DNA of 64,000 nt from Paludibacteraceae bacterium (lineage in GTDB: Bacteria > Bacteroidota > Bacteroidia > Bacteroidales > Paludibacteraceae). Location: assembly GCA_017464025.1 (NCBI GenBank), contig JAFUEI010000017.1:1-64000 (forward strand), read 5' to 3'. Position 1 is the first letter of the stretch; every line of letters begins with the position of its first letter. The notes beneath the pieces were generated by a model. That model was not told where the DNA came from. It searched no databases and was given only the letters and a program-made list of their open reading frames with translations. The translations under genes were made by a program, and so were the position numbers. Of the stretch, positions 1 to 64,000 are shown piece by piece.

Positions 1-824
1 ACAATACTGGCATTGTCATCAATAATAACCTTGATGTTTTGCTCTGCCAGTTTATTTAATGCCTCCACGCAGATATTAATTGATTGTTCCGGTTTGTCAA
101 TAAGCCTATTGGTTAATGTATTAATACTTTCATCTGCCAAATACTCGCTTATTTGACTCACAAATATATCAATCGAATCACTTTCCGTCATACTGACGAT
201 GATTGGCTCGTATGTTTCATCATACTTAGGAAAGAATTTCCGTACAATCGCTTCTTTTAACAATCTCTTTCGTCCTATATGAGGCATTCCTGATACAAAT
301 ACAGCACGCCTTTGGGTGTCAATATTAGCAAAATACTTTTGTCCTAACATTTGGAGTTCTGAATCCCGACCTTCAAAAACACGCAGTTTTGCGACGTATG
401 GATTCATGTTGTCACCTAAGTACAACCGCCTGTTATAGCGGCTTTTAATAAGATGGGCGATAAGTCCCGGGGATACATAAATTTTAAGAAGATAATTTTT
501 AATCCACGGCTTTATTCTTTTATCGTCAATGTCAATATTCTTGTCAACAATAAACGGACAGAACTCTATTTTCTTCTCATCTACAAAATCACGAACGTAA
601 TTTATTTCTTCATTTACCCATGTAGAGTTTAATGCCTCGTCCGATATAAACAATACAAAAATCTCTGATGTTGATATCGAATGTTTAATTTCTTGTGTAA
701 GCTCAGATCCGGCATCAAAAGCGAAACTATCAACCACACTGAAATCTCTGCCGATGTATTTGTCAACGACAGCATTAACTATATATTTTTGCTTCGAACT
801 ATGTGAAAAGAATATTTTTGCCAT
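1..824 (-). CDS. TIR-STAND NTPase protein, 3' end outside window
   Basis: The visible N-terminal 274 residues begin MAKIFFSHSSK. They form a TIR domain (about 1-130), with the box-1 motif IFFSHSS and the motif STWVNEE at 67-73, where TIR NADases carry their catalytic Glu. A STAND-type NTPase core starts near EGRDSEL (151-157). Its P-loop position reads SGMPHIGRKRL (178-188), so the usual GK[ST] is replaced by GRK. A Walker-B-like KVIIDD (265-270) follows, after which the gene leaves the window. TIR-STAND proteins are known antiphage sensors in which the TIR destroys NAD+, so anti-phage defence is an inference here. Base composition is clearly AT-richer than the neighbouring core genes, which suggests transfer. 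The first ATG after a weak AAAGAGA was taken as the start. Confidence 0.85.
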   Translation of the reverse strand, partial: MAKIFFSHSSKQKYIVNAVVDKYIGRDFSVVDSFAFDAGSELTQEIKHSISTSEIFVLFISDEALNSTWVNEEINYVRDFVDEKKIEFCPFIVDKNIDIDDKRIKPWIKNYLLKIYVSPGLIAHLIKSRYNRRLYLGDNMNPYVAKLRVFEGRDSELQMLGQKYFANIDTQRRAVFVSGMPHIGRKRLLKEAIVRKFFPKYDETYEPIIVSMTESDSIDIFVSQISEYLADESINTLTNRLIDKPEQSINICVEALNKLAEQNIKVIIDDNASI

Positions 825-1164
825 TCTCTTTGTACCCTATATCCGTGTCGGGTGCAACTTCATTCATTATAATTATCACTCAGGAAACAATATTATTTCC
901 AAAATATCCTATAATCTTCTGCATTACAGCATTCATTTCAAAATACAACCCATTAGAACTGGTTTCTGTCATGATTCCTTCGCGCGAACAAAAACAAGCA
1001 AAGCCGTTCCGCACAAGGAGCGGCCAGAGGGACACACAAATGTCACGCGGGTCAAATCTTCACAAACAACCTTCTAAGGACCTCACTGCCGCTCTTCCCG
1101 CCGCGGCATGGCTGATGTTCTTCAGTATGAGTCCGTATCAATTAAAGGTTAGGTTTTGAAAAAG
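825..1164. other. intergenic, no convincing gene
   Basis: The stretch lies upstream of the TIR gene. An ATG-started frame at 971-1159 (62 codons, hydrophobic C-terminal end) is open, but it has no promoter motif and no recognisable family. I see nothing else that can be called with confidence. Confidence 0.5.
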
Positions 1165-1380
1165 CAAAAGCGGCAGGTCATTTCACGATGACCGCCGCTA
1201 AAAGGCGCAACAATACTGCGCAATCGTGGCAGGTATGCATTCCGTGCTAATCGCTGTCCGCTCCAAGGCCATTCTGCTGCCAAAGCAACGCACAGACTGC
1301 CGCCTCCATTTATAGCGATTAGGCTGATTGTCAAAACAAAACGAATGCATCTTATACCTTACCGTTTGAATTGCAAACGT
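1165..1380 (-). other. small independent transcript (sRNA or 50-aa ORF)
   Basis: A consensus Bacteroidetes promoter (1385-1415, minus) and a hairpin with a T-rich tail (1170-1198, minus) enclose about 210 nt. Within it, an ATG at 1348-1350 opens a 50-codon frame ending at 1198. The predicted product is Cys- and Arg-rich, begins MHSFCFDNQPNRYKW and matches no family I know. The stop codon directly abuts the terminator stem. Either a small protein or a noncoding RNA would fit; the promoter/terminator pair is the firm part. Confidence 0.4.
1170..1198 (-). terminator. intrinsic terminator of small transcript
   Basis: The arms GCGGCAGGTCAT and ATGACCGCCGC pair with one bulged A. On the minus strand the stem is followed by CTTTTGCTTTTT. 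Confidence 0.6.
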
Positions 1381-1384
1381 GTTG

Positions 1385-1415
1385 CAAAGATACAATCTTT
1401 CTTTCATACGTACAA
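1385..1415 (-). promoter_or_regulatory. Bacteroidetes-type promoter
   Basis: On the minus strand, TATCTTTG (1392-1385) is preceded by TTG (1415-1413) at 20-nt spacing, matching the -33/-7 consensus. It drives the small transcript ending near 1165. Confidence 0.6.
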
Positions 1416-1446
1416 CCCTGCCCACAAGAAAAAAAGTATAAAAATT

Positions 1447-1484
1447 GCAAAACCGCGTCAGTGCCCTACCGATGCGGTTTTGCA
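1447..1484. terminator. inverted repeat, possible terminator
   Basis: GCAAAACCGC and GCGGTTTTGC form a perfect 10-bp stem around an 18-nt spacer. It lies between the HAD-HD gene's 3' end and the small transcript's promoter. It could end transcription in either direction. Confidence 0.4.
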
Positions 1485-1585
1485 TGGTCTGTGCCGTGCA
1501 GCGGCCTTCGATTGCGGCCTACCGAGGGAAGAGGAAAAACAGAAACGGGAAGTATCCGCTGCAAGCGGCCTACCGCAGAGACAAG

Positions 1586-1613
1586 AGACGCCCCGTCGGT
1601 TGACGGAACGTCT
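1586..1613 (-). terminator. hairpin after HAD-HD gene
   Basis: AGACG/CGTCT and CCGTC/GACGG stack around a GGTT loop, 40 nt beyond the HAD-HD stop codon. On the minus strand the tail is only moderately T-rich. Confidence 0.45.
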
Positions 1614-1652
1614 CCAGGCAAGAGTCTCCTCCTGCGGCATGAAGATACGGTA

Positions 1653-2951
1653 CTACCGGAGGGCGGTTTCTTCGCGATAGAGGGTGCGGAGGATCTGCTC
1701 CAGCTGCGGCGGGTTGGCAATGATAGCACGCAGAGCGGCGAGGCCCTGTTCGTTGCGGCCGGAATGCATCCAAAGGCGCATATAGCCGCCTTCTGCATAC
1801 TTCTCGTGCATGTGGTCCACGGCACGGCGGACGTGTTGTTCCTCCGTCAGTTCGGGATAGTGCTTCAGGCCGAAGCGGACGGTGCGCCGCAGAATGGTCA
1901 TGGGCTCTATGTCGCGGTCGGCCTCCGCCACGATGCAGCCATAGAGACTGCGCGGCGGTTCGCTGCGGCCGGCCCGATGGTCTTCCGCTGCACAGGCGAT
2001 GAGTTCGATCTGCTCCGGCGTGAACCAGCGGGGCAGCTGCCTGTCCTGCCGGATAAAGGCTCCGCTGTGCAAGTGATGGTGCTCGCGGTCGATGCGCAGG
2101 CCGAGGTCATGGAAAGCGGCAGCGGCATAGCAGAGCAGCGCCTCCGGTTCGTCCCGCAGGGGGAGACGACCGACCAGCGCCTGCTCGCGGCAGAGGCAGA
2201 GGCTCTCGCGAATGACGGTGAGCGCATGCTGACGGTTATGGCCGCGGTCGAAGGTGTCGTAGAAGGGCAGGACATGCTGTCCGACATAACGGTGCAACTG
2301 AATGAAGTGCAGCAACTGGTCCATATCGTCCAGCACGATATCCGCTCCTGCCTGCCAGAGGTCGCGACGGGTGAGCACGCCGGTATTGACAGCGATGGTG
2401 AAGAGTCCCGCCGCCTTGCCGGCACGTACGCCAAGGGGTGCGTTCTCGATGACCACACACTGCTCTTTGGGCAGGCCGCTGCGCTCCCAGGCTTTCAGAT
2501 AGGGTTCGGGGTCGGGTTTGCCATGCATGACATCGTAGGCGGTAATCATCCGTTCACGGGCAAAGACGCCAGGATAGACCCTCTGCAGACTGTCGAAGAG
2601 CGTCCGTTGGCCGGACCCGGTGACAATCCATATCTGCATCTGCGGTCCGCCGGAAGCAATTTCTGCCAGCACCTCGTGCATGCCGCGCATAGGGGCTGCC
2701 CCACCCAACCGGTGGAAAGCCTCGGACTTCTCCCTGTAGATGTCCCATATCTCCTCTTCAGTGATATTGGTACGTCCGTTTTCTTCCAGTGCTTCGCGAA
2801 TGACATCCTGCCCCGTGCGGCCCTCGTTGACATAGCAGTCGCGCACGGAGAAGTGCAGCCCATGGTGCCGCATCACCTGCTCCCAGGCCCGTGCATGGTT
2901 AGGCATGGAGTCGAAGAGGACTCCGTCCATGTCGAAAAAATATGCGCGCAT
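1653..2951 (-). CDS. HAD phosphatase-HD hydrolase fusion
   Basis: 432 aa with two enzymes in one chain. Residues 1-215 are a HAD superfamily hydrolase of the beta-phosphoglucomutase type: motif I DMDGVLFDS (7-15), motif II IVTGSG, the Lys motif GKPDPEPY and motif IV VIENAPLGV are all present. After a linker, residues from about 225 form an HD-type metal phosphohydrolase with GHNRQHA, AFHDLGL and AEDHRAG. HAD members usually act on sugar phosphates or related phosphomonoesters and HD proteins on phosphoesters; the substrates here cannot be read from sequence. The start is the only Met before motif I. It is probably the last gene of the minus-strand group that begins with namZ. Confidence 0.8.
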   Translation of the reverse strand: MRAYFFDMDGVLFDSMPNHARAWEQVMRHHGLHFSVRDCYVNEGRTGQDVIREALEENGRTNITEEEIWDIYREKSEAFHRLGGAAPMRGMHEVLAEIASGGPQMQIWIVTGSGQRTLFDSLQRVYPGVFARERMITAYDVMHGKPDPEPYLKAWERSGLPKEQCVVIENAPLGVRAGKAAGLFTIAVNTGVLTRRDLWQAGADIVLDDMDQLLHFIQLHRYVGQHVLPFYDTFDRGHNRQHALTVIRESLCLCREQALVGRLPLRDEPEALLCYAAAAFHDLGLRIDREHHHLHSGAFIRQDRQLPRWFTPEQIELIACAAEDHRAGRSEPPRSLYGCIVAEADRDIEPMTILRRTVRFGLKHYPELTEEQHVRRAVDHMHEKYAEGGYMRLWMHSGRNEQGLAALRAIIANPPQLEQILRTLYREETALR

Positions 2952-2954
2952 ATT

Positions 2955-3030
2955 TTTTTAGCGAACAGCGAAGAGTGAATACAGATTCCACCATATATTC
3001 ACTATTCACTATTCGCTATTAACTATCAAT
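2955..3030. repeat. degenerate short tandem repeat
   Basis: The spacer between two minus-strand genes contains imperfect reiterations of ATTCACTATT and TATTAACTATC. It belongs to the same class of degenerate intergenic repeats seen near 14.4, 26.6, 28.2, 38.6, 40.1, 48.7 and 51.5 kb. Confidence 0.5.
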
Positions 3031-3034
3031 TAAT

Positions 3035-4498
3035 TCACTGGTGCTGCTCGCGGAGCAGGTCGTTCACGGTTTTTACAGGATTGAAGGTGCTGACGGGCAC
3101 TTCCACGAAGACGGTGTTCCAGTCGGCCATTGCTCCGTTCCAGAGACCGGGCAGTTCAAGCGCCTGCAGTTCACGGCCGTCTTTCGACTTCTGCGAGATG
3201 AAAGCCGTGAGCGGATCGACATAGCGTTTGAGGTCGAAGCGGTTGCCCTTGTAGTCCTTCAGACCGCACACGAGGTCCACGGGATTGAAGTGGGTGGCTT
3301 TGTCCATAAGGCTCTTGTCGGCTATCTGTGATGACTCCAGAATCTGCAGCTGCACCGAGCCGTCGCCAGCCGTCCTGACAAGGAAGGGGCCGCCGCCGGG
3401 CTCGCCTTCGTTGCGCACCATGCCGCAGACGCGGATGGGGCGGTTGAGTTTGCCGCGCAGAACCGTCTTGAGGTCATCGCCGCCGCGGATAGCGCTGAGG
3501 TCGCAGCAGAGTTCCTGCTCCACGAAAGCGCGTATCTGCTGCAGGCGCCCGCTACCTACTTCGCCGTCCAGTTCCTTCAGATAGCCAAAGGCCTTCTGCT
3601 GCAGCGTGACGAGCACGCCGGCGATAAGACGTTTATAGAGCACGGTAGGTTCTTTCAGGCGGTCGGGCACCACGTTGTCGATATTCTTGATGAACACGAC
3701 ATCGGCATCCTGCTCGCCGAGGTTCTCGATGAGGGCACCGTGTCCGCCAGGGCGGAAGACGAGCCGGCCGTCTTTGTCGCGGAAGGGATTGCCGTCTTTG
3801 TCGGCAGCCAGCGTGTCAGTGGAAGGCTTCTGCTCGGAGAAGCTGACATTGTAGCGAACCCCATATTTCTGCTCATAGGCAGGCAGGTTGGCAGCTATAT
3901 GCTGTTCGAAGAGTTGTTTGTGCTCATGGGAGATGGTGAAGTGCAGGTTCACCTCGTTCTTGCGGTTGCAGGCATACATGGCGCCTTCCACCAGATGCTC
4001 CAGTGCGGGTGTGCGCGGACCGTCGGCATACTTATGGAAGAGCAGAAGACCCTTGGGGAGCTGGCCATAGTGCATGTCATCCAGCAGAAGCGACACCACC
4101 TTTCGGCCATCGGCCTTGCTGACACCGCCTTTGTCCATCAGTTGCTTCAGTTCACCATAGAAAGCAAAACTCTCCAACCGGCCGAGGAAGTCGCGGATGA
4201 AAGCCGTCTCTTCGCCGCCATCGCGGTACTCGAAGAGGTTCTTGAACATGCGCGAAGCGGCTCCCGATGCGGGAACAAACTTGAGAATGGTGTGGTCGGC
4301 CTGGAGATATTGCTCCCATGCCTGCAGATAAATCTGCTGCGTTGCCTCATCAGGACGCAGGATACCATTGCCTACGGATGCGGCTGTTGTGATTTCGAGA
4401 CTGGGAAAGCCCGTACGGAAGCTCTCCATTTGCGTCTCGGCAGCCGCCGCACTGATGCCGCGGGCTGCCAGTTGGTTGAGATCTTGAGGAGTAAACAT
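3035..4498 (-). CDS. DUF4301 family protein
   Basis: 487 aa, soluble, no signal peptide. The N-terminal part, with ILKFVPASGAASRMFKNL near residues 75-95, and the later FRPGGHGALIENL segment match the DUF4301 family, which is widespread in Bacteroidetes. Family function is unknown; the PASGAASRMF and GHGALIENL motifs recall nucleotidyl- or sugar-phosphate-binding folds, but that is only a resemblance. Length matches the family. It lies 45 nt downstream of the CYTH gene on the same strand and is probably cotranscribed with it. Confidence 0.8.
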   Translation of the reverse strand: MFTPQDLNQLAARGISAAAAETQMESFRTGFPSLEITTAASVGNGILRPDEATQQIYLQAWEQYLQADHTILKFVPASGAASRMFKNLFEYRDGGEETAFIRDFLGRLESFAFYGELKQLMDKGGVSKADGRKVVSLLLDDMHYGQLPKGLLLFHKYADGPRTPALEHLVEGAMYACNRKNEVNLHFTISHEHKQLFEQHIAANLPAYEQKYGVRYNVSFSEQKPSTDTLAADKDGNPFRDKDGRLVFRPGGHGALIENLGEQDADVVFIKNIDNVVPDRLKEPTVLYKRLIAGVLVTLQQKAFGYLKELDGEVGSGRLQQIRAFVEQELCCDLSAIRGGDDLKTVLRGKLNRPIRVCGMVRNEGEPGGGPFLVRTAGDGSVQLQILESSQIADKSLMDKATHFNPVDLVCGLKDYKGNRFDLKRYVDPLTAFISQKSKDGRELQALELPGLWNGAMADWNTVFVEVPVSTFNPVKTVNDLLREQHQ

Positions 4499-4543
4499 AT
4501 TATTGAGGATTTGATTTTCTACGTTTTATTGTTCAAACGGCAA

Positions 4544-5023
4544 TCAGGTATTCCATGTGGTGTAAGGATGGGCGGAGAGGTAGCTGTTGTAGTAGCGGCT
4601 ATCGGCCGTCACCTCTTCGCCGAGAAAGGGAATGTCCGGCACAGGGGTATGTTCGTCAGGCAGTTCTATCTCCGCCATCACCAGTCCTTCGTTCGCACCA
4701 TGAAACACATCCACTTCCACGGTCAGTCCGTCCCATGGCACGAGATAGCGTTCTTTGTCCACCAGTCCGCCTACACAGAGCGGGAAAAGGGCATCTGCAT
4801 CGACCTGTGAAAGAGGTTTTTCCCACTCGAAACGGGCAATCCCCCCCTTGGCATTGCGTCCTTTCACCGTAATGAAAGCCTTGTCGTCTTTGCAACGGAT
4901 ACGGATGGTGCGGTCGGGGTCAAGGCAGAGGTAGCCTTGCCGGATATGTTGCACGGCCGTGGCCAACGAGCGGAACGAGCTGTCGCGCAGCAGGTATTTG
5001 CGTTCTATTTCCTGATTGTTCAT
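4544..5023 (-). CDS. CYTH domain protein (triphosphate tunnel metalloenzyme)
   Basis: 159 aa. The signature EIERKYL is at residues 5-11, followed by the alternating acidic/basic strands of the tunnel fold: RIRCKDDKAFITVKG, ARFEWEKPL, YLVPWDGLTVEVDVF and MAEIELPDE. Family members bind triphosphates with divalent metal, acting as inorganic triphosphatase or adenylate cyclase; a short stand-alone CYTH like this is most often a tripolyphosphatase. The start codon overlaps the stop of the upstream FAD/Fe-S gene (ATGA), so the two are translationally coupled. Confidence 0.85.
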   Translation of the reverse strand: MNNQEIERKYLLRDSSFRSLATAVQHIRQGYLCLDPDRTIRIRCKDDKAFITVKGRNAKGGIARFEWEKPLSQVDADALFPLCVGGLVDKERYLVPWDGLTVEVDVFHGANEGLVMAEIELPDEHTPVPDIPFLGEEVTADSRYYNSYLSAHPYTTWNT

Positions 5024-7875
5024 TGTTGGGACATGTCGGTTTTAGGTGTAGCGGCTTTGTTCACCAGCCACACTATATTCATATAAGGAATACCGCTGTG
5101 GTGGCTGAGACCGATTTCGCAGGTACGGGAGTTGCTGATACCCACCGTAGCGCCGGCTTCCTCCACCTGCGGCTTGAGTTTGCGCAACGCCCAGGCATTG
5201 AGTTCGGGGTCGGTAAAGCCCTTGTCACCGGCAAAGGCACAGCATCCCACCTCGTCGGGAACGACCACCCGCTTGGCACAGCGCCGTGCCACCTGCAGCA
5301 ACGTATCGCCCAACCCCATCTTGCGCATGGAGCAGGTAACATGCAGCATCACCGTCTCGTCAAGCGGCGTAATAGAGAGATGGTCCAGCACATACTTGCT
5401 GATAAACTCGGCCGGTTCGAAGATCTTGACGTTCCGGCTGCCGACCGTGTGGCGGATGCGGTAGAGGCAAGGGGACTGGTCGCACACGATAGGCCAAGTG
5501 TAGTTGTCGCTTGCCTTGCGGAGGGCTTCATGCAGTTCGGCCGCTTTGCGGTCAGCCTCATCGGGCATGCCCTTGCTCTCCCAGATGGTGCCGCAGCAGA
5601 GGTTCTGCATATTCTCGGGAAAGACGACTTCATATCCGGCTTTCTCCAACAGTTCCACCATATCGCCCATCGTGGGCTGCGAAGCGGGCGAGCCCTTCTG
5701 CAGCCCCAGCCGCTGGTTGAGGCAAGAGGGGAAATATACAACTTTAGCAGCCGTTGGTCGGGAGCTGTGTGCTGATTGTTCTTCTATGGAGTTGAGAGAC
5801 ACATCGTCATGTGTCTCTACACGTTGACTAACCATGGGCGTCTTCGCTCTACGGGGCATGGCCGGTGTCCAAAGCGGGATGCCGCACAGATGTAAGCCTT
5901 TGCCGACAGCCGTCATCAGACGGTTGCCTAACACATCCTGAGCAAAGCCTGCCACCGCAAGCACCGACCTGAGTGCACTGCCCACCGCCGCAAAATGGCG
6001 GCCGGCATAGCGCCCCACCCTCTTGCCGAGGGAAGACATCCCCCGTTCGCGTACCAGATGGATATATTCGCCCGTATTGATACCAACCGGACAGGACGTA
6101 GAGCAGAGTCCGTCGCCGGCACAGAGGTCAGCCCCCGCACGGCGGAAAGCCCTGCGCAGCACGGCCGCTTCCTTGGATTGTCCGGCCGCTTCCAGACGCG
6201 CTATCTCACGCTGCAGCACGATACGCTGGCGCGAAGAGAGGGCTATGGTACGGTTGCCCCGTGTGAAACCGCAGCTGACACAGTTGACTTCACAGAAGCC
6301 GCATTCGATGCAACGGTCGATGAGCGGGTGCACTTCGGGCAGCGGCTTGAGATGCTGCAGATACGACTGCGGGTCTTCGTTGAAGATGACACCCGGATTC
6401 ATGATGCCCAGCGGGTCGAAGAGTTGCTTCACATCAAGCATGAGCCGGTAGGCGCTGTCGCCCCACTCGCGGCGTACGAAGGGTGCCATATTGCGTCCCG
6501 TGCCATGCTCGGCCTTGAGCGAGCCATGATACTTGTCAACCACAAGGCTCACCACGGCGTGCATCATGCGGTCGTACTGCTCCACGGCCTGAGGCGTGTC
6601 AAAACGCTGGTTGAGAATAAAATGATAGTTACCCTCCAGTGCATGCCCATAGATGACGGCATCGGGGTAATTATGTTCCTTGAAGAGAGCCTGCAGGTCG
6701 GCCGTAGCCTCGGCCAGAAAGTCGATGGGGAAAGCAATATCTTCAATCAGGCAGGTAGTGCCAACGGGACGCGTGCCGCCGACAGCGGGGAAGATGCCCG
6801 CCCGCATCGCCCAGTATTTGGCCACCAGCTGCGGGTCTTGCGTGAAGAGTTGCGTATTCAGCAGTTCGTAAGAGGCAAGCAGTTGCTCGATGCGCTCCTG
6901 CTTCTGCCGGAGTTGGTCCGCCGTAGAGGCCTCCAACTTTACCAGCACGGCTCCGGCGTCGGCGGGCAGTCCCTGCAGTTCGGGGAAGTCAGCCTCCACC
7001 ACCTGCATGGCTTTGCGGTCGAAATACTCGGCGGCGGCCGGCAAGCCGGTATGCTTCATCTGCGTCACAGCCCGGCAGGCGCTGTCGGTAGTGGGGAACA
7101 GGAGCAGTGCAGAAGCCGTATGGCGGTAGTCCTCGCCCGTATTCATCGTAATCTCCGAAAGGAAGGCCAGCGTGCCCTCGCTGCCGGGAATGAGACGGGC
7201 AATGATATCAAAGGGGTCGGTATATTCCACAAAAGGCAGAATGGTGAGCCCTGTGACATTTTTGATGCTGTATTTGCGACGTATCAGGTTCGTCAGTTGT
7301 ACATCGGCCAACGTACGGTCGCGCAGTTGTTCTATCCGCCTGATGAAGTCGGGATGCGAACGGCGGAAGGCCTCGCGTGAAGCGGCATCGCCGGTGTCGA
7401 GCAGGGTGCCGTCAGGCAGGATGATACGCACCGAGCGCAGCATACGATAGCTGTTGGCATGGGTGCCGCAGCACATGCCGGATGCGTTGTTGCTGACAAT
7501 ACCACCCACCATAGCGCTCCGTATGGAAGCCGGGTCGGGCGTGAAGCGGCGGCCGTAGGGGCGCAACACTTCGTTGACACGCTGGCCAATGACACCGGGC
7601 TGCAGACGCACCGCCCTGCCCTCTTCAAGCACCTCGCAAGACTCCCATTTCTTGCCACAGACCACCAACAGCGAATCGCTGACGGCCTGCCCCGAGAGCG
7701 AAGTGCCCGCTGCACGGAACGTGATATGCCGTCTTTCTTCGCGGGCACGACGCATAATGGCCTGCACTTGGGCTTCCGTAGCCGGATGCAGCACCTCTTC
7801 GGGAACCAAACGGTAGAACCCCGCATCGGTACCCCATGCCAGACGAAACAGATAATCTTTCTTCATGATATACAA
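5020..7875 (-). CDS. FAD- and Fe-S-binding oxidoreductase (D-lactate dehydrogenase type)
   Basis: 951 aa. The N-terminal half is an FAD-binding type-4/PCMH dehydrogenase of the GlcD/Dld kind, with TFRAAGTSLSGQAVS and GGIVSNNASGMCCG. Near residue 540 come two ferredoxin-like Cys clusters, CIECGFCEVNCVSCGF and CAGDGLCSTSCPVG. The C-terminal part has CCG-type heterodisulfide-reductase repeats: LCCGTIWESKG, HVTCSMRKMG and DEVGCCAFAGDKG. This architecture oxidises 2-hydroxyacids such as D-lactate and passes electrons on through the clusters. Translation could also start at Met4 (7866). It lies 71 nt after namZ and overlaps the CYTH gene by 4 nt. Confidence 0.85.
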   Translation of the reverse strand: MYIMKKDYLFRLAWGTDAGFYRLVPEEVLHPATEAQVQAIMRRAREERRHITFRAAGTSLSGQAVSDSLLVVCGKKWESCEVLEEGRAVRLQPGVIGQRVNEVLRPYGRRFTPDPASIRSAMVGGIVSNNASGMCCGTHANSYRMLRSVRIILPDGTLLDTGDAASREAFRRSHPDFIRRIEQLRDRTLADVQLTNLIRRKYSIKNVTGLTILPFVEYTDPFDIIARLIPGSEGTLAFLSEITMNTGEDYRHTASALLLFPTTDSACRAVTQMKHTGLPAAAEYFDRKAMQVVEADFPELQGLPADAGAVLVKLEASTADQLRQKQERIEQLLASYELLNTQLFTQDPQLVAKYWAMRAGIFPAVGGTRPVGTTCLIEDIAFPIDFLAEATADLQALFKEHNYPDAVIYGHALEGNYHFILNQRFDTPQAVEQYDRMMHAVVSLVVDKYHGSLKAEHGTGRNMAPFVRREWGDSAYRLMLDVKQLFDPLGIMNPGVIFNEDPQSYLQHLKPLPEVHPLIDRCIECGFCEVNCVSCGFTRGNRTIALSSRQRIVLQREIARLEAAGQSKEAAVLRRAFRRAGADLCAGDGLCSTSCPVGINTGEYIHLVRERGMSSLGKRVGRYAGRHFAAVGSALRSVLAVAGFAQDVLGNRLMTAVGKGLHLCGIPLWTPAMPRRAKTPMVSQRVETHDDVSLNSIEEQSAHSSRPTAAKVVYFPSCLNQRLGLQKGSPASQPTMGDMVELLEKAGYEVVFPENMQNLCCGTIWESKGMPDEADRKAAELHEALRKASDNYTWPIVCDQSPCLYRIRHTVGSRNVKIFEPAEFISKYVLDHLSITPLDETVMLHVTCSMRKMGLGDTLLQVARRCAKRVVVPDEVGCCAFAGDKGFTDPELNAWALRKLKPQVEEAGATVGISNSRTCEIGLSHHSGIPYMNIVWLVNKAATPKTDMSQQ

Positions 7876-7946
7876 AACTTACGGACGTCCTGATTACGTT
7901 TGATGCAAGCAAGGATGCCTGCATTTCAGGCGCCGCTCTGTCATTC

Positions 7947-9224
7947 TTATTTATACATCCAGTACTTCTCTGCCAAGCGTCGGAAAGCCGCTTCGTCCTT
8001 CTGCCAGTAGGGGGCAGCATCTTCCCAGCGGTAGCGCCGGCCGAAGCGTTCGCGAATCTCAGCAGTACCGCACACCTTGTCGAACATAGAGAAGCGCTGT
8101 CGGTTGCAGAGAGCGAATACATCGTGTTCGGGCCAAAGGCGCATCATCTCCTGCACAAGAAGGAACTGCACATCAGAGAGACGCGCCCTGCGGTAGTCGG
8201 TGAAATAAATCTGCACACCCTGCAATGTGGAGCCTTTGCCCACAGCATAGTATGGATTGAAATGTATCGGGCGGAAAAGGGTGCCAGGCAACTGCAACGC
8301 ATTCATGGCATCGGCCAGCGAGTCGGCATTCACCCATTCGGCAGCAAAGAGACGGAAGGGGAGCGTATAACCCACACCGATAGAGAGATAGCCCAGTTCG
8401 CCAAAAATGCCGGTGACAGGATAGAACACCGCCGTTTCGGCCTCGGGAATATGCGGCGAGGAAATAACCCAGGGAAGGCCCGTTTCCTCCCACGTCATGC
8501 TGCGGCGCCATCCCTGCATCGGCACCACCGTGAGGTCGCATTTGCCGCGTCCTGCAGCCGCACGTGCACGAGGTTCGGCCGTAGGCAGGCCTTCTTCGTT
8601 AAGCAGGCGTGCCAGTTCCCCGCACGTAAGACCATAAACATAGGGAATACGGAATTGGGATACAAAGGAGCAATAGCCGTCCTCCACAAGGCAACCTTCA
8701 ATCTTCTCGCCGCCCAACGGATTGGGCCGGTCAAGCACCACCAGCGGCTTGCCGCATTCGGCACAGGCCTCCATCAGATTGCCCAACGTGGAAATATAGG
8801 TAAAAGAGCGGCAGCCGATATCCTGAATGTCGTACACCATAATATCAATGCTGTCCATCATCTCGCGCGTAGGCTTGCGGTTATGCCCGAAGAGGGAGTA
8901 CATGATGATGCCCGTCTTGGGGTCGCGCTCCGAAACAATGACATCACCGGCATGGATATTGCCCCGCACACCGTGTTCGGGGCCGAAGAGGGCCACAAGG
9001 TTGACGTTGGGAGCCTCGTTAAGGATGTCAATCGTACTCTTCAGCCGGCTGTCCACGCCGGTAGGATTGGTACAAAGGCCTACACGTTTGCCTTCCAGCA
9101 ACCGGAAATTCTGCTCACGGAGCACTTCAATACCTGTCTTTACAGAAACAGGCTTTGCCGCACACGCCGTCAGCACCTGACAACAGAGCAACAAGGAAAG
9201 AAGATGTCGCATAGAATGATTCAT
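7947..9224 (-). CDS. namZ: exo-beta-N-acetylmuramidase NamZ (DUF1343, GH171), lipoprotein
   Basis: 425 aa. The start at 9224 (or Met5 at 9212) was chosen because a lipoprotein signal follows (LLSLLLCCQVLTAC, lipobox LTAC). The longer open frame reaching 9803 only shadows the divergent lipid kinase gene. The mature part carries DUF1343 hallmarks: KRVGLCTNPTGVD, LFGPEHGVRGN, YDIQDIGCRSFTY and DRPNPLGG. Family members characterised in Tannerella and Bacillus release terminal MurNAc from peptidoglycan chains. It probably acts in the periplasm on recycled wall fragments. It has its own promoter at 9251-9281. Confidence 0.9.
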   Translation of the reverse strand: MNHSMRHLLSLLLCCQVLTACAAKPVSVKTGIEVLREQNFRLLEGKRVGLCTNPTGVDSRLKSTIDILNEAPNVNLVALFGPEHGVRGNIHAGDVIVSERDPKTGIIMYSLFGHNRKPTREMMDSIDIMVYDIQDIGCRSFTYISTLGNLMEACAECGKPLVVLDRPNPLGGEKIEGCLVEDGYCSFVSQFRIPYVYGLTCGELARLLNEEGLPTAEPRARAAAGRGKCDLTVVPMQGWRRSMTWEETGLPWVISSPHIPEAETAVFYPVTGIFGELGYLSIGVGYTLPFRLFAAEWVNADSLADAMNALQLPGTLFRPIHFNPYYAVGKGSTLQGVQIYFTDYRRARLSDVQFLLVQEMMRLWPEHDVFALCNRQRFSMFDKVCGTAEIRERFGRRYRWEDAAPYWQKDEAAFRRLAEKYWMYK

Positions 9225-9250
9225 GGTTAACAAGGTCACATTTTTGGCAG

Positions 9251-9281
9251 CAAAGTTACATATTTTCACCGAGAGATGCAA
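9251..9281 (-). promoter_or_regulatory. promoter of namZ
   Basis: On the minus strand, TAACTTTG (9258-9251) has TTG (9281-9279) 20 nt upstream. Confidence 0.6.
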
Positions 9282-9348
9282 ACTTATACCGCAAGGCGGA
9301 CTTTTTGAAGCGAATCTTACCGATCGCAGGACAAAGAAAAGAGACAGA

Positions 9349-9380
9349 TTTGGCGGAATGAAAAATAAAGCGTAAATTTG
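9349..9380 (+). promoter_or_regulatory. promoter of lipid kinase/dut operon
   Basis: TTTG (9349-9352), 20 nt, then TAAATTTG (9373-9380). It lies about 70 nt before the kinase start and back-to-back with the namZ promoter. Confidence 0.6.
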
Positions 9381-9450
9381 CAGGCTAAAAATGCATGTAT
9401 GCACCTTGTATATTTCCATTGCCTGACACGGGCATAAACGTACTGACACA

Positions 9451-10350
9451 ATGAAGAACATAGCCTTTATCATCAACCCCATAGCGGGCACCCTGAACAA
9501 ACGGCGCATTCCGAAGCAGATAGACAAACTGATAGACAAGAGCCAGTGGGCCGTTGATACGGTGTTCAGCGAGTACAAAGGCCACGCCACGGAGCTGGCC
9601 GCCCAATATGCCCGTCTGGGCTTTGACGCCGTAGTGGCCGTAGGCGGCGACGGCACCGTAAACGAAGTTGCGAGCGGCCTGACAGGCACTCCAACCGCTC
9701 TGGGCATCCTTCCCATCGGCTCTGGCAACGGCTTTGCGCGCCACCTGAACATTCCGTTACGCCTGCCCCGCGCCATTGAGATGCTAAACCGCTCGGAAGC
9801 CATCAGCGTGGATTACGGCATAGCGAACGAGCAGCCTTTCTTCTGCACCTGTGGCACAGGATTTGATGCCTACATAGCAGACAAGTTCGCGAAAGCGGGG
9901 AAACGCGGTTTTGCTACCTATGTGGAACATATTGTGAAAGACTTCTTCGGTTATCAGCCGCAACGCTACCGCCTGACGTTCAAGACAGCCGAGGGCAGCA
10001 ATGCGGAGACCATTGAGACCGAGGCATTTCTCATCACATTTGCCAATGCCAACCAATGGGGGAACGCCGCCTACATAGCGCCGAAAGCCAGCATTCAAGA
10101 CGGCGAGATGGACATTGCGATACTGACTAAATTTCCCTTGCACGCCGTACCGGGTCTGGCTTTCCGGCTGTTTGAAAAGACGCTGGATGAGGCCGTGTAC
10201 ATGACCACCCTTCATGCCGCCGAAGTGACGCTACACCGCGAAACAACCGGTCCGTTCCACTACGACGGCGACCCGATGGAGACCGGAGAAGACGTGAATA
10301 TCCGCATCGTAAGAGACGGATTGCGCGTACTGGCCGAGAAACGCTTCTAA
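9451..10350 (+). CDS. diacylglycerol kinase family lipid kinase
   Basis: 299 aa. The DAGK catalytic domain shows NPIAG (9-13), the nucleotide-binding signature GGDGTVNEV (65-73) and [12 protein letters not shown] about 20 residues later. The family (DgkB/YegS-like) phosphorylates diacylglycerol or related lipids with ATP at the inner face of the membrane. The C-terminal DGDP segment and overall length fit. It is the first gene of a run with dut and the TPR/DUF4292/EnvC envelope genes, 28 nt before dut. Confidence 0.9.
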
Positions 10351-10378
10351 CGACAGAACCGCCCAGATACAGATACTC

Positions 10379-10813
10379 ATGAAAGTAAAGATCATCAACA
10401 CATCAAGCAATCCGCTGCCCCGCTACGAGAGCCGCCAGGCAGCCGGTATGGACATACGCTGCTCGCTAAACGAACCCGTGACACTGCAGCCGCTGGAGCG
10501 CCGTCTGTTTCCGACAGGGCTGTACATCGAACTGCCGGAAGGCTATGAAGCCCAGATACGCCCCCGTAGCGGCCTGGCTCTGAAGAAAGGACTGACCGTA
10601 CTGAACACACCGGGCACGATTGATTCGGACTACCGCGGCGAAGTAGGTGTGATACTCATCAACCTTTCGCAGGAAGCTGTAACGATAGAGAACGGCGAAC
10701 GCATCTGCCAGATGGTGATAGCCCGGCACGAACAGCCTGAACTGGAAGAAGTGCAGGTGCTGGAAGAAACCGAACGAGGCGCAGGCGGCTTCGGACACAG
10801 CGGAGTGAAGTGA
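10379..10813 (+). CDS. dut: dUTP diphosphatase
   Basis: 144 aa, the usual length of the trimeric enzyme. The five motifs are visible: AGMDIR (22-27), PRSGLA (62-67), [12 protein letters not shown] (79-90), GERICQMV and the C-terminal arm [10 protein letters not shown]. It hydrolyses dUTP to dUMP and pyrophosphate, keeping uracil out of DNA and supplying thymidylate synthesis. Its stop codon directly abuts the start of the TPR lipoprotein gene. Confidence 0.95.
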
Positions 10814-12412
10814 ATGCTGAAAAGGATATTGTACATATTACCCCTGCTGCTAATCGGGTGCAAAACTACGCACGTGGCAACCAGTTCCACACCGGAGATG
10901 ACTCCGCGGGAGCAACAGATGCGCTACGTATTCTTTGAATCCCAACGCAGCCTGAACCAAGGAGACTACGCCCGCGGCATGGCTCTGCTGCTCTTCTGCG
11001 AACAACTGAATCCCGCCGATGCCGCTACCCAGCAGAGTTTAGGCTATATGTATCAGGGTCTGCAGCAGACAGAAACCGCCTTAACCCACTACCGCCGTGC
11101 TTTCGAGGCCGACCCAACGATGTATTGGTCAAGCTACGCCACCCTGCTCTTCCAAACTGGGCAGCGCGGCGAGGCAGCCGATGTGCTGGAACACGTAGTG
11201 AAGCTCCGTCCCAAGGAGACAGACGCATTGGAAGCCCTTCAGACGGTATATATGACTGACGGCGACACCAAGAAGGCTCTGCGGACCGCCGACAGGATAG
11301 AAGCTGCAGAAGGTATCAATGCCTACAACACCATGACGCGCTACAAACTGCATACGGCAGCGGGGCAACCGCAGAAGGCCATCCAGGCCATTGACCGTTA
11401 TCTGCAGGAGAATCCCGACGACCAGCGTTTCCGTGTGTTCCGGGGTGACCTGTATATGGCCACAGGCAAGAAGCAGGAAGCCTTTGCCATTTACCGCGAG
11501 GAACAGCAACGCCATCCGGAGAATCCATACGTATGGCTGTCGCTGGCCAACTACAGCGAGTATCAGGGTGATGCAGAGCGGGCGGCCGAATATACCGAAC
11601 GGGCCATTCTGGCCGATGGTTGGTCGCTGCCCGAGAAACTGCAGGAGGTGAAGCAGTTCGGCGAGCGGTTAAGCAAAAGCGAAGGCCGCACGGAGCGCAT
11701 CCTGCAACAACTGACGGCCGACTATCCGCTGGAAGAGAGTGCATGGCAGACACTGGCACAATGGTATATCGGCAGGGGCGAATACGACCGGGCCAAACCA
11801 GTACTCCATACGCTACGCCAACTGAATCCCGACAGCGAAGCGGCGGCAAGCACCCTGCTGCATGTGCTGCAAGCCGACTCAACCAGCAGCAACGAGGAGT
11901 ACGAAATCCTCATCAGCGATGCCTACAAGCGCTTCCCCGACAATCTGGAATGGAGCTACTGGCAGACGCGACTGCTGCTTATCCACCAACAGACAGACTT
12001 GGCTATAGCCGTGGCTTCGACCGCTGCACGCCGCAACGGCGACCCGCGCTACCGATTGGGAATGTGGATTATGCTGGGCGACATATACACCCTGCAGGGT
12101 AACATGGATTCCACCTTCGCCGCCTACGAGGAAGCTCTCAAGATAGACCCGCAGAACATCTATGTACTGAACAACTATGCCTACATGCTGGCCACCCACG
12201 GAGGCGACCTCAAACGTGCGGAGAAGATGAGCCAGAAGACCATCGAAGCAGAGCCAGACAACGCCACCTACCTGGACACCTATGCATGGATACTGCACCT
12301 GCAAGGACAGCAGATGCTTGCCGAATTCTACATCCGCAAAGCGATGAACAACATGAGCGATGCCGAATCGGAAGAAATAAAAGAACACTACAACGCCATC
12401 ATACAGCAATGA
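10814..12412 (+). CDS. TPR-repeat lipoprotein
   Basis: 532 aa. The lipoprotein signal is MLKRILYILPLLLIGC. Repeated TPR helices follow throughout, for example LGYMYQGLQQTETALTHYR, AADVLEHVVKLRPKETDAL and IDPQNIYVLNNYAYMLA. TPR arrays are protein-interaction scaffolds. In Bacteroidetes this gene commonly sits between dut and the DUF4292 and M23 genes, which suggests an envelope assembly role, though none is demonstrated. The start codon immediately follows the dut stop, and the stop overlaps the next start (ATGA). Confidence 0.85.
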   Translation: MLKRILYILPLLLIGCKTTHVATSSTPEMTPREQQMRYVFFESQRSLNQGDYARGMALLLFCEQLNPADAATQQSLGYMYQGLQQTETALTHYRRAFEADPTMYWSSYATLLFQTGQRGEAADVLEHVVKLRPKETDALEALQTVYMTDGDTKKALRTADRIEAAEGINAYNTMTRYKLHTAAGQPQKAIQAIDRYLQENPDDQRFRVFRGDLYMATGKKQEAFAIYREEQQRHPENPYVWLSLANYSEYQGDAERAAEYTERAILADGWSLPEKLQEVKQFGERLSKSEGRTERILQQLTADYPLEESAWQTLAQWYIGRGEYDRAKPVLHTLRQLNPDSEAAASTLLHVLQADSTSSNEEYEILISDAYKRFPDNLEWSYWQTRLLLIHQQTDLAIAVASTAARRNGDPRYRLGMWIMLGDIYTLQGNMDSTFAAYEEALKIDPQNIYVLNNYAYMLATHGGDLKRAEKMSQKTIEAEPDNATYLDTYAWILHLQGQQMLAEFYIRKAMNNMSDAESEEIKEHYNAIIQQ

Positions 12413-13206
12413 AAAAGATACTCTATCTCATGGCAGCCGCCATTGTGCTGGCAGGCTGCTCCAACCAGAAGAACCTGCGCAAGCAGGCCAAACCCGACCC
12501 GCAGAAACAGCTCGTGGAACAAGTGCGCGCCGCCGAGCCGCATTTCAGCACAGCACAAGCACAAAAGGTGAAAGTGACAATCGACTATCAGCAACGTCAG
12601 ATTAGTGCCAACGGAAGCATCAACGTGGTGTGCGACTCGATGATGGTACTCTCGGTGCAACCGCTGCTGGGTATCGAACTCTTCCGCATCGAAGTAGGGA
12701 AACAATATATCACGGTGGTGGACAAAATGAACCGCCGGTATGCGCAGCTGTCGTACAGCACAGTGCAGGAGATGACGGGCATCGGCGTTGAGTATGAAGA
12801 CGTAGAGGCTCTGCTGTTGAGCCGACTGTTTGCCGCTGGCCGCCCTGACAGCACCATCAGCACACTACAGCTGAACGTGAGCGAAGATGCAGCCAATCAT
12901 GTGATTGCTTTCACGGAAGCTCCTGTGGAGTACGTATTCCGCGCCGACCGGCAAAACCTCACGCTTAACGAGAGCTCATTGCTGCACAAGCCCGGCGGGC
13001 AGGGCATACAGGTGCGTTATCTGAACTGGCAGACATGGGTGGACACCGTGTTCCCTCAAACGGTAGAAGTAACGGTAACGACTCCCAAACTGAGCGGGAA
13101 GTGCACCCTTGGCATCAGCAAGATAAGCTTCAACGGGAAAGCTGACGTGCGGCCGGCCGATCTTAGAAAATACACCAAGACAACCATCATGAACCTGCTC
13201 CGATGA
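12409..13206 (+). CDS. DUF4292 lipoprotein
   Basis: 265 aa. The start at 12409 was chosen because it gives a lipoprotein signal (MKKILYLMAAAIVLAGC) and an ATGA overlap with the TPR gene; upstream extensions lie within that gene. The body, with VTIDYQQRQISANGSINV and DSMMVLSVQPLLGIELFR, matches DUF4292, whose fold resembles LolA/LolB-type lipoprotein carriers. A role in lipid or lipoprotein handling is inferred from that fold. The stop overlaps the envC start by ATGA. Confidence 0.85.
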   Translation: MKKILYLMAAAIVLAGCSNQKNLRKQAKPDPQKQLVEQVRAAEPHFSTAQAQKVKVTIDYQQRQISANGSINVVCDSMMVLSVQPLLGIELFRIEVGKQYITVVDKMNRRYAQLSYSTVQEMTGIGVEYEDVEALLLSRLFAAGRPDSTISTLQLNVSEDAANHVIAFTEAPVEYVFRADRQNLTLNESSLLHKPGGQGIQVRYLNWQTWVDTVFPQTVEVTVTTPKLSGKCTLGISKISFNGKADVRPADLRKYTKTTIMNLLR

Positions 13207-14381
13207 GACGAACCACATTGTGCATACTGCTCTTCGCGATGCTGCCGCTGCTGCTGCCGGCTCAAAGCGTGAAAGAACTGGAACGCCAACGCAAACAGAC
13301 GCTGGAGCAACTTGAGCAGACGGGGAAGATGCTAAAGCAGACCAAACGCAACGAAACGGCGACGGAGAACAAACTGAATCTGCTGCAAAAAGACATACGG
13401 ACCCGCAAACAGCTCATTGCCGGCATCAACTCTGAAATAAACGCTCTTGACAAAGAACTCGGCGAACTGAGCCAGCGGAAGACGACCCTGCAGGCAGAAC
13501 TGGACCTGCTGAAGCAGGAATATGCCCGGATGGTGGAGCAGAGCCACTACGCCGAGTTGCAACAGTCGCCCCTGCTGTTTGTGCTCTCAGCCGACAACTT
13601 CAACCAGATGTTGCGACGCATCCGTTATATGCAGGAAGTGGCCGTATGGCGCAGGATGCAGGCAGAGCAGATAAAAGAGAAACAGACGGAAGTGGAAGAA
13701 CAGGACAACCTGCTCCGCCAAAACCGCAAGCAGAAGCAGAGTGTGCTGCAGATGCAACGCCGCGAACAGGACAACCTGACACGCGACCAGAAAAAGCAGC
13801 AGCGCATGCTGCAGGACTTGAAGAAGAAAGAGAAAGACCTGCTGGCGCAACAGAAAAAACAGCAAGCCAAAGCCAACGAACTTAACCGCAAGATAGACGA
13901 CCTGATAAAGAAACAAGTGAAGAAAGACGCCAACAAGCAGCAGACCAAAGAAGAAAAACTGCTGGCCGGCGGATTCGAGAAAAACAAAGGCCGTCTGCCA
14001 TGGCCGACGGAGAAAGGCTATATCAGCGGCGAGTTCGGCATACAACCCCATCCAAGCCTTGCACACGTGACCGTAAACAACCGCGGCGTATATATACAAA
14101 CCACTGCGGGAGCCGTGGCGCGTACAGTATATGAAGGCGAAGTCAGCGCCATCTTTGTAAGCGACGGGCAAAACGTTGTCATCGTCAAACACGGCAACTA
14201 CCGCACCGTATATAGCAACCTGACCACCTTGTATGTAAAAACCGGCGACAAACTGACTGCCAAACAAAAGATAGGCAAGATATACACCGACCCCAATCAG
14301 GACAACAAGACAGAGCTGTTTTTCCAGATACGCAAAGACACCGATGTGCTCAACCCGTCGCTGTGGTTAGCCGGAGCGTAG
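13203..14381 (+). CDS. envC: murein hydrolase activator EnvC-like (degenerate M23)
   Basis: 392 aa. A signal peptide (MRRTTLCILLFAMLPLLLPA) is followed by a long coiled coil (about 20-250, rich in K, Q and E) and a C-terminal LytM/M23 domain (EFGIQPHPSLAHVTVNN ... HGNYRTVYSNL ... FFQIRKD). The zinc ligands of active M23 enzymes (HxxxD and HxH) are not visible, as in E. coli EnvC, so it probably activates amidases at the division site rather than cutting wall itself. It is the last gene of the lipid kinase-dut-TPR-DUF4292-envC run. Confidence 0.85.
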   Translation: MRRTTLCILLFAMLPLLLPAQSVKELERQRKQTLEQLEQTGKMLKQTKRNETATENKLNLLQKDIRTRKQLIAGINSEINALDKELGELSQRKTTLQAELDLLKQEYARMVEQSHYAELQQSPLLFVLSADNFNQMLRRIRYMQEVAVWRRMQAEQIKEKQTEVEEQDNLLRQNRKQKQSVLQMQRREQDNLTRDQKKQQRMLQDLKKKEKDLLAQQKKQQAKANELNRKIDDLIKKQVKKDANKQQTKEEKLLAGGFEKNKGRLPWPTEKGYISGEFGIQPHPSLAHVTVNNRGVYIQTTAGAVARTVYEGEVSAIFVSDGQNVVIVKHGNYRTVYSNLTTLYVKTGDKLTAKQKIGKIYTDPNQDNKTELFFQIRKDTDVLNPSLWLAGA

Positions 14382-14384
14382 GAG

Positions 14385-14458
14385 ATAGGGAATTGATGAT
14401 TTGGGGAACTGTGGAATTGTGAAACTGACGAATTGAGGAATTGATGAATTGTTAATTA
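14385..14458. repeat. degenerate AATTGNGGAA-type tandem repeat
   Basis: The spacer after envC consists of imperfect 7-9 nt units such as GGAATTGATG, GGAATTGTG and GAATTGAGG. The same words recur after metK (40.1 kb). Confidence 0.55.
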
Positions 14459-14465
14459 TATACAC

Positions 14466-14975
14466 ATGAAAGTATCCCATATACTTATAATGGCTTGCAC
14501 CACGATGTTGCTGGCAGGCTGCAAGCAGGACAACTGGATGGACTGGAAACTGCAAAACGAGTTGTGGTTGGAACAAAACGCCAAGCAGGAAGGCATACAG
14601 ACCACTGCCAGCGGACTGCAGTACAAAGTGATTTATCCGGGTAACACATCCGATACCCGTCCCAACACGGGCGGAACAGTGGTAATCACCTACAAAGGCA
14701 GCCTCATCAACGGCAAACAGTTTGACAGCGCTACCGATGCTTCGTTTATCTGTGCCTCTTCCGCCTCCACCGAGACGCTGTCGCTGACAGGCGGCATCAT
14801 TGCAGGCATGGCAGAGGGCCTGAGGAAGATGCACAAACACGCCGACTTTATCCTGTATATCCCCTGGGAACTGGGCTATGGAGAGAAAGGCACCGGAACA
14901 GAAGGCTATCAGAGCCACATACCGCCCTACTCCACCCTTATCTTTGAAATTCACCTGACCGACGTTATCAACTGA
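14466..14975 (+). CDS. FKBP-type peptidyl-prolyl isomerase, lipoprotein
   Basis: 169 aa. The lipoprotein signal ends at the lipobox LLAGC. After a short linker comes an FKBP domain: TASGLQYKVIYPG, VVITYKGSLINGKQFDSA, GIIAGMAEGLRKM and IPWELGYG. It is expected to catalyse prolyl isomerisation of envelope proteins in the periplasm. The next gene starts within the stop codon (TGATG), so the two are coupled. Confidence 0.9.
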   Translation: MKVSHILIMACTTMLLAGCKQDNWMDWKLQNELWLEQNAKQEGIQTTASGLQYKVIYPGNTSDTRPNTGGTVVITYKGSLINGKQFDSATDASFICASSASTETLSLTGGIIAGMAEGLRKMHKHADFILYIPWELGYGEKGTGTEGYQSHIPPYSTLIFEIHLTDVIN

Positions 14976-15421
14976 TGCCGAGAATGCCGGCCTGTATATT
15001 ATGCCTTACCGTCGTGCTCGCCTTTAGCGCTTGCACCGGCAACAGTTTCCATAGTTCGGTGCCTACAGTGCCGGTGTATATGGATATCAACATCCTGACA
15101 GAAGATCCGCATTTTGTCACTTCAAACACGGGTGCGTACAAAGAATATACACAAAAGCGCTATGAGACCGACTTCATCGGCTACCGCGGTCTGCTGGTGT
15201 ATGTTGGCATGGATGCCCGCTACCACGCTTTCGATCTGGCCTGCCCGCATTGTCTGAACCGCGTAGGTATGCAGGATATGATGTATGCTGTATGTCCCTC
15301 GTGCGGCGAACAATATGAAATGACCTACGGTTACGCAACACCGGCCCGCGGTATCAGCCGTGAGGCTTTGCGCCGCTACAGCACATCCTTCGACGGAACG
15401 ATATTGCGAATACGGAATTAG
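14975..15421 (+). CDS. small lipoprotein with Rieske-like cysteine motif
   Basis: 148 aa. The lipoprotein signal ends at FSAC. The core has ACPHCLNRVGMQ and, about 15 residues on, VCPSCGEQYEMTYG, then a conserved-looking tail GYATPARGISREALRRY. Spacing and context resemble a Rieske ferredoxin fold, but the second pair is CPSC rather than CxxH. It may therefore bind zinc or an altered [2Fe-2S] centre. It is translationally coupled to the FKBP gene. No function can be assigned. Confidence 0.7.
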   Translation: MPRMPACILCLTVVLAFSACTGNSFHSSVPTVPVYMDINILTEDPHFVTSNTGAYKEYTQKRYETDFIGYRGLLVYVGMDARYHAFDLACPHCLNRVGMQDMMYAVCPSCGEQYEMTYGYATPARGISREALRRYSTSFDGTILRIRN

Positions 15422-15436
15422 GAGCAGCCAAAGTGT

Positions 15437-15946
15437 TCAGAGCGAGAGCAATCCTTCGGGGAGCGTAACGACAAGACGGCGTTGTTCTTCATTGATTTCC
15501 ACCACAAAATCATCGTGAGCGGGAAACACCAAACCGCCATCTAAACGGAAGAGGGCATTGAGCGTGGAAGTATCCACATCGGTAATGACTCCCAGACGGC
15601 CGTGTTGCGTATCCGCCACCTCAAAACCTATGAGCGTATCCGGCGCAAGCGGCACTTCGCAACCGGCAGGCAGGTAGCGTTTCTCCATATATACCGTACA
15701 GCCGGCCAAGCGCTGAGCGGCTTCTTCGGAGTCCACGTCCTCCAGCTTGAGCAGAAGAGTGTCATCTCCTTTATAGCGATACTCTTCCGGTACGAATGGC
15801 ACCAACAGATTATCCACCGAAAGAATCAGAAAAGCGGGGTCTGCTCTGTCCAGTACATCGTTGAGCAGTGTACAGGCCATCTCGCCGCGTGTGCCGTGCG
15901 GCTTGCGTACTTCGGCTACTGCTATCAAATCGTCCTTGTGTATCAT
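15437..15946 (-). CDS. rimM: ribosome maturation factor RimM
   Basis: 169 aa. The N-terminal RimM domain carries VAEVRKPHGTRGEM and the linker EEAAQRLAGCTVYMEKR. The C-terminal PRC-barrel part has LIGFEVADTQHGRLGVI and FPAHDDFVVEIN. RimM binds ribosomal protein S19 and assists 30S head maturation. It lies 17 nt after yciH on the same strand, in a translation-related group. Confidence 0.92.
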   Translation of the reverse strand: MIHKDDLIAVAEVRKPHGTRGEMACTLLNDVLDRADPAFLILSVDNLLVPFVPEEYRYKGDDTLLLKLEDVDSEEAAQRLAGCTVYMEKRYLPAGCEVPLAPDTLIGFEVADTQHGRLGVITDVDTSTLNALFRLDGGLVFPAHDDFVVEINEEQRRLVVTLPEGLLSL

Positions 15947-15963
15947 GGGAGTTCTTCAGCGAT

Positions 15964-16281
15964 TTAGAAGTTGATGCGTTTCACTTTATAGCCGGCCTGT
16001 TCGAGCCATCGGGCAGCTTTCAGACGTACATCACCCTGCAAGAGTATCTCACCATCGCGGGTGGAGCCCCCTACGGCCAACTGCTGACGGAGTGCGCTGG
16101 TGAGTTCGCGCACAGCCTTACAGTCGGTATCATAACCGGTGATAAGCGTGGCGGTATTGCCTTTGCGTTTGTCTTTCTCAATACGCAACAGGGGTTTCTT
16201 CTGCGGTGCTTCAGCAGCAGGCTGCGGCGGTTCTTCCTCTGCTGCCGGCATCATCTGCAACAATGATTCAGGTAGTTCCAT
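15964..16281 (-). CDS. yciH: SUI1/YciH family translation factor
   Basis: 105 aa. A low-complexity acidic N-terminus (about 1-30) precedes the SUI1 domain: KRKGNTATLITGYDTD, LTSALRQQLAVGGSTRDGEI and LQGDVRLKAARWLEQAGYKVK. The family is related to eukaryotic eIF1 and is thought to influence start-codon fidelity. It sits between the SpoU methylase and rimM with spacings of 7 and 17 nt. Confidence 0.9.
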   Translation of the reverse strand: MELPESLLQMMPAAEEEPPQPAAEAPQKKPLLRIEKDKRKGNTATLITGYDTDCKAVRELTSALRQQLAVGGSTRDGEILLQGDVRLKAARWLEQAGYKVKRINF

Positions 16282-16288
16282 ATTTGTC

Positions 16289-16834
16289 CTATGAGAGAGA
16301 GTTTCTCAACTCGTTGCTGAGTTCGTATAGCACGATGCCGGCTGCCACGCTGACGTTGAGCGAATGCTTGGTGCCATACTGCGGAATCTCGATACAGCCG
16401 TCGCAGCGGTCAACCACCTGCTGCTGCACGCCAAACACTTCATGCCCCAGCACCACGGCCACCTTGCCGCCGGCGGGTAACGGGAGCGGGCCGCTGCCAA
16501 GCAAGTGACTGCCCTCCGCCTGCTCAACAGCATATACAGTATAGTCCGACTCATGCAGACGGTCCACCGCCTCGATGGTATCCGCACAATAGCGCCAGTC
16601 AACAGTCAGCTCCGCCCCCAGAGCCGTCTTGTGAATTTCGGCATTGGGAGGCTGACAGCAGCAGCCGCAAAGCCAGACCCCGCTCAGGCAGAAAGCATCG
16701 GCTGTGCGGAACACAGCCCCTACGTTATGTTGGCTCCGCACATTGTCAAGCACCACGACAAGAGGCAGTTTAGGGGTATCACGGAACTGCTCGGGCGTCA
16801 GACGCCCCATCTGTTGAATTGTCAGTTTCTTCAT
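16289..16834 (-). CDS. TrmH/SpoU family RNA 2'-O-methyltransferase
   Basis: 181 aa. The start at 16834 (MKKLTIQQMGRL) was chosen because upstream residues of the open frame lie inside the preceding gene. SPOUT-fold motifs are present: VVLDNVRSQHNVGAVFRTADAF (motif 1 region), VAVVLGHEVFGV (motif 2) and IPQYGTKHSLNVSVAAGI (motif 3, SAM knot). It methylates ribose in tRNA or rRNA; the exact site cannot be told. The start lies 56 nt inside the 3' end of the upstream gene. Confidence 0.9.
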   Translation of the reverse strand: MKKLTIQQMGRLTPEQFRDTPKLPLVVVLDNVRSQHNVGAVFRTADAFCLSGVWLCGCCCQPPNAEIHKTALGAELTVDWRYCADTIEAVDRLHESDYTVYAVEQAEGSHLLGSGPLPLPAGGKVAVVLGHEVFGVQQQVVDRCDGCIEIPQYGTKHSLNVSVAAGIVLYELSNELRNSLS

Positions 16835-17654
16835 TACTCGGTTTCCAGTCTTCGTAAGAGAGTTTGAAATCCTCAGCCCTGAGGCTGTCACCTTCCGCAT
16901 AGGCTTGCTGCGCCGCCTGCAGATAAAGGGATGCCACATGCTGCTGTATCCGCTGTTTGCGCTGTGGCCAGTCCGTGGCATCGGGTTGCATGGATTCAAG
17001 CAGACCTGCCAAGTCGTAGGCAAAAAGCGCTTCGTAGAGCAGGTCGGATTGCTCCACCTGCTGCAGGCGGTCCTCGCAACGGGCTGCCAACAGCGCTTTG
17101 TTGCTCTTGCGTTCGCCATCGGTCAGCAGAAATTCATTGAGAGCCGTGTTGTACCAAATTCCGGCCTCGTCGGCATCCAGACTGCGCATGGCCGCATCCG
17201 CCTTGGCAATGCAGAGGTTGAAGGCCCGCTGACGCTCATCATCGTAATGCCCGCTATAGTAGCCCGTCTCGGGTTGCCACACCCAGCTTTGGCGTGGGCC
17301 ATAGAGAGGCATCCGCACCACCCGCAGATTGGCATATATCTCATCCAGCAGGCGATACACCTCGCAACGCTCACGAGCCTGCTCCAGACTCTCCGGGTCG
17401 CTGAGTCGGTCAAGCCGCTCCTGCGTGCGCCGCATGGTGCGGTCCCAGTTGCGGTGGATGAAATCGACCGCCGCCCGATTGTCGCGGTCATAACCGAGAA
17501 TCACCGTTGCGGTATCCATAGCCTCCAGCAGTCTGCCGCCCCGTTGCAGCTTCTCCATCTGCACCGCTTTCACAAACAGCGAAGGCCTGTTCTCTTCTGC
17601 ACAGACAACAAGCGCACAGAGCGCCGTAACAAGTAGCAATAATGTCTTCTTCAT
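16779..17654 (-). CDS. secreted protein of unknown function
   Basis: 291 aa. Signal peptide MKKTLLLLVTALCALVVCA; the rest is predominantly helical and charged, with many DER/QQ segments, and has no family I recognise. It could be TPR-like (periodic A/L/Y spacing) but no clean repeat is visible. Its 3' end overlaps the SpoU gene by 56 nt. The promoter TAACTTTG ends 8 nt before the ATG, so the mRNA is nearly leaderless. Confidence 0.7.
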   Translation of the reverse strand: MKKTLLLLVTALCALVVCAEENRPSLFVKAVQMEKLQRGGRLLEAMDTATVILGYDRDNRAAVDFIHRNWDRTMRRTQERLDRLSDPESLEQARERCEVYRLLDEIYANLRVVRMPLYGPRQSWVWQPETGYYSGHYDDERQRAFNLCIAKADAAMRSLDADEAGIWYNTALNEFLLTDGERKSNKALLAARCEDRLQQVEQSDLLYEALFAYDLAGLLESMQPDATDWPQRKQRIQQHVASLYLQAAQQAYAEGDSLRAEDFKLSYEDWKPSNEETDNSTDGASDARAVP

Positions 17655-17662
17655 ACGCTATG

Positions 17663-17693
17663 CAAAGTTACATGTTTTTCTGCAAACCTGCAA
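17663..17693 (-). promoter_or_regulatory. promoter of 17654 gene (near-leaderless)
   Basis: On the minus strand, TAACTTTG (17670-17663) has TTG (17693-17691) 20 nt upstream. Only 8 nt separate the motif from the ATG. Confidence 0.65.
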
Positions 17694-17752
17694 CAGGTGT
17701 GCCAAAAGAGCATGGCATTGCATTTTTTGCGGGCCGGACAAGAGGGGAGCCG

Positions 17753-17784
17753 TTTGTGCAGGTAAAAAGAAATCCGTATCTTTG
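17753..17784 (+). promoter_or_regulatory. promoter of GH53 gene (near-leaderless)
   Basis: TTTG (17753-17756), 20 nt, TATCTTTG (17777-17784), then 8 nt to the ATG. Confidence 0.65.
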
Positions 17785-17792
17785 CAGCACTT

Positions 17793-18914
17793 ATGAAAAC
17801 GACTGCTTATCTTCTGCATTTTCCCGCCTTGCTGGTTTGCGCCTGCACGGCTATACTGTTTGGTGCCTGCACGGCTAAAACCGATGCTCCTGCCGGTTCG
17901 TTTGCCAGAGGTGCCGACCTGAGCTGGCTGAGCGAACAAGAGCGTGACGGAGTGAAATTCTACAACGACGAGGGCCGGGCTACCGAGTGCATCTCACTGC
18001 TCCGTTCGATGGGCATGAACGCCGTGAGACTGCGCGTATGGGTGAATCACGAAACGGGTTGGTGCAACAAAGCCGATGTGGTAGGCAAAGCCGTGAGAGC
18101 GGCCCGTCAAGGACAACGTATCATGATCGACTTCCACTACTCCGACAACTTCGCAGACCCCCAGCACCAGACTACGCCCGCAGCGTGGAGCGGCTACAGC
18201 TATGATATGCTGTGCGAAGCCGTGGCCGGACACACAAGAGATGTGCTCTACGCGCTGAAAGAAGCCGGTGTAAGGCCGGAATGGGTACAAATCGGCAACG
18301 AGACCCCGAACGGCATGCTGTGGCCGACGGGCAAACTGACCCGCAAGGAGGCTAACGAAGACGGCTGCTGGGAGCGATATGCAGGACTGACTCGGGCCGG
18401 ATATGAAGCGGCGAAAGAAGTGTTCCCGCGTACCTGTGTCATTGTGCATGTTGACAACGCTTACGAATACAGAGACTGGTTCTTCCGGAACATGATACAA
18501 TATGGCGGGAAGTTCGACATGATAGGTCTGAGCCACTACCCGATGATGAAACTATGGAGCGGGAAAGACTGGGAGGAGATGAACCGGCTGGCCGAACAAA
18601 ACATCCGCCGGCTGATACGGGAGTTTCATTGTCCGGTAATGGTGGCAGAGGTAGGAACCATGAATGGCGACGAGGAGTTGTCCGCCAAGGTGATGGAGGA
18701 CTTTGTAAGCAGAGCATGCCGGATTGACTCCTGCGCGGGCATATTCTATTGGGAGCCGCAATGCTATGGCGGCTGGAAACCTCGGGAATATGACGCCCTT
18801 GGCTGGGGACCGTACGATATGGGCTGCTTCACCGAAGATGGCCAACCGGCGGAAGCGCTGAAGATACTGCTCCGGCCGGAGACGAAAGATTGCACATTGC
18901 AGAAAAAGCAGTAA
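17793..18914 (+). CDS. arabinogalactan endo-beta-1,4-galactanase (GH53), lipoprotein
   Basis: 373 aa. The lipoprotein signal ends at the lipobox FGAC. The GH53 domain shows RGADLSWLSEQE, NAVRLRVWVNHETG, MIDFHYSDNFADP and TTPAAWSGY. The acid/base Glu lies in WVQIGNETPNGMLWP and the nucleophile Glu in VMVAEVGT. These enzymes cleave beta-1,4-galactan side chains of pectin. The pectinesterase 5 kb downstream acts on the same polymer. There is no SusC/SusD pair nearby, so it is not part of a canonical PUL in this window. Confidence 0.92.
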   Translation: MKTTAYLLHFPALLVCACTAILFGACTAKTDAPAGSFARGADLSWLSEQERDGVKFYNDEGRATECISLLRSMGMNAVRLRVWVNHETGWCNKADVVGKAVRAARQGQRIMIDFHYSDNFADPQHQTTPAAWSGYSYDMLCEAVAGHTRDVLYALKEAGVRPEWVQIGNETPNGMLWPTGKLTRKEANEDGCWERYAGLTRAGYEAAKEVFPRTCVIVHVDNAYEYRDWFFRNMIQYGGKFDMIGLSHYPMMKLWSGKDWEEMNRLAEQNIRRLIREFHCPVMVAEVGTMNGDEELSAKVMEDFVSRACRIDSCAGIFYWEPQCYGGWKPREYDALGWGPYDMGCFTEDGQPAEALKILLRPETKDCTLQKKQ

Positions 18915-18919
18915 CTTTG
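18890..18919 (+). promoter_or_regulatory. promoter before small ORFs
   Basis: TTG (18890-18892), 19 nt, TAACTTTG (18912-18919). It overlaps the end of the GH53 gene. Confidence 0.5.
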
Positions 18920-18943
18920 CAGCCGAAAGTTGCAAAGACGCGT

Positions 18944-19054
18944 ATGACCAATACCGATTTTTGGAAACATATAGAAACGATTATTGCCTAAGGGTTCGAC
19001 GCTTACGGGCTTAAACAATTGGAACAAATACGTCGTTTGAACGCAATGAAATAA
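18944..19054 (+). pseudogene. small ORF interrupted by in-frame TAA
   Basis: An ATG at 18944 opens MTNTDFWKHIETIIA, then a TAA. The same frame continues as GFDAYGLKQLEQIRRLNAMK before a second stop at 19054. The two halves read like one short helical protein split by a nonsense codon. It has its own promoter (18890-18919). The family is unknown. Confidence 0.4.
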
Positions 19055-19058
19055 GAAT

Positions 19059-19217
19059 ATGCAGAACTATTTATTTCAGGGAGGCTTGTTTATCAACGAT
19101 TTTCACCGCTCGAACAGCATGGCTGCACAGCGGGAGGTCGCAATCATGTCATTGCATCCTTACTCGCGGGAGCAGGTATTGACCCAAGTAGCCTCTCTGC
19201 ACCGAAAGAATAAATAG
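19059..19217 (+). CDS. hypothetical 52-aa protein
   Basis: This ATG-started frame begins MQNYLFQGGLFINDFHR and ends with a basic tail. It follows the interrupted ORF by 4 nt, so both may be parts of one transcript or one decayed gene. No family is recognised. The frame is short and could be chance. Confidence 0.3.
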   Translation: MQNYLFQGGLFINDFHRSNSMAAQREVAIMSLHPYSREQVLTQVASLHRKNK

Positions 19218-19368
19218 TTTTTCCGCATCAACACACCCCAACTCAAACTCAGTGGCATTCGCCAATTAACAACAGAGATAGAATTTATAACAGAATAAAT
19301 AAAATCCGCCTATGACAAAAAACAATTAAAAGGCAATACACATAACTTATAGCGTTGCGCTGAAACTT

Positions 19369-19500
19369 GGATTCTTGAAAAGCCGGACACTTGACAAGGA
19401 TTACATTTCCGAGAACAAAGCACGATGCTCACGTCTTTCAGCGTGGGCTTTGTTCGATAAATAGGAAATGTAAGGTAGTCCGGTAAATCCTCAAGAATCC
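19369..19500 (+). ncRNA. rod-like structured RNA candidate
   Basis: Four nested stems fold 132 nt into one irregular rod: GGATTCTTGA/TCAAGAATCC (19369-19378 with 19491-19500), GCCGGAC/GTCCGGT (19382-19388 with 19478-19484), TTACATTTCC/GGAAATGTAA (19401-19410 with 19464-19473) and GAACAAAGC/GCTTTGTTC (19413-19421 with 19447-19455). A T-tract at 19526-19533 follows on the plus strand. The shape recalls 6S-type RNAs, but no conserved sequence was recognised and no clear promoter was found. A MITE-like inverted repeat is the alternative. Confidence 0.55.
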
Positions 19501-19620
19501 TGTTGAAGCGATACGAAGTACCGCGCTTTTTTTATGTGCCTACAATGCAACCTGAGGGTACTTTACGGAGTCTGCCGAAAATCCGATGAAGAGTAGGTAT
19601 TATTACAACACAACACATTT

Positions 19621-20820
19621 ATGAAGATTAAAACGTTTGCAGCCATAGCATTTATGGCCATCTTATCCATCTTTCAGTTCTCATCATGCACGTCCAATGA
19701 TGTAGATCTTACTCAGTACACCGACAACACCGAACTCTGGCCGGCCTACAGCAATGGCAAGTACGGGTATATCAACAGGAAAGGCACATTCGTTATTCCT
19801 GCCCAATATGACTACGCCAGCAGTTTTTCTTGCGGGTATGCGATGGTCCATCTGAATGGACGGGGCATGTTTATTGCCCCCAACGGAAAACTACAGAATA
19901 CCCCGTCATTTGATTATGCATGTGATTTTTGGAATAATTATGCTATCGTCACGGCGAATGGCCAGTATGGCCTGTTGGATAAGAATTTCGAATATGCCCT
20001 TCAGCCCATTTATTACTCCATTAGCGGCGCGGGAAGAAACGGTTTAGTACCGGTACAATTATCGAAGGGAGATAAATGGGGCTATAGGAATACACAGGGA
20101 GAAAACAAGATTCCCGCAATCCATGACGACGCAGACCCGTTTGTAGGTGATTATGCCTCTGTACAGGTAGGCGACTGTGAGGGCATCATTAACTCCAATG
20201 GCGAATACATTATTCAGCCTATTTTTTATTCGGTGAGACCATTAGGCAACAATCGCTTTTTATTCTATACAGAACATCGTTATACGGATAATACAGGCAT
20301 AGTTTGGCATGAGCCGGATGGATGCGGGCTGTTGGATGAAAAGGGACAGATTGTATTAAACTCCAATATATATCGGGATTTTTGTTCGGATGTCCAATAT
20401 GTCAAATGGAGTCTTCTGCCTGCCATTAACAACAGTGAGAAAGTAGGCTATTTGGATAAAGACGGGAATGTAGTCATTTCCTTCCAATTCGATGAAGCTT
20501 ATATTTTCAATGAAGGGTATGCCTGTGTCACACTCAATGATATAGACATGATAATTGATGAAAAAGGCACTATTGTTCTTCAGTTGGCAAAAGGGGAACA
20601 TTTTGCTACGGGCTTTATCCATAACGGACTTACTTTAACACAGAAAAATGATACATACTACTACAAAGACATTAAGGGGAATGTGATATATACATGGACG
20701 GAGCCAACAAGTCCGAATGCTCCTAATGCTCCTGCAAGGGAAAACCGCAACTACCAATCATTGAGAGAAAAAAACAGACATGCACGAAATCCTCTCATCT
20801 ATTATTTAGGCAAGGAATAA
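19621..20820 (+). CDS. WG-repeat lipoprotein
   Basis: 399 aa. The lipoprotein signal ends at FSSC. The body is a chain of WG-type beta repeats, each about 45 aa, with units like GKYGYINRKGTFVIPAQYDYA, NGQYGLLDKNFEYALQPIY, GDKWGYRNTQGENKIPAIHD and KVGYLDKDGNVVISFQFD. WG proteins are thought to be surface or periplasmic binding scaffolds, and no specific ligand is evident. Codon use is AT-richer than the neighbours, and a structured-RNA candidate lies just upstream, so the locus may be acquired. Confidence 0.85.
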   Translation: MKIKTFAAIAFMAILSIFQFSSCTSNDVDLTQYTDNTELWPAYSNGKYGYINRKGTFVIPAQYDYASSFSCGYAMVHLNGRGMFIAPNGKLQNTPSFDYACDFWNNYAIVTANGQYGLLDKNFEYALQPIYYSISGAGRNGLVPVQLSKGDKWGYRNTQGENKIPAIHDDADPFVGDYASVQVGDCEGIINSNGEYIIQPIFYSVRPLGNNRFLFYTEHRYTDNTGIVWHEPDGCGLLDEKGQIVLNSNIYRDFCSDVQYVKWSLLPAINNSEKVGYLDKDGNVVISFQFDEAYIFNEGYACVTLNDIDMIIDEKGTIVLQLAKGEHFATGFIHNGLTLTQKNDTYYYKDIKGNVIYTWTEPTSPNAPNAPARENRNYQSLREKNRHARNPLIYYLGKE

Positions 20821-20871
20821 CATTCCGGCCTATACGCCTGCATATTGCAGTCTGACTCATTCAGACTTACG

Positions 20872-20906
20872 GCCTGCTCCCGCCATTCGCCCGAGCAGGC
20901 TTTTTT
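20872..20906 (+). terminator. terminator of WG gene
   Basis: GCCTGCTC/GAGCAGGC stem (20872-20879 with 20893-20900) followed by six T. Confidence 0.85.
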
Positions 20907-20971
20907 GCTTTTCCGGCGTTTTCCATACGCCGCACTTACGCCTCCTCTCCACAAGAAAAACGACGCCCCGC

Positions 20972-21002
20972 TTGAGTATCTCGCAAAAAACAAGTACCTT
21001 TG
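20972..21002 (+). promoter_or_regulatory. promoter of U32 gene
   Basis: TTG (20972-20974), 20 nt, TACCTTTG (20995-21002). Confidence 0.6.
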
Positions 21003-21051
21003 CAGCAGCATAAATCAAAGCATCGTGTACGATGTCAAGCATTAGAAACGA

Positions 21052-22740
21052 ATGAGCGGGAAAACGAAGATAGAACTGTTGAGTCCTGCCAAGAATCTAA
21101 CAGTCGGCAAGGCGGCTATCGATGCGGGGGCGGATGCCGTATATATAGGTGCTCCGCGTTTCGGGGCCCGTGCGGCGGCAGGCAACAGTGTGGCCGACAT
21201 CGCCGCGTTGTGCCGCTATGCACACGTGTTCGGAGCCAAGGTGTTGGTGACGGTAAACACCCTCATGTCAGATTCCGAGCGCAAAGCTGCGGCCCAGATG
21301 GCTTGGCAGTTGTATGAGGCAGGTGCCGATGCTCTGATTGTGCAAGACCTGCGGCTGTTGGAGGAGAATCTCCCACCCGTCAGGCTCCATGCAAGCACCC
21401 AGTGCGACAATCGGGCGGCGGTCGATGTGCTGGCTCGCGAGCGGGAGGGCTTCAAGCGCGTGGTGCTGGCCCGCGAACTGACCATTGAGGAAATAAAGGC
21501 TATACGGGCCCAAAGCGGAGTAGAACTCGAAGCCTTTGTCCACGGGGCCTTGTGCGTGAGCTATTCCGGCAGATGTTATATGTCGGAATATGTATGCGGC
21601 AGGAGTGCCAACCGCGGCAACTGTGCACAGATGTGCCGCCTCAAGTACGACCTGTTAGACCGTGACATGAACGAGTTGGTGCATCAAAAGCACGTACTCT
21701 CGCTGCGTGACCTTGACCGCAGCCGCCAACTCAGAGAACTACTCGGAGCGGGTGTGACGACGCTGAAGATAGAAGGCCGGCTGAAAGACGAAGCTTACGT
21801 AAGAAACATCACAGCCTACTACCGTCTGTTGTTGGACCGTCTGTTTGCCGAACCCGATTCGCCATGGCAGCGTGCATCAATGGGTAATATCTATCTGGAC
21901 TTCTCGCCCGACCCCGAAAAGACCTTCCACCGAAGCGGTACCGACTATTTCCTGCATGGCCGCACGCCGGACATGGCCAATTGGGAGACTCCGAAATCGA
22001 CAGGTGAATACGTCGGCCGCGTGACGAACATCGGGCGCAATTATATAGAGACCGACACGAACAAAGAGCTGCATAACGGCGACGGACTATGTTTCGGCGA
22101 CCGGGGTTTTCTTGTCAACCGCACGGAAAGGCAGCGCATCTACCCCAACCGCATGCCTGACATTACCATTGGGACAGCCCTCTACCGAAACTACGATATC
22201 CTGTTCCAGCAGGCACTGGAAAACAGCAAAACATGCCGGAAACTGCCGGTCAGCATCATGTTGGAAGAGACCGAGGACGGATTCTGCGTCAGCATTGGCA
22301 GTCACAGCCGCAGGTTTGTATGTGACAAGACACCGGCCCAAAATGCAGAACGTGCCGAGCAGACGGTGTGTAGCCAGTTGGGCAAATTAGGCGACACCCC
22401 CTATGAGGCTGCTGGCGTGAGTATCCGCTGGAGTCGGCCCTATTTCCTGCGGACCTCCGTACTGAACCAGTGGCGGCGCGAGACGCTGGAACAGATGCAG
22501 GAGGATACATGGGCAAACGAACCGGCAGGAGCATCGGAAACGGATGAGCGCATCAACACCATTCCCGAAGGCGCCCCGCTGATGACCTGCAGATATTGCA
22601 TCCTGCACGAGATGGGGATGTGCAGAAAACAGCGGACCGGCCAAACAGCCAAAGAGCCCGCCTATCTCAGACAAAGCGGCCGACTCTTTGCCCTGCATTT
22701 TGACTGCCAACGCTGCGAAATGCAAGTGCTCCCTGCCTAA
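21052..22740 (+). CDS. U32 family peptidase-like protein
   Basis: 562 aa. The TIM-barrel U32 domain begins ELLSPAKNLTVGKAAIDAG and has DAVYIGAPRFGARA, LHASTQCDN and VHGALCVSYSGRC. The Cys cluster CGRSANRGNCAQMCR follows near 185-200. The C-terminal region has a further Cys group (CRYCILHEMGMCRK, FDCQRCEM). Relatives include the P. gingivalis PrtC and the RNA-modifying RlhA/TrhP group, which need these cysteines. RNA hydroxylation is now the better-supported role for the family than proteolysis. It is transcribed alone. Confidence 0.85.
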   Translation: MSGKTKIELLSPAKNLTVGKAAIDAGADAVYIGAPRFGARAAAGNSVADIAALCRYAHVFGAKVLVTVNTLMSDSERKAAAQMAWQLYEAGADALIVQDLRLLEENLPPVRLHASTQCDNRAAVDVLAREREGFKRVVLARELTIEEIKAIRAQSGVELEAFVHGALCVSYSGRCYMSEYVCGRSANRGNCAQMCRLKYDLLDRDMNELVHQKHVLSLRDLDRSRQLRELLGAGVTTLKIEGRLKDEAYVRNITAYYRLLLDRLFAEPDSPWQRASMGNIYLDFSPDPEKTFHRSGTDYFLHGRTPDMANWETPKSTGEYVGRVTNIGRNYIETDTNKELHNGDGLCFGDRGFLVNRTERQRIYPNRMPDITIGTALYRNYDILFQQALENSKTCRKLPVSIMLEETEDGFCVSIGSHSRRFVCDKTPAQNAERAEQTVCSQLGKLGDTPYEAAGVSIRWSRPYFLRTSVLNQWRRETLEQMQEDTWANEPAGASETDERINTIPEGAPLMTCRYCILHEMGMCRKQRTGQTAKEPAYLRQSGRLFALHFDCQRCEMQVLPA

Positions 22741-22790
22741 CTGCAAACATTTTCCGCCGAAAAATGCACGTCACATCACAAAACATGCCT

Positions 22791-22798
22791 TAACTTTG
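22791..22798 (+). promoter_or_regulatory. promoter -7 element of pectinesterase gene
   Basis: TAACTTTG, 41 nt before the ATG. No clear TTG is seen at -33. Confidence 0.45.
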
Positions 22799-22839
22799 CA
22801 CTCTCAATAGACAACAACTCACCAAAAAACAACATACAC

Positions 22840-25800
22840 ATGAAAAAACTGACACTTTTGGTTGCCGCTCTGGCAACAATGACAGCTTACGCTCAGAAGG
22901 CTCAGGTATGGGACTTCGGTGCAGAACAACTGGACACGGACACGTATGAAAACATGCTGACCGTGGACGAAATCAACTCGTGGTATGGCTCCGCTATTAC
23001 AGCAGGAAGCACAGGGATTGACATCACCACTAATATCAGTGCCTCTACGGGTGTCAATCTGGTAATCAACGGTGACGGCAAGAAGCACCGCCTCCGCACC
23101 ACCAACACCCTGCTTACCCGCTATGACGAAAGATCGCTGAAAGATGCCAACGATGTTGTTTACACCGGTTATTTCTATTCCAACTCCGGCTCTAACACCA
23201 AGGTTTATATCGAGCAGACTTTCGAGGCGGGCGACAGGATTGACTACTATGTAGGCTCCAACGGAGGCAAAGAAACCTACGAGTTTCTCGCACCTAATGG
23301 CGACAAGAAGCAAGCCCTGTTTACGGCTACCAGCAAGATTGAATGCCTCACCTTCTATGCTACCGAGACCGGCAAATACCGCATCTACGGTTTGGACGAG
23401 AAGTTGGTCGTAGCCCGCATCGTGCGCACGCCGATGATACCGATGACGATGAAAGGCACCGTCACCACACCGACAGGCATGCCTACCGGTTGGCAGTTGG
23501 AGTTCACCGACCTCAACAGCAATGCCAAACTGACCGTCACCCCCAATATCGACGGCACCTACGAAGCCAAAGGCCTGGCTATGGGCTCCGAGTATAAGAT
23601 AACGTTGCTCAATGCCAACGGCTACGTCATCAGCTCGGCCGATGTGGTTTCCGCCGCTACCGACGGACAGGTGTTCGACCTGACGATAACGAAAATCGAT
23701 ATGGTGACCGTCAGCGGCACCATCGGCGGTCTGCCTGCCGAGCAGCTGGCCAAACTGAGCATCAGCTTCGTTATTCCCGAGGGCAAAGCCTATATTCCGG
23801 AATACACACTGAACGGCAACATCTTTACCATGGTTCTGGAGAAAAACACGCTGTACGATATTGTAGTCAACGGCATAAACGACTACCAGATTGACCCGAT
23901 ATTCAACAGCATCTATGCTACGGCAGACATGACCGATGTGACCATTCTCTTCACCCTGAAGCCTCAATATGACATCACCATCGTGCCGACAGGAGCAGGC
24001 GCAGCCGACCTCGCTGCCGCCAAATTCGTGTTTACCCGTTTGGACGATGAATACGTATATAGCTTCACCGGCATGAGCGGTATCACCCTGCGCGATGGTG
24101 TATATACCGTCAAGGTGACCGATAGCGGCATATACACCCAGATGCTGACCAGCAACCTGAAGGTGGACGGAGCTGCCACTACCAAGCAGATTGACTTCAC
24201 CGCCGACATCAACCGCTGGAACTTCTCCGATGCCGACTTCACCGGAGGAGGATATAGCGACACGAACACGGAATATACCTATAAAACGCTTGTCTTCAAA
24301 GGCGGTAAGTCGCACAACAACACATACCTCTATGCCGGCAACGGCTGCGAAGTGCAGGTGCCCGTAAAAGGCAATTCGATTGTTACCGTCAACGCTTGCT
24401 ACGAATACCATCTGTTTATCGGCGAGACCACGCTGGGCGACGCCAAAACCAACAGTACCAGCCAGGTGGATGCCCTGACCTACGCCTACAGCGGCCCTGC
24501 AGGCATTGTCACCATCAAGGCCACCGGCACGAGCTATATCAACAGCATTGAAGTGGCTCCCGTAGCAGAATACAAAGCAACCATTACCGTAGGCCCGGGC
24601 AAAGACTATGCCACCATCGGAGAAGCCATCGACGCTGTCGAGCAAATGAAACGCACCGCCGACCAGACCGTTACCATACTCATTGAGCCGGGCAACTACG
24701 AAGAGATGCTGCGCATTCATGCCGACAACATCATCCTGAAGAATGCAGCCGCCACACCCAGTCTGAGCGTCATGGACGGCGGTGTCAACATCAGCGAGAA
24801 CGCCGTACGTATCACATCCTACTACGGCCACGGCTACAACTACTACTCCATGGACAGCGACTACAAATGGGATGCCCGCACATTGGCTGTCAACAAAGAG
24901 AACGGCTACCACACCACCGTCAACACCGGCGGCAGCAGCACCACCTATTGGAACTCCACCGTTGTTGTCTATGGTAAGAACTTCACGGCGGAAGGCATCA
25001 TCTTCGAGAACTCCTACAACCAGTATATCTCCAAGAAAGAGAGCGAAGACATCGTAGTGGAAGGCACCGGCTCGAAGGGTGTCCGCCCCACCGACGAGGG
25101 CAATACCGCCGTGCAGAGCCGTGCGTTCCGTGAGCGCGCTTGTGCCATCGCCTTTGCCAAGGGCAGCGACCGCGGAATGCTGAAAGGCTGCCGCGTCATC
25201 AGCCGTCAGGACGCCATCTATGGCGACAACGGTGTACGCGTAGCTATCGATGGTGGCATACTGAACGGTGCATGCGACTACATCTTCGGCGGCATGACGC
25301 TCGCTGTACGCAAAGCGGAATTGGCGATGCTCGTCACTTCCGACAAGAACGATGTGGCTTACCTCACCGCCAGCAAATCGACGGCAAAAGAGCGCGGCTA
25401 CCTCTTCTGGGAGTGCAGCGTTACGTCCGCCAAGCCGGAAATCGACATGGTCGAGAGCGCTACCGCACAGCCCGGTCTGTGGGGTCGTCCGTGGGATGCC
25501 AATGCTGAGACCGTGTTCTATAACACCACTGTCGAAACGAACAACGGCGCCTCGCTGATAGCTCCCGAAGGTTGGGGCAACGGTCTGGTGGCCAGCGGCT
25601 CGCCGAGAAGCTATGAATACGGCACCGTGGAGAAAGCCGATGTCAACAACGCCGCGAAGCGCGTCAGCTGGGCAACGGTACTCACCGCACCAACCCTTCC
25701 CGACGGCACTGCCATCACGCTGTTCAACTTCACGAAAGGCACCGACGGCTGGAATCCCTTCAACGAGTCAACAACCGGCATCAGCAACATCAATACGCCC

Positions 25801-25893
25801 GCCAAAGAGGCACAGAAAGTAATGGTGAACGGCACCATCTACATCCTGCGCGACGGCAACTATTACACTTTGTTGGGAACAAAAGCCGAATAA
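22840..25893 (+). CDS. large secreted pectinesterase (CE8) with N-terminal beta domains
   Basis: 1017 aa. Signal peptide MKKLTLLVAALATMTAYA. Residues about 20-570 are beta-rich accessory domains. The CE8 beta-helix begins near VGPGKDYATIGEAIDAV (about 585) with PGNYEEMLRI. Catalytic-region motifs are SRQDAIYG, GACDYIFGG and GLWGRPWDA. The C-terminal tail (KVMVNGTIYILRDGNYYTLLG) resembles tails of many secreted Bacteroidetes proteins. The enzyme removes methyl esters from homogalacturonan outside the cell or at its surface, making pectin accessible. Bases 23540-23576 inside it are copied at 28.15 kb. Confidence 0.9.
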   Translation: MKKLTLLVAALATMTAYAQKAQVWDFGAEQLDTDTYENMLTVDEINSWYGSAITAGSTGIDITTNISASTGVNLVINGDGKKHRLRTTNTLLTRYDERSLKDANDVVYTGYFYSNSGSNTKVYIEQTFEAGDRIDYYVGSNGGKETYEFLAPNGDKKQALFTATSKIECLTFYATETGKYRIYGLDEKLVVARIVRTPMIPMTMKGTVTTPTGMPTGWQLEFTDLNSNAKLTVTPNIDGTYEAKGLAMGSEYKITLLNANGYVISSADVVSAATDGQVFDLTITKIDMVTVSGTIGGLPAEQLAKLSISFVIPEGKAYIPEYTLNGNIFTMVLEKNTLYDIVVNGINDYQIDPIFNSIYATADMTDVTILFTLKPQYDITIVPTGAGAADLAAAKFVFTRLDDEYVYSFTGMSGITLRDGVYTVKVTDSGIYTQMLTSNLKVDGAATTKQIDFTADINRWNFSDADFTGGGYSDTNTEYTYKTLVFKGGKSHNNTYLYAGNGCEVQVPVKGNSIVTVNACYEYHLFIGETTLGDAKTNSTSQVDALTYAYSGPAGIVTIKATGTSYINSIEVAPVAEYKATITVGPGKDYATIGEAIDAVEQMKRTADQTVTILIEPGNYEEMLRIHADNIILKNAAATPSLSVMDGGVNISENAVRITSYYGHGYNYYSMDSDYKWDARTLAVNKENGYHTTVNTGGSSTTYWNSTVVVYGKNFTAEGIIFENSYNQYISKKESEDIVVEGTGSKGVRPTDEGNTAVQSRAFRERACAIAFAKGSDRGMLKGCRVISRQDAIYGDNGVRVAIDGGILNGACDYIFGGMTLAVRKAELAMLVTSDKNDVAYLTASKSTAKERGYLFWECSVTSAKPEIDMVESATAQPGLWGRPWDANAETVFYNTTVETNNGASLIAPEGWGNGLVASGSPRSYEYGTVEKADVNNAAKRVSWATVLTAPTLPDGTAITLFNFTKGTDGWNPFNESTTGISNINTPAKEAQKVMVNGTIYILRDGNYYTLLGTKAE

Positions 25894-25894
25894 G

Positions 25895-25926
25895 TTTGCG
25901 TATATCAGAAATTAGTTGTAATTTTG
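25895..25926 (+). promoter_or_regulatory. promoter of rplS
   Basis: TTTG (25895-25898), 20 nt, TAATTTTG (25919-25926). It overlaps the end of the pectinesterase gene. Confidence 0.65.
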
Positions 25927-25956
25927 CACGCTTTTTGAGCGAAGTCTCTGGCTGTA

Positions 25957-25982
25957 GCAGGGCGCAGCATCAGATGCCCTGC
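25957..25982 (+). promoter_or_regulatory. hairpin in rplS leader
   Basis: GCAGGG/CCCTGC with an inner GCAT/ATGC stem and a CAG loop, within a roughly 100-nt leader. Ribosomal-protein leaders that bind the product are known for L19, and this may be one. Confidence 0.4.
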
Positions 25983-26033
25983 AGAAAGAATAGCGTACAC
26001 TTCGTTCGTTAACCCATTAATAATCGTACGACA

Positions 26034-26387
26034 ATGGATTTGATTAAGATTGCCGAGCAGGCATTCGCAGGCGAGAAGAAAGAGTTTCCCGCATTCAAGG
26101 CTGGTGACACCGTGACGGTGGCTTACCGCATCAAAGAAGGTAACAAAGAGCGTGTTCAGGAGTTCCGCGGTGACGTTATCCGCATCTCCGGCTCCGAGGA
26201 CAAGAAGCGCTTCACCGTCCGCAAGATGTCGGGCAACGTTGGTGTAGAGCGTATCATCCCCATGGACAGCCCCTTCATTGAGAAAATCACCGTCAACAAA
26301 TACGGCAAAGTGCGCCGCGCCAAGCTGTATTATCTGCGTGACCTCACTGGCAAGAAGGCTCGTATTCCCGAGCGCCGCGTAAAATAA
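26034..26387 (+). CDS. rplS: 50S ribosomal protein L19
   Basis: 117 aa, normal length. Family motifs are FKAGDTVTVAYRIKEG, RVQEFRGDVIRISG, FTVRKMSGNVGVERI, PLYSP-equivalent DSPFIEKITV and RAKLYYLRDLTGKKARI. L19 lies at the 30S-50S interface. It is transcribed alone, from its own promoter and a structured leader. Confidence 0.97.
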   Translation: MDLIKIAEQAFAGEKKEFPAFKAGDTVTVAYRIKEGNKERVQEFRGDVIRISGSEDKKRFTVRKMSGNVGVERIIPMDSPFIEKITVNKYGKVRRAKLYYLRDLTGKKARIPERRVK

Positions 26388-26468
26388 GCATTACGGGGCA
26401 ACAGGAAACCGGCCGGGAAGGTATCCGAAACCGACTCATCCGGCATCGCCTTATCAAGCATTCGGAAC

Positions 26469-26501
26469 ATAGCACCGCGCTGACTTTCAGTGCGGTGCTA
26501 T
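26469..26501 (+). terminator. terminator of rplS
   Basis: ATAGCACCGC/GCGGTGCTAT perfect 10-bp stem, 82 nt after the stop. The T-tail is weak. Confidence 0.55.
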
Positions 26502-26570
26502 TGCTAACAATTCCCCTGTCCTTTTCTGCCGGTAACGAAAAACGCCACAAAGAGGAAATGCCGAATCTGT

Positions 26571-26606
26571 TCTATGCGAACTCTATGTCAACTCTATGTG
26601 AACTCT
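26571..26606. repeat. 11-nt tandem repeat
   Basis: TCTATGCGAAC, TCTATGTCAAC and TCTATGTGAAC run head to tail, followed by a degenerate fourth unit, just upstream of ybaK. Confidence 0.7.
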
Positions 26607-26640
26607 GCATAAAGACCCCTGTTGAAGGGCACCCCATTCT

Positions 26641-27114
26641 ATGAAACAACCCAAGACCAACGCACTGCGCCTGCTTGATGCGGCGCATATACCTTACCAG
26701 ACCGTCAGTTACGAAGTGGACGAACAAGATCTCAGCGCCACACACGTGGCGGCGCAGTTAGGCGAAGACATCGGCCGTGTCTTCAAAACCATCGTGCTCA
26801 GAGGAGACAAGTCGGGCATCTTCGTATGCATCGTCCCGGGCGACTGCGAAGTGGACCTCAAGAAGGCCGCCAAAGCCTCCGCCAACAAGAGCTGTGCACC
26901 CATACGCATGCAGGAGCTGCTGCCGCTCACCGGCTACATACGCGGAGGCTGTTCGCCTATCGGCATGAAGCGACCCTACCCTATGTATATCCATCAGACC
27001 TGCAACGACTACGACCGCATCTACCTATCGGCAGGCTGCCGGGGTATGCAGGTCTGTCTTCTCACAGCCGACATCATCCGTTTCGCCCGTCTCACGGTGG
27101 CCGACCTGGTGTAA
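26641..27114 (+). CDS. ybaK: Cys-tRNA(Pro) deacylase YbaK/EbsC
   Basis: 157 aa. The YbaK fold is recognised by KTNALRLLDAAHIPYQ, DIGRVFKTIVLRGD, the conserved Lys-rich helix DLKKAAKASANKSC and GYIRGGCSPIGMKR. It hydrolyses Cys mis-charged on tRNA(Pro). It stands alone between the rplS terminator and the convergent metal exporter gene, with 14 nt to that gene's stop. Confidence 0.93.
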   Translation: MKQPKTNALRLLDAAHIPYQTVSYEVDEQDLSATHVAAQLGEDIGRVFKTIVLRGDKSGIFVCIVPGDCEVDLKKAAKASANKSCAPIRMQELLPLTGYIRGGCSPIGMKRPYPMYIHQTCNDYDRIYLSAGCRGMQVCLLTADIIRFARLTVADLV

Positions 27115-27128
27115 GCCGCCTGCGCCCG

Positions 27129-28037
27129 TCAGCAGCACGCGTGCTCGCTGCAACGATTGTCAGCCGTCTCCACCTCTAACGTGCTGTGTACGATGTTGTG
27201 TTCCTTCAGATGTTCCTTCAGATGATGCTTCACCTCAGCCCAACTGTTGAGGTCATCCACCACCACATGTGCCGTCAGCGCATTCTCCGTGGTGCTGATG
27301 GCCCAAACGTGCAGATGATGCACTTCTTCTACGTGCTCGGTCTGCTCCATCAGGCTCCGTATCTGCTCCGGCTCCACCCCTTCCGGTGTGCCGTCAAGCG
27401 ACAGACGCAGGCTGTCGGACAGCAGTTCCCAGGTTGAGACAAGAATCACAGCCGCTATGACGAGCGACACGATGGGGTCCACTATCGTCCAACCCGTGAA
27501 ATATATCACGATACCGCTCACTACCACACCTACCGACACTAACGTATCGGCAGCCATGTGCAGAAAGGCTCCGCGCACATTCAGGTCGTTCTTCTGACCG
27601 CGCATAAGCAGCAGAGCCGTCAGACCATTCACCACAATACCGGCTCCCGCCGTCCATGAGATGGCGGCTCCGTTCACCTCGCTCGGCTCCGAGAACTTGT
27701 GCACGCTCTCGATAACGATAGCCCCCACGGCCACCAATAGGATAATCGCATTGAGCAACGAGATGAGAACCGTGGATTTCTTGTAACCATACGTAAAATG
27801 ACCGTTGCTGTGCACCTTGGCCAAATGGAATGCCACCAGTACCAGCAGCAGCGAGAATACGTCGCTCAGGTTGTGCCCCGCGTCACTCAGCAGCGAGAGC
27901 GAACCTTGCGTCAGGCCCACCACCGCTTCGATGATGACAAAGAGCATATTCAGAACGATACAGAGAACAAACACGCCGTTCAGGTTTTCCCCTGCCGCCG
28001 GTGCGTGATGATGGTGATGATGATGTTCGTGTGCCAT
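27129..28037 (-). CDS. cation diffusion facilitator (Zn2+/Cd2+/Co2+ exporter)
   Basis: 302 aa. The start at 28037 was chosen because the promoter TAATTTTG lies at 28065-28072, so longer frames would precede the transcript. A His-rich N-terminus (MAHEHHHHHHH) is followed by six membrane segments. TM2 carries SLSLLSDAGHNLSDV and TM5 carries HMAADTLVSVGVV, the two HxxxD metal-binding pairs of the CzcD group. A cytoplasmic C-terminal domain (HHLHVWAISTTENALTAHV) ends with CSEHACC. It exports divalent metal in exchange for protons. Confidence 0.92.
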   Translation of the reverse strand: MAHEHHHHHHHAPAAGENLNGVFVLCIVLNMLFVIIEAVVGLTQGSLSLLSDAGHNLSDVFSLLLVLVAFHLAKVHSNGHFTYGYKKSTVLISLLNAIILLVAVGAIVIESVHKFSEPSEVNGAAISWTAGAGIVVNGLTALLLMRGQKNDLNVRGAFLHMAADTLVSVGVVVSGIVIYFTGWTIVDPIVSLVIAAVILVSTWELLSDSLRLSLDGTPEGVEPEQIRSLMEQTEHVEEVHHLHVWAISTTENALTAHVVVDDLNSWAEVKHHLKEHLKEHNIVHSTLEVETADNRCSEHACC

Positions 28038-28064
28038 AAGAATGATGGATTTGTTTTTCGGCTG

Positions 28065-28095
28065 CAAAATTACAGTGCTTTGCCTGTCAGCGCAA
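28065..28095 (-). promoter_or_regulatory. promoter of CDF gene
   Basis: On the minus strand, TAATTTTG (28072-28065) has TTG (28095-28093) 20 nt upstream. Confidence 0.6.
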
Positions 28096-28146
28096 TCGCC
28101 TCTTGTTGTGAAAACGCTCTGCCCCACCGTCACCATTTATGATGAA

Positions 28147-28190
28147 AGGCCTTTGGCTTCGTAGGTGCCGTCGATATTGGGGGGTGACGG
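28147..28190 (-). repeat. copy of internal pectinesterase segment
   Basis: Read on the minus strand, these 44 nt match pectinesterase coding bases from about 23534 to 23576. The only difference is six C instead of five in one homopolymer. Both flanks diverge at once. It lies between fecCD and the CDF promoter and is sense with respect to local (minus) transcription. Confidence 0.85.
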
Positions 28191-28210
28191 AAAAGTACCG
28201 GTGAGAATGC

Positions 28211-28290
28211 CGGAGTATAACAGAGAATAACGGAGAGAGTATCCGAGAGAGTGCCTGAGAGAGTACCGGAAAGAGTTCCGGAGAGCGTCC
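28211..28290. repeat. 12-nt degenerate tandem repeat
   Basis: Five 12-nt units follow CGGAGAGAGTAT, CCGAGAGAGTGC, CTGAGAGAGTAC, CGGAAAGAGTTC and CGGAGAGCGTCC (28231-28290), preceded by two 10-nt units. They fill the 3' side of fecCD. Confidence 0.75.
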
Positions 28291-28303
28291 TGATGCCGGT
28301 CTC

Positions 28304-29281
28304 CTATTTCCCTTTCAGCAGAATCCAGATTATCACAGGTGCACCAAAGAGCGAACTCATTGTGCTGATAGGAAGCGGATAGGTAAACTGGTTGGCTATG
28401 AGATCGCACAGCAGCAGCAAGTCGGCGCCTATGAGCGCCGAGGCGGGCATCGTCAGACGATGGTTGGCCGTGCCGTAGAGGCCGCGGGCGATATGCGGGA
28501 CGGCTACGCCTACAAAGGCTATCGGTCCGCAGAAAGCTGTCACACCGCCAGCCAGCAGACCCGTGGAGAGCACTATAAAGAAGCGCATACGCTGCACGTT
28601 GATGCCTAAGCCGCGGGCGTAGTTCTCACCGAGGAGCAGACCGTTAAGCGGCTTCATCAGCAGCAAAGCCATCAGACCACCTGTCAGAAACACGGCCGTC
28701 AGTGCCGGCATCTCCGTCCAGCCTACCGATGAGAGCGAACCCATCGACCAGACGATAAAGAGCTTCAGCGCATCCGGATTGGCGAAATTCTGCATCAGGT
28801 TCACTAATGCTCCGGCAATAGAACCCAGCATCATACCAATGATAAGCAGCGAGACGTTGCTGTCCACCTTATAGGATATAGCTAACACCAACAGCAGAAT
28901 AACGGTAGCCCCCGCTATGGCTGCCACTGCCGTCAGCCAGCCGCCTGCCGCAAAACCGAACAGCGTCCCCACCAGCACGAGCAGTCCTACGCCAAGTGTG
29001 GCACCACTGCTCACGCCCAAGATGTAAGGTCCGGCCAGCGGGTTGCGGAAGAGCGTCTGCATCATCAGGCCCGACACCGACAGGGCAATGCCTGCCATCA
29101 CGGCGGTGAGGGCTTTGGGCAGGCGCAGGTCGAGCATCAGTTGCCGCTCGATGCCGCTGCCCGAGAAGAGTTGCGCAAGCGGTATGCGGATGCTGCCGAA
29201 GCACAGGTCGGCCGCAAAAAGCAGCACAAGCAGCAGCATCAGACCGACAGTTACCAGAAGATTGCGGCGCGAAGAAGCCAT
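28304..29281 (-). CDS. FecCD/BtuC-type ABC transporter permease
   Basis: 325 aa with about nine hydrophobic segments. Family signatures are RLPKALTAVMAGIALSVSG, LFRNPLAGPYILGVSSGA, the cytoplasmic coupling region and GPIAFVGVAVPHIAR. Members form the membrane channel of siderophore, haem or cobalamin importers, working with an ATPase and a periplasmic binding protein. Neither partner is adjacent: upstream is the rplT terminator, downstream the CDF gene. Partners must be encoded elsewhere or lost. Codons 268-290 are copied at 32256-32324. Confidence 0.88.
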   Translation of the reverse strand: MASSRRNLLVTVGLMLLLVLLFAADLCFGSIRIPLAQLFSGSGIERQLMLDLRLPKALTAVMAGIALSVSGLMMQTLFRNPLAGPYILGVSSGATLGVGLLVLVGTLFGFAAGGWLTAVAAIAGATVILLLVLAISYKVDSNVSLLIIGMMLGSIAGALVNLMQNFANPDALKLFIVWSMGSLSSVGWTEMPALTAVFLTGGLMALLLMKPLNGLLLGENYARGLGINVQRMRFFIVLSTGLLAGGVTAFCGPIAFVGVAVPHIARGLYGTANHRLTMPASALIGADLLLLCDLIANQFTYPLPISTMSSLFGAPVIIWILLKGK

Positions 29282-29347
29282 AAGCAGCGTTTCAGGGGAG
29301 AGGGGACAAAGAAAGAAAAGGAGAGGAAGGGATAGTAAGAAAAAAAC

Positions 29348-29371
29348 AGAGCCATAGCAGGCTATGGCTCT
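29348..29371 (-). terminator. terminator of infC-rpmI-rplT
   Basis: AGAGCCATAG/CTATGGCTCT around a CAGG loop. On the minus strand a run of seven T follows. Confidence 0.85.
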
Positions 29372-29389
29372 TTCTACGTCTGAAGCAGC

Positions 29390-29737
29390 TTATGCTTTGG
29401 CTTTCTCTACGATAGCCTTGAAAGCAGCGGGCTGGTTCATGGCCAGGTCGGCGAGCACCTTGCGGTTGATGACGATACCTGCCTTATGCAGGGCGCCCAT
29501 CAACTGGCTGTAGCTCATACCTTCCAGACGTGCGGCTGCGTTGATACGCTGTATCCACAGGGCACGGAAGTTGCGTTTCTTGTTCTTGCGGTCGCGATAA
29601 GCATACTGCAGACCTTTCTCCCAAGTGTTCTTGGCTACGGTCCATACATTGCGACGACCACCAAAGTTGCCTCTGGTGAGGCTCATGATCTTCTTACGAC
29701 GGTTGCGACTGGCAACGTGATTAACTGATCTTGGCAT
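29390..29737 (-). CDS. rplT: 50S ribosomal protein L20
   Basis: 115 aa. Begins [18 protein letters not shown] and contains [39 protein letters not shown] and [21 protein letters not shown]20 binds 23S rRNA early in assembly and in other bacteria represses its own operon. It is the last gene of the infC operon, followed by a strong terminator. Confidence 0.97.
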
Positions 29738-29849
29738 AGTGTTTTGTTGTTTTGATTGCCGGCGCTGCGGTGTGACGCAGACTTAGACGGTCGGTTCCTC
29801 TTGGCAGGAGCCTCTTTCCTCTTTGCCGGACATTCGTTAATAAATGGGG

Positions 29850-30047
29850 TTAGCGGAGCAGAAGCATTTCGCGGATTGAGCGCGTGTTGGCCTGATCGGC
29901 TATCGACACATGCGTCAGATTGCGTTTTTGTTTCTTCGTTTTCTTGGTCAGAATGTGACTCTTGTAAGCGTGTTTCCGCTTGATTTTACCTGTTCCGGTA
30001 AGATTGAATCTTTTTTTGGCACCGGAATTAGTCTTTACCTTTGGCAT
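29850..30047 (-). CDS. rpmI: 50S ribosomal protein L35
   Basis: 65 aa, basic. Begins [20 protein letters not shown], then [20 protein letters not shown], the standard L35 pattern. It lies between infC and rplT (127 and 112 nt gaps) in the usual infC-rpmI-rplT order. Confidence 0.97.
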
Positions 30048-30174
30048 TTTGTTTTGTTTTTAGTTGTTTATATTGCAGGGAGTTTGAGGCAGCCTGTAGC
30101 CTGTGAACTCCATTGTTGTCGTCCGTCTTTCGCCTGTTGTCCGCCCGTCTGTCGCCTGTTGTCCGGCAGCCGTC

Positions 30175-30729
30175 CTACTTCTTCGGCGCGAGGAAGAGAA
30201 TCATGCGCTTGCCTTCCAGCTTGGGCAGTTGCTCCACTTTGCCGTACTCTTCCAAGTCGAGCGCAAAACGCGCTAACAACTGTTCGCCTTGCTCCTTATA
30301 TACTATGGAGCGGCCTTTGAAGAACACGTACGCCTTCACCTTGCTGCCTTCCTTCAGGAACTCTTGGGCATGCTTGAGCTTGAAGTTGTAGTCGTGGTCG
30401 TCGGTCTGCGGTCCGAACCTGATTTCTTTCACCACCACCTTCGCCGACTTGGCTTTCTGTTCCTTCTCGCGCTTTTTGAGCTGATAGAGGAACTTCTGAT
30501 AATCCACGATACGGCATACGGGAGGCACCGCTTTGGGGCTTATTTCCACAAGGTCAAGGTTCTGTTCGTCGGCTATACGCATGGCTTCCTTAAAGGGATA
30601 GATGCCTTGTTCCACGTTTTCGCCTACGAGGCGTACTTCCATCACACCGCGGATTTTGTCATTGATGCGGTGCGGGTCTTCTTTGATTACGCGCCCCGGT
30701 CTGCGCTGGGGCTTCTGAGGGAGTGCTAT
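30175..30729 (-). CDS. infC: translation initiation factor IF-3, apparent ATA start
   Basis: About 184 aa. Core motifs are [61 protein letters not shown] and [13 protein letters not shown]. No ATG or GTG exists between the promoter (30809-30839) and Met codons deep in the domain. A strong Shine-Dalgarno AGGAGGA (30744-30738) is followed 9 nt on by an in-frame ATA (30729-30727) giving [11 protein letters not shown], the expected N-terminus length. IF-3 rejects non-AUG starts, and E. coli infC uses AUU for autoregulation, so an AUA start would serve the same loop. Confidence 0.88.
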
Positions 30730-30808
30730 AGCTTGGGTCCTCCTGTTTTGGTTAATGTTTTGGTTGGCTGGCTCCTCCGCTTCGGTTCGCTTTTTCGGAA
30801 AGAGCGTG

Positions 30809-30839
30809 CAAAGGTACGACATATTTTTCATATACACAA
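30809..30839 (-). promoter_or_regulatory. promoter of infC operon
   Basis: On the minus strand, TACCTTTG (30816-30809) has TTG (30839-30837) 20 nt upstream. Confidence 0.65.
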
Positions 30840-30875
30840 CTGTTTGGGCAAAATTATTTATTTTTCCCGTTTCAC

Positions 30876-30906
30876 TTGTGTATTTCGCAGAATAAGCGTA
30901 ACTTTG
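30876..30906 (+). promoter_or_regulatory. promoter of DUF6359-type lipoprotein gene
   Basis: TTG (30876-30878), 20 nt, TAACTTTG (30899-30906). It is divergent from the infC promoter. Confidence 0.65.
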
Positions 30907-30955
30907 CAACGCTTGACAAAGCAATCCAATAACCATCAATAAACAACACAATCTT

Positions 30956-32173
30956 ATGAAATTCAATCAGATTTTCTCAGCATCTTTGCTGACCGCAGCT
31001 CTCTTCTTTGCTGCATGCGGCACCACGCCCCCCAATCCTGACCAGCCTGGCAAACCCGGTACACCGACTGACACTACGCAGACCAATCCCGGAACCGAAG
31101 TGACCGCGATTACCTGTGCCGAGGCCGCTGCTCTTGCCGAGGGCACGGAAGTAAAAGTAGTGGGCTACGTCATCACTCCGTTCAGCATAGCTGACAGCAA
31201 GGACGGCGCAAGCAAGGAACAATCGGCTTGGTTGGCAGACGATGCAAGCGCAAGCAAAGGCGTTATTCAGGCCTATTACCTGACCGTAACAGAAGAAGTG
31301 ACCAAAGGCGACAAGGTGGAGTGCACCGGCAAAATCAAATACTATAAGAAAGGTGATGATACGACGATTGAAATCGTCAAGCCCGGTACGATGACCATAC
31401 TCGAGAAAGGCGGCAGCACCACTCCGACGCCCTCGGGCGACGTAATCGGTGCCGGTACACAGGACAACCCCTACACCGTGGCTGACGTGAAGATACTCAA
31501 CAACGCCAACAAAGGTCCCCATTGGGTGAAGGGCTATATCATCGGCGCTATTGACGGCAAGGCGCTTGCCAATGCCACCATCGGTGCTTCCACAGTGGAG
31601 ACCAACTTCATCATCGCCGATGCTGCCGACGAGACCGACCCGACGGCTGCCATTCCTGTACAGCTCCCTGCTGGCTTCCTCCGCACTTCTCTCAATCTGA
31701 ACGCCAACCCCGGCAATCTCAAGAAAGAAGTTATGCTGTACGGCACGCTTGAGGCCTACTTCAGCGCTCCCGGCGTGAAGAACATCTCCAAAGCTTATCT
31801 GGACGGCAAGGAAGTCGTAGAAGTAATCGTTGACGGCGGCGCCAAGACGATAGCGGAAGCACTCGCTATCATCGACGCCCTCAAAGAAGGCGAGACAACG
31901 AAAGAGTCCTACACCATCGAAGGCATTGTTGATGAGATAGGCACCAAAGCAGAAGACCTTTCCAAATACGGCAATGTGGACTTCTGGCTGAAAGATGCCG
32001 ACGGCAAGAAAATCAAAGCATTCCGCACGGCAGCAGGTCCGAACAAAGAGAAAGTAACCGCTCTGCCCACTGCAGGTGCAACCGTGAAGGTATATGGTCC
32101 GCTCATGAAATACAAGGACACCAAGACCAACGAAATCGTTCCCGAAATCGCTTACGGTTATTTCGTTGACTAA
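30956..32173 (+). CDS. DUF6359-like OB-fold lipoprotein
   Basis: 405 aa. The lipoprotein signal ends at LFFAAC, followed by a Pro/Thr/Gly-rich linker. Three similar beta modules follow. Residues about 50-155 ([30 protein letters not shown]) are OB-like. Residues about 160-280 ([52 protein letters not shown]) match the DUF6359 pattern. The third, with [12 protein letters not shown] and [13 protein letters not shown], is again OB-like. It is a surface or periplasmic protein of unknown ligand, transcribed alone. Confidence 0.75.
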
Positions 32174-32201
32174 AACACCACTCTCTCCACAAAAAGACAA
32201 C

Positions 32202-32229
32202 ACAGAGGCGGCCGCAGGGGCGCCTCTGT
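32202..32229 (+). terminator. terminator after lipoprotein gene
   Basis: ACAGAGGCG/CGCCTCTGT perfect stem, then TGTTTCC. Confidence 0.65.
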
Positions 32230-32255
32230 TGTTTCCGGCGGGTGCTGCAAACGCG

Positions 32256-32324
32256 CTCTACGGCACGGCCAACCATCGTCTGACGATGCCCGCATCGGCG
32301 CTCATAGGCGCCGACTTGCTGCTG
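32256..32324 (+). repeat. copy of internal fecCD segment
   Basis: These 69 nt equal the coding strand of fecCD bases 28480-28412 with one mismatch (CGCATCGG here, CGCCTCGG there). Both flanks diverge abruptly. The segment contains two palindromes, CATCGTCTGACGATG and GGCGCTCATAGGCGCC. It lies after the terminator of the lipoprotein gene and before the next promoter, in the sense orientation for local transcription. Confidence 0.9.
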
Positions 32325-32407
32325 TCGGTTTCTTGCCAAGACCTCCGGAGGCACGTTGCTTTTTGTTCATAAAAACTGTTCATATCGTGCAAATAATGCT
32401 GCGACTA

Positions 32408-32438
32408 TTGTATATTTCGGAAAGATGACGTAACTTTG
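32408..32438 (+). promoter_or_regulatory. promoter of small outer-membrane protein gene
   Basis: TTG (32408-32410), 20 nt, TAACTTTG (32431-32438). Confidence 0.65.
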
Positions 32439-32509
32439 CACGGTTTTTCCAAAGACACAAGGAAACAGACCCAACAACAACACAATCAACTTATAAAAAC
32501 AACTAAACA

Positions 32510-32998
32510 ATGAAGAAAAGTTTCATCTTGGCTGCCTTTATGGTAGTTCTCGGCGCAACGATGGCTTATGCACAGCCCCGCGCTATCGGTGCCAATCTTG
32601 GCTATGGTATTGACTTCAGTTATCAGCACGGCTTCGGCGAAGCCAACATGTTGGACGTATCGGTGAACGTCCCGTTCTTTAATGGTATAGGCGGTACAGT
32701 TACTTACGATTGGATCGACCCGTTCAATGCTCCCGTACCCTGGAACAACAAGGGCGAATGGCATTGGTACATGGGTGTCGGCGGTGGTGCAGGTATGTAC
32801 CGCTTCAACGCTCCCACATGGTATGCCGGTGTTGTAGGTCATATCGGTATCGAATACGACTTCTGGTTCCCCTTCCAGCTGTCGCTCGACTGGCGTCCGA
32901 ACTTCGGTGTATGGAACGATACCGATAACAACAGAATCGGCTTTAACACCAATGGTCTGGTCAGCGGCATCACCCTGGGCGTACGCTACAAATTCTAA
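32510..32998 (+). CDS. small outer-membrane beta-barrel protein
   Basis: 162 aa. Signal peptide MKKSFILAAFMVVLGATMAYA. The mature part alternates hydrophobic and polar residues with many Gly, Tyr, Trp and Phe (WHWYMGVGGGAGMYRF, WYAGVVGHIGIEYDFWF). It ends GVRYKF, the terminal-Phe signature of outer-membrane barrels. About eight strands fit the length, as in OmpW/OmpX-like proteins. Ligand and role are unknown. It has its own promoter and terminator. Confidence 0.75.
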   Translation: MKKSFILAAFMVVLGATMAYAQPRAIGANLGYGIDFSYQHGFGEANMLDVSVNVPFFNGIGGTVTYDWIDPFNAPVPWNNKGEWHWYMGVGGGAGMYRFNAPTWYAGVVGHIGIEYDFWFPFQLSLDWRPNFGVWNDTDNNRIGFNTNGLVSGITLGVRYKF

Positions 32999-33042
32999 GC
33001 TCTTCAGCAAAGGCGCTGCGTCTTTTCCGAAGACTTGTCCCG

Positions 33043-33080
33043 AAAAGGCTGTCTGCAATCAGGCGGCCTTTTCTTTTTTT
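33043..33080 (+). terminator. terminator of barrel protein gene
   Basis: AAAAGGCTG/CGGCCTTTT stem (one G-T pair), then CTTTTTTT. Confidence 0.75.
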
Positions 33081-33109
33081 GCCCGTATGACGGAAATGTT
33101 GTACCTTTG
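33078..33109 (+). promoter_or_regulatory. promoter of CorC-type gene
   Basis: TTTG (33078-33081), 20 nt, TACCTTTG (33102-33109). Confidence 0.65.
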
Positions 33110-33189
33110 CAGCCTGCAATCAGGCCTCTATATGCAGGCAAAGCCGGCAAAGCCTTGTCCAACAGGCCGAGAAACTGCACAACACAACC

Positions 33190-34458
33190 ATGGAACTATA
33201 TATAACCATCGCCGTGGCGTTGCTTCTTGCGGCGTTCTTTTCCGGAATGGAGATTGCCTTCGTGAGCTCCAACAAACTCCGCTTCGAGGTGGAGAGTTCG
33301 GGCACAAGCCTCACGGGCACCATCATCCGCAAGTTCTATCAACACCCCCAGCAGTTCATCACCACCATGCTCATCGGTGGCAACGTGGTGCTCGTCGTCT
33401 TCTCCATGAAGATGAACGAGTTGCTTCTGCCCCACCTCGCCTTCACCGGCAACAGCGTGCTGCTGTCCTTCATCGTCTCGCTCATCGCCACGATTATCGT
33501 CCTCTTCATCGGCGAATATATCCCCAAGATGCTGATGCGCGCCAATCCGAACGCATGGCTCAGAGCCTTCTCGCCTCTGCTATACCTTATTTATATAGCA
33601 GTCTATCCTTTCGCCCTGTTCTGCATGTGGCTCTCCAAAGCCCTGCTCAGGATGGTACGCGTGCGCGTGCCCGAGAATGCCGATGCCGCATCCTTCTCGC
33701 GGGCTGACCTCAACTACTTAGTAGAAGAGATAGACACCCAGCCCGACGACAAGGCCGACGACGACCATGAGGAGGCTCCCTCCGAAAACGAGATTCAGAT
33801 TCTGAAGAACGCCCTCGAGTTCTCCAAAGTGAAGATACGCGACTGCTACGTACCGCGCACCGAGATTGTGGCCCTCCCCTACGAAACAACCGACGAAGAA
33901 CTCCGCCGCACCTTCGAGGAAAGCGGCTTCAGCAAACTGCCCATCTACAAAGGCGACATCGACAACATCGTAGGCTACATCCACTGTTCCGAGATGTTCG
34001 ACCATCGCAAGACCTGGCGCGAACACCTCAACACCATGCCTTTCGTGCCCGAGAACATGCCCGCCGAGAAACTCATGCGCACCTTCATGCAGCAGAAGAA
34101 GTCGGTTGCCGTCGTCGTGGACGAGTTCGGCGGAACGGCCGGCATCGTCACCCTCGAAGACATCTTCGAAGAGATATTCGGCGAAATAGAAGACGAGCAC
34201 GACACGCAGGAGTTCACTGCCAAACGCATCAACGACAAAGAACTGATTGTCAGCGGACGTATGGAGGTGGAGCAACTCAACGCTGAGTTCGGTCTGCACC
34301 TGCCCGAAGACGAGAGCTACGACACCGTAGGAGGACTCATCCTCCACGAAACCGGCGCTTTCCCCAAAGTGAACGAAGAGATAACCATCGGCCAATACGT
34401 GCTCAAATGCCTCAAAATGGCAGGGACAAGGATAGAAAGAGTAAAAATTATGCAATGA
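33190..34458 (+). CDS. CNNM/CorC family protein (DUF21-CBS-CorC_HlyC), GldE-like
   Basis: 422 aa. The N-terminal DUF21 membrane domain has FFSGMEIAFVSSNKLRFE, LIGGNVVLVVFS and FIGEYIPKMLMR, about 1-160. A paired CBS module follows (VPRTEIVALPYETT, GFSKLPIYKGDIDNIVGYI, KSVAVVVDEFGGTAGIVT). The C-terminal CorC_HlyC domain (SGRMEVEQLNAEFG, YDTVGGLILHETGAFP) completes the standard order. The family is linked to Mg2+/Co2+ efflux; in Bacteroidetes the closest architecture is GldE, tied to gliding and type IX secretion. Which applies here cannot be decided. Confidence 0.88.
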   Translation: MELYITIAVALLLAAFFSGMEIAFVSSNKLRFEVESSGTSLTGTIIRKFYQHPQQFITTMLIGGNVVLVVFSMKMNELLLPHLAFTGNSVLLSFIVSLIATIIVLFIGEYIPKMLMRANPNAWLRAFSPLLYLIYIAVYPFALFCMWLSKALLRMVRVRVPENADAASFSRADLNYLVEEIDTQPDDKADDDHEEAPSENEIQILKNALEFSKVKIRDCYVPRTEIVALPYETTDEELRRTFEESGFSKLPIYKGDIDNIVGYIHCSEMFDHRKTWREHLNTMPFVPENMPAEKLMRTFMQQKKSVAVVVDEFGGTAGIVTLEDIFEEIFGEIEDEHDTQEFTAKRINDKELIVSGRMEVEQLNAEFGLHLPEDESYDTVGGLILHETGAFPKVNEEITIGQYVLKCLKMAGTRIERVKIMQ

Positions 34459-34460
34459 CA

Positions 34461-34492
34461 TTTGGCAGAGTAAATAAAAATTAGTACCTTTG
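34461..34492 (+). promoter_or_regulatory. promoter of SurA-type PPIase gene
   Basis: TTTG (34461-34464), 20 nt, TACCTTTG (34485-34492). Confidence 0.65.
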
Positions 34493-34571
34493 CGGGCTCT
34501 TTGAGCAATCTGCCACAGAGGGCGGAACCGCCAATGCAGACAAGCGAAAACTAAAAAAACAACATAACACA

Positions 34572-36626
34572 ATGGCAACTTTACAAAAGATTCGTAGCAT
34601 GGGATGGGTCCTGGTAGTGATTGTGGGCCTCGCCATGCTGGCATTCATCCTGGGTGACTTCTTCACCTCAGGTTCTTCGTTCTTCAACCGCTCGCGCGAA
34701 TATGTAGGCGAGATCGCCGGAGAGAACATCCATATCACTGACTATGAGAACGCCCGCGAGCAGCTGACAGAGGTCTATAAGATCGAGAGCGGCCGCAACG
34801 ACTTCGACGAAGACATGCAGGCACAAATCAACAACCAGGTATGGAACATGCTCGTCATGGAGAAGACATTAGGCCGGCAGACCGCCAAGGCGGGCATGAC
34901 CGTTACGCCGGACGAGCTCTCCGAACTCTGCATCGGAGAGAACACCCACCAGCTCATCCGTCAGCGCCGGGCCTTTGCCGGAGAGGACGGACAGTTCAAC
35001 CAAATGGCACTCATCCAGTTCCTGGCAGGCCTTGAGCAGGCCGCACAAGACCCCGAACAGGCACAGAACATCCGTCAGGCACAGACCTACTGGATGTACT
35101 GGGAGAACGCCGTACGCCTCACCTATCTGCAGGAGAAATATACCGACCTGCTGCAGGAACTCGTGGGCGCCAACAAGCTCGACGCCGAAGCGGCCGCCAA
35201 AGAGAGCGCTGTGAGCGTCAACGTACAGTACGTCATGCAGCCCTACTATGCCGTGGCCGACTCCACCGTGAAGGTAACGACAAGCGACATCCGCAAACTC
35301 TATAACGGGAAGAAAGAGCAGTACAAGCAGGAGCCCAACCGCTCCATCCAGTACATCACCTTCGCCGTTGTCCCCTCTCAGCAGGACTATCAGGACGTAG
35401 AGGCATGGATTGGCAAACTCCAGGAGGAGTTCAACACCACCGACGACCTTGCCGGTGTGGTCAACGCCAACTCCGACATCCTCTATAACGGCCAGAACTA
35501 CAGCGAAGCCACCGTTCCCGCCCAGTACAAAGAGTGGGCCTTCCAGAAAGGCCGCAAGGCAGGCGACGTTACCGGCATCAGCTTCGAGAACGACACCTAC
35601 TCCATGGCCCGCATGGTGGAGTGCGGCTATCAGCTGCCTGACTCCGTAGAGATACGCTACACTATGATTGCTGACGCCGCACAGCTCGACTCGCTCAAGA
35701 AAGCATGGGCCAAAGGCGAATACGGCGATGCACAGGAACTGGGATGGCTCCCCGAAAACGCCATGCCCAAAGAGCTCGCCGAGAAGGCCTTCAACGCCAA
35801 GAAGAACGACATCGTAACAGCCGAATACGGCACCGGACTGCAGGTGGCACAAGTAATGGACAAGGCCGCTGCCACCCCCAAGGTGAAGATGGCCGTCATG
35901 GCACGAACCGTCACCCCGAGCAGCAAGACCTATGCCTCTATCTATAACGAGGCCAAGCAGTTCATTGCCCAGAACAACAATGCAGAGAAGTTCGTCACCG
36001 CCGCCGAGGAAGCCGGCAAGCAGACCGAACAGGCCTACAACATCCAGAAGAACGCCAACAAGGTGAACGACCTCAAGCAGAGCCGTCCTATCGTACGCTG
36101 GGCCTTCAAGGCCAAAGAGGGCGAAGTGAGCGACGTCTTCGAATGCGGCGAACAGTTTGTAGTGGCCCTGCTTGACGAGGCTAACGACGGCGAATACCGC
36201 TCCATCGAGTCGGTTACGCCCGAACTGCGCATGCAGGCTATCCGCGACAAGAAAGCCGAGAAAGTCATCGCACAGCTGAAAGGCGTGCAGACCCTTGACG
36301 AGGCCGCACAGCTGCTCGGCGCCGAGGTGCAGACGGCCGAAAACATCACCCTTGGCTCCTACCGCTTCGGCAATGCCGGCGTGGAGCCTGCTGTCATCGG
36401 TGCTGCCGTAGCGCTCGGCGAGAACGAAATCTCCGCTCCCGTGAAGGGACAGAACGGCGTCTTCATGGTGCTTGCCACCGCCAAGACCACTGCTGAAGCC
36501 CAGGCCGACATCGACCAGCAGAAGCAGCAGCTCAAGATGCGCTACGCCTACAGCCTCCCCTATCAGGCCATCAACCTCATCGAGGAGAAAGCCGACGTCG
36601 AGGACAACCGAGCCAACTTCTATTGA
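34572..36626 (+). CDS. membrane-anchored peptidyl-prolyl isomerase, PpiD/SurA type
   Basis: 684 aa. The N-terminal anchor (MGWVLVVIVGLAMLAFILGDFF, about 10-31) leaves the rest in the periplasm. The SurA_N-like helical chaperone part is about 35-330. A parvulin-like region with VEIRYTMIADAAQLDSL, LGWLPENAMPKELAEKAF and AEYGTGLQVAQVMD lies near 350-440. A second, weaker PPIC-like stretch is near 480-560. Length fits Bacteroidetes PpiD homologues. It folds outer-membrane and secreted proteins leaving the Sec channel. It has its own promoter and is followed by a terminator. Confidence 0.88.
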   Translation: MATLQKIRSMGWVLVVIVGLAMLAFILGDFFTSGSSFFNRSREYVGEIAGENIHITDYENAREQLTEVYKIESGRNDFDEDMQAQINNQVWNMLVMEKTLGRQTAKAGMTVTPDELSELCIGENTHQLIRQRRAFAGEDGQFNQMALIQFLAGLEQAAQDPEQAQNIRQAQTYWMYWENAVRLTYLQEKYTDLLQELVGANKLDAEAAAKESAVSVNVQYVMQPYYAVADSTVKVTTSDIRKLYNGKKEQYKQEPNRSIQYITFAVVPSQQDYQDVEAWIGKLQEEFNTTDDLAGVVNANSDILYNGQNYSEATVPAQYKEWAFQKGRKAGDVTGISFENDTYSMARMVECGYQLPDSVEIRYTMIADAAQLDSLKKAWAKGEYGDAQELGWLPENAMPKELAEKAFNAKKNDIVTAEYGTGLQVAQVMDKAAATPKVKMAVMARTVTPSSKTYASIYNEAKQFIAQNNNAEKFVTAAEEAGKQTEQAYNIQKNANKVNDLKQSRPIVRWAFKAKEGEVSDVFECGEQFVVALLDEANDGEYRSIESVTPELRMQAIRDKKAEKVIAQLKGVQTLDEAAQLLGAEVQTAENITLGSYRFGNAGVEPAVIGAAVALGENEISAPVKGQNGVFMVLATAKTTAEAQADIDQQKQQLKMRYAYSLPYQAINLIEEKADVEDNRANFY

Positions 36627-36668
36627 TAAACATCTTGCAGAGGACCTTCCTCCGCACTGCACCAACGT

Positions 36669-36704
36669 CAGGAGCAAGCCGCCACGGTTTGCTCCTGTTT
36701 GTTT
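36669..36704 (+). terminator. terminator of PPIase gene
   Basis: CAGGAGCAA/TTGCTCCTG stem, then TTTGTTT. Confidence 0.8.
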
Positions 36705-36729
36705 ATGCCTGTCTTCTTTCTGTCTTTAT

Positions 36730-36891
36730 CCCAAATCGGTCATTAGCGTTTTGATGATTATGGTTTTATTTTTGATTAGATTTTTTGCCGGTTTGAAGGC
36801 GCAATGGGGTTCCATTGTAACTGAAAAGCGGTTAAAAAGATAACAAAAAGAAAACCTTGTAAGCGCGAAACAGTCTAATGACCGATTTGGG
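36730..36891. repeat. 162-bp element with perfect 17-bp inverted ends
   Basis: CCCAAATCGGTCATTAG at 36730-36746 is exactly inverted at 36875-36891. The interior is AT-rich without an ORF. It is either a MITE-like element or a pair of activator sites upstream of the sigma54-type promoter at 36915. Confidence 0.7.
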
Positions 36892-36914
36892 TTAAAAACC
36901 GATAAAGTCTCCTT

Positions 36915-36930
36915 TGGCACAGTAATTGCA
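36915..36930 (+). promoter_or_regulatory. sigma54-type promoter of FGE-domain gene
   Basis: TGGCACAGTAATTGCA fits the -24/-12 consensus TGGCACRNNNNTTGCW at every position. The predicted start is about 15 nt before the ATG at 36956. No TAnnTTTG element is present here. Confidence 0.6.
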
Positions 36931-36955
36931 ACAAACAGGGCAAAACGGAAACGAC

Positions 36956-38533
36956 ATGAACCGATTTGCCCTGTTTGTCTTTTATATATTGGCTGCTTGC
37001 AGCCTGTATGCCCGCACAGAAAAACAACTTCCCGAACGCAAGACCGTAGGAGTAAACGGCGTGACATTCAGCCTTATAAAGGTGCAAGGGGGTATCTTCC
37101 GCATGGGTGGCACCGCCGAACAGCGCAGCGACCCTTACAGCACCGACAAGCCGGTGCATCAGGTGGTGGTGGACTCCTACTGGATGAGTGAGACCGAGGT
37201 GACACGCCGCCTGTGGAAAGCCGTAATGGGAAGCGCACCGAAAGAGGGAGGCAACGACTGGTTGGCCGACGACTTACCGCAGGAATGGATTTCGTGGGAC
37301 GACTGCCAGCGCTTTATCAGCCGTCTGGACAGCCTTACCGGTCTGCAGCTGCGTATGCCCACCGAAGCGGAATGGGAATATGCAGCGCGCGGCGGACAAC
37401 AGAGCAGGCACACCAAATATGCGGGCAGTCAGGACCCCGAAGCGGCCGGGTGGATATACAGCAACAGCGGCAGCCGTACCCATAAGGCGGGCGGGAAACT
37501 GCCTAACGAACTGGGTCTGTACGACATGACAGGCAACGTATGGGAATGGTGTTCCGACTATTTCGGCCTTTACAAAGACTCACTCCAACTGAATCCGACA
37601 GGTCCTGACAAGGGTACGCTGCGTGTCGTCAGAGGCGGCAGTTGGGACAATGTGAGCGCTAACGTGAACCTCTCCGCACGGCAGGGCCGAGAGCCCGAAT
37701 ACACATTCTACGACTGCGGTCTGCGGCTCGTTCTTCCTGCCGAGCGCGTGGAACTGCCTCCGTCGGAACTCGCCGAAGAACAGCGTCTGCGCGTGAAAGG
37801 CCAGACAATCCGTTTCCGCCTGCTGACAGGCGAAGGTCTGCAGCCCGCCTATATCGCCGAGACCGAGGTGACGCAAAGCCTGTGGAAAGCCGTGATGCAC
37901 GACAACCCGAGTGCACGCCGCTCGGGCAAGAACCCGGTGGAAGAGGTATCGTGGAACGACTGCCAGCGCTTTATTGCCGCCATGAACCGACTGACAGGAA
38001 GGCAGTTCCGTCTGCCTACCGCTGCCGAATGGAAATATGCAGCCGAAGGCGGGCAGCACAGCATCCGTCTTGAGCGTCTCGACGGCAAACGCGATTCGCT
38101 GACTATTGCGGCCAACCGTCCCCGCTATGTCTCACCCCGCAAGAAGAAAGCCATCCGTGGAACGAACGCCTTTTTGGAAATGATTCCTTTCGGTCTGAAA
38201 ATCAACGAGGGCGAAGACGCCGTGCTGTATGATTACAAAACGGAGCAGCCCGACACGGCGGCCTACGTATATGCAGGGAGCGACGATGCGGACAAGGTGG
38301 CTTGGCATTACGGCAACAGCAAGGGCAAGCCTCACCCTGTCGGCAAGAAAGCGAAGAACGAGCTGGGGTTGTACGACATGAGCGGCAACGTGGCCGAATG
38401 GACGCAGAACCTCAGCGTCTGCGGCGGAAGCTGGGCCGAGCATGCCGACCACTGCCGCAGCAAGGACAGCAAGCAGATGGGAGCCTCCGCCCACTCACCC
38501 TATACTGGCCTGAGGCTGGTGATGGAACCCTAA
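36956..38533 (+). CDS. secreted protein with two formylglycine-generating-enzyme (SUMF1) domains
   Basis: 525 aa. The start at 36956 was chosen because it gives a signal peptide (MNRFALFVFYILAACSLYA). Domain 1 (about 35-255) shows FRMGGTAEQR, SETEVTRRLWKAVMG, RMPTEAEWEYAARGG, GLYDMTGNVWEWCSD and VVRGGSWDN. Domain 2 (about 285-525) repeats the pattern with AETEVTQSLWKAVM, RLPTAAEWKYAAEGG, GLYDMSGNVAEWTQ and VCGGSWAEHADHCRS. FGE relatives in Bacteroidetes are mostly non-catalytic binding modules. Two tandem copies in one periplasmic protein suggest a scaffold or receptor. The upstream sigma54-type promoter is unusual for this window. Confidence 0.85.
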   Translation: MNRFALFVFYILAACSLYARTEKQLPERKTVGVNGVTFSLIKVQGGIFRMGGTAEQRSDPYSTDKPVHQVVVDSYWMSETEVTRRLWKAVMGSAPKEGGNDWLADDLPQEWISWDDCQRFISRLDSLTGLQLRMPTEAEWEYAARGGQQSRHTKYAGSQDPEAAGWIYSNSGSRTHKAGGKLPNELGLYDMTGNVWEWCSDYFGLYKDSLQLNPTGPDKGTLRVVRGGSWDNVSANVNLSARQGREPEYTFYDCGLRLVLPAERVELPPSELAEEQRLRVKGQTIRFRLLTGEGLQPAYIAETEVTQSLWKAVMHDNPSARRSGKNPVEEVSWNDCQRFIAAMNRLTGRQFRLPTAAEWKYAAEGGQHSIRLERLDGKRDSLTIAANRPRYVSPRKKKAIRGTNAFLEMIPFGLKINEGEDAVLYDYKTEQPDTAAYVYAGSDDADKVAWHYGNSKGKPHPVGKKAKNELGLYDMSGNVAEWTQNLSVCGGSWAEHADHCRSKDSKQMGASAHSPYTGLRLVMEP

Positions 38534-38569
38534 GGAATTAAAAATTAAAAGCCGTGCGAATGGGGAACT

Positions 38570-38715
38570 CAATTCACATTTCCCCTTTCCACTTTCCACT
38601 TTCCCCTTTCCACTTTCCCATTCCACAACATTCCACATTTCAAACCTCCCGCTAATCTTCCTTGACAGGAGCTTTCGTCCTTCCTTTTTCATTTTTCATT
38701 TTTCATTTTCTACTT
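38570..38715. repeat. degenerate CCCCTTTCCACTTT and TTTTTCAT repeats
   Basis: Imperfect units of TTTCCACTTTCCCC fill 38577-38645, and TTTTTCATTTTTCAT units fill 38686-38710. They lie between the FGE-domain gene and the metK promoter. Confidence 0.65.
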
Positions 38716-38729
38716 CCAACTATTTGCCG

Positions 38730-38737
38730 TACCTTTG
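38730..38737 (+). promoter_or_regulatory. metK promoter -7 element
   Basis: TACCTTTG, 123 nt before the metK ATG. The -33 region is T-rich without TTG. Confidence 0.5.
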
Positions 38738-38807
38738 CAGGCGGAAACAAAGAGGACAGATTTGACTGCTTGCAACCTCTCTAAAACAATGCTAAAACGA
38801 TGCTGTG

Positions 38808-38842
38808 TCGCGCACCATAAACAGTCGGGTACGCGATTTTTT
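38808..38842 (+). terminator. terminator-like hairpin in metK leader
   Basis: TCGCG/CGCGA with an inner ACC/GGT pairing, followed by six T (38837-38842), only 18 nt before the metK start and after its promoter. It may attenuate metK. Confidence 0.5.
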
Positions 38843-38860
38843 ATTATTACATACCTTTAT

Positions 38861-40108
38861 ATGGCTTACTTATTTACTTCAGAAAGCGTGTCGGAAGGAC
38901 ATCCCGACAAAGTAGCGGACCAGATATCCGACGCCGTATTAGACCAGTTTCTGGCTCTCGACGAGCAGGCACACGTGGCCTGTGAGACACTTGTGACGAC
39001 CGGTCAGGTGGTGGTGGCCGGGGAAGTGCGCACCAGCAGCTATGTTGACGTACAGGACACGGTACGCCGCACCATCAACCGCATCGGCTATACCAAGTCG
39101 GATTATATGTTCGACGGCAACTCATGCGGCATCTTTACGGCTCTTCACGAGCAGTCGGCCGACATCAACCAAGGCGTATCGCGGGGCGCACGTCTGGAGC
39201 AGGGAGCCGGCGACCAGGGCATGATGTTCGGCTATGCCACCGATGAGACGGAGAACTACATGCCCCTCACGCTCGACCTCGCCCATACGCTGGTTTACAC
39301 CCTCGCCCGCATCCGCAAGGAAGGCCGACAGATGACGTATCTTCGTCCCGACGCGAAGAGTCAGGTGACGATGGAATACAGCGATGCCGGCGAGCCTCTG
39401 CGCATCGACACCATCGTGGTCAGCACACAACACGACCCCGACGTGAGTCAGGAACAGATACGTCGCGACATCCGCGAGATACTGCTCCCCCGCGTCGCCA
39501 CCCGCGACAGCCGCTATGCCTCGCTGCTGCAGGCCGATGACTACCGGCTGTTAGTCAACCCGACGGGCAACTTCGTCATCGGCGGTCCTCACGGCGATAC
39601 GGGCCTGACAGGGCGCAAGATTATCGTGGACACCTACGGCGGTCGCGGCGCCCACGGCGGCGGCGCGTTCTCCGGCAAAGACCCCTCGAAGGTGGACCGC
39701 TCGGCAGCCTACGCCGCCCGCTGGATAGCCAAGAACCTTGTGGCGGCAGGCGTGGCCCGCGAAGTGCTGGTACAGCTGAGCTATGCCATCGGAGTGGCCG
39801 AACCGGTGAGCGTATATGTCAACACCTACTCAAGCAGCCGCGTAAAACTGACAGACAATCAGATTGCGGCGAAGGTGAGCGAACTGTTCGACCTGCGCCC
39901 GGGCGCGATAGAAGAAGCGTTGCAACTGCGGCAGCCGATATACGAAGAGACGGCCTCCTACGGGCACATGGGACGCACGCCGCAAGTGGTGGAGAAGCAG
40001 TTTACCGACGGCAACGGCAACAAGTTCAGCCGCAAGGTGGAGCTCTTCACGTGGGAGAAGCTGGACCGCGTGGAGGATATCCGCAAGGCGTTCGGAATAG
40101 GGAACTGA
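38861..40108 (+). CDS. metK: S-adenosylmethionine synthetase
   Basis: 415 aa. The start [17 protein letters not shown] was chosen by alignment with the conserved N-terminus and because the longer frame begins inside the promoter. Motifs are [31 protein letters not shown], the P-loop region [21 protein letters not shown] and [17 protein letters not shown]. The enzyme makes SAM from methionine and ATP. The leader (about 120 nt) has a terminator-like hairpin, so regulation by attenuation is possible. Confidence 0.96.
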
Positions 40109-40172
40109 GGAACTGAGGAACTGATGATTTGATGAACTGGGGAACTGATGATTTGATGAACTGATGAGCCGT
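40109..40172. repeat. GGAACTGATGATTTGATGAACT degenerate repeat
   Basis: Imperfect reiteration of GGAACTGAGGAACTGATG and ATTTGATGAACTG after metK. It shares words with the spacer after envC. Confidence 0.65.
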
Positions 40173-40194
40173 TGGAATGTACTTTTCATACGGA

Positions 40195-40226
40195 AAAACA
40201 GACGTTGCTTGCCCAATGTCTGTTTT
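40195..40226 (+). terminator. terminator of metK
   Basis: AAAACAGAC/GTCTGTTTT with an inner TTG/CAA pairing, then GTTTTG. Confidence 0.7.
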
Positions 40227-40228
40227 GT

Positions 40229-40260
40229 TTTGTATATATGAACAAAAAGCACTAATTTTG
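40229..40260 (+). promoter_or_regulatory. promoter of aqpZ
   Basis: TTTG (40229-40232), 20 nt, TAATTTTG (40253-40260). Confidence 0.65.
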
Positions 40261-40335
40261 CCCCGTGAAAGACGAAACATTACGATTCATCTTAATAATC
40301 AACCCTTATATGTTCAACCCAAAAATTGTTTCTTT

Positions 40336-41043
40336 ATGAAGATTACAAACAAACTGGCAGCCGAATGTTTAGGTACGTTCTGGCTGGTGTTCGGCGGTTG
40401 CGGAACAGCCATCTTTGCTGGTGGGAGTGTAGGTTTTCTGGGCGTTGCCCTGGCTTTCGGTCTGACGGTAGTCACGATGGCCTACGCTGTCGGCCCTATC
40501 TCGGGTGCCCATCTGAACCCCGCCGTATCGTTCGGCGTATGGGCCAACGGGCGCATGAGCTGGAAGGATATGCTGCTTTACTGGTGCGCACAGATAGTGG
40601 GTGCCGTCATCGCAGGTGCCGTATTGTTCGGTTTAGTGAAGGCCGCCGGTATGGAAGTAGGCACGTTTGCCGCCAACGGTTACGGTGAGTTCTTCGCCGG
40701 AGCGGCAGGCTATCAGCAGATTAGCTGCGGCGGTGCATTTGCCATCGAGGCCGTGCTTACGTTCGTGTTCCTGATGGTGATTCTCGGAGCTACCGACGAG
40801 CGTGCCAACGGCAAGTTTGCCGGTCTGGCTATCGGCTTGTGCCTTACGCTGATTCACCTCATCAGTATTCCGTTGACGAACACGTCGGTCAACCCCGCCC
40901 GTTCGCTCTCGCAGGCCATCTTCTCGGAGAACACGCTGGCCATGCCGCAGCTGTGGCTCTTCATCGTGGCTCCGTTGGTAGGTGCCGGTCTGGCCGGACT
41001 TGCCTACAAATGCCTGGTATGCAGCAAGGAGTGCAAGAAATAA
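40336..41043 (+). CDS. aqpZ: aquaporin Z-type water channel
   Basis: 235 aa. Six membrane segments with the two pore NPA motifs: SGAHLNPAVSFG in the first half and TSVNPARSLSQAIF in the second. The N-terminus LAAECLGTFWLVFGGCGTA is typical of AqpZ. A C-terminal CLVCSKECKK tail is unusual. The start at 40336 places the ATG downstream of the promoter; longer frames would precede it. It passes water through the inner membrane. Confidence 0.93.
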   Translation: MKITNKLAAECLGTFWLVFGGCGTAIFAGGSVGFLGVALAFGLTVVTMAYAVGPISGAHLNPAVSFGVWANGRMSWKDMLLYWCAQIVGAVIAGAVLFGLVKAAGMEVGTFAANGYGEFFAGAAGYQQISCGGAFAIEAVLTFVFLMVILGATDERANGKFAGLAIGLCLTLIHLISIPLTNTSVNPARSLSQAIFSENTLAMPQLWLFIVAPLVGAGLAGLAYKCLVCSKECKK

Positions 41044-41067
41044 GCCTTGCCTTTACATACCTTACCG

Positions 41068-41095
41068 AAGTGCACCCGTTGCGGTGCACTTTTTT
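41068..41095 (+). terminator. terminator between aqpZ and tatC
   Basis: AAGTGCAC/GTGCACTT perfect stem, then T run. It also ends the convergent tatC side weakly. Confidence 0.8.
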
Positions 41096-41103
41096 ATGAA
41101 TGG

Positions 41104-41907
41104 TTATGAAGCTTCGGGAGCCGTGAAGCGGACCACCAGGATGGAGAGTTCGTACAGCAGATAGACCGGCAGCGACACCAGCAGCAGCGTGAAGGCATCG
41201 CCGGTAGGCGTAATCACAGCGGCCACCACCAGCACCGCCACCACGGCATGACGGCGGTAACGGCGCATCTGACGGGCGGATACGAGGTCCATACGTGCCA
41301 GAAACCAGGCCGCTACGGGCAGGCAGAAGAGCACCCCCATCAGCAGAGAAAGCACCAGAAAAGAAGAGACATACGATGCCAGCGTAATCTGGTTGGTCAC
41401 ATCTGGCAGCACCTGGTAGGTCACCAGAAAACGGAACGAGAAGGGGAATATAAGGAAATAATTGAGCAGTACGCCTGCCAGAAAGAGCATCAGCGAAGCC
41501 GCCACAAGACCGACGGAGTAGCGCCGCTCCCGCTGGTAGAGCGCAGGAGCAATGAAGCCGTACAGTTGCACCAACAGCCACGGCGCGGCGAGCACAAGTC
41601 CGCTCCAGAGGGCCACCTGAACATGCGTCATGAATTGTGCGGTGAGTTCGGTGGAGATGAAGCGTGCCTCAAAAGGTGGCGGGCATAAGGAGGCCCACCC
41701 CGTCCATTCCGCCAAGCGGCACAAGGCGCGATAGAGTACGAAATCGGTCTGCGTAGGGGCGAACAAGAGTCCGAAAAGCTGGTCACGCAGACAGAAACAC
41801 AGCACGAAGCCGGCCGCCCATGCTGCCAGACAACGCAAGAGCACCTTGCGCAGTTCGTCAAGGTGTGCCGTCAGCGGAAGATTCTTGTCGTCAGTGTTTT
41901 GCGTCAC
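41104..41907 (-). CDS. tatC: twin-arginine translocase subunit TatC
   Basis: 267 aa from a GTG at 41907 that follows AAGGA and overlaps tatA by 17 nt. An ATG at 41979 would add 24 Arg-rich residues lying inside tatA and is less likely. Motifs are LPLTAHLDELRKVLLR at the N-terminus, FMTHVQVALWSGLVLAAPW and FLYAFIAPAL-equivalent YGFIAPALYQRERR, with six membrane segments. TatC binds twin-arginine signals of folded exported proteins. It is the second gene of a tatA-tatC operon. Confidence 0.9.
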   Translation of the reverse strand: MTQNTDDKNLPLTAHLDELRKVLLRCLAAWAAGFVLCFCLRDQLFGLLFAPTQTDFVLYRALCRLAEWTGWASLCPPPFEARFISTELTAQFMTHVQVALWSGLVLAAPWLLVQLYGFIAPALYQRERRYSVGLVAASLMLFLAGVLLNYFLIFPFSFRFLVTYQVLPDVTNQITLASYVSSFLVLSLLMGVLFCLPVAAWFLARMDLVSARQMRRYRRHAVVAVLVVAAVITPTGDAFTLLLVSLPVYLLYELSILVVRFTAPEAS

Positions 41908-42106
41908 CTGCTTCCTTGTCCGTCTTGTCGGTCTGTTCCTTGTCCGCCTTGCCGGCCTGTTCTTCGTCGTCAGCTGCACCGGCCAGACCGTCCTTGTAGG
42001 CCTTCACGCCTTTACCTATACCGCGCATCAGTTTGGGTATCTGCGTACCGCCGAACAGGAGCAGAATAACGAGGGCGATAACGATGATTTCGGTTGTTCC
42101 TATCAT
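41891..42106 (-). CDS. tatA: twin-arginine translocase pore subunit TatA
   Basis: 71 aa. One N-terminal membrane helix (IIVIALVILLLFGG), then the conserved hinge TQIPKLMRGIGKGVKAYKDG and an acidic, Lys-rich tail. TatA oligomers form the translocation pore used by TatC. The ATG overlaps the stop of a 26-codon leader ORF (ATGA), and no good Shine-Dalgarno lies directly before it. Confidence 0.93.
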   Translation of the reverse strand: MIGTTEIIVIALVILLLFGGTQIPKLMRGIGKGVKAYKDGLAGAADDEEQAGKADKEQTDKTDKEAGDAKH

Positions 42107-42183
42107 AGTTTGTATATTGTTGGAGTCTTTCCAGATATTGCCGGTGACTGCTTTACAAAAGGGCGTTGCTTCTTGGGCCACAT
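42103..42183 (-). CDS. 26-codon leader ORF before tatA
   Basis: The transcript from the 42211-42241 promoter contains GGAGGTTCATG; this ATG (42183) opens 26 codons starting MWPKKQRPFVKQ. Its TGA overlaps the tatA ATG, so ribosomes could be handed on to tatA. The Shine-Dalgarno-to-start gap is short (3 nt). The start region lies in the segment copied from yggS but in a different reading frame. Confidence 0.45.
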   Translation of the reverse strand: MWPKKQRPFVKQSPAISGKTPTIYKL

Positions 42184-42203
42184 GAACCTCCAGCAGTACC
42201 CTG
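42166..42203 (-). repeat. copy of internal yggS segment
   Basis: Read on the minus strand, these 38 nt are identical to yggS bases 45857-45894, with both flanks diverging at once. They begin at the predicted transcription start of tatAC and run in the sense orientation of that mRNA. Confidence 0.9.
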
Positions 42204-42210
42204 TACCGTG

Positions 42211-42241
42211 CAAAGGTATTGTTTTTTTCCGACCCGCACAA
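42211..42241 (-). promoter_or_regulatory. promoter of tatAC
   Basis: On the minus strand, TACCTTTG (42218-42211) has TTG (42241-42239) 20 nt upstream. Confidence 0.65.
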
Positions 42242-42301
42242 CATATCCGTGCAAAAAGCAGCATTTTTCTGCAAGGGACAGGATATATCAGTTTTTTTTC
42301 G

Positions 42302-42309
42302 TAACTTTG
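42302..42309 (+). promoter_or_regulatory. promoter -7 element of DUF4105 fusion gene
   Basis: TAACTTTG, 49 nt before the ATG. No TTG at -33. Confidence 0.45.
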
Positions 42310-42358
42310 CAGGCTAAATGCCTGTCGGCGGCGGCAGGCAACAACATACGACACCCTT

Positions 42359-45031
42359 ATGCGACGAAAATTATTCTTGACCATACTGACAGCCCTGGTT
42401 CTGCAAACCGCTTTTGCGCAACCGGCCGTGCCGGACAGCCTGCAGCAGGACACACTGGTAATCAGTCTGCTGACGTGTACTCCGGGCACGGAAGTGTATT
42501 CCAAATACGGGCACTCGGCCCTGCGTCTGCAAAACCTGAAGCGCGGTACCGACTGGACGTTCAACTACGGCGTGTTCAACTTCAGCAGCGACCACTTCTA
42601 TGCCCGTTTTGTCAAAGGTGACACCCGCTACCAGCTGGCGGTGGAAGAGACCACCTGGTTTGTGGAAAGCAGCCGCTGGATAGGACGCACCACCTACGAG
42701 CAGGAGCTCAACCTCACGCCCCAGCAGAAAGCCCGGGTAGCCGACGCTCTGCTTGAGAACTACCGGCCCGAGAACCGCTATTATCTATATAACTTCGTGT
42801 TCGACAACTGTGCCACCCGCCCCTACCGCTTGCTGCGCACGGTGATTACCGACACGCTGCAGGCCCCGCAGTTCGCCCTGCGGCAGGACACCTATCGCGA
42901 GGCTATACGCCACTACTCCGAACAGCACTCATGGCCGGGATTCGGCATCGACTTCATCTTCGGCAAAGACGCCGACCGCGTGATGACGACCGAAGAGCGT
43001 CTGTTTCTGCCCGAACAGCTGATGGACTACGTGCATGAGGCGCGTCTCGGCAACGGCCAGCGCCTGTGCGGACAGGAGGACATAGGCCCATTTGCCGTCA
43101 GGAAGCACTCGTGGGCGACCTCGCCGGAAGCAGCGGTAGTGCTTGTATGTCTGCTGCTTGCCGTGCTCACCGTCGTGGATATGCGCCGCCAGCGCACTGC
43201 CTGGTGGGCCGACGGACTGCTATGCTTTACAGGAGGCCTGCTCGGCACGATAGCTTTCTACCTGAGTTTCTTCTCCATCCACCCGTTGGTGCAACACAAC
43301 TGGAACTTGCTGCTTGTCAATCCGCTGCTCTTTATTCCGGCCGTACTGACCCTCTTCAGGAAAGGGCGTGACCTCCTGCGTCGGTACGCCCTGCCGGCGG
43401 GTCTGCTCCTGCTTGTTCTGCTTGCGGTGCGCCTTATAGGCGGCCAGAGCCTGCACCCGCTGCTGTATGTATCGGCCGTATATGCCCTGCGCTTGTGCTG
43501 CTTGGGCTGGCGCCAACGCAAAGGGGCGATGAAGGTGAGCATACACGGTCTGCTCCGCACACCGGCTGTAGCGGCCTTGTTGTTCGCATTCGCCGGCACG
43601 GCCGGTGCCGCCAATCCGAAACTGACGGTGGTGGTGTGCGTGGACGGTCTGAACCAGCAGGCACTCGCCGAGTTGCGCAACTACTGGCCACAAGGCGGAT
43701 TGCGCACATTAGACGAGGAGGCACACGAATCGACCATCCGCTTCCCGCAGTTAGTGAACGGAGGTACGGAGACGCTGGCCACCCTCATGACAGGCACCAC
43801 ACCCTCGCGCCACGGCATCAGTCAGGACCGCTACTTCCTGCGTTCCGACCGCAAGGTGCACAATATCTTAGAAGACAACGAACAGACCTGCATCGGCTGC
43901 ACGGAGCACCTGTCGCCCAAAGCCCTGCTCTCCCCCACCCTTACTGACGAGTTCCGCATCCGACACGGCGGGAAGAGCCGCATCTATGCCATCGGCATCG
44001 AGCCGGAACACACCATCATACTGGCCGGTCATGCCGCCAACGCCTGTGCATGGATCGACACCCAGACGCCGGGTTGGGCCACCACCGGCTACTATTCGGA
44101 GGGGTTGCCTGCCGCCGCCGACAAGATGAACATCGACGGCCGTTTCGAAGAGCTTGCCTCGCGGGAATGGAAGCCGCGCATGGACCCGGGCATGAGTCTG
44201 CACCCCACGCAGGAAGAGCGGGCCAGGAGTTTTGCCTACAACCAGAAGGAGGTGCTGCGCCACTCGCCGGCGGCCAACACATTAGTCACCGAACTGGCTC
44301 TCAATCTGCAAAAAGACGAACAATTAGGACAGGGAGCGGCCTGCGACCTGCTCCTGCTGGAATATACGGTCGTGTCGCCCAAAGCCCAATCGGACCTGCT
44401 CCGCAGTGCCGAACAGGAAGACATGTACCTCTGCCTGAACCAGGACCTCGGCTTCCTCATGGAGCAACTCGCCAAACGTCTCGGACGCGACCACTTCCGC
44501 CTGATTGTGACGGGCAAACCGGCCTTCGGGCAAGGGTCGGATGCCTTGGGAAGCGCCAATCTGGAACTGCACTATTTCAACACCGAACGTGCCGCAGCGC
44601 TTATAAACACCTATCTGATGGCCATGTACGGCCACGAACGCTGGATTGACGGAGGCTATATGGGCAATATCTACCTGAACCGCACCCTCTTGGAGCAGAA
44701 GAAGATGCCGCTTCGGGAGATGCAGCAGCAGGTGAGCAGTTTCCTTCTGGAGTTTGAGGGTGTAGAATCGGCCTATCCTGCCTCCGACATCGCTCTGCTG
44801 CCCGACCGCGGGGAGGAACGCAAACTGCGTGCTTCATGCAACAAGCGCACCACGGGCGACGTCGTATTCACCTTGCAGCCCCTGTGGGTGATGGGCGAGT
44901 CGGCAGAGAAGCCGCAGGACCGCGTGGCCGAAGAAGAACCCGTGGTACCACTGCTCGTCTGGACCACCGAACGGACCTCCCTGCCCGACCGCGAACTGGA
45001 GGCTACCGAGGTGAAAAACGCTATCCGATGA
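42359..45031 (+). CDS. DUF4105-alkaline phosphatase superfamily fusion
   Basis: 890 aa in two parts. Part 1: signal peptide, then the DUF4105/Lnb-type periplasmic domain (LLTCTPGTEVYSKYGHSALR, NYGVFNFSSDHFYARF, YLYNFVFDNCATRP), then about four membrane segments (250-375). Part 2 starts at an internal Met near 387 with what looks like its own signal peptide (MKVSIHGLLRTPAVAALLFA), then an alkaline-phosphatase-fold domain: VVVCVDGLNQQ, NGGTETLATLMTGTTPSRHG and later AACDLLLLEYTV. In relatives these are usually two adjacent genes. The second part resembles nucleotide pyrophosphatase/phosphodiesterases. Substrate unknown. Confidence 0.82.
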   Translation: MRRKLFLTILTALVLQTAFAQPAVPDSLQQDTLVISLLTCTPGTEVYSKYGHSALRLQNLKRGTDWTFNYGVFNFSSDHFYARFVKGDTRYQLAVEETTWFVESSRWIGRTTYEQELNLTPQQKARVADALLENYRPENRYYLYNFVFDNCATRPYRLLRTVITDTLQAPQFALRQDTYREAIRHYSEQHSWPGFGIDFIFGKDADRVMTTEERLFLPEQLMDYVHEARLGNGQRLCGQEDIGPFAVRKHSWATSPEAAVVLVCLLLAVLTVVDMRRQRTAWWADGLLCFTGGLLGTIAFYLSFFSIHPLVQHNWNLLLVNPLLFIPAVLTLFRKGRDLLRRYALPAGLLLLVLLAVRLIGGQSLHPLLYVSAVYALRLCCLGWRQRKGAMKVSIHGLLRTPAVAALLFAFAGTAGAANPKLTVVVCVDGLNQQALAELRNYWPQGGLRTLDEEAHESTIRFPQLVNGGTETLATLMTGTTPSRHGISQDRYFLRSDRKVHNILEDNEQTCIGCTEHLSPKALLSPTLTDEFRIRHGGKSRIYAIGIEPEHTIILAGHAANACAWIDTQTPGWATTGYYSEGLPAAADKMNIDGRFEELASREWKPRMDPGMSLHPTQEERARSFAYNQKEVLRHSPAANTLVTELALNLQKDEQLGQGAACDLLLLEYTVVSPKAQSDLLRSAEQEDMYLCLNQDLGFLMEQLAKRLGRDHFRLIVTGKPAFGQGSDALGSANLELHYFNTERAAALINTYLMAMYGHERWIDGGYMGNIYLNRTLLEQKKMPLREMQQQVSSFLLEFEGVESAYPASDIALLPDRGEERKLRASCNKRTTGDVVFTLQPLWVMGESAEKPQDRVAEEEPVVPLLVWTTERTSLPDRELEATEVKNAIR

Positions 45032-45074
45032 ACGGAAAAACAAAGATTATCAACTATAAAACGACACATACATT

Positions 45075-45521
45075 ATGGAATTCTATGAGTGCAAAGTGAA
45101 GTACCAGCGCGAAGTAGGCGATGGCAAACTTCAGAAGATGAACGACACCTACCTGATAGAGGCCGTATCGTTCGGCGATGCCGAGACCCGCGTATTGGAA
45201 GAAGTGCGCCCCTTCGTGTTCGCCGGTCAGGAAGTGGAGATGAAGAGCATCAGAAAAGTGCTGTACACCGAAGTGCTCCCCAACGATGAGGGCCACTACT
45301 GGTTCAAGGCGAAGGTGATGCTCACCACCATTGACGAGAATGCAGGCAAGGAGAAGAAGATTGCCACCGGCATTCTGGTGCAGGAAGTGGATATGGAGTC
45401 GGCCTACAAAGCCGTGAACAAACTCATGAAGGACAGCATCACGGACTATGAGATTACCAACCTGCAGGTAACCAACATCGTGGACGTACTCTCACTCGTC
45501 AAGAACGACAGCAACCTGTAA
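45075..45521 (+). CDS. DUF4494 family protein
   Basis: 148 aa, cytoplasmic. MEFYECKVKYQRE, NDTYLIEAVSFGDAETRV and YWFKAKVMLTTIDE match DUF4494, found almost only in Bacteroidetes and often next to yggS. Its function is unknown. It lies 43 nt after the fusion gene and 6 nt before yggS, probably in one transcript. Confidence 0.85.
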   Translation: MEFYECKVKYQREVGDGKLQKMNDTYLIEAVSFGDAETRVLEEVRPFVFAGQEVEMKSIRKVLYTEVLPNDEGHYWFKAKVMLTTIDENAGKEKKIATGILVQEVDMESAYKAVNKLMKDSITDYEITNLQVTNIVDVLSLVKNDSNL

Positions 45522-45527
45522 GCATCC

Positions 45528-46208
45528 ATGTCGGTAACCACCAACATAACGGCTCTTCGGCAGACCATTCCCGACGGCGTGACCCTGCTTTGCGTCAGCA
45601 AGTTCCATCCCGCGGAAGCCGTCGCGGAAGCGTACCGCGCAGGCGAACGGGACTTCGGCGAAAGCCGTGTGCAGGAACTGACAGGCAAGGTCCCTGTGCT
45701 GCCCTCTGACATCCGCTGGCACTTCATCGGACATCTGCAGACCAACAAGGTGCGGCAGATTGTGCCTTTTGTACATCTGATTCACGGTGTGGATAGTCTG
45801 CATCTGCTCCGGGCCATCGAGGCAGAGAGCCGCAGGGAAGAGCGTCCCGAGCCCGTCAGGGTACTGCTGGAGGTTCATGTGGCCCAAGAAGCAAGCAAGC
45901 AGGGCTTCAGCAAAGAAGAACTGCTGGACCTGCTGCAGGAAGGCAGCTGGCGCGACATGACGCACCTGCACATCTGCGGCCTGATGGGCATGGCCTCGCT
46001 TACAGACGACAACGAGCAGATACGCAGCGAGTTCCGCGGCCTGCATGAGTTGTTTTCTGACGTCAAACACCGCTGGTTTGCCGGCGAACCGACATTCAGC
46101 ATCCTCTCCATGGGCATGTCGGGCGACTACCGTATCGCTATAGAGGAAGGGAGCACGATGGTACGTATCGGCACCGGTATATTCGGAGAACGCAACTACA
46201 ACCGATGA
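45528..46208 (+). CDS. yggS: YggS/PROSC family PLP homeostasis protein
   Basis: 226 aa, normal length. The PLP Lys lies in LLCVSKFHPAEAV; further motifs are GERDFGESRVQEL, IRWHFIGHLQTNKVRQI, ICGLMGMA and LSMGMSGDYRIAIEEGSTMVRIG, which holds the phosphate-binding loop. It is a PLP-binding regulator of vitamin B6 and amino-acid balance without enzymatic activity. Codons 110-122 are copied in the tatA leader. The stop overlaps the TonB receptor start (ATGA). Confidence 0.95.
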   Translation: MSVTTNITALRQTIPDGVTLLCVSKFHPAEAVAEAYRAGERDFGESRVQELTGKVPVLPSDIRWHFIGHLQTNKVRQIVPFVHLIHGVDSLHLLRAIEAESRREERPEPVRVLLEVHVAQEASKQGFSKEELLDLLQEGSWRDMTHLHICGLMGMASLTDDNEQIRSEFRGLHELFSDVKHRWFAGEPTFSILSMGMSGDYRIAIEEGSTMVRIGTGIFGERNYNR

Positions 46209-48664
46209 GACGCCGCCGTCAGCACATATTGCCTCTGCTACTGCTTTTGCTGCTCCTTCCTTGGGCGGCCGAAGCACGCACGGTACGTATCTTCGGCTAT
46301 GTGCTGGACGAAGAGAACGTGGGCATCGAACTGGCCAACGCCTATATAGAGGGCACCACCACCGGCACCACCACCAACCGCAACGGCTACTACGACCTGC
46401 AGGCGGAGAGCGGCGACACGCTCGTGCTGGTCTATTCGATGCTCGGCTACCGCACCATCCGTCAGCCCCTGCTGGCCGACCGCGATGTGATACAAATCAA
46501 TGTGGTGCTGCCTGCCGATGCAGAAGCGCTGGACGAGATAGAGGTCAAAGGCGTGCGCCAGCAAACCGGCATGCTGGACCATATAGACGCCCAGGCCGCC
46601 CGCCTGATGCCCGACGCCTCGGGAGGTTCGATAGAGAGCCTGCTCATCACCTTCACCGGCGTGAGCCAGAACAACGAGATGTCATCGCAATACAATGTGC
46701 GCGGAGGCAGCTTCGACGAGAACGAGGTGTATGTCAACGGCATCGAGGTGCACCGCCCCTTGCTGATACGTGCCGGCCAGCAGGAAGGACTGAGCTTCGT
46801 GAACCCCGACATGGTGGAGCAGGTGCAGTTTGCCGCCGGCGGCTTCGATGCACAATACGGCGACAAGATGTCGTCGGTGCTGGATATCACCTACAAGCGG
46901 CCCGATGCCTTCGAGGCCACGCTGAACGCCAGCATACTCGGAGCCAGCGCGTACGTGGGCTATGGCGACTCGCTGTGGAGCATGATGCACGGCCTGCGCT
47001 ACAAAACCTCGCGTTACATGCTCGGCGCACTGCCCACCAAAGGCAACTATCAGCCCAACTTCATCGACTACCAGACCTATTTCACATGGAGACTGGGCAA
47101 GCACCCGTCGCCTGCCTCCCGCTGGCAGATGAGCTTTATGGGCAACTTCTCGCAGAACACCTATAAGTTCATCCCGTCCGAGATGGAGGTCACGACAGGC
47201 ACCATGCAGGAGGCCCGCACGCTCACCGTCGCCTTTGAAGGCCAGGAGAGCGACGTGTTCCGAACCGCCTTCGGGGCCTTGGGAGCCGAAGGGCGCATCA
47301 ACAGCGGACTGCGTATCGGCTTCGACCTCTCAGGCTTCTACACCAACGAGCGGGAGAACTTCGACATCACCAGCGAATACTTCCTCAAGCCGGCCGACAT
47401 GAGTACCACCCAGAAGAAGCAGGACCAGCTCGCCACCGACTCGGTGCAGCAAGCCCTGCTCGGCACCGGTCTGAGCCACCAGCATGCCCGCAACATGCTG
47501 CAGGCCGGCGTCATCACCCTCGCCCATCATGGCGACTGGAGCCGCGGACAGAACACGCTACGCTGGGGGGTGTCAGCCCAGGCCGAACTCATCAGCGACC
47601 GCATCAACGAGTGGGAACGACGCGACTCCATGGGCTATTCGCTGCCTGACAACCAGCATGCCATGGAGATTTACTCCTCCCTGCGCGGCAGCGAAACCAT
47701 GCAGTCGGCACGCCTGCAGGCCTATGCCCAGGACACCTACAAGTGGCATACCGCCAAAGGCGACGTGCTGCTGACCGGCGGGGCACGGCTCAACTGGTGG
47801 AGCTATACCAACGAAGTGCTCTGCTCGCCCCGCGCCTCCGTCACCTATCTGCCGGGCTGGAAACACAACTTCGCTTTCCGCTTCGCCACAGGTCTCTACT
47901 ATCAGGCGCCGTTCTACAAAGAACTGCGCGACACGCTGACCAGTCCCGACGGCGTGACGCAGATACGGCTCAATCCCGGCATCAAAGCACAACGCTCGGT
48001 GCATGTCATCTTGGGCGGCGACTACTATTTCCGGGCGTGGGGACGACCCTTCCGCCTGACAGCCGAAGCCTACTACAAATACATGGACCGCGTGGTCAGC
48101 TACACGGTGGACAACGTGCGCGTCCGCTATTCCGGCCGCAACGATGCGGAAGGCTATACCACCGGCCTTGACCTGAAGCTCTACGGCGAACTCGTGCCAG
48201 GAGCCGAATCGTGGATATCCTTCTCCACCATGCTCTCGCGCGAACGATTTATCGGCACCGACAAATGGCTCATGGGACCTAACGAACAGCGGTGGGCCTT
48301 CTCCATGCTCTTTCAGGACTACATCCCCCGTCTGCCGCAATACCGCATCCACCTCAAGACCATCTTCTCGGAAGGTCTGCCCTATTTCAATCCGAAGAAC
48401 CCCTCCACCCGCTGGCACATGCGGCCCTATATGCGTATCGACATCGGTGCCAGCCGCACCTTCTGCGCCAAGTATGACAAGTGGATGCGCAACAGCAGGC
48501 ACGTGAAGAGCTGGACCCTGCAGTTTGAGGTGTTCAACCTCGCCGACTTCAAGAACGTGAACTCCTATTCGTGGGTGACCGACATCTACAACATGCAGTG
48601 GGGCACACCCAACTACCTGACCGGCCGCATGTTCAACGGAAGAGTAATCGTAGAGTTCAAATAA
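46205..48664 (+). CDS. TonB-dependent receptor with carboxypeptidase-like N-terminal domain
   Basis: 819 aa. Signal peptide, then a CarboxypepD_reg-like beta domain ([31 protein letters not shown]). Then the plug ([49 protein letters not shown]) and a 22-strand barrel ending in [12 protein letters not shown], with the C-terminal aromatic residue of outer-membrane proteins. There is no SusD partner, so it is probably a metal, siderophore or cofactor receptor rather than a glycan one. It is coupled to yggS by ATGA. Confidence 0.9.
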
Positions 48665-48717
48665 CCGGTTCATCAGTTCATCAGTTCATCAATTCATCAA
48701 CTCAACAATCCTCCCTC
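48665..48717. repeat. TTCATCAG tandem repeat
   Basis: GTTCATCA units recur five times with drift (GGTTCATCAGTTCATCAG, AATTCATCAAC) between the receptor gene and mutS. Confidence 0.7.
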
Positions 48718-48719
48718 CC

Positions 48720-51383
48720 ATGGCAAGCAACATACCCGACACCCCGATGATGCAGCAGTTCCGCAAAATCAAGGAACAATATCCCGACGCGATGCTGCTG
48801 TTCCGCTGCGGCGACTTCTACGAGACCTATGCCGAAGATGCCGTCAAAGCCAGCAAAGTGCTCAACATCACGCTCACCCACCGTTCGAGCGGCACCTCTT
48901 CGGTGACGGGTACGGAGATGGCCGGCTTCCCCTTCCATGCGTTGGACACCTACCTGCCCAAGTTGGTGCGGGCCGGCATGCGCGTTGCCATCTGCGACCA
49001 GCTGGAAGACCCGAAGCTGACCAAGAAACTCGTCAAGCGCGGTGTTACAGAACTCGTCACCCCCGGCGTAAGCTATTCGGAGACAACGCTGACAGGCAAG
49101 GAGAACAACTTCGTGGCCTGCGTATGCCTGCCTAACGGCAAGAAGCGCAAAGGTGGAGACAAAACGGCCGCAACCGGTGCCGTACCGCCTACCGGCATCG
49201 CCTTTCTCGACATCTCCACCGGCGAGTTCCTCACCGCCGAAGGACGGAACGACTACATAGAGAAACTGCTCGGCAACTTCCAACCCAAAGAAGTGCTCTT
49301 CGAGCGCGGACTGCGCAAAGAGTTCGAAGCCCTGTTCGGCAACAAGTTCTTCACCTTCGAGCTGGAGGACTGGATGCTCACCTACGACAGTGCTTTCGAC
49401 CGGCTGCTTAAGCAGTTCGGAACAGGCAGCCTGAAAGGCTTCGGCGTGGACAATCTGCACGCCGGCGTGACCGCTGCCGGAGCCATCCTGCATTATCTGG
49501 ACATGACGCAGCACCTGCAGACCGGCCACATACAGACCTTGAGCCGCATCGAAGAGGACCGCTATATGTGGCTCGACCGCTTCACGCTGCGCAACCTGGA
49601 GCTGTTCGCCTCGCATGCCGAAGGAGCCAAGACGCTGCTTGACGTGCTCGACCAGACCCAGTCGCCCATGGGGGCACGCCTCCTCCGCCGCTGGATAGCC
49701 TTCCCGCTGAAGGAAGCCGACCCCATACGCCGACGGCAGCAGGTGGTGGAATACTGCTTCCGACAGCCCGAGGTGCGCGACGAACTGACTCGCCAAATCA
49801 GCGGTATGGGCGACCTCGAGCGCATCGCCGGACGCATAAGCACCGGACGCATCAATCCGCGCGAACTGCTGCAACTCAGCTACGCCCTCCAGGCGCTGCA
49901 GACCGTCAAACAGCTGTGTACCCAAAGCGGCGAACAAGAGCTGCAACGCATGGGCGAGAGCATCGCACTCTGCGAGCAGATGCGCGAACGCATACGCCTT
50001 ACCATCGCTCCCGACGCCTCTTCTGTCACCAACAAACCCGGCTACATCCGCGACGGTGTGGACGAAGAGCTCGACCGCCTGCGCCACATTCAGCGCGACG
50101 GGAAAGACTACCTGCTCGGCCTGCAACAGCGCGAAGCCGAACAGACCGGCATACCATCCCTGAAGGTGGGATTCAACAACGTGTTCGGCTACTATCTCGA
50201 AGTGCGCAACACCTACAAAGAGCAGGTGCCCCCCGAATGGATTCGCAAGCAGACCCTCGCACAGGCGGAACGCTACATCACGGAAGAACTCAAGCAGTAT
50301 GAGCAGACCATCACCGGTGCGGAAGAGAGAATAGCCGTTCTGGAGCAGCGTATCTACACCGAACTGCTCGTGGCTCTGAGCAGCCATGTGGCCGAATTCA
50401 TGACCGATGCCCACATAACCGCACAATTAGACTGCCTGCTCAGCTTCGCACGCACCGCTCTGCAGAACCGCTACGTCTGCCCCGAGATAAACGACTCGCT
50501 CGTCATCGACATCCGTCAGGGACGCCACCCCGTCATCGAGCAGCAACTGCCTGTCGGCGAAACCTATGTGCCCAACGACATCCTGTTCGACAACAACTCG
50601 CAGCAGATTATCGTGCTCACGGGTCCCAACATGGCCGGCAAGTCGGCTCTGCTCAGGCAGACCGCCCTCATTGTGCTCATGGCGCAGACAGGCTCCTTCG
50701 TGCCGGCAGAGAGTGCCTCCATCGGCATCGTGGACAAGATATTCACGCGGGTCGGCGCCTCCGACAACATCTCGGCAGGAGAGAGCACCTTCATGGTGGA
50801 GATGAACGAGGCCGCCGCCATCCTCAACAACCTCTCGGAACGCAGCCTTGTGCTGTTCGACGAGCTGGGACGCGGCACGTCCACCTACGACGGCATCTCC
50901 ATCGCCTGGGCCATCGTGGAGTATATCCACGAGCAGCGCGGACATGCCAAGACCTTGTTTGCCACCCACTACCACGAGCTCAACGAGATGGAGCAGTCGT
51001 TCAGCCGCATACGCAACTACAACGTGTCGGTGCGGGAGGTGGGCAAGAAGGTCATCTTCCTGCGCAAGCTGGTACGCGGCGGCTCGGAGCACTCGTTCGG
51101 CATACAAGTGGCCAAGATGGCCGGTATGCCGCCCAGCATCATCAAGCGGGCGGAGAAGATTCTGCATGAGCTGGAAGATGCCAGCAAGAACGGCCATGTA
51201 GGCAAACCCACGGAGGCTATCGGACAGTCGCGCGACGGCCTGCAACTGAGTTTCTTCCAGTTAGACGACCCCGTGCTGGAGCAGATTCGCGACGAGATAA
51301 AGACGCTCGACATCAACAGCCTCACGCCCCTCGAAGCTCTGAACAAACTGAGCGACATCAAGCGCATCGTCACCGGCAAATAG
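48720..51383 (+). CDS. mutS: DNA mismatch repair protein MutS
   Basis: 887 aa. The mismatch-binding domain has [13 protein letters not shown] and the F-x-E reader within [12 protein letters not shown]. The ATPase has Walker [15 protein letters not shown] (about 634), [10 protein letters not shown] and Walker [15 protein letters not shown] (about 710), and then [11 protein letters not shown]. The C-terminal helix-turn-helix is intact ([21 protein letters not shown]). It detects mismatches and recruits MutL. It has no clear promoter of its own; the spacer is a short repeat. Confidence 0.96.
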
Positions 51384-51419
51384 CCCCTTGACAAATAGCC
51401 CCTGTCGGTGCGATACCTC

Positions 51420-51800
51420 CCCGCAGACACATCCCCCCCCCACAGAGACGTCACCCGCGGATGCATCGCCCCATAGACACATCCCCGCGGATGCATCACC
51501 CCATAGATGCATCGCCCCCACGTCTCTCCTCCTCTTTTTCCCTCTTTTTCCCTCTTTTTCCCGCTCTCCCTCTGTATCTCCCTCCGTATCTCCCTCCGCC
51601 TCTCCCTCCGCCTCTCCCTTTGCCTTTACCCTCGGTCTCTCCCTCGGTCCCCTTCCTCCGTATCCTGTACGCTGTCTTTATATAGACGTCATGGTATGAC
51701 GTCTTCCCAATTCCCCAATTTCCCCACGGCTTTGCCGATCGTTCCGAGCAAAGCGAGGATAAGAATTCCCCAATCCCTCAGTTCCCCAAATCATCAATTC
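51420..51800. repeat. low-complexity degenerate repeat tract
   Basis: In order: 10-20 nt units around GCGGATGCATC and CCCCATAGA (51470-51520); pyrimidine-rich CTCCCTCCGTAT units (51530-51660); a perfect hairpin AGACGTCAT/ATGACGTCT (51684-51704); and CCCAATTCCCC-type units (51705-51800). No credible ORF. Confidence 0.6.
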
Positions 51801-51834
51801 CCCTCCCCCATTTTCACAATCCATACATTTGTCG

Positions 51835-51842
51835 TATCTTTG
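51835..51842 (+). promoter_or_regulatory. promoter -7 element of structured RNA
   Basis: TATCTTTG directly upstream of the hairpin-rich locus. No TTG at -33. Confidence 0.45.
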
Positions 51843-51847
51843 CAACC

Positions 51848-52190
51848 GCAAACAAAGGGTACGTGTACCCACCGTTTGCCTGACATACTGAAAAGGCGTT
51901 TATTGAACGCTGTAGCGACCACTCGAAAGCTTCGCAAACTTTTTAATCCGGTTGGTACAGATGACAATGAATGTCCTCGGAATGTGTATATACCATGATT
52001 GGTTGCTACCATCATCATGCTGTATAGTTCTGATTGTCCTCTTGGACGAAGAACTTGTTTCAGCATCTCGCTGGTAGCCAGTCGGGATAGCATATTCAGC
52101 GTGGACTTCGTTTGTGATTTATACCGGATTGGGTATTGCGAAGACCTCGAGTGGCGTGAAGAGCAAATAGAACTCCACGCTTTTTTTGTG
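51848..52190 (+). ncRNA. hairpin-rich structured RNA candidate
   Basis: From promoter to terminator, the 340 nt hold consecutive small stems. These are GGGTAC/GTACCC (51857-51870), GCGTT/AACGC (51896-51910), GACA/TGTC (51963-51975), ATGAT.GGT/ACC.ATCAT (51995-52015), GTTCT..GTCC/GGAC..AGAAC (52027-52054), CTGG/CCAG (52071-52081) and CTTCG/CGAAG (52106-52143). It ends in GCGTG/CACGC (52154-52180) plus seven T. No ATG-started protein gene fits. The family is not recognised. Confidence 0.55.
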
Positions 52191-52285
52191 TGTCTGTATA
52201 AACGATATGAGGACTCATATCATAAATAAGTAAATCCATTAACCCGCCTGCCTCGGAGTTCAGCAGACAAAAAAAACAAACAACT

Positions 52286-53017
52286 ATGTGTAATTCTAAA
52301 AGCAAGCCTAAATATATTAGGCATTACACGAACGTAGGAGCCTTATTGGGGATTCTTGACAATGGGCTATGGTTATCAAAACCTAAAATGGATTGGGATG
52401 ATCTTAACGATTATCTTACTCTGACGAAGTATGCAGAACATAAAAAGAAAGATGTTTATGTTCTCTGTTTTTGTGGGGAATTAGGAAGTGTTCATCATTG
52501 GTACTACTATGGGAGAAGTGGTGGTGGACTTGCATTTGAAGATTGTTATAAAAATATCAAATGTACAATTAAATTGAACAGAGAAAAATTCGAGCAGTTG
52601 TTAGATAAACGTGGTCTCAAACTACAGCAAGTTGAATATGTTCTAAGCAATGAGGAAAGAAGTAAGAAAAAGAATACAGACACAAAGACTTTAGATGAGG
52701 TTGTAGATAAATGGGACAAATTACCAATTGTTAAACGTGTAGAATATAAAGTAGAAGATGAATGGCGAGTCATAGCAATTGGAAAAGGCAAGAATGAACT
52801 GACTCCTCCTGATTCCATAGACATTAAAGAATGTGTGGAGAATGTCTATATTCTATTAGATGAATGTTCATCCATGTATTGTCTTGTTAAAAACTTGATT
52901 ATATCCAAATTTCCATGGTTGGAAGATAAAATTGATGTGAACGGCGTACATAAAAGTAGAATATGGGAATATGAGGTAAATCATATTATAAACAACAAAC
53001 TATCAAAACTATGGTGA
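52286..53017 (+). CDS. DUF2971-like protein
   Basis: 243 aa, soluble. The N-terminus [21 protein letters not shown] and [12 protein letters not shown] fit the DUF2971 pattern (HYT, then a ND pair), and VEDEWRVIA near 165 matches its second block. Family function is unknown; members are frequent in defence and mobile regions. Codon use is strongly AT-rich, unlike mutS upstream, indicating transfer. The stop overlaps the LRR gene start by 7 nt. Confidence 0.65.
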
Positions 53018-53613
53018 ATAAATTTCTTTCAGCAGTTACAGTTACTATGCTGCTTTTGTGCACTGCATCATTGCAAGCATCAAAGATTGAAGTTAATGGC
53101 ATCTGGTATGATTTCGACAGCAGCGACCTCACGGCTTCGGTAACGTATCAGGGAAGTTCCTATAGCTTTTATAAGAATGAATACACGGGTGCGGTCGTCA
53201 TTCCCGAGACGGTAACGTATAACAGCAAGACCTACAGCGTGACAAGCATTGGAGAATATGCTTTCGAGGGTTGCAGCGGTTTGACCTCCGTCACCATCCC
53301 AAACAGCGTGACAGGCATCGGAAGCTATGCTTTCCAAGTTTGCACCGGCCTGACCTCCGTCACCATCCCTAACAGCGTGACAAGCATCGGAGAGTGGGCT
53401 TTCGACAATTGCACCGGTCTGACCTCCATCACCATCCCCAACAGCGTGACAAGCATCGGAGAATCTGCTTTCTACGGTTGCACTGGTCTAACCTCCGTTA
53501 TCATTCCTAATAGTGTGACAAGCATCGGAGCCGAGGCTTTCTATAATTGCACCGGTCTAACCTCCGTCACCATCCCTAACAGCGTGACAAGCATCGGAGA
53601 TGTAGCAGTGTAA
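53011..53613 (+). CDS. BspA-type leucine-rich-repeat protein, truncated
   Basis: 200 aa. A signal peptide and a short N-terminal beta domain precede five 23-residue LRR_5 units of the form [19 protein letters not shown] (from about residue 75). The last unit breaks off as SIGDVAV and a stop, without the C-terminal anchor or sorting domain these surface proteins usually carry. The gene therefore looks cut, plausibly by the phage DNA that follows. BspA-like proteins bind host matrix or other bacteria. Confidence 0.85.
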
Positions 53614-53999
53614 GATAAGTGCTTGAAATATACGATAAAATAAGCAACCCGCTTTGTGCTCGTGAAACAGAAGATAAACAATACAACATTATGATGTGAT
53701 TGATAACTCCGCTTTCGATTGGAGTTGCAAAAGTATAAAAATTTTCCGGTCCGAACAAATAAAAAACCTGTCTTGTGATAAAAAACCATCACAAAACAGG
53801 CATTTTTGTATAAGATACCTGACGGTAATTACTCTATGGCCTCCCAATCTTCAGAATGCAGCGTCCACTTCCCGAGTGAGTTGTCTTTTGTTTTTCTTTT
53901 TCTTACTCATTGCTGTAATTATTTACTTGGCAAAATGCCAATGGTTAAACATTGTAGCGATATGGTTGTGTGAGAATCACACCTATAACGCTGTTATAA
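53614..53999. other. junction between LRR gene and phage genes
   Basis: The 386 nt are AT-rich. They hold a hairpin with flanking A and T runs (53767-53800) and, on the minus strand, only a 19-codon basic frame (MSKKKKNKRQLTREVDAAF, near 53870-53920). No integrase or att core can be defined, because the other phage end is outside the window. Confidence 0.5.
53767..53800. terminator. bidirectional terminator at phage edge
   Basis: CCTGT-TTGTGA pairs with TCACAA-ACAGG. A run of six A precedes it and TTTTT follows, so it works on both strands. Confidence 0.7.
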
Positions 54000-54533
54000 T
54001 CATTCTTCAACCTCATCCTCGAAGCTGTTGTCTTTAGCAGAAATACCTTGTCGGATGCGGTTTGCTGTTGCTGCCTCCTTGCTCTCTGCAATGCGCTTGG
54101 CGGTTTCGTCATCAATAGGCTTTTCCGCAGGCGCAGCGGAATAGGCATAGGATAACATCTTGATATAGAGGTCACATTTTTCTTTCGGCTTGAGTTTTTC
54201 CCACTCGCGCCAAAAAGAATCAATCCTTTCTTGGATTTTTTTGCGAGTTAAATTGCGAAACTCGCTTTGTGTAGGAATGGATTTTTTCGGCATGGTTTTA
54301 CTATTTGTTGCTTTCGTTTCTTCCGGACTTGAGTCATCCTTGGCGATTTTGTTTTCCAAGAAGGCTATTGGCAGTTCGTCAATGATGGCATCACGGGCAG
54401 AGTATGCAGATTCCTTGTCCGGAAAAGAATTGCTATGCCCATATACTTCCGGCTCGACCACATCACCCGGCTTTGCCTTGTCGCGGCGCACAACCTTGCC
54501 TCGCGTAGTTATTACCCAAATATGTCCTGTCAT
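54000..54533 (-). CDS. phage protein, small-terminase-like
   Basis: 177 aa. The N-terminal part begins MTGHIWVITTRGKVVRRDK and has no known family. The C-terminal half, with RKKIQERIDSFWREWEKL and PKEKCDLYIKMLSYAYSAAP, resembles the helical small terminase subunits of Bacteroidetes phages (the block 'LKPKEKxxLYxKLLxY'). It is the last gene downstream of TerL on the same strand and overlaps the preceding gene by ATGA. The call rests on position and one motif. Confidence 0.45.
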   Translation of the reverse strand: MTGHIWVITTRGKVVRRDKAKPGDVVEPEVYGHSNSFPDKESAYSARDAIIDELPIAFLENKIAKDDSSPEETKATNSKTMPKKSIPTQSEFRNLTRKKIQERIDSFWREWEKLKPKEKCDLYIKMLSYAYSAAPAEKPIDDETAKRIAESKEAATANRIRQGISAKDNSFEDEVEE

Positions 54534-54982
54534 TTTACCGCCTCCAATTTGCCAAACAAACGATTCATACGAATACGCTCCATATACTTAATCCACGCGA
54601 CACGCTTCTGATTACGCTCGGCCACGGTAAGTCCATTGCCGTTATTGCGGTCCAGCGGAGTGTAGTAATAGCAATCTCGCATGATGTCAAGATGTGAAAT
54701 GTTCTTTGGCAGCATACGGATTTTGAAAGTGCGGAACTTGCCACCAACATACTTGCGCACACGGCGCGGTTTTTTCATCTGCTTGATGTCGTCGTTGCAC
54801 AACCAAATGAGTTTGCCCTGCGCATTTTCGATGACATAGAAGCGTTTGTTGCGTGCGCATTGCAGCGCATCTGCCATAAAGATAGCAAGACTAAGGCGAA
54901 GCCCGTCCATCTTCAGACCGCAGAACACACGGAACAGTAACCACTGTTCACGGATTTTGATTTTGATTTGTTCAAGTTTCAT
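54530..54982 (-). CDS. phage hypothetical protein
   Basis: 150 aa, basic (many K, R), no membrane segment. It contains CARNKRFYVIENAQGKLIWL and a C-terminal HLDIMRDCYYYTPLDRN. It lies 14 nt after TerL and overlaps the following gene by ATGA, so it belongs to the packaging operon. No family recognised. Confidence 0.7.
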   Translation of the reverse strand: MKLEQIKIKIREQWLLFRVFCGLKMDGLRLSLAIFMADALQCARNKRFYVIENAQGKLIWLCNDDIKQMKKPRRVRKYVGGKFRTFKIRMLPKNISHLDIMRDCYYYTPLDRNNGNGLTVAERNQKRVAWIKYMERIRMNRLFGKLEAVK

Positions 54983-54996
54983 ACTATTATATAATT

Positions 54997-57009
54997 TTAC
55001 ATTGTACTTTCCCCAACAATTCTGGTTATAATTTTGTCTTTTTGCGAGCGAGGTTCTATCTTGCGCGGGCGGTTGAGGTAGTCATAGCACACCCAGATAC
55101 CAATAGCGCGTGTGATATGCCGGTCGTCGTGCTGTCCATCCACCGCACCGATAGAGCCATTTCCCTTAATCTCCATATAGTCGTGCTCATTCACGGCTTC
55201 ATTGCAAGTCTCTATATACATATTCTCCCGCAGTGCTTTCTTCTGATGGTCGCAGACCATACGCTTGGTGGACTTGTTGGTATGGAAACCCCACTTGGGT
55301 TCAAAGCCCATTGCTATCTTTTCTGCGTCAACACGGCAATAAAGGTTGTCATAATGGTATGCTATCTCATCAAGCACATACTCGAAGTGGTCGCCTTCTG
55401 TCTGTTCAGTCTCCAATGTGTTGGACTCTATAACCAACAAAGCATTGCTGTATGCTGTAGCTATCTGTACAGCTTTCCATGCAAGCAGGTAATGGTCTAT
55501 ATGTCCGCACCACTCCGCAACCACTATCGGCACCCCGCCATGTGTCATGTCATAGCGGTCTATAACACAGATAACCGAACGGTCCGAATGGTCGGACGAG
55601 CCGCCAATATCCACAATTACAACATAACGGTCGTTGCATTGTCTTGCGGGGTCTTTATCCGGCATAAACCACACCTTGAGTTGTCCGCCACGCTCCGGCT
55701 TGAATATGATATTCTTTACTGCCTCCTCTCCGAAGTTTTTCTCTCCGTAAATCTCACCCTCAAATGACGGATTGAAACAGCCTTTGCGCAATCTTTCCAC
55801 ATCATCCTGCGGATAGAGGCGATGTCCTGTGGACTGGAATGCCTCGGTAGCGGTTGTGGGCTGGTCTGATTTCCAACGCCATTTGTCCTTCTGTCCCTTT
55901 GATGCCATTCTATACCAAGCGATTCCCTCCAATGTGGCCCCTTGTTCAAACATCCATTTCTCATAATCCGTCATAGACTCTATGAACTTACGGTAGTCAT
56001 CAATGGGCAGGACATCATCTTCCTTCTCAAACCAAGGCGAAAAGAATGCTTCACAGTCTGACTCTCCGTTTATGGCACGCAACCATTCAGAGTGGAAGAA
56101 GTTGCCGACACCACGAGCCGTGGACTCGTATATGATAAAGGTATTTGGTGCGTATGCTACACCTGACTGTATCGTCTGTATGAGTTGTTCAGGCTTGATG
56201 TTGGTGGTGGATTTGAATAGTCCGACCTCTGAGAAGTGTACCATTGACACATCGTCACCCGCAAGGTTGTCCGGCTTTTCTGACGAGCCGATTGAGATGC
56301 GACATCCAATCTCACGCACAACGAGGGTCTTGTTGGACTTTTCAAACGGCGAGAGTCGCAACTTGGTATCATCAGGCAAATTGAAAAGCCACGCGGGCAG
56401 ACGGCTTATCATTAGCGAATACATGCCTCGCACAAGGCGGGAAGTATTCTCTACATGGGCAATAACCTGTGAGCGTGCCATATTAAGCACAAAGAGTTGC
56501 TTCCACGCCATGTATAGCTGAACAAGTGTAGAGAATCCTACTTGACGGCGTTTGCAGATAATGATACGCACAGGCTTGCCCTCTTTGTCGTACTTGTATA
56601 TAAGACGGAGCAGCCTGCGCTGCCCTCTATTAAGGCGGAAGAGTATCGGCTTGACATTGTTCGGGTCTTTATCCTTGATGCAAAAAAACGAGGCGGCGCA
56701 GAACTCGAAGTCGTGCTTGCATCGTGCACGGATAATCTCGCGGCGTACTATCTCAAGATTGACTTGAGTATAGCGCAACCCGCACCGATGAAGATATTCA
56801 CGGATTGAGAAGTTGCATATGCGCAAGTCATTAAATATCTTTTCCTCGTAGCAATCAACAGGCACATGGTAGTCATACCAACCAAGTTCGAGAGCAGAGA
56901 ACAAAGCACGCTCACACGAATCGCACCCATCGCCGGTGATGGGGTCGTATGTCAGGGCACGCTCCTCGTTGCGTTGCTGATTGATTAGTATGTATTCTTC
57001 CACATTCAT
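54997..57009 (-). CDS. phage terminase large subunit
   Basis: 670 aa. The packaging ATPase shows the TerL-type Walker A CKRRQVGFST (152-161), Walker B SMVHFSEVGLF (about 254-264) and the coupling motif IIYESTA (292-298). The RNase-H-like nuclease follows, with acidic residues in VVIVDIGGSSDHSD, LLVIESNTLETEQ and GQHDDRHITRA. It cuts and pumps phage DNA into the procapsid. It is read away from the head genes and follows the rhomboid gene with an ATGA overlap. Confidence 0.92.
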   Translation of the reverse strand: MNVEEYILINQQRNEERALTYDPITGDGCDSCERALFSALELGWYDYHVPVDCYEEKIFNDLRICNFSIREYLHRCGLRYTQVNLEIVRREIIRARCKHDFEFCAASFFCIKDKDPNNVKPILFRLNRGQRRLLRLIYKYDKEGKPVRIIICKRRQVGFSTLVQLYMAWKQLFVLNMARSQVIAHVENTSRLVRGMYSLMISRLPAWLFNLPDDTKLRLSPFEKSNKTLVVREIGCRISIGSSEKPDNLAGDDVSMVHFSEVGLFKSTTNIKPEQLIQTIQSGVAYAPNTFIIYESTARGVGNFFHSEWLRAINGESDCEAFFSPWFEKEDDVLPIDDYRKFIESMTDYEKWMFEQGATLEGIAWYRMASKGQKDKWRWKSDQPTTATEAFQSTGHRLYPQDDVERLRKGCFNPSFEGEIYGEKNFGEEAVKNIIFKPERGGQLKVWFMPDKDPARQCNDRYVVIVDIGGSSDHSDRSVICVIDRYDMTHGGVPIVVAEWCGHIDHYLLAWKAVQIATAYSNALLVIESNTLETEQTEGDHFEYVLDEIAYHYDNLYCRVDAEKIAMGFEPKWGFHTNKSTKRMVCDHQKKALRENMYIETCNEAVNEHDYMEIKGNGSIGAVDGQHDDRHITRAIGIWVCYDYLNRPRKIEPRSQKDKIITRIVGESTM

Positions 57010-57539
57010 TCTTCTTTCACTCCGAACAGCCCCGTCTTGTTGGCATATTGATGTGCGAACTCACGCAGACACATATACACAATACCTTCTGTAAAAGCAA
57101 AGAGGTGCAACGGCACATTGGACTTGCCAAAGATTATTTGCACCAGTACAGCGAGAGCCACCCATATATAGTTCAATGCCTGTTTCCTTGTGGGGTTGAG
57201 AATTAGCAGCACGCCAAGAAGAAAAAAAACGCATCCAGACATCCCGACCGTAGGGATGTCAGTTGCACAGACTGCTCCGGCAATTACAGCAGCCCAATAC
57301 ACACTTGCTGCAAGCCCGATTGCGTTTGTGTTATAATGTGTGGAATAGATACGCCGTATAGGAATCCATAACATCAACAAAGAAACAGAGTTAATAATCA
57401 GATGCAGCCAAGATATATGCAAAAGCATATAGCCAAATGCTTCATACAGATGTGTCGTTGAGACACCGTATTGCGAGACTAATCCCTGCGGTGTCAGAGC
57501 AAACAGCAGAATTGATATGAGTATAATAAAGTAAATCAT
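57006..57539 (-). CDS. rhomboid intramembrane serine protease encoded by phage
   Basis: 177 aa with about six hydrophobic segments. All rhomboid signatures are present and correctly spaced. HLIIN (46-50) in TM2 gives the H-x-x-x-N pair. GMSG (99-102) in TM4 holds the catalytic Ser101. HLFAFTEG (145-152) in TM6 carries the catalytic His145. Rhomboids cut membrane helices near small, helix-breaking residues. The gene overlaps TerL by ATGA downstream and the preceding ORF by ATGA upstream, so it is firmly part of the packaging operon. The likely substrate is unknown; the capsid protein's N-terminal helix is one candidate. Confidence 0.82.
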   Translation of the reverse strand: MIYFIILISILLFALTPQGLVSQYGVSTTHLYEAFGYMLLHISWLHLIINSVSLLMLWIPIRRIYSTHYNTNAIGLAASVYWAAVIAGAVCATDIPTVGMSGCVFFLLGVLLILNPTRKQALNYIWVALAVLVQIIFGKSNVPLHLFAFTEGIVYMCLREFAHQYANKTGLFGVKEE

Positions 57540-57787
57540 TTCTTTGATAGTGTTCGTTTGTAGGCCATAGCACGATAGTAAAATGCCGCGGCAGATGATG
57601 GTGTGATATAGAAGGATGGTGCAGGCGATTCAAGAATGTCCTGCATAAGTGAGTATTTGAACTCAATACCGTTATTAGCGGAGAGTCTGTCTTGATAGCG
57701 GGAAAAGATGTCAAGATACATCTGTCGTGTAGCCTTGGTGGCAGCATTGAGCGTGCCGGTGCACAACCACTCGTTATACTTCTCCAT
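57536..57787 (-). CDS. phage hypothetical protein, 5' end uncertain
   Basis: 83 aa from the only ATG, beginning MEKYNEWLCTGTLN. The same frame stays open upstream to about 57965 and reads like protein (RIYNYHLRQLHFIQAVDKLW, then LAATTTAPQFYITPKQA). The phrase FYITP recurs in the downstream part (APSFYITPSSAAAFY), so the gene probably extends there and its start is hidden by a frame change. It overlaps the rhomboid gene by ATGA. Family unknown. Confidence 0.6.
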   Translation of the reverse strand: MEKYNEWLCTGTLNAATKATRQMYLDIFSRYQDRLSANNGIEFKYSLMQDILESPAPSFYITPSSAAAFYYRAMAYKRTLSKK

Positions 57788-58137
57788 CGCCTGCTTGGGG
57801 GTGATGTAGAATTGGGGAGCGGTAGTGGTTGCTGCCAGCCTACATAGTTTTTTCAGATTGGGATGAGAAGAAGATGTTTTCTTCCAAAGTTTATCGACAG
57901 CCTGTATGAAATGAAGCTGTCTCAGATGATAGTTGTAGATACGTTCGGACCTTACAGAGCGGCATGTTTAATGGTTGCACCTTAAAATTACTACAGAATA
58001 GGCATTTGTGCAAATCAAAATTACTTCTGCGGTGCAAATAATTACATTTGCCGCAATTTTTAATCACATTTGCCGCAACCTCTCTTCTTATATCGCAGTA
58101 ATTTTACCGCCGAAATCTTTTTAACGCATTTACGATT
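57788..58137. other. divergent intergenic between packaging and head genes
   Basis: The part nearest 57788 holds the unassigned coding-like frame described for the 57787 gene. The remainder (57966-58137) is AT-rich and must contain both divergent phage promoters; no consensus TAnnTTTG element is evident. Confidence 0.5.
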
Positions 58138-59022
58138 ATGACAGAAGAAGAGAAAAAAGCACAAGAGGAGGCTGCTGCACGAGAGGCAGAAGCCGCAGCT
58201 GCTGCCAATGCAGGAGGTGATGGCAATGCGGAAAATGGTGAAGACCCCGAAAGTGCCGTGCAAGCCAAAGACGGTAATGGTGCGCCTGTAACCGAGCCGA
58301 TGCCCAAAGATGTATTCTTCGAGCGTATCAGAACCAATGTTCCGGACGGAAAATTTGAAGATGATGAGCAAGAATACTACCGCCACGCCATGGAGATTTT
58401 AGACAAGGCGGAGGATGGCAGCAACAAGTACAAAGGACTGACCGAAAAACTGACACGTCGCTATCAGGAAGACCCGGAAGAAGTCGCCATACTGATGGAC
58501 TATATCGAGGGAATGCCGCTTATGGCAGCCATCGTCAAGCATAAAGGCGAAGAGGCTCTTACTATGAAAGAGGGTGACGAAGGCTGGGAGGACTACCAGC
58601 AAGAAGTCGGCAGACGCAAGGAGGCTCGTGAGACCTATATGAAACTTATGGATGAAGTAGAGAACAATTCTACGACTACTGCCGAAGAGTTTAACAAATG
58701 GGCCGACGAACTGAAACTTGACGATGAGCAGAGGAAAGCGGTATGGGACCTGATGCAGAGCGACCTTGACAATATGACGAGAGGCAAAATTTCTCGCGAT
58801 GTATTTGACCGCTACAGCAAGGCGTTGAATTATGAGCGCGATGTTGAGGGTGCGCATGAGCAGGGCAAGGCCGAGGGCAAGAACGAAGCCATCGAAGCCA
58901 AACGGAAGCAGATGAAAGGCAGCGGACTGCCCAACGGAGGCGGAGGCAACAGCGAACATGAAGAGGCAGAAGAGACAACTGACCCGACAGCACAGTGGCT
59001 TGCCGCTATGATACACAGATAA
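58138..59022 (+). CDS. phage scaffold-like protein
   Basis: 294 aa, very acidic and helical, no Cys-rich or membrane segment. A low-complexity N-terminus rich in A, E and G (about 1-60) precedes long amphipathic helices (YYRHAMEILDKAEDGSNKY, TAEEFNKWADELKLDDEQ) and a Lys/Glu tail with HEQGKAEGKNEAIEAKRK. Its place directly before the capsid gene and its composition fit an internal scaffold. No sequence family is recognised. Confidence 0.6.
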   Translation: MTEEEKKAQEEAAAREAEAAAAANAGGDGNAENGEDPESAVQAKDGNGAPVTEPMPKDVFFERIRTNVPDGKFEDDEQEYYRHAMEILDKAEDGSNKYKGLTEKLTRRYQEDPEEVAILMDYIEGMPLMAAIVKHKGEEALTMKEGDEGWEDYQQEVGRRKEARETYMKLMDEVENNSTTTAEEFNKWADELKLDDEQRKAVWDLMQSDLDNMTRGKISRDVFDRYSKALNYERDVEGAHEQGKAEGKNEAIEAKRKQMKGSGLPNGGGGNSEHEEAEETTDPTAQWLAAMIHR

Positions 59023-59056
59023 ACAACAATTATTAACAAACTAACAACTAACAGCA

Positions 59057-60478
59057 ATGAAAAAGTTTCTGAAAAACTTTAGCGTGGTGGGCTTTCTGAT
59101 GCTCATCTTGTGTGTGGTACTCGGCGTCGGAGATATGTCGGGTGCAGTAATGAGTGCCGATGGTGCTCCTGCGGCTGTCGAGAAGCCCGGTGCAGGCGAC
59201 ACTCGGGAAACCGTGACCACTATACCCCACGGTGATGGTGGCGGTTTAGAGACCTTGGATATTCGTGCCTTGCGTGCGGATATGATTGATGACCCCATTG
59301 ACCAGAACCTTGTAAAGATTCGTCCGGGGTTGAACCGAATGGATACGATACTGCGTTACTTCAAGCCCGTACCGACCAACAACTTCGAGTTTGATTTCTA
59401 CGGTATTGCAACGAGGGAATTGAGCAACAACCTGTCCGCAGCGGCTACCATTCATAGTGATGGTGATGTGCATGAGGTATATGGTACTGCTCCCCTTGCC
59501 GGCGGTATTAGCGATATTGGTGACGGCGACTGCTTCTATGTACCAAGTGTTGCAGGCGGCGGGAAAGACACCTCTCCTCTGATGCTTTATGTATATGAGA
59601 AAGACCTTGACAACAAGATAATCAAGTTCACCATTGCCGAGGACCAGATGGCGGAGACCACTTCCGGAGGTGTTACCACATATTCCATTCCTGCCATTGC
59701 AAAAGATACCGTTGTGTATCAGCTCTCGCGTGCGGTTGACGAGTTGGCAGTAAAGACCGATGCCGCTTCTGTTCTGCCGAAGCCTACTCACGGCTACTGT
59801 CAGTTCCATATGGCGCAGATTGCCCAGTCCACTTTCGAGAAGATGATGGACAAGAAGTTCAAATGGGACTTCTCCGAGGTTGAAGAGCAGGTTCTGTATG
59901 AGTATCGCCGCAAACTTGAGGGTGCTATCCTGTTCAACAAGGGTGCGAAGATTTGGAATCGCAAACTCAACAAGTATGTATATACTATGGGTGGAATCAC
60001 CCGTCAGATTTCCAAGTCGTATGAACTTGACTTGAGCGACATGACCAAGGGCAACGAGGCATTGGTAAGTCTTGAAAAGTATGTGTTTACCGGGAATAGC
60101 GGTTCGGAGACGCGTATCTTGCTTGGTGGTAGCGAGTTCGTTGAGGCCATCTCGAAGATAAAGGCCGTTCAGAAGCAGCAGGAAGCAGGCAATACCGAGG
60201 TGGTATTCGGTATGACTTGGAACAAAATTATCAGCAACTTCGGCACTCTGTTGCTTGCACACGCCGAGATATTCGACGAGTACGGTTGGAGCGACAAGGG
60301 CTTGGTACTCGACCCGATATTCCTGCGCAAGTGGCAGTTGCAGTCGTTCAAGGCACAGCCATACGATGGTGAGAAGCTGATGATTATGAAGGGCGAGATG
60401 AAGGTGTTCAGCGAAGTGTTCGGCGTTGCGGTTTACAACCCCGATGTGCACTGCAAGGTAACTCTGAAACTTACCTGA
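59057..60478 (+). CDS. phage major capsid protein with N-terminal membrane segment
   Basis: 473 aa. The bulk fits HK97-fold capsid proteins of SU10/N4-gp56 type: PGLNRMDTILRYFKPVPTNN, ELAVKTDAASVLPKPTHG, LLGGSEFVEAISKIKAVQ and GMTWNKIISNFGTLLLAHAEIF. Unusually, residues 1-30 form a basic start plus a hydrophobic helix (VVGFLMLILCVVLGVGDMSGAV), like a signal anchor. An internal start at MSADG (residue 33) would remove it, but the ATG at 59057 is spaced normally (34 nt) from the scaffold gene. A strong terminator follows. Confidence 0.75.
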   Translation: MKKFLKNFSVVGFLMLILCVVLGVGDMSGAVMSADGAPAAVEKPGAGDTRETVTTIPHGDGGGLETLDIRALRADMIDDPIDQNLVKIRPGLNRMDTILRYFKPVPTNNFEFDFYGIATRELSNNLSAAATIHSDGDVHEVYGTAPLAGGISDIGDGDCFYVPSVAGGGKDTSPLMLYVYEKDLDNKIIKFTIAEDQMAETTSGGVTTYSIPAIAKDTVVYQLSRAVDELAVKTDAASVLPKPTHGYCQFHMAQIAQSTFEKMMDKKFKWDFSEVEEQVLYEYRRKLEGAILFNKGAKIWNRKLNKYVYTMGGITRQISKSYELDLSDMTKGNEALVSLEKYVFTGNSGSETRILLGGSEFVEAISKIKAVQKQQEAGNTEVVFGMTWNKIISNFGTLLLAHAEIFDEYGWSDKGLVLDPIFLRKWQLQSFKAQPYDGEKLMIMKGEMKVFSEVFGVAVYNPDVHCKVTLKLT

Positions 60479-60497
60479 TAGGCACGATTATTCAAAC

Positions 60498-60538
60498 GAG
60501 GGGGCTTATGGAGCGGATAGGCTCTTGTAAGTCCCCTC
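60498..60538 (+). terminator. terminator after capsid gene
   Basis: An 11-bp stem, GAGGGGGCTTA/TAAGTCCCCTC (one G-U pair), followed by TTCTTTA. Confidence 0.75.
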
Positions 60539-60568
60539 TTCTTTATTTAATCACAAAGGTATATCATT

Positions 60569-61099
60569 ATGAAAAAGATTTATAAAACGCTTTCAAGCAG
60601 TACAGTAATACAGGTGAACACAAGCAAAGGTGTCCGTCCTGTATATTTCAAAAACGGCTTTATCGGTCTTGGCACTCTCCGTGGCGGAAGGTTCGATACG
60701 GAGGATGAGGAGTTACAGAAAGGTATTGAGTCCCACCCCCGCTTCAAAAGCGGATTCAGCGACCAGATATGGACCGATGACATTACCTTGCCGGCAGAGG
60801 AGAAAGCCGCAGCGGAGGTCGTTGTAGAAACAGAACAGCAGAAAACTGATGCACAGGAAGAGGTCGTTGCAGAAAATGAGGTTCAGGTCACAGAGGATTT
60901 GCCCGAAGAGGAGGCTGCTCCAGAGGCCGGAGAAACGGAAGTGTATAATCCTTCCGACTTCCATGATGTAACGACCGTGGCAGAGGCACGCAAGATACTG
61001 AAAGAGGTGTACGGCAAGAGCCACAACGAGGTAAGAAGTAACGCCCAAGTGCTCTCTGTTATCAATGAACTCGGGCTTAATTTCCCTAATTTGAAATAA
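60569..61099 (+). CDS. phage hypothetical structural protein
   Basis: 176 aa. The N-terminal half is beta-like (IQVNTSKGVRPVYFKNGFIG). The middle is an acidic low-complexity linker of E, A, V and Q (about 75-130). The C-terminal part is a compact helical domain (VAEARKILKEVYGKSHNEVRS). It sits between capsid and connector genes, so it may be a head decoration or head-joining protein. No family recognised. Confidence 0.6.
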   Translation: MKKIYKTLSSSTVIQVNTSKGVRPVYFKNGFIGLGTLRGGRFDTEDEELQKGIESHPRFKSGFSDQIWTDDITLPAEEKAAAEVVVETEQQKTDAQEEVVAENEVQVTEDLPEEEAAPEAGETEVYNPSDFHDVTTVAEARKILKEVYGKSHNEVRSNAQVLSVINELGLNFPNLK

Positions 61100-61101
61100 C
61101 A

Positions 61102-61947
61102 ATGCTCGGAAAAGAGATAAAAAATCTGGTAATTGTGAAGATGGAGGAATACACTCCGTATGGTCCATCTTCGGGTTCTACCTTGTTGGTTGGCGGAGAC
61201 CGACTTGACGAGGTTAAGCCAGTGTACAGCTATGTAGCCCAACACCTCGCAGAAGCAGCAAATGAGATGCTGATGATAGTTCCGATTCATAAACTGCTAT
61301 ACAAGGAGTCGCGTATGGCTGCTGTTGCCGATACTGACGACAATCAGATTGGCTACATTCCATTACCTATTGATTATCTCCGTCTGCATACTCTAAAGAT
61401 GAACGGTTGGACTCGCCCCGTGCACAGGGCAGTACACGAGGGCGAGCCATCGTATGACTTACAGTTTACCCGTTGGACGAGAGGAACAAGACAAAAGCCT
61501 GTAGTAGTTCTTGCAGGTAAGGGTTCAACTCTTGATACGGCACAGATAAACGCAGAAATAATATCTGCCGATGAGATTGAATCAGCATTAAATGACTGGG
61601 AGACCCGCTGCCGGAACAAAGGCGAGTGGGTCAACAAGTATTGGCAAACATATCCAAACGGCGAAGTTGTAATGGGTTACTATGACATGGAGAATGACGA
61701 AGCACGAAGCAAGACCTATTCCTCTCCGCATCTACAGTATTTCAGTGTAGCGGCAAGTAATACGCACATTGTTGATACATTCACATATATTCCTGTCTTT
61801 AGCGAAAGCCGCGATTATGACCGTCGGGTTGCCGAGGTAATAGCACTCAACTGCGCACGCAAAGTATATGAGGTGTATGGGCAGACCGAGCAGATAGGAA
61901 TTATTACGAGCGAAATAAATTCTGTTCTTGAAAATATGCGACAATGA
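61102..61947 (+). CDS. phage head-tail connector-like protein
   Basis: 281 aa. A mixed alpha/beta protein with EVKPVYSYVAQHLAEAANEM, GYIPLPIDYLRLHTLKMNGW and a C-terminal helix (VIALNCARKVYEVYGQTEQ). The IPLPxDYLRLxxLKMxGW block resembles connector or ring proteins of podoviruses seen next to portal genes. It overlaps the portal gene by ATGA. Confidence 0.5.
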   Translation: MLGKEIKNLVIVKMEEYTPYGPSSGSTLLVGGDRLDEVKPVYSYVAQHLAEAANEMLMIVPIHKLLYKESRMAAVADTDDNQIGYIPLPIDYLRLHTLKMNGWTRPVHRAVHEGEPSYDLQFTRWTRGTRQKPVVVLAGKGSTLDTAQINAEIISADEIESALNDWETRCRNKGEWVNKYWQTYPNGEVVMGYYDMENDEARSKTYSSPHLQYFSVAASNTHIVDTFTYIPVFSESRDYDRRVAEVIALNCARKVYEVYGQTEQIGIITSEINSVLENMRQ

Positions 61948-64000
61948 TTGACAAGAATGACATAAGATATAAATATCTCAAGCGTCAGGACAAACAGGAG
62001 ACCTCCGTCCTATTGGAGCAGGAGCAGGACATTGAGGCCCGTGGCGAGAATCTGAAACGCCTATGGCGTTATCGCGGCTATTGGGATGCTTTGGCTGAAT
62101 ACCGCCGTCGCAGGCAGCGCGTAAAGCGTTATGAGCGTGGTAAGCAGTGGGATGATATTATTGAAGTGAACGGCAAGCGGATGAGTGAAGCCGCATACAT
62201 TATGGAACAGGGCAAAGTGCCACTGAAGAATAATGTAATACTTCAAACGCAGAACTCTGTCGTCGGCGTATTCCGTGGTAACTATACTTATCCTGAATGC
62301 ATAGCCCGTGCAAGGGACAACCAACAGGTAGGTGAGATGATGACTGCCATGACACAATATGTCGAGCAGATTAACGACATCAAGGAAGTTGATGCTGCGG
62401 ACTTCTTGGAGGGGTTGCGCAGCGGTCTTGCCGTTCAGTATGTTGACTTTCAGTGGAACGACGAAACACTGACCAAAGAGGTTACGATAGAGAGTTGTCC
62501 TGTTACTCACATTTTCCTTAACGGCGGTATTCGCGACATGCGCGGCAAAGACATTACCTGCATCGGAATGCTAATGGATATGCCTCTTCACAAAGTGGTG
62601 CAACGCTTTGCAAAGACCGAAGAAGATGCAAGAAAAATACGCGAGATATACCGCCATGTGGATAAAAACAGTCTCGTGGGATTATACCATACATTCATCA
62701 ACAGCCGCACCAATTCACTTGATTTCCTTACAACAGACAGGACAGACCTTTGCCGTGTGATACAAGCGTGGGAATTGGAAGAGGGAGAGTGCTGGCTTGT
62801 TCACGACCGATATGAGCAAACCTTGAACATCTATCCAAAGAAAGACAAGGCTCATATTCTGAATATGATTCGAGAGAGGGACAAGGATATCGCAGACAAT
62901 GACCTTGACCCCGAGCAGACAAAGATTACAATGGAACTTCACAATGATGTGTATTGGTATGTGAGGTATCTGAGTCCGCGTGGTGATGTGTTGTATGAGT
63001 CAAGGAGTCCGTTTGCTCATCGTAGTCATCCATTTGCAGTGTATATGAGCCGTCTTGTTGACGGGGAGATATATAGTTTCATTGATGCGATTATAGACCA
63101 ACAGCGGTATATCAACCGTCTTATCACGCTTAATGACTTTATCATGAGTGCGAGTGCCAAAGGCGTACTTGTGTTTCCTGAAAATGCCATTCCCGCAGGA
63201 ATGACCAAAGAGGATATTCTTGAACAATGGGTAAGCTACAGGGGTGTCATCTTTGCCAACCTGAAACCCGGTGTTCCCGTGCCGCAGCAGATAAGCACCA
63301 ATGCCACAAACATCGGAACAAACGAAATGCTTGCATTGCAACTGCAACTGGTGCGTGACATCAGTGGCGTACATGGTGCAATGCTTGGCAGGGAGGCAAA
63401 GAGCGGTACTGCGGCGAGTCTGTATGCACAAGAAGCAAGCAATGCACAGACCAACCTGCTCGATACTATTGAGAGTTTTGCCGCTTTCCGCAAACGCAGA
63501 GACTACAAGGTTGCCAAAACCACCGCTCAATGCTATGACTATATAGACTATGTTCCTGTTGTCGGCAAGGAGTATTCGGAGAAAGCGAAAGAATGGAATG
63601 CTGAATTGGCATCGAAGTTCGACTATTATATAGTAATCACGCAAACCAACAATACCGAACTGTATCAAGCACAACTCAACCAACTGCTTATGGCAGCATT
63701 GCAGCAACGGCTGATAGACTTCAAGACGGCATTGGAGGCAGGACGATTCCCGTTCGGAGACCAGGTACTTAGATTGCTTGAGCGTAAGGAGAAGGAGATG
63801 CAGCAACTGCAAGCGCAACAGCAGGCTATGATGTTACAGGGACAGGCTGCAGGTGTCAATGCGGCAGGGGCCGGTGCAAGCGAAGGACAGATAGCGCAGA
63901 TGGGAGCGGATGCCGCAATGCAAGCCTTACAAATGGGTAATGAGGGTGATGCTTTGACTGCACAGGCGGGGCAGGCCAATCAGCGAGCGATGCAGATGAT
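61944..64000 (+). CDS. phage portal protein, 3' end outside window
   Basis: 685 residues visible. It starts MIDKNDIRYKYLKRQD and contains portal-like features: LKNNVILQTQNSVVGVFRGN, IINGGIRD-type FLNGGIRDMRGKD, SPFAHRSHPFAVYMSRLVDG (wing/stem), IIDQQRYINRLITLNDFIM and GVHGAMLGREAKSGTAASLYA. A Gln/Ala/Gly-rich C-terminal tail (LQAQQQAMMLQGQAAG) begins near 615. The portal forms the DNA entry vertex and docks TerL. It follows the connector gene with an ATGA overlap. Confidence 0.75.
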   Translation, partial: MIDKNDIRYKYLKRQDKQETSVLLEQEQDIEARGENLKRLWRYRGYWDALAEYRRRRQRVKRYERGKQWDDIIEVNGKRMSEAAYIMEQGKVPLKNNVILQTQNSVVGVFRGNYTYPECIARARDNQQVGEMMTAMTQYVEQINDIKEVDAADFLEGLRSGLAVQYVDFQWNDETLTKEVTIESCPVTHIFLNGGIRDMRGKDITCIGMLMDMPLHKVVQRFAKTEEDARKIREIYRHVDKNSLVGLYHTFINSRTNSLDFLTTDRTDLCRVIQAWELEEGECWLVHDRYEQTLNIYPKKDKAHILNMIRERDKDIADNDLDPEQTKITMELHNDVYWYVRYLSPRGDVLYESRSPFAHRSHPFAVYMSRLVDGEIYSFIDAIIDQQRYINRLITLNDFIMSASAKGVLVFPENAIPAGMTKEDILEQWVSYRGVIFANLKPGVPVPQQISTNATNIGTNEMLALQLQLVRDISGVHGAMLGREAKSGTAASLYAQEASNAQTNLLDTIESFAAFRKRRDYKVAKTTAQCYDYIDYVPVVGKEYSEKAKEWNAELASKFDYYIVITQTNNTELYQAQLNQLLMAALQQRLIDFKTALEAGRFPFGDQVLRLLERKEKEMQQLQAQQQAMMLQGQAAGVNAAGAGASEGQIAQMGADAAMQALQMGNEGDALTAQAGQANQRAMQM

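What the first reader, a model, noticed from the sequence alone, without database searches (positions are those of the whole stretch)
57006..57539. Rhomboid protease inside a phage packaging operon
The sequence shows H46/N50, Ser101 in GMSG and His145 with rhomboid spacing, plus ATGA overlaps with TerL on one side and another phage ORF on the other. Rhomboids are cellular regulators and are not a standard phage morphogenesis function. Being locked between packaging genes argues for a role in head assembly, membrane-linked packaging or host takeover.
Basis: partly seen in the sequence, partly recalled or inferred. Interest (0 to 1): 0.82.

Follow-up and report, generated by a model that had tools for sequence, protein, structure and literature searches.

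The report
Phage rhomboid paired with membrane-anchored capsid
A bacterial virus carries an intact rhomboid protease gene between its DNA-packaging genes; the gene recurs at that spot across one branch of related phages, where it likely cuts the predicted membrane anchor at the start of their coat protein and so would free new virus heads.

Summary

It is not a stray moron. I found it in 49 loci (45 contigs, 36 distinct proteins), including three isolated Bacteroides phages, nearly always as X - rhomboid - TerL beside the scaffold and capsid genes. H46, N50, S101 and H145 are kept in 50 of 50 phage rhomboids, down to 17% identity.

The unexpected lead is the major capsid protein (MCP). In 33 of 33 rhomboid loci with a full MCP it begins like a signal anchor: basic, then hydrophobic, then usually Gly/Ser-rich. 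I propose that the rhomboid cleaves this anchor so that membrane-docked capsid precursors mature (0.5).

Against: MCPs of most rhomboid-less relatives also start hydrophobic; the predicted N-in orientation is opposite to most known rhomboid substrates; a co-evolution test was inconclusive; nothing is experimental. Capsid signal peptides and phage rhomboids were each reported before; my paper searches listed nothing linking them.

The parts
57006..57539 (-). Rhomboid-family intramembrane serine protease, 177 aa; H46, N50, S101, H145
54997..57009 (-). Terminase large subunit (TerL), 670 aa; ATGA overlap with the rhomboid
   Evidence: PHROG E 1.8e-19; overlap read
57536..57925 (-). Gene X, conserved small protein upstream of the rhomboid; listed ORF is 57536-57787 (83 aa), but the frame matches relatives up to about 57925, where a CTG is shared with L004
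   Evidence: start codon inferred
58138..59022 (+). Probable scaffold protein, 294 aa (function inferred from position and acidic make-up)
   Evidence: PHROG of unknown function E 1.4e-13; no Pfam match
59057..60478 (+). Major capsid protein, SU10_MCP family, 473 aa
   Evidence: Pfam 74.4 bits, cut-off 24.1
59057..59164 (+). N-terminal element of the capsid protein (about 36 aa): basic stretch, hydrophobic segment, Gly/Ser-rich motif; proposed rhomboid substrate
   Evidence: substrate role inferred
60569..61099 (+). Conserved head-cluster ORF of unknown function, 176 aa
   Evidence: PHROG E 1.5e-8, unknown function
61102..61947 (+). Conserved head-cluster ORF of unknown function, 281 aa
   Evidence: PHROG E 9.3e-10, unknown function
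61944..63998 (+). Portal protein, runs off the window
   Evidence: Pfam P22_portal 117.4 bits
54530..54982 (-). ORF downstream of TerL, 150 aa, unknown function
   Evidence: weak PHROG match E 0.00041

Best explanation
The gene encodes a rhomboid-family protein with every catalytic residue intact, sits between gene X and TerL in one clade of phages, and most likely cleaves the predicted N-terminal membrane anchor of the phage's own major capsid protein, which would release membrane-docked capsid precursors for head maturation. Shown by calls: family, predicted fold, catalytic residues, conserved cassette, and the N-terminal element of the capsid protein. Inferred: the element docks or inserts the capsid protein at the inner membrane; the rhomboid cuts at or near the Gly/Ser-rich motif that follows the hydrophobic segment; the cut frees the shell, so the rhomboid does the job of a soluble prohead protease. 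Untested: any cleavage, the capsid protein's topology, and whether the phage needs the gene.
Against: The element is predicted N-in in 30 of 30 rhomboid-plus MCPs, whereas rhomboids favour substrates with a periplasmic N-terminus (PMC7232013, passage); taken literally, N-in would put the capsid domain outside the cytoplasm. 53 of 58 rhomboid-less MCPs also have a hydrophobic N-terminus, so the anchor does not need a phage rhomboid. Partial Mantel test inconclusive: rhomboid-element r 0.17, p 0.07, while TerL-element is r 0.28, p 0.016. The rhomboid-plus phages are one clade, so shared ancestry could explain shared features. BF1-TP2's record labels another protein (gp7) metallo-endopeptidase, though Pfam sees DUF4494. 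No cleavage data.
Confidence: 0.5

Rival explanations
1. The rhomboid acts on a host membrane protein, for instance to block superinfection or remodel the envelope late in infection, and sits in the late operon only for its timing of expression.
For: Phage rhomboids elsewhere are listed as morons (DLP5, passage). Host single-pass proteins offer many possible substrates.
Against: Position between X and TerL is kept through deep divergence; morons usually move between phages. The host genome has its own rhomboid.
Confidence: 0.15
2. The rhomboid cuts a different phage membrane protein, such as a spanin, holin or ejection protein, to time lysis or prepare the virion.
For: BF1-TP2 has 10 of 72 examined CDS with a predicted membrane segment, eight of them neither MCP nor rhomboid.
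Against: None of those eight is in the head cluster beside the rhomboid; no other recurrent hydrophobic start was seen near the cassette.
Confidence: 0.15
3. The rhomboid is a quality-control enzyme that removes unassembled, membrane-stuck capsid protein rather than maturing the productive shell.
For: Shigella rhomboids clear orphan membrane proteins (PMC7232013, passages).
Against: An auxiliary clean-up role would more easily be lost; the TerL tree needs only three changes over 63 rows.
Confidence: 0.1
4. A host signal peptidase or an unrecognised phage protease removes the capsid element, and the rhomboid does something else in the cassette.
For: Rhomboid-less relatives have the element too, and many of their elements end in Ala-x-Ala-like stretches (by eye). 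Signal peptides on capsid proteins of P. gingivalis phages were attributed to prohead proteases (PMC10367356, passage).
Against: In rhomboid loci the element is held more tightly in sequence than in rhomboid-less loci, as if read by a specific partner.
Confidence: 0.1

Closest known systems
GlpG-type bacterial rhomboid proteases
   Different: No cytoplasmic N-terminal domain, 177 aa; phage-encoded and locked between packaging genes; profile separates it from the other Bacteroidales rhomboids found (223 and 132 bits against 61.5 and below)
Rhombosortase / GlyGly-CTERM system
   Same: Best NCBIfam match of the three phage rhomboids tested; a rhomboid paired with proteins bearing a Gly/Ser motif, hydrophobic segment and basic end (PMC6219818, passages)
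   Different: Score 21.6 bits against a cut-off of 84; here the element is N-terminal and in reverse order, on a capsid protein
Rhomboids of Stenotrophomonas phages DLP3 and DLP5
   Same: Phage-encoded, 175 aa in DLP3 (table passage)
   Different: DLP3 gp93 lies among hypothetical and sugar-modification genes and DLP5's is called a moron, not part of a packaging cassette
Prohead maturation proteases of tailed phages
   Same: Encoded in the head/packaging region; proposed to trim the N-terminus of the capsid protein
   Different: Soluble enzymes of other families (recalled); this one is membrane-embedded
T4 head assembly on the inner membrane
   Same: Tailed-phage head built at the inner membrane (PMC3185693, passages)
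   Different: In T4 the link is a membrane scaffolding protein at the portal; here each capsid protein would carry its own anchor
Signal peptides on capsid proteins of P. gingivalis Nixviridae phages
   Same: Signal-peptide-like start on a major capsid protein, noted in 2023 (PMC10367356, passage)
   Different: Attributed there to prohead proteases; the word rhomboid does not occur in that main text

Membership tests
Rhomboid intramembrane serine protease | Pfam Rhomboid domain above the curated cut-off | tested here: met
   48.4 bits, cut-off 22.6; the divergent BF1-TP2 copy 24.9 bits
Rhomboid intramembrane serine protease | Six-helix rhomboid fold | tested here: met
Rhomboid intramembrane serine protease | GxS serine, catalytic His and HxxxN | tested here: met
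   50 of 50 aligned phage rhomboids; Ser-His distance not measured
Rhomboid intramembrane serine protease | Intramembrane proteolysis of a substrate | not testable with these tools
   needs an assay
Rhombosortase (TIGR03902) | Score above the family cut-off | tested here: not met
   21.6, 17.3 and 17.0 bits against 84
Rhombosortase (TIGR03902) | Substrates with C-terminal GlyGly-CTERM | not tested
   No search for CTERM proteins was made; the MCP element is N-terminal and reversed
Prohead maturation protease (functional class) | Member of a known prohead protease family | tested here: not met
   Its one Pfam match is Rhomboid
Prohead maturation protease (functional class) | Encoded in the head/packaging cassette and conserved there | tested here: met
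Prohead maturation protease (functional class) | Cleaves the capsid protein during assembly | not testable with these tools
   needs virion proteomics or an assay

The most novel reading that the evidence does not exclude
A whole clade of tailed phages builds its heads on the host inner membrane from an HK97-type capsid protein that carries its own membrane anchor, and matures them with a dedicated intramembrane protease: the rhomboid is a membrane-embedded prohead protease, a capsid-release mechanism not known in tailed phages.
Probability: 0.38. Interest if true: 0.92.

Novelty: new variant of a known kind. Interest (0 to 1): 0.77.

Why it matters
Few bacterial rhomboids have a known substrate. 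Here the enzyme and a candidate substrate are encoded about 1.5 kb apart, with relatives in isolated Bacteroides phages, so the question is directly testable. If right, it gives a second membrane-based route to tailed-phage heads besides T4 and a first viral intramembrane head protease. Even if the substrate is another, a core phage rhomboid and a widespread signal-anchor-like start on a major capsid protein both need explaining. PHROGs gave this rhomboid only a weak match (E 0.078) to a family of unknown function.

Tried and rejected
Chance match or pseudogene: rejected. Simple moron: rejected because position and catalytic residues are kept through the clade. Rhombosortase membership: cut-off not met. 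First AlphaFold2 run on a 15-row alignment gave pLDDT 53.3 and was not used; 28 rows gave 92.8. Sequence search of solved structures found nothing. The first viral-contig scan with the single protein found none; alignments were needed. tblastn of the rhomboid in 50,697 phage records gave one weak hit, E 0.5; the three Bacteroides phages came through TerL and are also the only three records with the MCP.

Presence/absence link between MCP anchor and rhomboid: not clean, since 53 of 58 rhomboid-less MCPs also start hydrophobic. A first version of the element-conservation test was replaced by an end-gap-free, dereplicated one, because window choice could shift registers; the difference shrank in most bins but kept its sign in all 8. 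In one search, loci whose MCP lacked the regular-expression core motif or a strong hydrophobic window were dropped (36 rhomboid-plus and 38 rhomboid-less loci passed; L003, L004, L006, L076 and L078-L080 are absent from the dereplicated list, some as near-duplicates or for that reason). Partial Mantel test on 24 of 36 loci: inconclusive. A signal-peptidase (-3,-1) motif contrast was judged by eye, could not separate the groups and was dropped. The published rhomboid recognition motif (PMC2941825, passages) was not scored against the MCP element by any search, so no cleavage site is claimed.

Papers: ten searches listed no paper that by title or abstract links rhomboids with tailed-phage capsid proteins. 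Most listed papers were not opened; only 30 of 151 were listed; preprints and most subscription journals are not held. Passages only were seen in the eight papers opened: PMC10367356, PMC3338817, PMC3185693, PMC7326821, PMC5834331, PMC6219818, PMC7232013, PMC2941825.

BF1-TP2 protease check: 72 of 83 CDS went through Pfam; 11 short ones did not. In the 70-protein tally only 25 of 43 families were shown. Counting (10 proteins; 42, two shared; 2) and the rhomboid row, 53 proteins were read in full; 19 were seen only in the capped tally. In one search, three of four stretches lay beyond the contig end (64,968 bases), so the rest of the window's own phage was not available.

Full report
WHAT IS THERE. 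The ORF at 57006-57539 is on the minus strand and encodes 177 aa. Pfam gives Rhomboid at 48.4 bits against a cut-off of 22.6. Minus-strand ATGA overlaps join it to an upstream gene, here called X, and to TerL downstream (sequence). TerL is recognised by PHROGs (E 1.8e-19). Divergently, on the plus strand, come a probable scaffold (58138-59022), the major capsid protein (MCP; SU10_MCP, 74.4 bits), two conserved ORFs of unknown function and the portal (117.4 bits). The contig ends at 64,968, so the rest of this phage is not available.

SPREAD AND CONSERVATION. A protein search gave 14 relatives, all with H46, N50, S101 and H145. TerL led to three isolated Bacteroides phages, BF1-TP2, BKO1-TP3 and BS-TP4, each with X - rhomboid - TerL beside scaffold and MCP; BF1-TP2's record also has an integrase and a repressor. 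The records name the gene rhomboid family intramembrane serine protease (BF1-TP2), rhomboid domain-containing protein (BS-TP4) and glycoside hydrolase (BKO1-TP3). MCP-guided and rhomboid-guided scans brought the total to 49 rhomboid loci, on 45 contigs because four were fetched twice, with 36 distinct rhomboid proteins. The rhomboid-guided viral scan kept 30 of 57 pattern matches; all 30 hold the rhomboid, 28 a TerL hit and 27 an MCP hit, two of them partial; of the three without MCP two are cut by the contig start and one, L117, is not. Of the 49 loci, 47 have a TerL hit, and in 46 it lies directly downstream on the same strand; in L003/L075 the called TerL frame runs back over the rhomboid, probably a start-codon artefact, and in L078-L080 a gap of 286-418 bases lies between; in L046 TerL is on the other strand. 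H41, H46, N50, G99, S101, G109 and H145 are identical in 50 of 50 aligned rhomboids, while identity to the window falls to 17%. dN/dS has a median of 0.15 over 39 pairs, many from near relatives. On a TerL tree (63 rows, midpoint root) all 36 rhomboid rows lie in one branch of 41 rows, support 100/100; the five rhomboid-less rows nested in it include long branches; the label needs three changes. So this is a core gene of one phage clade. In 393 genomes of the same order, the phage-form profile gives 223 bits (window) and 132 bits (the L046 phage), and the next listed match is 61.5 bits.

THE CAPSID PROTEIN. The window's MCP starts with a basic stretch, a hydrophobic segment and a Gly/Ser-rich motif. 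A hydrophobic N-terminus (mean hydropathy at least 1.8 over 15 aa within the first 55) is found in 105 of 111 MCP homologs; most of the other six look truncated or mis-started. It is present in 33 of 33 distinct rhomboid loci with a full MCP, with a lowest value of 1.77. After removing duplicates, 31 of 31 rhomboid-plus and 53 of 58 rhomboid-less MCPs have it (threshold 1.7). The two groups differ in character. A Gly-rich motif straight after the core is seen in 26 of 30 with rhomboid and 12 of 50 without; the motif was chosen after looking at the sequences. At matched MCP-core identity the element is more conserved in rhomboid loci in 8 of 8 bins, for example 56.6% against 36.2% at core identity 70-80% (7 and 70 pairs, from 21 and 29 dereplicated MCPs). 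These pairs are not independent. Among 286 called ORFs of 140 aa or more within 6 kb of the MCP in 33 rhomboid loci, 55 start strongly hydrophobic, and 50 of the 55 are the MCP or the rhomboid. In BF1-TP2, 10 of 72 CDS examined have a predicted membrane segment; in its head cluster these are the MCP and the rhomboid.

NO OTHER HEAD PROTEASE SEEN. Pfam shows no known prohead protease family in the window's head cluster, in ten BF1-TP2 proteins chosen around the head genes, in 42 BF1-TP2 proteins without a clear function (two shared) or in its two largest proteins. The BF1-TP2 record labels gp7 metallo-endopeptidase, where Pfam sees DUF4494. A protease of unknown family cannot be excluded.

MECHANISM. 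I commit to this model: the MCP docks on the inner membrane by its N-terminal element; the rhomboid, likely made from the same operon as TerL, cuts the element near the Gly/Ser motif; the capsid precursors are freed and can mature and package. Shown: the enzyme's family, predicted fold and catalytic residues, the cassette, and the element. Inferred: docking, cleavage and release. [quoted passage not shown] Rhombosortase trims a Gly/Ser - hydrophobic - basic tail in Vibrio (PMC6219818, passages); the MCP element is the same order reversed, at the N-terminus. Signal peptides on capsid proteins of P. gingivalis Nixviridae phages were noted in 2023 and attributed to prohead proteases (PMC10367356, passages).

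AGAINST. Charges make the MCP element N-in in 30 of 30, while rhomboids favour substrates with periplasmic N-termini (PMC7232013, passage); one type II protein, Star, is discussed as a possible substrate if the motif can loop back (PMC2941825, passage). Literal N-in topology would send the capsid domain out of the cytoplasm, so the element must only dock, or insert unusually. Many relatives have the element and no phage rhomboid; they may use other enzymes. A partial Mantel test of rhomboid against element distance, controlling MCP core and TerL, gave r 0.17, p 0.07; TerL against element gave r 0.28, p 0.016, so the test does not single out the rhomboid. The rhomboid-plus set is one clade, so ancestry alone could explain shared features.

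VERDICT. Observation confirmed. The rhomboid is a clade-wide core gene of a packaging cassette. The new lead is its pairing with a signal-anchor-like capsid protein. The substrate is a proposal, at 0.5.

Noticed in passing
L039-L072, L082-L114 (MCP starts): A hydrophobic, signal-peptide-like N-terminus on the SU10-type capsid protein is widespread beyond the rhomboid clade (53 of 58 rhomboid-less MCPs); L057, L067, L070, L071 and L072 lack it, and in L069, L093 and L096 it lies 50-78 residues in.
   Followed up: partly
window 57536-57925, minus strand: Gene X is longer than its first ATG suggests: homology to L004 and L005 runs upstream of 57787, and a CTG at 57925 shared with L004 may be the start. 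X has two similar F-Y-I-(T/S)-P motifs; its place before TerL suggests a small-terminase-like role (inference).
   Followed up: partly
L006, L007, L008 (PQ571263, PQ571269, PQ571277): Record annotations look wrong: TerL is called tail spike protein in all three, and the BKO1-TP3 rhomboid is called glycoside hydrolase.
   Followed up: no
L046: The most rearranged member: X - rhomboid is kept, but TerL lies on the opposite strand and a 253-aa ORF with two predicted membrane segments follows the rhomboid.
   Followed up: no
L117: Rhomboid and TerL are present but no MCP hit within about 6 kb, although the contig continues.
   Followed up: no
L147:226-11127 (BF1-TP2 gp68): A 3633-aa polyvalent protein with inorganic pyrophosphatase, ADP-ribosyltransferase and nuclease-like domains.
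   Followed up: no
window 59057-60478: The identical MCP is listed on contigs up to 131,677 bases, longer than the 64,968-base contig held for this genome, so a longer copy of this region may exist in public data.
   Followed up: no
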